Shown piece after piece: positions 1 to 21,729 of a stretch of DNA of 21,729 bases. The position numbers and the translations under genes are program-made. The stretch is from the IMG/VR virus record IMGVR_UViG_3300049727_000053, positions 1-21,729 of that record; one strand, given 5' to 3'. A model generated the notes under the pieces. It ran no database searches, was not told where the DNA came from, and was given only the letters and a program-made list of their open reading frames with translations. The first letter of the stretch is position 1; each line of letters opens with the position of its first letter. This stretch comes from a virus.

Positions 1-1284
1 GGCGGCGCTGCCGGCACCCCTGATGGTGGTGTAGGCGGTGGCCCGCAAGCAAATGGTACGCAACCTGGAGGTGGCGGCGGGAGTTCAAATTCCGGCACGA
101 TCGCCAGTGGCGCAGGTGCAGCCGGCCAGATCGCCTATACGTTCTATATCTCGACCGCGACATTTGTTCCCAATGGCGGCGACATTGCGAAACTCGCTGC
201 GCCGCGCCGACTTGACGAGCTCGCTGTTGCGCCGATCGGCGTTCCCAAGGGCGAGTTTCTGCCGAATTTTCTGTCGCAATGGCTCGGCCAGAGCGACATC
301 GCGCGTTTGCCGCCGATTCGGCCAGTTGATGACGTCCGCAATCCGCCGGCGCTCATCGTCGTGGCGGTCATCCCGAACTATGTGTCGCAATGGCTGGGCC
401 AAAGCGACATTTTGCGCCTGCCGCCGATCAAGCCGCTCGACGACGTGCGCAATCCGCCAGCGGTCGCCAAAGGCGAATTTCTCGCCAGTTTTGTCTCGCA
501 GTGGCTCGGCCAGACCAATATTGCCCGGTTGAATCCGCCGCGCCCGCTTGACAATTTGGAGGGCCCTGTCGGGGTCGCAAAAGGGGAGTTTCTATCCAGT
601 TTCGTTTCGCAATGGCTGGGCCAAAGCGATCCCCCGAAACTGCCGCCGCCTCGAGGCCTCGACAATCCTGCGGCTCCCCTTGGCTATCTCGGCGAGTTCA
701 TCCCGAGCCTCGTCTCGCAATGGCTCGGTCAGAGCGACGTCGCTCGGCTGCCTGCGCCGCGTCCGCTCGATAACCCGGCCGCGCCGCTTGGCTATGCCGG
801 CGAATTCACGCCGAGTTTCATTTCGCAATGGGACGTCGGCGGCGACGTATTTCTGCCGCGCCGCCTGCTCAATTGGGATTCGGCCGTCGCGCTTGCGCGG
901 TTCATAGTCCCGCCGCCTCCGCCGCCCCCGGTGTTTAGTGGAGTTCTTTCGTATCTGCTGCAATTTCGTTCGCTGTTTGAGGCCGTGAACGATCCCGTCA
1001 TGCAACAGTATAGCAAAGTCGCCGGTCAGATTGGCGTGCCGATCGGCATGAATTTCAATGTTCTCGCGTATGTATCTGGTCAGATTTTGACGGGTGGATA
1101 CTTGATCCTGATAACGGTGCAGGGTCTAGCTGACCAAGCGCTGCTAAATCATCCGAATTTGGTGCTGGCGACGGTCCGTCCGGTGACGTCCACGAAACAG
1201 ACCATCATCACGACGCGGCTGCCATTTTCGGTCTCGCAATATCAATTCAACATTCAGGGCGCCGGTCCCGTTCCGCTTGGTTGA
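1..1284 (+). CDS. Repeat-containing protein (WLGQSD repeats), 5' end outside window
   Basis: The frame is open from the first base to a TGA at 1282-1284, so this is the C-terminal 427 residues of a longer protein. It begins with a Gly/Ser-rich linker (about residues 1-43). Six copies of a 36-37 residue unit follow, each ending in SQWLGQSD or a variant (the sixth is SQWDVGGD), then a seven-proline stretch near residue 306 and a roughly 115-residue tail with hydrophobic and Gly-rich parts. I do not recognise the family. The gene ends one base before the terminase ATG, so it is probably co-transcribed with the packaging genes. A phage appendage or other structural role is a guess from position only. 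Base composition is somewhat less GC-rich than the neighbours, with codons such as CTA and ATA. The reading frame is secure; the function is unknown. Confidence 0.75.
   Translation, partial: GGAAGTPDGGVGGGPQANGTQPGGGGGSSNSGTIASGAGAAGQIAYTFYISTATFVPNGGDIAKLAAPRRLDELAVAPIGVPKGEFLPNFLSQWLGQSDIARLPPIRPVDDVRNPPALIVVAVIPNYVSQWLGQSDILRLPPIKPLDDVRNPPAVAKGEFLASFVSQWLGQTNIARLNPPRPLDNLEGPVGVAKGEFLSSFVSQWLGQSDPPKLPPPRGLDNPAAPLGYLGEFIPSLVSQWLGQSDVARLPAPRPLDNPAAPLGYAGEFTPSFISQWDVGGDVFLPRRLLNWDSAVALARFIVPPPPPPPVFSGVLSYLLQFRSLFEAVNDPVMQQYSKVAGQIGVPIGMNFNVLAYVSGQILTGGYLILITVQGLADQALLNHPNLVLATVRPVTSTKQTIITTRLPFSVSQYQFNIQGAGPVPLG
181..831 (+). repeat. Six in-frame tandem repeats of about 108-111 bp
   Basis: The SQW codons start at 274, 385, 496, 607, 715 and 823, giving spacings of 111, 111, 111, 108 and 108 bases (37, 37, 37, 36 and 36 residues). 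A unit reads roughly: KGEF, a hydrophobic stretch, SQWLGQSD, a few residues, then LPPPRPLDNP. Unit 2 has lost the KGEF part and the last unit diverges after SQW. Synonymous positions differ between copies, so the repeat is old and kept at protein level rather than a fresh DNA duplication. Confidence 0.85.
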
Positions 1285-1285
1285 A

Positions 1286-2785
1286 ATGATGGGGCCGATG
1301 CTGGCGCTTGAGGAGCTGCGCAACAAATCTCCGGAGGAGATCGAGGCCGGGATTGCAGCGCTCAACCCGCTCGACAAAGCGCAAGTCCGCCAGATGCTCG
1401 CCGGCGAGCTGGCGACGCAGCGGAGGTTGACCAAGCTCCGAGAAGCGCGCCGATGGTCGCCGCGGTCCTACCAGCAAAAGCTTTGGCGCTATCTCGAGAA
1501 GGGCGGCACGCGGGCGATTGCGGTCTGGCATCGCCGCTCTGGCAAGGATGACGTCGCGCTGAATTGGACGGCGGAGGAGGCTTTCCGCCACGTCGGCGAA
1601 TACTGGCACATGCTGCCCGAAGCGGCGCAGGGGCGAAAGGCGATCTGGGACGCGGTGAACCCGCACACCGGAATGCGCCGTATCGACCAGGCGTTCCCCG
1701 CCTTCACGCGCAAGCGCACGCGCACGCAGGACATGGCGATCGAGTTCACCAGCGGTTCGCTGTGGCGCATCGTCGGATCGGACAATTACAACAGCCTCGT
1801 CGGCTCGACGCCGCGCGGGGTCATCTTTTCGGAATGGGCGCTCGCCGATCCTGCCGCGTGGGCGTTCCTTCGCCCGATCCTGATGGAGAACAAGGGCTGG
1901 GCGATCTTCATCACCACCCCGCGCGGCGAAAACCACGCCAAGAAGATGCTCGATTTCGCGCGGTCGGACGATGAGTGGTTCGCCGAGACGCTGACGGTCG
2001 AGGAGACCGGGATTTTCACCAAGGAAGCGCTCGATAAAGAGCTGCGGGAAATGCAATCCGAGCTTGGCCTCGAGGAAGGCCAGGCGCAGTTCGACCAGGA
2101 ATATCATTGCAGTTTCCAGGCCGCGATGATCGGCGCCTATTACGGCGCGGCGCTGCGGCGGATGCAGAAAGAGGGCCGGGTCGGCAATATTCCGATCGAT
2201 CGCGGCGTCCTCGTTCATACGTCCTGGGATCTGGGGATTTCGGACTCGACCGGCATCTGGTTCATCCAGTGTGTCGGCAAAGAGCGCCGCCTCGTCGACT
2301 ATCATGAAGGCTCGGGCGTCGGGCTCGATATCTACGCCAAGGTGCTCGAGGAGAAGGCCGCGAAATACGGCTGGACCTATGGGACGCACTGGCTTCCCCA
2401 CGACGTCGAGGTTCGCGAGCTCGGCAACAAGGGCCTGTCGCGCCGGCAAACGCTCGAAAGCCTCGGCATCAGGCTGAAGACGGTGGCGCAGCACAATCTG
2501 CACGACGGCATCAACGCCGTGCGGCGGATGCTCGATTACACCTGGATCGACGAAACGCGGTGCGAGCGCGGCCTCGCCGCGCTGCGCCAATATCAACGCG
2601 CCTGGAACGAGAAGACGAAAATGTTCTCAGACGGGCCGCTGCACAATTGGGCGTCGCACGGCGCCGACGCGCTGCGCACCTTCGCCGCGGGGCATCGCGA
2701 GCCGAAGGAGAAGCCGCCGGGATCGGGCAAGATTCCTGATTTCCGCTCGCATGCCCGCTCGAGCAACGGCTGGATGGCGCGCTGA
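1286..2785 (+). CDS. Terminase large subunit (DNA-packaging ATPase/nuclease)
   Basis: This is the packaging motor that pumps phage DNA into the procapsid and cuts it. From the ATG at 1286 it is 499 residues. The N-terminal ATPase has a Walker A-like HRRSGKDD at about 82-89, a Walker B region VIFSEWALAD at about 179-188 and the ITTPRG coupling motif at about 209-214. The C-terminal RNase H-like nuclease has SWDLGISDST at about 313-322 (D315 and D320), LPHD at about 370-373 and a final HGAD acidic motif. TTG (1277) and ATG (1289 or 1298) are alternative starts, and none has a strong Shine-Dalgarno. I chose 1286 because it sits one base after the upstream stop. The stop overlaps the portal start (TGATG). 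No small terminase subunit is visible in the window. Both active sites look intact. Confidence 0.93.
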   Translation: MMGPMLALEELRNKSPEEIEAGIAALNPLDKAQVRQMLAGELATQRRLTKLREARRWSPRSYQQKLWRYLEKGGTRAIAVWHRRSGKDDVALNWTAEEAFRHVGEYWHMLPEAAQGRKAIWDAVNPHTGMRRIDQAFPAFTRKRTRTQDMAIEFTSGSLWRIVGSDNYNSLVGSTPRGVIFSEWALADPAAWAFLRPILMENKGWAIFITTPRGENHAKKMLDFARSDDEWFAETLTVEETGIFTKEALDKELREMQSELGLEEGQAQFDQEYHCSFQAAMIGAYYGAALRRMQKEGRVGNIPIDRGVLVHTSWDLGISDSTGIWFIQCVGKERRLVDYHEGSGVGLDIYAKVLEEKAAKYGWTYGTHWLPHDVEVRELGNKGLSRRQTLESLGIRLKTVAQHNLHDGINAVRRMLDYTWIDETRCERGLAALRQYQRAWNEKTKMFSDGPLHNWASHGADALRTFAAGHREPKEKPPGSGKIPDFRSHARSSNGWMAR

Positions 2786-4995
2786 TGGTCGCAATGCTCG
2801 CCCCGTCGGACGACGACAAGGTCGCCGTCGAGGACGATGACGTCGTTAAAGAGGCCTATGAGCGCTTCGAGTCCTGCAAGGATTTCCAGGGCAACGAAGA
2901 CGACAAGGCGCGCGATGACATCAAGTTCGCCAACGCCGACCCGCTCAATATGTGGCAATGGGATCCCGACGTTTTGGAGCGCCGCGCTGGCGAGAACGGC
3001 GAGGACGATCTCCCCTGCCTGACGATCAACGTCACCCGCGTCCACAACGACCTGATCATCAACTCCATGTCGAAGAATCGATATGGCGTGAAGATCAAGC
3101 CGACCGGCGGCGTCGCGACTTACGAATCGGCCAAGATTTTTCAGTCGCTGGTCAACCGCATCGAGTCGATTTCGAAGGCCTCGGCGCACTATCGCAAGGT
3201 CGCCGAGCACCAGGTCGACGGCGGCATCGGCTACATCATCATTTCGACCGATTACGTCTCGGAACGCTCGTTCAACCAAGAAATCTATCTCCGCGCTGCG
3301 CGCGATCCGACCGGCGTCTATCTCGACCCGTGGGCGAAAGAGCCTGACGGTTCCGACGCGCGGTTCGGCTTCGAATTCGAGCGGATGAGCCGCAAGGAGT
3401 TCAACCGCAAGCACAAGAAATGGAAAGGGGCCGTTGCCGCCGCGCCGCTCGGGCAGGCGATGGAGCTGTGGATCACCGACAAGGAAATCGTTCTGTGCAA
3501 ATACTGGCGCAAGAACGAACAGCCCGACACGCTGATCGGCTTCAAAGACGACGACGGCAAGGAGACGCTGAAACTCGCCTCCGAAATCCGCGAGGAATCG
3601 GGCCAGGACATCCTCGACCAATTGCTCGAGGACATCGAAAACGGCGTGATCGACGGCCAGACGCGCGCGGTCTCGCGCGATAACGTCGAGTGGAAGCTGA
3701 TCGCCGGGACGACGATCGTCGATGAAGGTGAGTGGGCGGGCAAATATATCCCGATCTGCCGCTGCCCAGGGCGCGAGATCGTCATCGACGGGACGCTCGA
3801 TCGCAAGGGCCACACAAGGCCGCTCATCAACGCGCAGCACATGCTCAATTACAACGCGAGCGTGAGCGTCGAAGCGGCGGCCACCGCGGTCAAGTCGCAA
3901 TGGCTCGGGCCGGCGCGCGCCTTTGAAGGTCAGGAGCAATGGAAAAGCGCCAATCTCAAGCGCTATGCGGCCCTGGCGTACACCGATATCGACGAGGAGG
4001 CGTCTGGCGAAGATCGGCGCATCGATAAGCCGGAGCGCATCGATCCGGCGCAAGTCGTGCCGGCCTACCAGGCCGGAATGCAGGACGCCGAGCGTCAGAT
4101 GATGATGATCTCGGGCCAGTTCCAAGCCCAGATGGGCGAGAACGACACCCAGAGCGCAGCGTCGGGCAAGGCGATCGGGGAACGCCAGCAACAGGGCGAC
4201 ACCGCGACCTATCATTTCCCGGAGCACCAGAGCGACATGCTGCGCTTCATCGGCGTGCAGCTCATCGATCTGATTCCGAAGATTTACGACACCGAGCGGA
4301 TGCTCCAAGTCGAGGGCGACGGCGACGAGAAGCACTGGATCAAGATCGATCCCTCGCTCTCCGATCCGATGAAGGTCATCCAGGAATCGAAGGACGACGA
4401 GGAGGCGACGAGGCTTCTGTTCAACCCGGCGGTCGGCGAATACGAGTGCGTTTCGGACCCGGGCCCGAGCTATGCGACGCAGCGTCAGGAGGCATGGAGC
4501 GCCTTCGCGATGATCATGCAGCAGAGCCAATGGGTCGCGGCCTGCGCATCCGATTTGCTGATGAAAGTCGGCGATTTCCCCGGCGCCGAGGAATTGGGCG
4601 AGCGTCTGCGCAAGGAGATCAAGGCGACCAAGCCTTATCTGTTCGACGACGGCGCGCCGCCGCAGCTCGCCGAGGCCCAGCAGCAATTGCAGCGCCTCCA
4701 AGCCCTCAATGTCGAGCTCATGCAGAAGCTCGCTCACCGCGACATGGCGCTCAAAGGCCGCGACGAGCGTCGCGACATCGAGGGGTTCCGCGCCGAAACC
4801 GACCGCATGTCGGCGATGGTCGAGGCCATCGCCAAGATGGTTCTGACGCCCGGGGAGCGTGAGCAGATGCAGCACGAGATCGCGCTCAAGTCGCACGAGG
4901 CGATCCTCGCCAACATCACCAGCGCCAATCAGGCGGCGATTGACGCGCAGAGCGACCAACAGAGCGGCGCGCCGCAAGCCGGAGGTGGACAGTGA
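2785..4995 (+). CDS. Portal protein, P22 gp1-like
   Basis: This 736-residue protein should form the dodecameric portal ring at the capsid vertex, through which DNA enters and leaves. The length and the N-terminal pattern match the large P22-type portals: an acidic start, then FQGNEDDKARDDIKFANAD and MWQWDPDVLERR. The region at about 90-200 includes NSMSKNRYGVKIKP and DPTGVYLDPWAKEPDGSDA. The C-terminal third is helical and charged (coiled-coil-like, about 630-720) and ends in a Gln/Gly-rich tail, as expected for a P22-type barrel. The start overlaps the terminase stop (TGATG), which implies translational coupling. A strong GGAGGTGG near its 3' end (4981-4988) serves the next gene. No frameshift or truncation is seen. 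Confidence 0.92.
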   Translation: MVAMLAPSDDDKVAVEDDDVVKEAYERFESCKDFQGNEDDKARDDIKFANADPLNMWQWDPDVLERRAGENGEDDLPCLTINVTRVHNDLIINSMSKNRYGVKIKPTGGVATYESAKIFQSLVNRIESISKASAHYRKVAEHQVDGGIGYIIISTDYVSERSFNQEIYLRAARDPTGVYLDPWAKEPDGSDARFGFEFERMSRKEFNRKHKKWKGAVAAAPLGQAMELWITDKEIVLCKYWRKNEQPDTLIGFKDDDGKETLKLASEIREESGQDILDQLLEDIENGVIDGQTRAVSRDNVEWKLIAGTTIVDEGEWAGKYIPICRCPGREIVIDGTLDRKGHTRPLINAQHMLNYNASVSVEAAATAVKSQWLGPARAFEGQEQWKSANLKRYAALAYTDIDEEASGEDRRIDKPERIDPAQVVPAYQAGMQDAERQMMMISGQFQAQMGENDTQSAASGKAIGERQQQGDTATYHFPEHQSDMLRFIGVQLIDLIPKIYDTERMLQVEGDGDEKHWIKIDPSLSDPMKVIQESKDDEEATRLLFNPAVGEYECVSDPGPSYATQRQEAWSAFAMIMQQSQWVAACASDLLMKVGDFPGAEELGERLRKEIKATKPYLFDDGAPPQLAEAQQQLQRLQALNVELMQKLAHRDMALKGRDERRDIEGFRAETDRMSAMVEAIAKMVLTPGEREQMQHEIALKSHEAILANITSANQAAIDAQSDQQSGAPQAGGGQ

Positions 4996-5174
4996 GCATC
5001 TTCAATCTTCCCGGTCTGGTCATGAGGATCGACCGGACGAACGACGGCTGGACCTTTTCGGCCGCGTATGGCGGCGGCTGCGTGTGGGGCGAGAATCGCG
5101 CCACTTCGACCGAGTGCTACCTCGAGATCGTCGACATGGTTTCGCGCATCCGCGGCGCGTTCGGTTTGGCGTGA
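4992..5174 (+). CDS. Small protein of unknown function, 60 aa
   Basis: A 60-residue ORF starts at GTG, overlapping the portal TGA as GTGA. GGAGGT lies at 4981-4986, five bases before the start, which is the best reason to believe it is translated. The protein is compact and aromatic (two Trp, two Tyr), with DGWTFSAAYGGGCVWGE in the middle and a short helical C-terminus. There is no signal peptide or membrane segment. It lies between portal and scaffold, where P22-like phages of GC-rich hosts often carry small unnamed genes. I do not recognise a family. Confidence 0.7.
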   Translation: MSIFNLPGLVMRIDRTNDGWTFSAAYGGGCVWGENRATSTECYLEIVDMVSRIRGAFGLA

Positions 5175-5177
5175 CGC

Positions 5178-5657
5178 ATGGGAACGAACATCAAAGTCGG
5201 CGGCGAGGTCGTCACCACCGAGCAGGCGATGAAGCTCGTCGACAAGCTCTATGCGCGGGCGGCCGATCTCGCCGGCGCGTTCTTTGAGGGCAACCGCTCC
5301 AAGAAGTTCCGCGCCAACTGGAAAAGCGCCGACGATTACGCCGAGGCGAACAAAAACGCCTTCATCGCGCAGGCGCGGGCCGACTTTTCGAAGATCCTCG
5401 CCAATCCGAAGGCCGACCCGAACGAGCAGCGGGTTTGCTATCTCGCGCTCCTCCTCGAGCGCGCTTTCTCGGAAGGCCTCAAGCAATTGGGCCGCGAGAC
5501 CGACACCCAACTGCAAGTTTTGAAGGGGACCGCGCAGTTCGAGGGCGATTCCCACGAGAACAAGAAGATCGCCGAGAAATTCGGCGAGAGGCCCAATCTG
5601 CGCGCCCAACTGCGGGCGGGCGCGGCGAAGCTCGCAAAGACTCACCCCCTCCACTGA
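5178..5657 (+). CDS. Hypothetical protein between portal and scaffold, 159 aa
   Basis: This ORF begins three bases after the previous stop and ends just before the scaffold-like gene, so it is part of the same transcript. The 159-residue product is predicted mostly helical and basic, with no signal peptide, membrane segment or metal-binding motif. A central helical stretch (about residues 15-75) is rich in Lys, Ala and Phe, and the C-terminus is basic. I do not recognise the family. A head-assembly or packaging accessory role is suggested only by position. Codon use matches the surrounding structural genes, which supports a real gene. Confidence 0.75.
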   Translation: MGTNIKVGGEVVTTEQAMKLVDKLYARAADLAGAFFEGNRSKKFRANWKSADDYAEANKNAFIAQARADFSKILANPKADPNEQRVCYLALLLERAFSEGLKQLGRETDTQLQVLKGTAQFEGDSHENKKIAEKFGERPNLRAQLRAGAAKLAKTHPLH

Positions 5658-5664
5658 GGCCAAC

Positions 5665-6633
5665 ATGACCATTGAGGCACTGAGGAAATATCTGCGCGTC
5701 GCGTTCGACGGGGCCAATGACGGCGGCGCTGGCGGCCTGGCGGGCGCGATCGAACCCGCCGCGGGCGATCCTGCTGCGGGCGATCCCGGCGCTGGCGATG
5801 CGGGCGATCCCGCGGCTGGGGACCCGCCCGGCGGCGATCCCGGCGCTGGCGATCCGGCCGCGGGCGCCGGCGCGCCGGCGAGGAAACAGCCAAGCCCGAT
5901 CATCGCCGAGCTGGCGCAGCAGCGCGCGCGCCGTCGCGAGGCCGAACAGCGCAACAGCGAACTTGAGGCGCGCGCGGTCAGGGCCGAGCGCGAAGCCGCC
6001 GACGCCAGGGCGATCGCCGAGCGGCTGGCGAAGGGACAGGGGGGCGGCGCCGGCGCGACGACGACCACCGCCAGACAGCCGGCCGAGCCGACGAACGATG
6101 AGGCGGCGGTCAATCAGCGCGCCCAGATGATCATCTTCCGCCGCGACGTCGACCAGATGCGGGCACGCGCCTTCTCTGCCTTCGGCGAGGCCGATTTCAA
6201 CCAGTCGATCGCCTCGCTGGCGGCGCTCGGCGCCGACACCGTGAATTTCGTTCAAGACGTGATGGACGTCGACCAGGACAACGCGCACGTCCTTTTCCAT
6301 GAGCTTGCGCAGGACGAAGCGCGCACGCTGCGTCTCGTCAACATGACCCCCACCCAGAGGATTGCGGAGCTCACCCGAATGTCGATTGCGCAGCAGAACA
6401 AAGGCAAAGGCGGCGACGCCGGAGACGACAAGGGCGGCGACAAGGGCGACGCCGGCAACGGCGCTGCTCCCGCGCCGAAGCCTGGCGCTGGCATCAGCCG
6501 CGCCCCGCGTCCGGCTCCGGCGGTCACGCCGTCGGGTGGCGGCAAAGACCTTCCGCGTTTCTCCGACAAGAAATCCGACGCCGAGTTCAACAAGGATTTC
6601 GACGATTGGGGCAAGCGCCGCTCGCGTCGCTGA
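5665..6633 (+). CDS. Scaffolding-like protein (head assembly)
   Basis: This 322-residue protein lies directly between the portal block and the coat gene, the slot of P22 scaffold gp8. It has a short N-terminal helix and a low-complexity stretch at about 32-69 built from AAGDP/GAGDP units. A charged coiled-coil (about 78-124) rich in Arg, Glu and Ala comes next, then a mostly helical middle. A Gly/Lys/Asp linker leads to a strongly basic C-terminus ending KRRSRR. A helical body with a basic C-terminal coat-binding end is the known plan of P22-type scaffolds. GAGG at 5656-5659 gives a good ribosome site for the ATG. No protease motif is seen. The assignment rests on position and architecture, not on sequence identity I can verify. 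Confidence 0.72.
   Translation: MTIEALRKYLRVAFDGANDGGAGGLAGAIEPAAGDPAAGDPGAGDAGDPAAGDPPGGDPGAGDPAAGAGAPARKQPSPIIAELAQQRARRREAEQRNSELEARAVRAEREAADARAIAERLAKGQGGGAGATTTTARQPAEPTNDEAAVNQRAQMIIFRRDVDQMRARAFSAFGEADFNQSIASLAALGADTVNFVQDVMDVDQDNAHVLFHELAQDEARTLRLVNMTPTQRIAELTRMSIAQQNKGKGGDAGDDKGGDKGDAGNGAAPAPKPGAGISRAPRPAPAVTPSGGGKDLPRFSDKKSDAEFNKDFDDWGKRRSRR
5760..5871 (+). repeat. GDP-type low-complexity repeat inside the scaffold-like gene
   Basis: Short imperfect units coding for A-A-G-D-P or G-A-G-D-P recur about eight times (residues about 32-69). At DNA level the motif is gcgggcgatcc/ggcgctggcgat, so it is prone to slippage and length variation. It probably encodes a flexible linker. Confidence 0.75.
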
Positions 6634-6895
6634 TTTCGCTTTGAGGGTAAGCCGTAGCGGGATCGGCTCCGCAGCACCGGCCGCGCCGGGACACTGAGAG
6701 TAAGCGGAAATCTCTCGCCGCAGCGACCGGAGCTTATCCGGGTTCTCCCGCATCGGCTCGCCTCGGGATCGAGCTTCACCGCAGCGAAGGGCTGCACCCC
6801 CTCAACGCGCCTCGCGCGCATCCCGAGAAAGGCAGGCGCTCGTTTTCGCCCGACGTCCATCGTCGGGGGAGACATTGGCCTGATCCGGCACAGTC
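6634..6895 (+). promoter_or_regulatory. Hairpin-rich untranslated leader before the coat gene
   Basis: This is the longest gene-free stretch before the coat gene, and no convincing ORF fills it on either strand. Several perfect hairpins can be drawn. CCGGA/TCCGG pairs at 6727-6741. CTCGGGAT (6762-6769) pairs with ATCCCGAG (6820-6827) and encloses two small stems, GCAGC/GCTGC (6781-6795) and CGCGC/GCGCG (6806-6818). CCCGACG/CGTCGGG (6849-6867) has a five-base loop close to the coat start. None is followed by a T run, so these do not look like rho-independent terminators. A structured 5' leader controlling or stabilising coat mRNA is an inference. No clear -35/-10 pair was found. Confidence 0.4.
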
Positions 6896-8158
6896 ATGGC
6901 TAATAACCTCCTCACCCCGTCGATGATCACGCGGTTTTCGATCCGCATGTTTCTGAATACCAATTATTTAATCCAAAATATTTCAAGGCAGTTCGAAGAC
7001 CAGTTCGGCGAGGCCGGCGCTAAGATTGGCGCTCAGCTTCGCATCCGCTATCCGAACCAATACACCGTGACCGATGGTCCCGGAATTTCGCTCCAGGATA
7101 CGCTCGAACAGCAATTCCTCCTCACCGTCGCCACGCAGCGCCACGTCGACGTCGCCTTCACCAGCGCCGAGACCACGCTCGATGTCGACGATTACATGGA
7201 GCGAATCGTTCTGCCGCGCGTGAACGCGCTCGCCGCCAACGTCGCCGTGCAGATCATGGCGAACACGGCGCCGTTCATCCGCAACATCACGGCCAACGTC
7301 GACGGGGCGAACAACATTCTGCCCGTGACCGACACGCCGTTCGCGCTCGCCCGCGCGGTGCTCGAGGAAAACTCGGCGCCGAATTTCGGCGAAATGGGTA
7401 TGCGCAAGGTCGTCCTCGCGCCGCGTTCCGACTCGCGCGTGCAGTTGGCGTTGCGCGGCCTGTTGAACCCGGTCGAGAGCATCAGTCGGCAATATAACTC
7501 CGGCATGATGTACGAGGCCCTGCAATTCCGCTGGTTCGAGGATCAGTCGGTCGTCTCGCACACCACCGGATCGTGCACGTCGGCGACAGTCAACGGCGCG
7601 AACCAGACCGGCAACGTCATCACCATCAGCGCCCTGGTCGGCACGATCAATCAGGGCGATGTGTTCACGATGGCGGGCGTCAATGCGGTCAACCGCGCGA
7701 ACTTCCAGTCGCTCGGCACCTTGGCGCAGTTCGTGGCGGTCCAGGCGGCGGCGGCGGGCGCGACCTCGCTCACCATCTATCCGCCGATCATTCCGCCGGC
7801 GAATCCGAACGTTCCCTATGCGGGCCTGCCCTACACCCCGCAGCAGTATCAGACCGTCACGGCGTCGCCCGCCAACAACGCGACGATCACGCCGTTCGCC
7901 AACGCCTCTGTCACCTATCGCGAGAACATCGCTTACGTGCCGGACGCGATCACGATGGTTGTCGCCCCGCTGTGGATTCCGCCCAACGAAAAGGGCGTCA
8001 TCGCCGCCGCGCGCCACGAATACGATGATCTGTCGATGCGGAGTTTGGTCACGTATGAGCCTACTACGGATCAGCCCATAGATAGACTTGATATACTCTT
8101 TGGGTCCGGAGTCCCTAGACCAGAGTGGGGGGTGCAAGTTGCCGATTCTACTCCGTAA
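6896..8158 (+). CDS. Major capsid (coat) protein, P22 gp5-like
   Basis: This 420-residue protein is close in length to P22 coat (430) and lies after the scaffold-like gene. The start MANNLLTPSMITRFSIRMF, a DVAFTSAETTLDVDDYMERI region near 100 and the C-terminal SMRSLVTYEPTTDQPIDRLD with RPEWGVQVAD fit the P22 coat-like HK97-fold family. A middle insertion at about 225-330, rich in Thr, Asn, Val and Pro, is in the place of the P22 I-domain. About the last 35 codons (from about 8053) change abruptly in style: ATA, AGA, CTT, CCT, ACT and TCT replace the G/C-ending codons used upstream, while the protein still ends as expected for the family. A second, shorter AT-rich patch lies at about 6951-6992. 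The gene appears complete and functional. Confidence 0.9.
   Translation: MANNLLTPSMITRFSIRMFLNTNYLIQNISRQFEDQFGEAGAKIGAQLRIRYPNQYTVTDGPGISLQDTLEQQFLLTVATQRHVDVAFTSAETTLDVDDYMERIVLPRVNALAANVAVQIMANTAPFIRNITANVDGANNILPVTDTPFALARAVLEENSAPNFGEMGMRKVVLAPRSDSRVQLALRGLLNPVESISRQYNSGMMYEALQFRWFEDQSVVSHTTGSCTSATVNGANQTGNVITISALVGTINQGDVFTMAGVNAVNRANFQSLGTLAQFVAVQAAAAGATSLTIYPPIIPPANPNVPYAGLPYTPQQYQTVTASPANNATITPFANASVTYRENIAYVPDAITMVVAPLWIPPNEKGVIAAARHEYDDLSMRSLVTYEPTTDQPIDRLDILFGSGVPRPEWGVQVADSTP
8053..8158 (+). other. Recoded AT-richer 3' end of the coat gene
   Basis: The last 35 codons contain ATA twice, AGA twice, plus CTT, CCT, CCA, ACT and TCT, unlike the preceding 1.1 kb of the same gene. The encoded tail is still sensible coat sequence. 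The change begins next to TGGTCAC (8046-8052), and the same 7-mer recurs at 9041-9047, two bases after the HNH stop. This looks like a mosaic junction associated with the HNH insertion. Confidence 0.55.
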
Positions 8159-8179
8159 TACCTGCTATATACTAGCAAG

Positions 8180-8208
8180 TTGACTTAGCGGACATCAGAT
8201 CGTACAAA
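8180..8208 (+). promoter_or_regulatory. Promoter-like sequence before the HNH gene
   Basis: TTGACT at 8180-8185 and TACAAA at 8203-8208 are separated by exactly 17 bases, a fair sigma-70-type match in a locally AT-rich stretch. Transcription would start just before the leader hairpin and read the HNH gene. This would let the inserted gene be expressed apart from the late structural transcript. Prediction from sequence only. Confidence 0.4.
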
Positions 8209-8215
8209 AAGCGAA

Positions 8216-8243
8216 CCCCGCAGGCACGCCAATGCCTACGGGG
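8216..8243 (+). promoter_or_regulatory. Stem-loop in the HNH leader
   Basis: CCCCG (8216-8220) pairs with CGGGG (8239-8243), and AGGCA (8222-8226) pairs with TGCCT (8233-8237), with one C-A mismatch between them and a six-base loop. On the + strand no T run follows, so it is more likely a leader or attenuator-like structure. On the - strand it is followed by TTCGCTTTTT and would work as a terminator, although no - strand gene is present to use it. Confidence 0.5.
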
Positions 8244-8274
8244 CTCTGACCACCACGATCGAGCGAGGATCGAA

Positions 8275-9039
8275 ATGGCTACTGAGATAATAGAACGCGC
8301 CGCCGCGCGCGCCAGTGGTCTCACCCGATATTTTACCGGCAAACCGTGCAAGCACGGTCACGTCGCTGAGCGCGTCGCCTCGAATGGTCGCTGCATCGTG
8401 TGTCTGTACGATGCAGAAAAGCGCTACATCGCGGCTCATCCAGAGAAAATTCGCGAAAAACGGCGTGATTATGAGCGCAATGCCGGTCCGGAGCGCAGGG
8501 CGGCGCATAAGGATGCCGACAAGCGTTGGCGGGATGCCAATGCAGACAAGAATGCTCTCCGCAAGAAACTTTGGGACGTTGCGAACCCAGATCGCCGACG
8601 CAAGCACGGAAAGAAATGGCGCGACGCCAATCCCGAGAAAATCCGCGTCAAAAACAAGCGCTACAAGGCGGAGAACGCGGAGAGACTGGCGCCGATCGCC
8701 CTTGAGCGCACGCGGCAATGGGAAAAGGACAACCCCGAGAAGGCGGCGGAGAACCATCGCGTCGTGCGCCGACGTCGACGCGCTCGCATTGCCGGCATCG
8801 AAGGCGACCACACTCGATCCGAAACTGACGCGCTTTTGAGGGCGCAGCGCTTCATCTGCGCTGAGCCGACATGCGGCGCTGACATCCACAAGCGTCGGCA
8901 TTTGGATCATATCCATCCTATCGCGCGAGGCGGCTCGAACGGCATCGAAAATCTGCAATGGCTTTGCCCGAGCTGCAATCGGCGCAAGGGCGCGCGCGAT
9001 CCCGCGGAATGGGCGCAAATCAACGGCCGGCTGCTCTAG
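8275..9039 (+). CDS. HNH endonuclease, homing type
   Basis: This 254-residue DNA-cutting enzyme probably acts as a free-standing homing endonuclease that spreads its own gene. The N-terminus has a zinc-binding-like module with C25, H27, H29, C40 and C43 (YFTGKPCKHGH, then NGRCIVC). The middle (about 45-160) is very basic and made of repeating WRDANP/KKxW-type units, a plausible DNA-contacting spacer. The C-terminal HNH nuclease spans about 195-245: zinc cysteines C195, C200, C231 and C234, the HLDHIHP motif (D211, H212) and N226/N235. GAGGA at 8265-8269 gives a good ribosome site. It interrupts the P22-like order directly after the coat gene, with its own promoter-like sequence upstream. All catalytic residues are present. 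No group I intron core is evident, and coat does not look split. Confidence 0.88.
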   Translation: MATEIIERAAARASGLTRYFTGKPCKHGHVAERVASNGRCIVCLYDAEKRYIAAHPEKIREKRRDYERNAGPERRAAHKDADKRWRDANADKNALRKKLWDVANPDRRRKHGKKWRDANPEKIRVKNKRYKAENAERLAPIALERTRQWEKDNPEKAAENHRVVRRRRRARIAGIEGDHTRSETDALLRAQRFICAEPTCGADIHKRRHLDHIHPIARGGSNGIENLQWLCPSCNRRKGARDPAEWAQINGRLL

Positions 9040-9054
9040 CTGGTCACAACCACC

Positions 9055-9077
9055 AAGGGCGCTTCGGCGCCCTTTTT
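9055..9077 (+). terminator. Rho-independent terminator
   Basis: AAGGGCGC (9055-9062) pairs perfectly with GCGCCCTT (9067-9074) around a TTCG tetraloop, and TTTCTTT follows. This is a textbook intrinsic terminator. It ends the HNH transcript and may originally have been the terminator of the coat gene. High-copy coat mRNA is often bounded this way. Confidence 0.85.
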
Positions 9078-9092
9078 CTTTGGAGAACAGCG

Positions 9093-9470
9093 ATGGCCTT
9101 CGATTCCGAACAGCACGAACTCCACCCATCCGGCTTCATGGTCGACAAGGAAGACGGGCACCCGCTCGGCATCGTCCAGGCGCCGATCGCCAAGCACCCC
9201 GACAATGGCGCCGACTATCCCAAGTGGGTCAAGGCGCACGAAAGCCACCTTATTCGCAAACAGGTCGGCGAAGCCTCGCACGTCGCCGCGCCGATGTTCG
9301 CGCAGCTCTATGTCGACCGCGAAGGCGCCGTGAGCGTGCTGGTCGACAGCGCCGAGGAAGAGGCGATGGCGATGGCGCCGAAGGTCGAGGAGACCGCCGC
9401 CGCCGCGCCGATTCCCGCGGCCGCGCCGCCCGCCAACGACGGCGATCACGAGCCGCCGCACGCGGCCTGA
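9093..9470 (+). CDS. Small acidic protein of unknown function, 125 aa
   Basis: The start at 9093 is supported by TGGAGA at 9081-9086, six bases upstream. Longer readings of the frame would run back through the terminator and the HNH gene and are rejected. The product has a conserved-looking N-terminal part (about 1-80, with HPSGFMVDKEDGHPLGIVQA and DYPKWVKAHESH). An Ala/Glu/Pro-rich tail that is probably disordered follows. There is no signal peptide or membrane segment. It follows coat directly apart from the HNH insertion, so a capsid-associated or head-completion role is possible. I do not recognise the family. Confidence 0.75.
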   Translation: MAFDSEQHELHPSGFMVDKEDGHPLGIVQAPIAKHPDNGADYPKWVKAHESHLIRKQVGEASHVAAPMFAQLYVDREGAVSVLVDSAEEEAMAMAPKVEETAAAAPIPAAAPPANDGDHEPPHAA

Positions 9471-9586
9471 CGAAACCCGCTCGGCGAACTTTGCGGCGTC
9501 CGACACTTACGCGGCCGGACGGCGGGAACGGTGACGCCCCGCGGCGCGCCGAGCGGCCCCTCAACCCCAGACAAGAGGACAAGCGA
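9471..9586 (+). other. Gene-free spacer
   Basis: This 116-base, very GC-rich spacer lies between two small structural-region genes. CGTCCG and CGGACG could form a weak stem, and AAGAGGAC near the end (about 9573-9580) is the ribosome site of the next gene. No promoter or terminator is convincing. Confidence 0.5.
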
Positions 9587-10471
9587 ATGGTTGACGTATT
9601 CAGCGGGCCCGTCGATCTCTCGGCGGTCAAGTCGCCGGTCTATCTCGATCCCGAGATCGCCGGCGAAGGCTATAAGGGCACGCTTTCCAACGGCGATCCC
9701 GATCTCGAATGGCGCCCGGCCGAGGTCGAGGCCAATCTCCCGCGCTACGACAAGATCAAGGCCCTGGCGCACCTGTTCGCCAAAAAGCCCTATCGCGCCT
9801 TCCCGGCGATGCTCTACCACCCGAGCGAGGATCCGGTCGTCGTCACTAGCAACGAGGAATCGCTGAAATACCGCGTCATCTTTCGCGAGACGAACGCCGA
9901 GGAAAAGGCCAAATATTCCGGGCAGCGCTTCACCTGGGACTATCTCGGCGCGACCGAATGGCGCTCGATTCCCTTCGCGCGCGATTTGAAGCCGAATGTT
10001 CACAACTCGAGCGGCAAGAACATCGTCCACTTCGACCGCACGGCCGAGCTGCAAAACGAATTGATCGAGCGCGTTGTCCTGGGCGCGACCGAGGCCATCG
10101 CCAAGGCGATGAACATCGCGCAGCCGAAGCCGCCAGGCGCGCCCGCCGGCCAGCCGGGGATCGACCCCGCTTTGTGGTCGCGTTTCCAGGCCTTCGTCGC
10201 TTGGGAGGAGGCCGGCAAGGCGGCGCTTAGCCCGGCCGCGACGGACGTGCTCGACGCCAACGCGCATCTGCTCAGCGACGGCGAACCGGATGAGACCGAA
10301 GCGGCCGAGGCCGCGCCCGCGACCTCCGCGCTCGCTGGCTCCACGCGCGTCACTGCCGCCGAGGAATTGGCGATGTGGCGGACCGAGGCCGAGCGCGTCG
10401 GCGTCAAGCCCGACAAGCGATGGGGCGTCGAGCGGTTGAAAGAGGAAGTCGACAAGGCGATGGAGGCCTGA
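9587..10471 (+). CDS. Structural-region protein of unknown function, 294 aa
   Basis: The ATG at 9587 has AGAGGA at 9574-9579 as a ribosome site. The frame is open further upstream, but that part overlaps the previous gene and lacks its composition. Residues about 1-165 form a compact domain with SPVYLDPEIAGEGYKGTL and FTWDYLGATEWRSIPFARDL. A Pro/Ala linker follows, and the last 30 residues (GVKPDKRWGVERLKEEV) resemble the short helix-turn-helix 'RWG' tail seen at the ends of some phage proteins. It lies in the coat-to-gp4 interval, where P22 itself has no equivalent. I cannot name a function; head completion or decoration is possible. The real frame is well supported by codon use. Confidence 0.78.
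   Translation: MVDVFSGPVDLSAVKSPVYLDPEIAGEGYKGTLSNGDPDLEWRPAEVEANLPRYDKIKALAHLFAKKPYRAFPAMLYHPSEDPVVVTSNEESLKYRVIFRETNAEEKAKYSGQRFTWDYLGATEWRSIPFARDLKPNVHNSSGKNIVHFDRTAELQNELIERVVLGATEAIAKAMNIAQPKPPGAPAGQPGIDPALWSRFQAFVAWEEAGKAALSPAATDVLDANAHLLSDGEPDETEAAEAAPATSALAGSTRVTAAEELAMWRTEAERVGVKPDKRWGVERLKEEVDKAMEA
10462..10466 (+). promoter_or_regulatory. Ribosome binding site GGAGG that decides an ATA start
   Basis: GGAGG lies inside the last codons of the upstream gene, six bases before ATA at 10473. No ATG, GTG or TTG exists in the downstream frame near here, so this site is the main evidence for where translation of the next gene begins. Confidence 0.5.
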
Positions 10472-10472
10472 C

Positions 10473-10874
10473 ATAGACATTCCCGCTCGTTCTCAGTTCG
10501 CCAGCCCGGACGCCTATCTGCGTGCGCTCAAAACCTACGGACGCATCGGCGAGCAGGCCGAGGAGTGCATCACGGCGCTTTTCGAGTCCATCGTCGAAGC
10601 GGACGAAAAGCCGGAATGGGCGCAGCGCGCGATTCATCTTCGCAGCGTCCATCTGCGCGCGCCGATCGTCGTCTATAATCGCGCGCCGATCATTGCGGCG
10701 CTCACCGGCAGTCTGCTTGCTTCCGATCTCGAGCCGATGCGCGCCTGCTACGGCCAATTCGACAAGCTCGACGATGGGACTCCGCTTTGGAGTTTCATTG
10801 TCGAATGTCGGCCGGCCGGAGATCGGGCGTGGTGGATTCCCGAGCAGCCCTCGGCGCAGGCCTTGGCCCACTGA
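10473..10874 (+). CDS. Unknown protein, about 133 aa, apparent ATA start
   Basis: The frame is closed by TGA at 10437-10439 and then open to TGA at 10872-10874, with no ATG, GTG or TTG until an ATG deep inside (about 10737). The codon pattern is clearly coding. The product looks real (DAYLRALKTYGRIGEQAEEC, later APIVVYNRAPIIAALTGSLL and RAWWIPEQP). The best start is ATA at 10473, six bases after GGAGG. ATT (10479) and CTG (10518) are alternatives. Its stop overlaps the next gene's ATG (TGATG), which supports translation of this frame. Other readings are a sequence error turning ATG into ATA, or a +1 frameshift from the upstream gene. Family not recognised. Confidence 0.68.
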   Translation: MDIPARSQFASPDAYLRALKTYGRIGEQAEECITALFESIVEADEKPEWAQRAIHLRSVHLRAPIVVYNRAPIIAALTGSLLASDLEPMRACYGQFDKLDDGTPLWSFIVECRPAGDRAWWIPEQPSAQALAH

Positions 10875-11104
10875 TGGCGCTGACCTTCGCCGACGTCCAG
10901 AAGCTCGCACAAGCGGCCTGGACGGGCAACGGGAGCGTGTCGCTCTCGCTGAGCGGGGCGCAGGCCGCCGTCACCCACCAACCGAGCGGCGCAACAGCGC
11001 CGTTCGATCTCACGCGAAAAGACCTCGAGCGCGATCCGCAGACCTTCGGCGAGACAGTGCTCGCCCCTGCGCTCGCCGTGCTCAAGGACAAGATCGGGGG
11101 ATAG
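10874..11104 (+). CDS. Small protein of unknown function, 76 aa
   Basis: The start overlaps the preceding TGA as TGATG, implying translational coupling. Upstream in-frame starts would overlap the previous gene heavily and are rejected. The 76-residue product has an N-terminal helix (LTFADVQKLAQAAW) and a Gly/Ser strand region (GNGSVSLSLSGAQAAVTH). A helical C-terminus ends in KIGG. It has no signal peptide or membrane segment. It sits just before the gp4-like neck gene, so a head-neck accessory role is possible but not shown. Confidence 0.72.
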   Translation: MALTFADVQKLAQAAWTGNGSVSLSLSGAQAAVTHQPSGATAPFDLTRKDLERDPQTFGETVLAPALAVLKDKIGG

Positions 11105-11108
11105 CAGA

Positions 11109-11870
11109 ATGGCGAATCCTCCGGCCGAACCGGCGCTTCCGGTCGATAACGTCCAGCAGCTCATCGAGAACATGGTCGTCGACGCTGGCGTGGTAGGCAT
11201 CGACGAAGACATCGAACAGCCGATCCTCAATCGCGCTTTCAAGCAAATCAATTGGCTGATCGCCCAATGGGCGCGCAAGCGCTGGCTGGTCTATCGGATC
11301 CAGGATTATTCTTTCATTTCGACGGGAGCGCTGGCCTATCCAGTCGGAAACGGGCAGATCATCAACATCAATCCGCGCCCTGATCGGCTCGAATACGCCT
11401 TCATCCGCTTCCTCAACCCGTCGAACAACCAAGGGCTGCCGGTCGACATCCCGCTCGAGATCATTCCCTCGCACGAGGACTATTCGCGCATCCGGGTCAA
11501 GACGATTGGGACGCTGGCCTGGCAAATATTCTATGACCCGATTTGGCCGGTGGGAATGCTGTTTCCGTGGCCGGTGCCGCAGCCGACGATCTACGAGATT
11601 CACGTCGGCTTCAAAGTCGTCCTGCCGCGCTTTGCAAGCCTGCAACAAGCCATAAATTTCCCCCCGGAATATGAGGCGGCGCTGAATTGGTGCGGCGCGC
11701 GACGCCTGCGCGCGAGCTACCAACTGCCGCCCGATCCGGCCGTCGACGCCCTCGCCCGCGAAGCGCTCGCCGTCATCCGCTCGGCCAACACCGCAATCTC
11801 GACTCTCTCGATGCCGAGGGGCGTCCGCACGCGCGGCCGAGGCTACGATTACCGCGGTGATTCTGGATAG
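11109..11870 (+). CDS. Head-closure/tail accessory protein, P22 gp4-like
   Basis: This 253-residue protein should bind below the portal after packaging and help hold DNA in the head, as P22 gp4 does. The N-terminal helical part carries DEDIEQPILNRAFKQINWLI and AQWARKRWLVYRIQDYSF, the pattern of the gp4-like connector family. The rest has two Pro/aromatic-rich parts (WPVGMLFPWPVPQPTIYEI) and an Arg-rich tail. It comes four bases after the previous stop and its own stop lies within the ribosome site of the next gene, so it is part of the same transcript. P22 gp4 is 166 residues; this is larger, as in many gp4 relatives of GC-rich hosts. The name rests on fold pattern and position. Confidence 0.78.
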   Translation: MANPPAEPALPVDNVQQLIENMVVDAGVVGIDEDIEQPILNRAFKQINWLIAQWARKRWLVYRIQDYSFISTGALAYPVGNGQIININPRPDRLEYAFIRFLNPSNNQGLPVDIPLEIIPSHEDYSRIRVKTIGTLAWQIFYDPIWPVGMLFPWPVPQPTIYEIHVGFKVVLPRFASLQQAINFPPEYEAALNWCGARRLRASYQLPPDPAVDALAREALAVIRSANTAISTLSMPRGVRTRGRGYDYRGDSG

Positions 11871-11880
11871 GAGAACTATG

Positions 11881-12336
11881 ATGAAAAAGATTCTGTTCGC
11901 CGCCTTCGCGGCTTTGCTCGCCGGAAGCGTGATGGCGCTCGGCTCCACCGGCACCCCTCCGGGAACCGGCTTCCAAATGGTCGACGGCGCTTGGCTCAAC
12001 GGCCTCGCCGGCGGCGTGAACAATGCTTACATCAGCGGTCTCACCGCGGCCGGCACGACGCAGGCGACGTGCACGCCGCTCCCCGCTGGCTACTACCTCA
12101 TGGAAGCCGACACGGTTTCGGCCAGCACGGGTTTCTGTCTGCCCTTCGCCTACCAGGGCGCCGACATGCTGTTCTACAACAACGGCGCGCAGACCGTGAC
12201 GATCTATCCCTCGATCGCGAACAACCCGATCACCGCGGCGCAGGACACGATCAACAACACGACCTCGGTCACGGTGGCGAGCCATACGTCGGAGGCCTTC
12301 TCTTCGGCCAAGAACGGAGTCTGGTTCGCGAAGTGA
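11881..12336 (+). CDS. Secreted or surface-type small protein with Sec signal peptide
   Basis: AGGAG at 11869-11873 precedes tandem ATGs at 11878 and 11881; I use the second (7-base spacing). The N-terminus, MKKILFAAFAALLAGSVMA, is a standard Sec signal peptide with cleavage expected near residue 19-22. The rest is a beta-rich domain with two cysteines (CTPLPAGYY, TGFCLPFAYQGADMLFYNNG), possibly disulfide-bonded. I recall this domain from small proteins next to phage neck and tail genes, but its function is unknown to me. A signal peptide is odd for a virion protein assembled in the cytoplasm. It overlaps the next gene's GTG. Confidence 0.75.
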   Translation: MKKILFAAFAALLAGSVMALGSTGTPPGTGFQMVDGAWLNGLAGGVNNAYISGLTAAGTTQATCTPLPAGYYLMEADTVSASTGFCLPFAYQGADMLFYNNGAQTVTIYPSIANNPITAAQDTINNTTSVTVASHTSEAFSSAKNGVWFAK

Positions 12337-12542
12337 TCCGCCGCGAGCTGTTCGGCTGGTTCGACCCGAAGGAACAGGCTTTCCGGCTGAGCAAGATTCC
12401 GCCGGATTGCCCGATCCGCCCCTGCCTCACCTTCGAAACGAAGGAGGAGACGCGGGAATTCATCCAGCGCAAGCGGGCTACCGTCCATTGGTGGCCGCCC
12501 CTGCCTGATCGCGTGGCGGAGTGGTTCGATGCTGCGCTCTGA
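12333..12542 (+). CDS. Tiny protein of unknown function, 69 aa
   Basis: The GTG at 12333 overlaps the previous stop as GTGA, which suggests coupled translation; a separate ribosome site is weak. The 69-residue product is charged and Trp-rich, with RRELFGWFDPKEQAFRLSKI and a C-terminal VHWWPPLPDRVAEWFDAAL. It has no membrane segment. Its last 14 bases overlap the start of the gp10-like gene and contain that gene's GGAG. The family is not recognised. Small ORFs just before gp10-like genes are common in this phage type. Confidence 0.65.
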   Translation: MIRRELFGWFDPKEQAFRLSKIPPDCPIRPCLTFETKEETREFIQRKRATVHWWPPLPDRVAEWFDAAL

Positions 12543-14277
12543 CGGCCTGATCCCACTCAACGGCGGCGCGTATCAAGGCCGAGACGCGATAAGTAATTGG
12601 CAGATTTGTGAAAACCTGTTCCCGGAGCTCAACCCGCAGGAAGTCGATCCCGACGTCGCCGTGACGCACTATCCGCGCGAGGGCTTGCGGCCGCTCTCGG
12701 CGCCGCCGGCGGTCGGCCTCGGCCGGGGCGTCTTCACCGCTTCCAACGGCCAGCTCTACGCCGTGGTCGGGGCGAACGTCTATTACATCGACACTGCTTG
12801 GACGTGGCACCAAATCGGCCAGATCGCCGCGGGCAACACGCCGACGTCGCTCGCCGACAACGGGACGAATGCGGTCCTGGTCGACGGCAGTCCAAACGGC
12901 TATCAGATTTCGCTCGCCGACGTGGCGGGGACCAAAGGCGTCATCGTTTCGCTCGGGGCGATCACGCCGGGGGCAGGCGGCGGCGCTGATGCCGTCTATG
13001 CCGCCGTCCCTCTCACCGGAGGATCAGGAGCGGGCGCGACCGCAAACATCACGGTCAAGGGCGGCGTGGTGACGGAAGTCGATATTGTCGGCGGAGGAGA
13101 CGCCTACATCATCGGCGACGTGCTCTCGGCCGCGTCAGCGAGCATCGATAATGTCGTCGGGTTTTCGATTCCGGTCGCTTCGGTCACGGCGTTCACGCAA
13201 ATCGTCGACCCCACCGGGTCATTCGTCGGCTCGAGGCGGGCTGATTTCTCCGACACCTTCCTCGCCTTCGCCAATCCCGGCACGAACGAATGGATCGTCT
13301 CGCTGTCGAACCAGGTGGCGTTCAATGCGTTCGTCAATGCGGCGAAGGACTCGACGCCAGACCCGATTCAGACGTTTTCGTTCAATCTGCGGCAGATGTG
13401 GCTGCTCGGCACGCAGCGATCGGAAATCTGGTTTCTCGCCGGCTCGACGCCGTTCCCCTATCAGGAATGGCCGAACCTCTTCGTCCCCTACGGTTGCGTC
13501 GCCGCCTATTCGCTGGTGCGCGCCGGGGCCTCGCTGTTCTGGCTGTCGCGCAATCCGGAAGGCGAGGGGATCGCCGTCAAGACGGTCGGCGAGCAGATCG
13601 AGCCGATTTCCACCCGCGCGCTCGAATACGAGTGGGGAAACTACGCCCGCATCGACGACGTGATCGGGGGAACCTATCAGCGCGGCGGCCACACCTTCAT
13701 CATCTTCCATTTCCCGACCGCCGATCGGACCTGGGCTTACGACACCGCGACGAAGCAATGGCATCGCCGCACCTGGCTTGACGGGCAGGGCGTCTCGCAT
13801 CGCGAAAAAGTGGCCTATTACGCCAAGGTTGGCGCCGATGGCGGTTATGCGCCGACAAACGTCGCGCAGGACTGGCAGACCGGCCAAATCTACGCACTCG
13901 ACCCCAAGTTCTATACCGACAACGGGCAGTCGATCGTCTGCCGGCGGTCCTTCCCGCACATCATGAAGGACATGAAGGAGATCACCCACGTCGCGTTCGT
14001 GGCGGATTTCTCGACCGGCAACATCGTCGGGGTCAACGAAAAGCCGATCGCCGGGTCGCCGGCGCCGGCGCTGTTCATGCGCTACAGCAACGACGGCGGC
14101 AACAAGTGGTCGAACTACCGCCGCAAGGGGCGCGTCAGTTCGGGCAACTACCGCTCGATGATGCGCTGGCGCGGCCTGGGCATGGCGCGCGATCGCGTCT
14201 ACGAATTGTTGTGGAGCTATCCCGGTGAATCCGCGCTCCAAGGGGCCTATGTCGATCCGATCGAGCATGGCGCATGA
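12529..14277 (+). CDS. Tail hub / packaged DNA stabilisation protein, P22 gp10-like
   Basis: This 582-residue protein fits the large gp10-type hub that follows gp4 under the portal and anchors needle and fibres. It starts with LRSDGLIPLNGGAYQGRD and ENLFPELNPQEVD, typical of gp10-like proteins. A beta-propeller-like body follows, with repeated Gly/aromatic strands such as NGQLYAVVGANVYYID, RSEIWFLAGSTPFPYQEWPN and FHFPTADRTWAYD. A Gly-rich module at about 162-219 interrupts the body and is about 65% identical to a segment of the gene at the window's right end. GGAG at 12518-12521 supports the ATG. P22 gp10 is 472 residues, so the extra length is partly this module. The gene ends in ATGA with the next. 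Confidence 0.82.
   Translation: MLRSDGLIPLNGGAYQGRDAISNWQICENLFPELNPQEVDPDVAVTHYPREGLRPLSAPPAVGLGRGVFTASNGQLYAVVGANVYYIDTAWTWHQIGQIAAGNTPTSLADNGTNAVLVDGSPNGYQISLADVAGTKGVIVSLGAITPGAGGGADAVYAAVPLTGGSGAGATANITVKGGVVTEVDIVGGGDAYIIGDVLSAASASIDNVVGFSIPVASVTAFTQIVDPTGSFVGSRRADFSDTFLAFANPGTNEWIVSLSNQVAFNAFVNAAKDSTPDPIQTFSFNLRQMWLLGTQRSEIWFLAGSTPFPYQEWPNLFVPYGCVAAYSLVRAGASLFWLSRNPEGEGIAVKTVGEQIEPISTRALEYEWGNYARIDDVIGGTYQRGGHTFIIFHFPTADRTWAYDTATKQWHRRTWLDGQGVSHREKVAYYAKVGADGGYAPTNVAQDWQTGQIYALDPKFYTDNGQSIVCRRSFPHIMKDMKEITHVAFVADFSTGNIVGVNEKPIAGSPAPALFMRYSNDGGNKWSNYRRKGRVSSGNYRSMMRWRGLGMARDRVYELLWSYPGESALQGAYVDPIEHGA
13012..13185 (+). repeat. Gly/Thr-rich module, copy A (inside the gp10-like gene)
   Basis: These 58 codons, from LTGGSGAGATANITV to VVGFSIPVASV, align without gaps to codons 21474-21647. 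By eye 38 of 58 residues are identical. Similar Gly-rich strand modules are known from phage tail-fibre and appendage proteins. Confidence 0.85.
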
Positions 14278-15104
14278 CGGCGCCGGTCGAGAGCGTTCCG
14301 AGCTCCTCGCCGCTAGTCGGGCCCGACGGACGCTCCGTCAATACACCGTGGTACTCGTTTTTCGTCAGCATCTTTAACGCCCTCGGCGGGGCAGGGGGTA
14401 GCGCCAGCGCGCTACTCGACACCTTGTCGAGCATCCCCGGCTCGATGCTGCTGCGCGGCGTCGCGTCGTGGGCGGGGCTTCTGCCGGGCGCGCACAACGC
14501 CGTGCTGCGCATGGGCGTCACCTATCCCGAGTGGGACACGCTCGACGGCAATAGCTTCGCGCCGCAGGCTCAGAACACGCTCTTTGCCGGTCCTGCGGCG
14601 GGCGCCAATGCGGCGCCGAGCTTCCGCAAGCTCGCCTCGGCCGATCTCGCCAACGTCGCGGGGCAGATTCCGGGAACCGGCACCAACGACAACGCGGCGG
14701 CCGGCGACGTCGGCGAATATGTCGCGAGCCAAGTGATCTCCGGCGCGGCGGTGGCGCTCAGCAGCGGCATTGCAGCCGACGTCACGCACATCACGCTCTC
14801 GGCCGGCGATTGGGACGTCTGGGGGTCGATCTCGACCGCGCCGGCGGGGAGCACGACGCAGAGCGATATTCGCGGCTGGACGAACACGATCACCGCCGCC
14901 GATCCGCTGCCGCCCAACAGCGGCGCTTATGCCGAGACGCAGATGGCGATTGGCGCGGGGCTCGCTCAAACCTTGCCGATCGGGATGCAGCGGATCTCGG
15001 TCGCCAGCGGCGTCAACCAGAACGTCTATCTCAGCGCGGAAGTGACGTTCGCGACATCGACGCTCGGCGCCTATGGCTTCATCGGCGCGCGGCGCGTCCG
15101 GTAA
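14274..15104 (+). CDS. Tail fibre or needle-like protein (gp26 position), 276 aa
   Basis: The start overlaps the hub gene as ATGA. The N-terminus (VGPDGRSVNTPWYSFFVSIF) resembles the short anchor segment of phage appendage proteins encoded next to gp10-like hubs. A middle Gly/Ala/Ser-rich part contains SFRKLASADLANVAGQIPG, a pattern common in tail-fibre stalks. The C-terminal half (about 145-276) is beta-rich with alternating hydrophobic residues and looks like a trimerising head domain. P22 has its tail needle gp26 in this slot, but long coiled-coils typical of gp26 are not evident, so a fibre is also likely. No enzymatic motif is seen. Confidence 0.65.
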   Translation: MTAPVESVPSSSPLVGPDGRSVNTPWYSFFVSIFNALGGAGGSASALLDTLSSIPGSMLLRGVASWAGLLPGAHNAVLRMGVTYPEWDTLDGNSFAPQAQNTLFAGPAAGANAAPSFRKLASADLANVAGQIPGTGTNDNAAAGDVGEYVASQVISGAAVALSSGIAADVTHITLSAGDWDVWGSISTAPAGSTTQSDIRGWTNTITAADPLPPNSGAYAETQMAIGAGLAQTLPIGMQRISVASGVNQNVYLSAEVTFATSTLGAYGFIGARRVR

Positions 15105-15106
15105 TC

Positions 15107-16186
15107 ATGATCAGACCCTTTTTCGTCCTGGCGCTGCCGCGCAGCCGAACCGCTTGGCTGTCGCGCTTCCTCACCTATCGCGAATGGATTTGCGGCCATG
15201 AGGAATTGCGCCATGTGCGCAGCCTCGAGGATGCTAAATCCTGGCTGTCGCAGCCCTTCACCGGCAGCGCCGAGACGGCCGGGGCTCCATTCTGGCGATT
15301 GCTTCCCCGCTTCGCGCCGGAGGCCCGCGTCATCGTCGTCAGGCGCCCCGTCGACCAGGTGGTTGCGAGCCTGTTGCGGCTCGACACGATGGGGGCAGGG
15401 GCCTTCGATCCCGTCCGCCTCGAGCGCGCGATGCGAAGGCTCGACGCCAAGCTTGACCAGGTGGCGGCGCGCTGGCCACGCGCGATCGAGGTCGGTTTCG
15501 CCGAATTGGAGCGCGAGGACGTCTGCGCGCGGGTTTTCGAGCATTGCCTCCCCTATCCCCATGATCCGAAGTGGTGGGGCCTGCTCGCCAACGTGAACTT
15601 GCAAGCCTCGATGGCGGGGCTGATGCGCTACATGACGGCCTTCGGGCCGCAGATGCAGCGCGTCTCGCTGCAAGCCAAGCAAGCGATGCTGTCCGATCTC
15701 GCGATCAGGCCGAGCGCGCCGATCGAGGGCGTCGAATTCTCCGTCGAGCCGTTCGAGACCTTCTATCGCGACTGCCAGGAATTGTTCGCCGAGCATCTAT
15801 GCGAGGTCGGCGAGTCGCCGCTCGCCTACAGCGAGAAAAACCTCGAGCTGATGAACTTTCTCGACAAGGGCGGCGGGATGCAAATCCTCGTCGCCCGCTG
15901 CAACGGGAAACCGTTCGGCTACCTGATGAGCGAACTTTCGCCCTCGCGGGAACGACGCGATCTCGTCTCGGCGGTGCACACCGGATTTTTCGCCTCAAAA
16001 GCGATTCCTGGCCTCGGCCTCAAAATGCAGCGCGAGGCCTTGCGCGTTCTGAAATCGCGCGGCGTCGGCGAGGTCTGGTTCCGCGCCGGGCCGCGCGGCG
16101 ACGGGCCGCGGATGGGCACGCTCTATCGCCGCCTCGGCGCCGCCGATGACGGCGCGCTGTACCGCCTGAATTTGCAAGGGGCTTAA
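15107..16186 (+). CDS. Sulfotransferase-like / GNAT acetyltransferase fusion
   Basis: The ATG at 15107 overlaps no gene and lies two bases after the previous stop. Residues about 1-200 look like a PAPS-dependent sulfotransferase: a 5'-phosphosulfate loop LPRSRTAWLSRF at 10-21 (usual form PRSGTTWL) and a 3'-phosphate motif VIVVRRPVDQVVASLL at 75-90 (R79, D83, S88). Residues about 245-359 look like a GNAT acetyltransferase, with ILVARCNGKPFGYLMSEL, a GFFASKAIPGLGLKMQREAL acetyl-CoA loop variant and a LYRRLGA end. The GNAT loop is not the canonical QxxGxG/A. No inactivating change is certain. The gene occupies the P22 gp14 slot. Substrates are unknown; host acceptor, virion or small-molecule modification are all possible. 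Both domain calls are from motifs read by eye. Confidence 0.7.
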   Translation: MIRPFFVLALPRSRTAWLSRFLTYREWICGHEELRHVRSLEDAKSWLSQPFTGSAETAGAPFWRLLPRFAPEARVIVVRRPVDQVVASLLRLDTMGAGAFDPVRLERAMRRLDAKLDQVAARWPRAIEVGFAELEREDVCARVFEHCLPYPHDPKWWGLLANVNLQASMAGLMRYMTAFGPQMQRVSLQAKQAMLSDLAIRPSAPIEGVEFSVEPFETFYRDCQELFAEHLCEVGESPLAYSEKNLELMNFLDKGGGMQILVARCNGKPFGYLMSELSPSRERRDLVSAVHTGFFASKAIPGLGLKMQREALRVLKSRGVGEVWFRAGPRGDGPRMGTLYRRLGAADDGALYRLNLQGA

Positions 16187-16187
16187 G

Positions 16188-16904
16188 ATGGGCATTGCAG
16201 CGGCGGCAGCTATTGGAGGCGTCGCCACCCTCGCCGGATCAGTCATGCAATCGAGCGCGTCGCAACAGGCGGCGCAGGAGCAATTGCAGGGCACGCAAGA
16301 AGCCATCAAGACGCAACAGGGCATGTTCAACACGGCACAAAGCGCCTTGTCGCCCTATTATACCGCGCCGGCTCAGTCGCAGGCGACGCTGCAATCTCTC
16401 CTCAATCCGAGCACCGCGCAATCGACGCTCCAGAACCTCCCAGGTTTCCAGTTCGCTTCGCAATGGGGCGATCTGGCGACGACCAACCAACTGGCGGCCG
16501 AAGGACTGGGCGGTTCGTCCGGTCCGCTGGCCAAGGGCCTCTCCGACTATAATAACGGCCTCGCGCAGACCTACTACACGAATTATGCCAATACATTGCA
16601 GCAATCCGTGAATTCGGGCCTTGGTGGCGCTTCTGCACTCGCCGGCAATGCGACCAATACCGGTCAGGCGATCGGGCAGACGCAGCAGGCCGGCGCCAAC
16701 GCGCTGGCTGCGGGCACGCTCGGCAGCGCCAACGCGCTCGCGGGCGGCTTGAGCAGCGCCGGCGGCTCGCTGTCGACCGCGCTGATGCTCAATGCGTTGA
16801 ACGGGAGTGGGGGCGTAGGTTCGTATGCGGGTCTATCTGGTTCCGGTCTCCAAGGTGCAATCAGCTCCATGTCACCCACGCTCAACGGCAATATGCTCTA
16901 TTGA
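16188..16904 (+). CDS. DNA ejection protein, P22 gp7-like
   Basis: This 238-residue protein is rich in Ala, Gly, Gln, Ser and Asn. It opens with a hydrophobic Gly/Ala helix (AAAAAIGGVATLAGSV), followed by a Gln-rich helix (SASQQAAQEQLQGTQEAIK). The middle carries LPGFQFASQWGDLATTNQLA, and the end is low-complexity Ala/Gly. This is the usual make-up of gp7-type proteins that sit in the head and are ejected with the DNA to build a trans-envelope channel. It is first of the ejection block, the gp7 slot, and starts one base after the previous TAA. No catalytic motif is expected. Confidence 0.72.
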   Translation: MGIAAAAAIGGVATLAGSVMQSSASQQAAQEQLQGTQEAIKTQQGMFNTAQSALSPYYTAPAQSQATLQSLLNPSTAQSTLQNLPGFQFASQWGDLATTNQLAAEGLGGSSGPLAKGLSDYNNGLAQTYYTNYANTLQQSVNSGLGGASALAGNATNTGQAIGQTQQAGANALAAGTLGSANALAGGLSSAGGSLSTALMLNALNGSGGVGSYAGLSGSGLQGAISSMSPTLNGNMLY

Positions 16905-16915
16905 GGGTCTGATCA

Positions 16916-17494
16916 ATGCCGAGCGCGCTCTCCGCCAACCTGATGCCGCCGCCGGCGCCCAACCCCGACCCGCAGGGCGGCGGGGGTGGGGGCCCGCTGA
17001 GCGGTCCCGCGCTCGCCGGTATGGGCGCGCAGCCGGGCGCTGGCGCGCCTGGCGCGGGGCCTGGGGCCGCGCCGACGCCGGGCGGCGTGATGCCCCCGCC
17101 GCCGGGCCGCGGACAGACTGTGGCCGCGCTGCGCCATTTTTCGATGATCGAAAACGAGGTCAAGAAGCTCCTCGCCGATCCCGAATGCGGCAAATCCGAT
17201 CTCCGTTCCGAAGTGATCGACGGCATGACGGGCCTGGTCTCGCAGGGGATCACCACCGCGGCCGATGCGGTCAGGGAATTGAGCAATTTCCCCGACAAGC
17301 CGTTCGATCAGAAACAGTGGCTCGAGGCGCACCTGTCGCAAGCGGTCCAGGCCTCGAACGCCGTGCTGCAACATCACCGCATGGCCTTCGCCGGGCAGGA
17401 TATGCCCGAGAATGACGTCTACGATCCCGACAACCACACCGGGACGATGGACGCTCTGACCAAGCAATATCAGGGGGCGCAACGTGCCGGATAA
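16916..17494 (+). CDS. Ejection-block protein of unknown function, 192 aa
   Basis: The ATG at 16916 follows GAGGG (about 16902-16906). The first 65 residues are a Pro/Gly/Ala-rich, probably disordered linker. Residues about 68-170 are helical, with MIENEVKKLLADPECGKSDL, a VSQGITTAADAVRELSNFP stretch and PFDQKQWLEAH. It lies between the gp7-like and gp20-like genes and overlaps the latter by 11 bases. In related phages a similar Pro-rich then helical protein occupies this slot, but no role is known to me. An internal head or ejection accessory protein is the likely class. Confidence 0.7.
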   Translation: MPSALSANLMPPPAPNPDPQGGGGGGPLSGPALAGMGAQPGAGAPGAGPGAAPTPGGVMPPPPGRGQTVAALRHFSMIENEVKKLLADPECGKSDLRSEVIDGMTGLVSQGITTAADAVRELSNFPDKPFDQKQWLEAHLSQAVQASNAVLQHHRMAFAGQDMPENDVYDPDNHTGTMDALTKQYQGAQRAG

Positions 17495-18806
17495 CCCGAT
17501 CGCGTCCCTCTACCCCCAGCCACAGCCAATCGGCGGCGGTCCTCTCAGCAATCCGTCGGGCGCTTTGGGCCTGATGACGCAATTGCAGCAGCTCAAGCAA
17601 TTGCAGTCGCAGCAGGCGGTCGGATCGGCGTTGCAGGGTGCGGTCGGACCGGATGGGACGTTCGATTCCGCCAAGGCCTTATCGGGGATCGCCGCCAATC
17701 CGAACGCGGCCTATGGCGCTGGGACCGGCATCATGTCGGCGCTCGAAAGCCGCAACATTCAGATCGCAGGCGATACCAACGCCTTCAATCTCGCGCGCGG
17801 GCAGAACGCCTCATTGCAGGATGCCGCAGGCTCGCTTGCCAACGCAGCCAATCCGACCGATGCGATTAATATCCTGACCGGCATTGCGCGACGCACGAAT
17901 GTCCCGACGCCGGTCCTGACGAGCCTCATTTCCTCGATCCCGCAAGACCCGAAGGCTTTTCGCCAATGGGCCGGGCAATATGCGAGCGTCGGGCAAGGAC
18001 CGGGAGCAGCGAACGCGCGCTCCGCAGTCGTCAACCCGGATGGCAGCACGTCGCTCGTGCCGCAAGCGGCCCTCAATACGGCGCCGTCCGGTCTCGGGAA
18101 TGCCGCCGGTCCCGCTGGCAGCATCGCCCCCATGACGGCGGCGAGCCAAGCCGCCTACGTGAAGGCGCAGGGCGATTCCGCGGCCATCAGCGCGTCGCTT
18201 CGGCCGGCCAATCAGGCGCTTGGGCTTCTGCCCAATCTTTCGGCGTCCGATTTCGGTCCGGGATCGAACGAATATGCGCAGGCCAAATCATTGCTCATCA
18301 GCGCGGGTCTCTTGCCGCCGGCCGCGACCGATGTCCCGATCCGGCAGGAGTTCAACAAATATCTCCATCAGATGGTCGGCGGGATTCCGGCGTCCGGTCG
18401 CTCCGACGAAGCGCAGGCTCTCGCGACGGCATCGAGCCCAAACACCGATCTTACCCAGCCAGCCAATGCGGAACTACTCAAAAACATCATCGCCATGCAA
18501 AAGCAGAACGCATCGGTGTCTCAGGCCTATGATGCGACCAATCCCGGCGACAAATCGAAGGCCGGCTTCAATCAGTTCGCCTCGACCTATTTTCAGAATA
18601 CCGATTTGCGCGCATTCCGCTTCGATACAATGACCCCGCAGGAGCGCCGGACCACGCTCGACGGTCTTGGCAAGCCCAATTCGCCCGCGTATCAGAAGTT
18701 CATCAATTCGCTGCGCATCGCCCGCTCAGCCGGCGCCGTGACGCCGGACGCGACCGCACCTGCGGCGCAACCGACACCCGCCGGGGGCGCTCCCAATGGA
18801 CCCTGA
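17484..18806 (+). CDS. DNA ejection protein, P22 gp20-like position
   Basis: GTG at 17484 overlaps the preceding gene by 11 bases, and the stop overlaps the next gene by 11 bases. The 440-residue product is Gln/Ala/Asn-rich. It has an N-terminal helix heavy in Gln (LMTQLQQLKQLQSQQAVGSA) and a middle of alternating helices and Gly/Pro loops. A C-terminal helical part carries FDTMTPQERRTTLDGLGK. The composition and length are close to the gp20-type ejection proteins, and the gene is second of the three main ejection genes. Sequence identity to P22 gp20 is not obvious, so the name is by position and composition. No enzymatic motif is visible. Confidence 0.65.
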   Translation: MPDNPIASLYPQPQPIGGGPLSNPSGALGLMTQLQQLKQLQSQQAVGSALQGAVGPDGTFDSAKALSGIAANPNAAYGAGTGIMSALESRNIQIAGDTNAFNLARGQNASLQDAAGSLANAANPTDAINILTGIARRTNVPTPVLTSLISSIPQDPKAFRQWAGQYASVGQGPGAANARSAVVNPDGSTSLVPQAALNTAPSGLGNAAGPAGSIAPMTAASQAAYVKAQGDSAAISASLRPANQALGLLPNLSASDFGPGSNEYAQAKSLLISAGLLPPAATDVPIRQEFNKYLHQMVGGIPASGRSDEAQALATASSPNTDLTQPANAELLKNIIAMQKQNASVSQAYDATNPGDKSKAGFNQFASTYFQNTDLRAFRFDTMTPQERRTTLDGLGKPNSPAYQKFINSLRIARSAGAVTPDATAPAAQPTPAGGAPNGP

Positions 18807-21150
18807 GAACGATCCGCTCGCGCTCTCGCCAAACGATCGGGATTTGATGATCCGGACCGTCATTGGCGAGGCCGGCAATGATCCGAGCGCGCAGGGCGTT
18901 GCGGCGGTCATCGCCAATCGGATGTGGCAAACCGGCCAGTCGGCCGGTCAGATCGTCCTCGCGCCAGGGCAGTTTGAGGCATGGTCGAAGCCCGCGCAAC
19001 TGATGAAATATTCGCCGACCGATCCGGCATATCGGGCAGCAGCGCAGATCGTCGATGCGGCCGTTTCCAGCAAGACACCCGATCCGACCGGCGGCGCGAC
19101 GCAGTTCTACGCGCCCGACGCCCAGAAGGCGCTAGGGCGCCAGCCCCCGGCCTGGGACGACGGCACCGGCCAGCGCATCGGATCCCAACTGTTCTTTGGC
19201 GGCCAGCAAAGCGACCCACTCGCCGGCTTCGAAATCGCGCCCGGGGCCAAGAGCGCGGCCGCGCCCGCCGATGATCCCCTGGCGGGGTTCGAGATCGCGC
19301 CCTCGAAGGCGGCGAAAGCGGCCTCGAGCGCGCCTGCCGCGGCGGCGCCGGCCGCCTCGAGCGCGCCTGACGATCCGCTGGCGGGCTTCAACGTCGCGCC
19401 GGCGGCTCCCGCAGCCGCCGCAGCGGCGCCCGATGTTCCCGCCGATCGTCCGCCGAACCTTCCCCATGCCTTCACGCCAACGGAGGCGTTGCGGGCGGCG
19501 ATGACTGCCAAGCCGACGACTGTCGATCCCTACGACCCGATTCTGACGCAGCTCAAAAGTGCGCTCGGCGGGGCCGGGAGTTATCTCGCCGGCCAGGTCT
19601 CAGGCCTCCCCAGCGCCATCACCTCGGATTTCTCCGCCGGCAGGAGCGCGCTGGCGAGCGGTCTGGATCAAATCTGGAAAGGCAATTGGGACACCTCGGT
19701 CAAGGGCGCGCCGCCAGCTCCGCCGCAGCTCGTCGACCGCGGCGAACGCGATCTGTTCGGCAATCCTGTTCTCCACAGCACCGCCGAATTCCCAAACAAT
19801 CTCGCGGTCAATCCCGGCGGGGCGCTGACGGCGCTTGGCGGGGCGGCGCAAATGCTGACGTCGCCGCTCACTGGCGCGACGCGGCAGTTCGTCGAGGATC
19901 CCGTCACGCAGGCGTCCGGCAGTCCCGACATCGGCGCGCGCGCCGGCCTGGTGGCGAGCTCGCTCGCCGGCCCGCTCGCCGGTCGCGTGGTCGGGGGTGC
20001 TGGTAGCGCGCTGGCGGATTCCCTCATCGGCAAGATCGACCCGGCGCGCGCTGCGCTCGCCGCCACCGCGCGCGACAAGTTCGGCATTCCCATCGGCACC
20101 GGCCAGCTTTCCGAAAACCCGCTCGTCAACGTGCTCAACTCGACCGTCGACAGCCTGCCGGGCTCGGGCGGCGCGGCGGCGAAAACGACGATTCAGACCG
20201 CCTGGGATCGCGGCGTCGCCTCGACCATCGGCGAAACTGCCGATCGCGTCACGCCAGAGGTGCTGGCGCGGGCGCGAACCCGCATCGGCGCCGTCTTCGA
20301 CGACGTGGCGAACAAAACGAACATCAATGTCGATCCGCAATTGCAGAACCAATTGCAAACGACGATGCTCGACGCCTCGCGCGGCCTGACCGACAGCGAA
20401 TTCCGCGTCGTCAGCAACGCTTTCGACGATCTCATGGGCAAGATCGGCCCGGATGGAACGATCGCGGGCAAGGATTACCAGAACCTCGTCAAGTCGAACA
20501 CGTTCTTCAACAAGACGTTGAACAACGGCAATTCGAATATCTCGAACGCCGTCGAGGAAATGAAAGACGCGCTCGATGACGCAATGGGCCGTTCGGCGCC
20601 GCCCGAGGTCCAGGCGGCATATGCGACGGCGAAAGATCAATGGCGCAATCTGAAAACGATCGATCCGCTGGTCGCCAAATCACAGACAGGCGCGATTTCG
20701 CCGCCGCTGCTCGCCAATGCGATCAATTCGAGCCGCTATTCGAGGAATGCGCTGGCCTATCCCGGCGGCGCTGGCGACTTGGGCGATCTCGCGCGCATCG
20801 GACAGGCGTTCCTCAAGGAACCGGCCAATTCAAACACGGCGCAACGCGCTCTGAGTTTCGGCGCTTTGGCGGATGCCGGAACGGCGCTTGCCGCGCTACC
20901 GTTCTCGCTCACCGCCGGTCGGGCGGCCGGAAGCGTTCTGCATAGCAACTGGCTCGCGAATGACCTGATCAATCGTAGCCTTCAATTGAGGTCCCCTGGG
21001 CCGCTCCAACGCGCCGCCGGTGTCCTTGGAACCCAGACGCCGCAATGGCCGTCCTTGAGCGCCGGAAGCGCTCTCAGCAACGTTCTGGCGGGAAGCGGTA
21101 ATAAAGCGATCAACTCTGCGCTCTCGCCGGTTGGCGCGCAAAATCCATAG
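18796..21150 (+). CDS. Ejection protein with N-terminal SleB-type cell-wall hydrolase
   Basis: This 784-residue protein begins with a SleB/Hydrolase_2-like domain (about 12-136). It has the catalytic-type Glu at E25 in RTVIGEAGNDP, ANRM at 40-43, GGATQFYAPDA at 99-109 and IGSQLFFG at the end. The usual His of the GATH motif is Gln (Q103). Three DPLAGF(E/N)(I/V)AP repeats in an Ala/Pro linker (about 140-205) follow. The rest (about 225-784) is a large helical region with Gly-rich hydrophobic segments (AARAGLVASSLAGPLAGRVV), as in ejection proteins of the gp16 slot. The likely role is local peptidoglycan cutting during DNA injection. P22 gp16 has no known SleB domain; T7 gp16 is a useful analogy with a transglycosylase. 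It is the last gene of the block. Confidence 0.8.
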   Translation: MDPENDPLALSPNDRDLMIRTVIGEAGNDPSAQGVAAVIANRMWQTGQSAGQIVLAPGQFEAWSKPAQLMKYSPTDPAYRAAAQIVDAAVSSKTPDPTGGATQFYAPDAQKALGRQPPAWDDGTGQRIGSQLFFGGQQSDPLAGFEIAPGAKSAAAPADDPLAGFEIAPSKAAKAASSAPAAAAPAASSAPDDPLAGFNVAPAAPAAAAAAPDVPADRPPNLPHAFTPTEALRAAMTAKPTTVDPYDPILTQLKSALGGAGSYLAGQVSGLPSAITSDFSAGRSALASGLDQIWKGNWDTSVKGAPPAPPQLVDRGERDLFGNPVLHSTAEFPNNLAVNPGGALTALGGAAQMLTSPLTGATRQFVEDPVTQASGSPDIGARAGLVASSLAGPLAGRVVGGAGSALADSLIGKIDPARAALAATARDKFGIPIGTGQLSENPLVNVLNSTVDSLPGSGGAAAKTTIQTAWDRGVASTIGETADRVTPEVLARARTRIGAVFDDVANKTNINVDPQLQNQLQTTMLDASRGLTDSEFRVVSNAFDDLMGKIGPDGTIAGKDYQNLVKSNTFFNKTLNNGNSNISNAVEEMKDALDDAMGRSAPPEVQAAYATAKDQWRNLKTIDPLVAKSQTGAISPPLLANAINSSRYSRNALAYPGGAGDLGDLARIGQAFLKEPANSNTAQRALSFGALADAGTALAALPFSLTAGRAAGSVLHSNWLANDLINRSLQLRSPGPLQRAAGVLGTQTPQWPSLSAGSALSNVLAGSGNKAINSALSPVGAQNP
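19213..19398 (+). repeat. Three DPLAGF linker repeats
   Basis: Three in-frame copies of D-P-L-A-G-F-(E/N)-(I/V)-A-P start at about 19213, 19270 and 19369, separated by Ala/Pro/Ser-rich spacers of 9 to 23 residues. They join the hydrolase domain to the helical ejection region and resemble repeated short docking or linker motifs. Their role is unknown. Confidence 0.8.
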
Positions 21151-21257
21151 CGCGACTTCGACGTTCGAAAATTGGCTTCTAACCCAAGACGCGAGGCCGA
21201 GGCCGATCTCTTGATCTAGCCCGTAACTGAACGGCCAAACTCGCATAAGGACTCCTG
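21151..21257 (+). other. Intergenic spacer before the last gene
   Basis: This 107-base spacer follows the end of the ejection block. A small hairpin TTCGA/TCGAA (21157-21169) is present without a T run. AAGGA at 21247-21251 is the ribosome site for the next gene. The spacer is less GC-rich than the genes, so a promoter here is possible, but no good -35/-10 pair was found. Confidence 0.45.
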
Positions 21258-21729
21258 ATGCTCACCAGACTGCGCGCCCTTGGCGTAGCGGCCACGCTTG
21301 CGCTCGCCCTCTTTGGCGTGCTCGCGCCGCGCGCCGCCTATTCCCAGGCTACTCAGCTTCCGAACGGGGAGCAATGTTTCCAGGCCACGACAGGGGTCAA
21401 CGGCTTCGTTGGGACGCTCGGAATCATCACCGGCGGCACGGGCGGGACCGCGGGAACCTATGGCGGCGTCGCGCTGACGGGGGGCTCCGGCACCGGGGCC
21501 ACCGCCAACATAACCGTTTCGGGCGGGGCGGTCACGGCCGTTTCCATCCTCAATCCGGGGATAAATTATCTCGTTTCCGACACCTTGTCGGCCGCCTCGG
21601 GCAACATCGGCAACGTCACCGGCTTCTCGGTTCCGGTCGCCTCGATCGCGATCAATTCGGCGGTCGCGGGCGGCTCGGTCGGCATGTATCTGCCCGGCAC
21701 CTTGACGCCGGCGCAGACCTGGCAGAACG
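21258..21729 (+). CDS. Secreted appendage-like protein, 3' end outside window
   Basis: The ATG at 21258 has AAGGA six bases upstream. The frame is open to the window end, giving the first 157 residues. The N-terminus (LTRLRALGVAATLALALFG, then VLAPRAAYSQA) is a Sec-type signal peptide with cleavage near residue 27-31. A Gly/Thr-rich beta region follows, including codons 21474-21647, which match the module in the gp10-like hub at about 65%. This points to a tail appendage, or a protein that meets the same partner. In P22 the next virion gene after gp16 is not far from the tailspike, which fits an appendage. The C-terminal part that would decide the function is missing. Confidence 0.7.
   Translation, partial: MLTRLRALGVAATLALALFGVLAPRAAYSQATQLPNGEQCFQATTGVNGFVGTLGIITGGTGGTAGTYGGVALTGGSGTGATANITVSGGAVTAVSILNPGINYLVSDTLSAASGNIGNVTGFSVPVASIAINSAVAGGSVGMYLPGTLTPAQTWQN
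21474..21647 (+). repeat. Gly/Thr-rich module, copy B (in the right-end gene)
   Basis: These 58 codons, from LTGGSGTGATANITV to VTGFSVPVASI, are the counterpart of 13012-13185. Identity is about 38 of 58 residues with no gaps, while DNA differs at many synonymous sites. The duplication is therefore not recent. Confidence 0.85.

Follow-up and report, generated by a model that had tools for sequence, protein, structure and literature searches.

What does a predicted sulfotransferase-acetyltransferase fusion protein do among the virion genes of a P22-like operon? The fusion is encoded on a 21.7-kb viral contig, called the window here. Its gene (15107–16186, forward strand) starts with ATG at 15107, stops with TAA at 16184–16186 and encodes 359 aa, with boundaries identical to those in the preliminary description of this locus. 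The gene order of the window is large terminase, portal, coat, Hc3, tail-fibre-like, fusion, gp7-like and gp16-like. The operon is called P22-like because of its portal, coat, Hc3, gp7-like and ejection-protein matches. Profile searches identified a P22-type portal (PF16510, E 2e-127) and a P22 coat protein (PF11651, E 1e-25), and the head closure Hc3 gene lies between the coat and tail-fibre-like genes. The tail-fibre-like late gene (14274–15104, forward strand; phrog_11393) is at the position of P22 gene 26 and ends 2 nt before the fusion gene. Directly downstream of the fusion, after a gap of 1 nt, is a gp7-like DNA-ejection gene (16188–16904, forward strand; phrog_598, E 1.1e-19). The gene at the P22 gene 20 position (17484–18806, forward strand) is named as a putative ejection protein gene by synteny with P22 only, and profile searches of the window proteins gave no matches for it. 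The gp16-like ejection gene (18796–21150, forward strand; phrog_26400, E 4.1e-49) encodes an N-terminal Hydrolase_2 cell-wall hydrolase domain (PF07486, E 1e-8). In P22, the corresponding slot is occupied by gene 14, in agreement with the gp14 slot that had been proposed for the fusion.

The N-terminal half (residues 1–200; 15107–15706, forward strand) is, by profile and predicted structure, a real sulfotransferase domain. It matches Sulfotransfer_3 (PF13469) at 30.9 bits, and the whole protein at 28.3 bits, a small margin above the Pfam cut-off of 27. The assignment does not rest chiefly on that margin. Among 71 diverse N-domains, with identity to the window protein down to 31%, 36 match Sulfotransfer_3 and 20 match Sulfotransfer_4 (E < 0.01). 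An AlphaFold2 model of residues 1–200 has a pLDDT of 95.7. PAPS sulfotransferases are the best structural matches in both Foldseek and VIA. The top five Foldseek matches in the PDB are all sulfotransferases and four are tyrosylprotein sulfotransferases (TPSTs), with E values of 3.7e-5 to tick TPST and 7.1e-5 to TPST1. VIA gave Z scores of 12.2 to an olefin-synthase sulfotransferase domain and 12.0–11.4 to TPST1, TPST2 and tick TPST, with 161–165 of the 200 residues aligned at an rmsd of 3.3–3.7. VIA matches no more than 1 Z unit apart were treated as tied; the TPSTs are tied with other sulfotransferases, so protein-tyrosine specificity is a lead only. A phmmer search of the PDB with the whole protein returned polyubiquitin and designed helix bundles, which were rejected as chance matches. 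One designed bundle recurred in profile searches and was set aside as repeated short helix matches.

PAPS sulfotransferases bind the 5′-phosphosulfate with a PRS loop and the 3′-phosphate with an Arg/Ser pair eight residues apart. The motifs LPRSRTAW (residues 10–17) and RRPVDQVVAS (residues 79–88) both fall within the N-domain. All 71 N-domains share only eight residues: P11, R12, R14, W17, L22, H31, R80 and S88. They include three residues of the putative 5′-phosphosulfate loop P11-R12-S13-R14 (15137–15148, forward strand; S13 in 69/71) and both ends of the putative 3′-phosphate-binding motif R80…S88 (15344–15370, forward strand). H31 and E32 (15197–15202, forward strand) are candidate catalytic residues from their conservation, since H31 is invariant and position 32 is E or D in 70 of the 71. 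The N-domain resembles Sulfotransfer_3 proteins and TPST1/TPST2 in its fold over ~160 residues, its PRS-type 5′ loop and its R-x7-S 3′ motif, and its first helix is likewise followed by a CG-x-E-like stretch. It differs from TPST1/TPST2 in being shorter (200 aa), in having PRSR instead of PRSG, in its invariant H31 and in the attached GNAT, and sequence identity is ~13%. A weak alignment places H31 near the CGEE stretch of the TPSTs. In TPST2, as given in the PDB, the PRS loop and the R-x7-S spacing are the same as in the N-domain; the PDB match agrees with the TPST2 query fragment at every residue but one. An hhalign comparison with a TPST2 fragment aligned the PRS…CG region without significance.

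The C-terminal half (residues 206–359; 15722–16183, forward strand) is clearly a GNAT domain, judged from homologues and predicted structure. Profile evidence from the window protein itself is weak, with phrog_1249 at E 0.12 and no GNAT match in a Pfam search of the C half. Homologues match Acetyltransf_1. The fusion of Azospirillum rugosum scores 20.8 bits against a cut-off of 20.7 and matches phrog_1249 at 1.5e-5, and a GNAT encoded as a separate gene (locus L059) scores 31.1 bits. The full-length model has a pLDDT of 88.9 and a pTM of 0.74. Residues 205–359 of this model align with solved GNATs at VIA Z scores up to 16.2 (3lod; 131 residues, rmsd 2.3). Conservation was counted over 47 fusions of <80% identity. 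The predicted pyrophosphate (acetyl-CoA) loop G302-L303-G304 (16010–16018, forward strand) has G302 at 0.98 and G304 at 1.00. In motif B, Y340-R-R-L-G344 (16124–16138, forward strand), R342 and G344 are present in 47/47 and Y340 in 39/47.

Profiles, folds, conservation and synteny support the original proposal that one protein in the slot of P22 gene 14 joins PAPS-binding-type motifs to a GNAT-like half, and both cofactor sites are kept in homologues, the PAPS motifs across the 71 N-domains and the GNAT G-x-G loop across the 47 fusions. Checked separately, residues 1–200 look like a sulfotransferase and the C half has a GNAT fold; the domain border lies closer to residue 206 than to 245, the start suggested for the second search region. 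A DNA-modification role like that of Mu Mom, offered as another hypothesis, gained no support. No Mom-named families appear in the Pfam, PHROGs and NCBIfam match lists for the fusion, where family names only were compared, and the relatives are ordinary GNATs. The nearest phage ones found are encoded beside internal virion proteins: by hhalign, the GNAT half matches Zobellviridae GNATs with a probability of 97.5 for Vibrio phage 1.209.O and 93 for VpV262. The Zobellviridae GNAT is a stand-alone protein encoded just before coiled-coil and internal virion protein genes. The Zobellviridae/Cobavirus GNATs (VpV262 ORFS, SIO1 pc40 and Vibrio phage 1.209.O gp22) share the fusion's kind of neighbourhood, but lack a sulfotransferase domain and belong to a different virion lineage.

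The fusion recurs across viral contigs. IMG/VR was scanned with a whole-protein profile (67 loci), for N-domain relatives (363 stretches, 80 kept) and for C-domain relatives (141, 80 kept). After removal of identical N-domains, there were 91 fused, 14 sulfotransferase-only and 2 split sequences, proportions that are biased toward fusion because the scans were seeded from the fusion. Besides viral contigs, two bacterial genomes hold fused sequences: a Beijerinckiaceae MAG, at 92% identity, and Azospirillum rugosum, at 53%. Both bacterial genomes carry APS kinase, so PAPS is likely available in such hosts. Of 385 genomes surveyed in the class to which A. rugosum belongs, the known carrier alone held the fusion gene, which is therefore rare in that class. 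No full-length fusion homologue was found by tblastn in 50,697 GenBank phage records. The fusion is a combination of known domain families that was not found reported in the literature searched or in the phage collection. For pairs with unsaturated synonymous sites, dN/dS is 0.09–0.22 in the N half and 0.02–0.14 in the C half, and both halves are under purifying selection. Chance is excluded by the 91 distinct fused homologues together with dN/dS values of 0.02–0.22 in both halves. The N-domain tree places most stand-alone versions outside the fused group. A minimum of two changes is needed on this tree, which therefore does not show that fusion happened just once. In L059 and L182 the two domains are adjacent separate genes, and in L059 the GNAT gene directly follows the stand-alone sulfotransferase gene. 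In another locus (L213, 5770–7028), the sulfotransferase half and the GNAT half are read in two frames, which meet close to the linker, owing to either a frameshift or an assembly error.

The place next to ejection genes is also recurrent. Enough downstream sequence was available for 84 distinct fusions, and in 66 of these a gp7-like gene starts no more than 120 nt past the stop. Most of the sulfotransferase-only relatives tested also precede gp7-like or other internal virion protein genes. Six are followed by a gp7-like gene (L057, L062, L063, L159, L160 and L161). Four others are followed by a phrog_418 internal virion protein gene (L165, L172, L198 and L203; after about position 6534), so the association with ejection genes reaches beyond the gp7-type module. 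The genes after three sulfotransferase-only copies (L167, L174 and L179) gave no profile matches. In L058, the sulfotransferase-only gene (6571–7230) is followed by a glycoside hydrolase gene (phrog_2913, E 3e-58), with no ejection gene there. More distant relatives belong to phrog_10855, the nearest PHROGs family to the fusion (E 1.5e-8), which is named ‘hydrolase’. Its proteins in Abidjanvirus and Sanovirus, annotated as hydrolase or sulfotransferase-like, have a homologous domain at 26–28% identity, but lack the GNAT half. They are encoded among early or metabolic genes away from virion genes, so an association with virions is not a general property of the sulfotransferase domain.

The best explanation, given a probability of about 0.4, is that the fusion is a two-domain group-transfer enzyme that modifies the downstream ejection proteins during virion assembly. 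The enzyme, whose cofactor sites look intact, is probably active. The N-terminal domain would bind PAPS and transfer sulfate, and the C-terminal GNAT domain would bind acetyl-CoA and transfer acetyl. The fusion would be made with the late (assembly) proteins. Its targets would be the gp7-, gp20- and gp16-like ejection proteins encoded directly downstream, and modification may help them to fold, to be packaged or, later, to cross the host envelope. The place of the fusion gene corresponds to that of gene 14 in P22 and to the one where other podoviruses encode GNATs next to internal virion proteins. Computation supports the identity of the domains and of the residues at the cofactor sites, the recurrence of the fusion and of its place by ejection genes, and purifying selection. 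That place could instead reflect co-inheritance. Counting against this reading are the P-loop kinases that also match the predicted N-domain fold at Z ~10, the distant Abidjanvirus and Sanovirus relatives outside virion genes, and P22 gp14 and T7 gp13, neither of which is detectably related in sequence to the GNAT half. Modification of a virion protein, one of several purposes first suggested, is now the most likely; the ejection proteins are its presumed substrates, and a role directed at the host stays as a rival. Sulfated virion proteins, if they exist, would add a new layer to phage assembly and DNA delivery. A wider claim, doubtful at present, is that short-tailed phages use a dedicated bifunctional enzyme to add sulfate, and acetyl, to the proteins that they inject. 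A phage ejection apparatus would then be modified post-translationally in a PAPS-dependent way, and gene 14-type slots in podoviruses would be positions for enzymes that modify ejection proteins.

A less probable reading is that the enzyme is active on host molecules made or met late in infection, whether glycans of the cell surface, lipids, a host protein or some small molecule. Many small molecules and glycans are substrates of Sulfotransfer_3 enzymes, and the N-domain fold also lies near those of sulfotransferases for carbohydrates and antibiotics (VIA Z ~10). The metabolic setting of the related sulfotransferase genes in other phages also suits host targets; of the function of phage sulfotransferases, PMC10580990 says only that it is unclear. 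The phage GNAT Rac, which acts on RNA polymerase, is a precedent. Rac of phiKMV-like phages is reported to inactivate host transcription via cleavage of the RNA polymerase alpha subunit (PMC7552054). However, the fusion gene lies in a late operon right before ejection genes across diverse contigs. An enzyme directed at host metabolism would be expected to move more freely, so this constant place counts against host targets.

More doubtful still is a role as a morphogenesis factor, in which the GNAT fold serves ejection proteins as assembly scaffold or chaperone, and the sulfotransferase domain is there for binding and not for catalysis. P22 gp14 and T7 gp13 may be GNAT-fold scaffolds or chaperones of this kind. 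P22 gp14 is annotated as a head morphogenesis factor, and Pfam describes T7 gp13 as a probable scaffold protein. A part in virion morphogenesis has been suggested for GNATs encoded next to internal virion proteins, and the Cobavirus GNAT has been proposed as the T7 gp13 counterpart (PMC6775973). A figure legend in the PhiGT1 paper (PMC10386132) describes IVPA as a homologue of P22 gene 14 and, at a greater distance, of T7 IVPA. P22 gp14 (DUF2824, PF11039) shares with the fusion the slot between the gp26-position gene and gp7, but it matches DUF2824 and not a GNAT profile. With shallow profiles, hhalign gave a probability of 0.6 for P22 gp14 against the GNAT half, and detected no relation of either P22 gp14 or T7 gp13 to it. 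DUF2824 is absent from the Pfam matches listed for the fusion protein at E up to 10. The fusion thus fills the gene 14 slot, and by sequence it does not group with the gp14 family. The cofactor sites are near-invariant across diverse members and would not be needed for a purely structural role, which argues against a non-enzymatic function in assembly. A fusion with two intact-looking cofactor sites that recurs in this slot could shed light on what P22 gp14 and other small proteins encoded near ejection genes do.

That the N-terminal domain is a P-loop nucleotide kinase or hydrolase is highly improbable: despite the ‘hydrolase’ name of phrog_10855 and the fold matches to shikimate and gluconate kinases in Foldseek and VIA (best kinase Z ~10.5), sulfotransferases come first in Pfam, Foldseek and VIA, the loop is PRSR with no GxxxxGK[ST] Walker A in the N-domain, and the Arg/Ser pair is invariant.

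Elsewhere in the window, upstream of the terminase gene, a proline-rich protein (1–1284, forward strand) contains ~6 copies of a unit like GEFLxSFVSQWLGQSDxxRLPPxRPLDN. An HNH-like ORF (8275–9039, forward strand) between the coat and tail genes has CxxC pairs and the sequence HLDHIHPIARGG...CPSCNRRKG. The Hc3-like protein (12529–14277, forward strand) and a fibre-like ORF at the window end (21258–21729, forward strand) have in common a ~60-aa module, LTGGSG-GATANITV-GG-VT ... LSAAS--I-NV-GFS-PVAS, as if it had been copied from a tail fibre into the head-closure protein.
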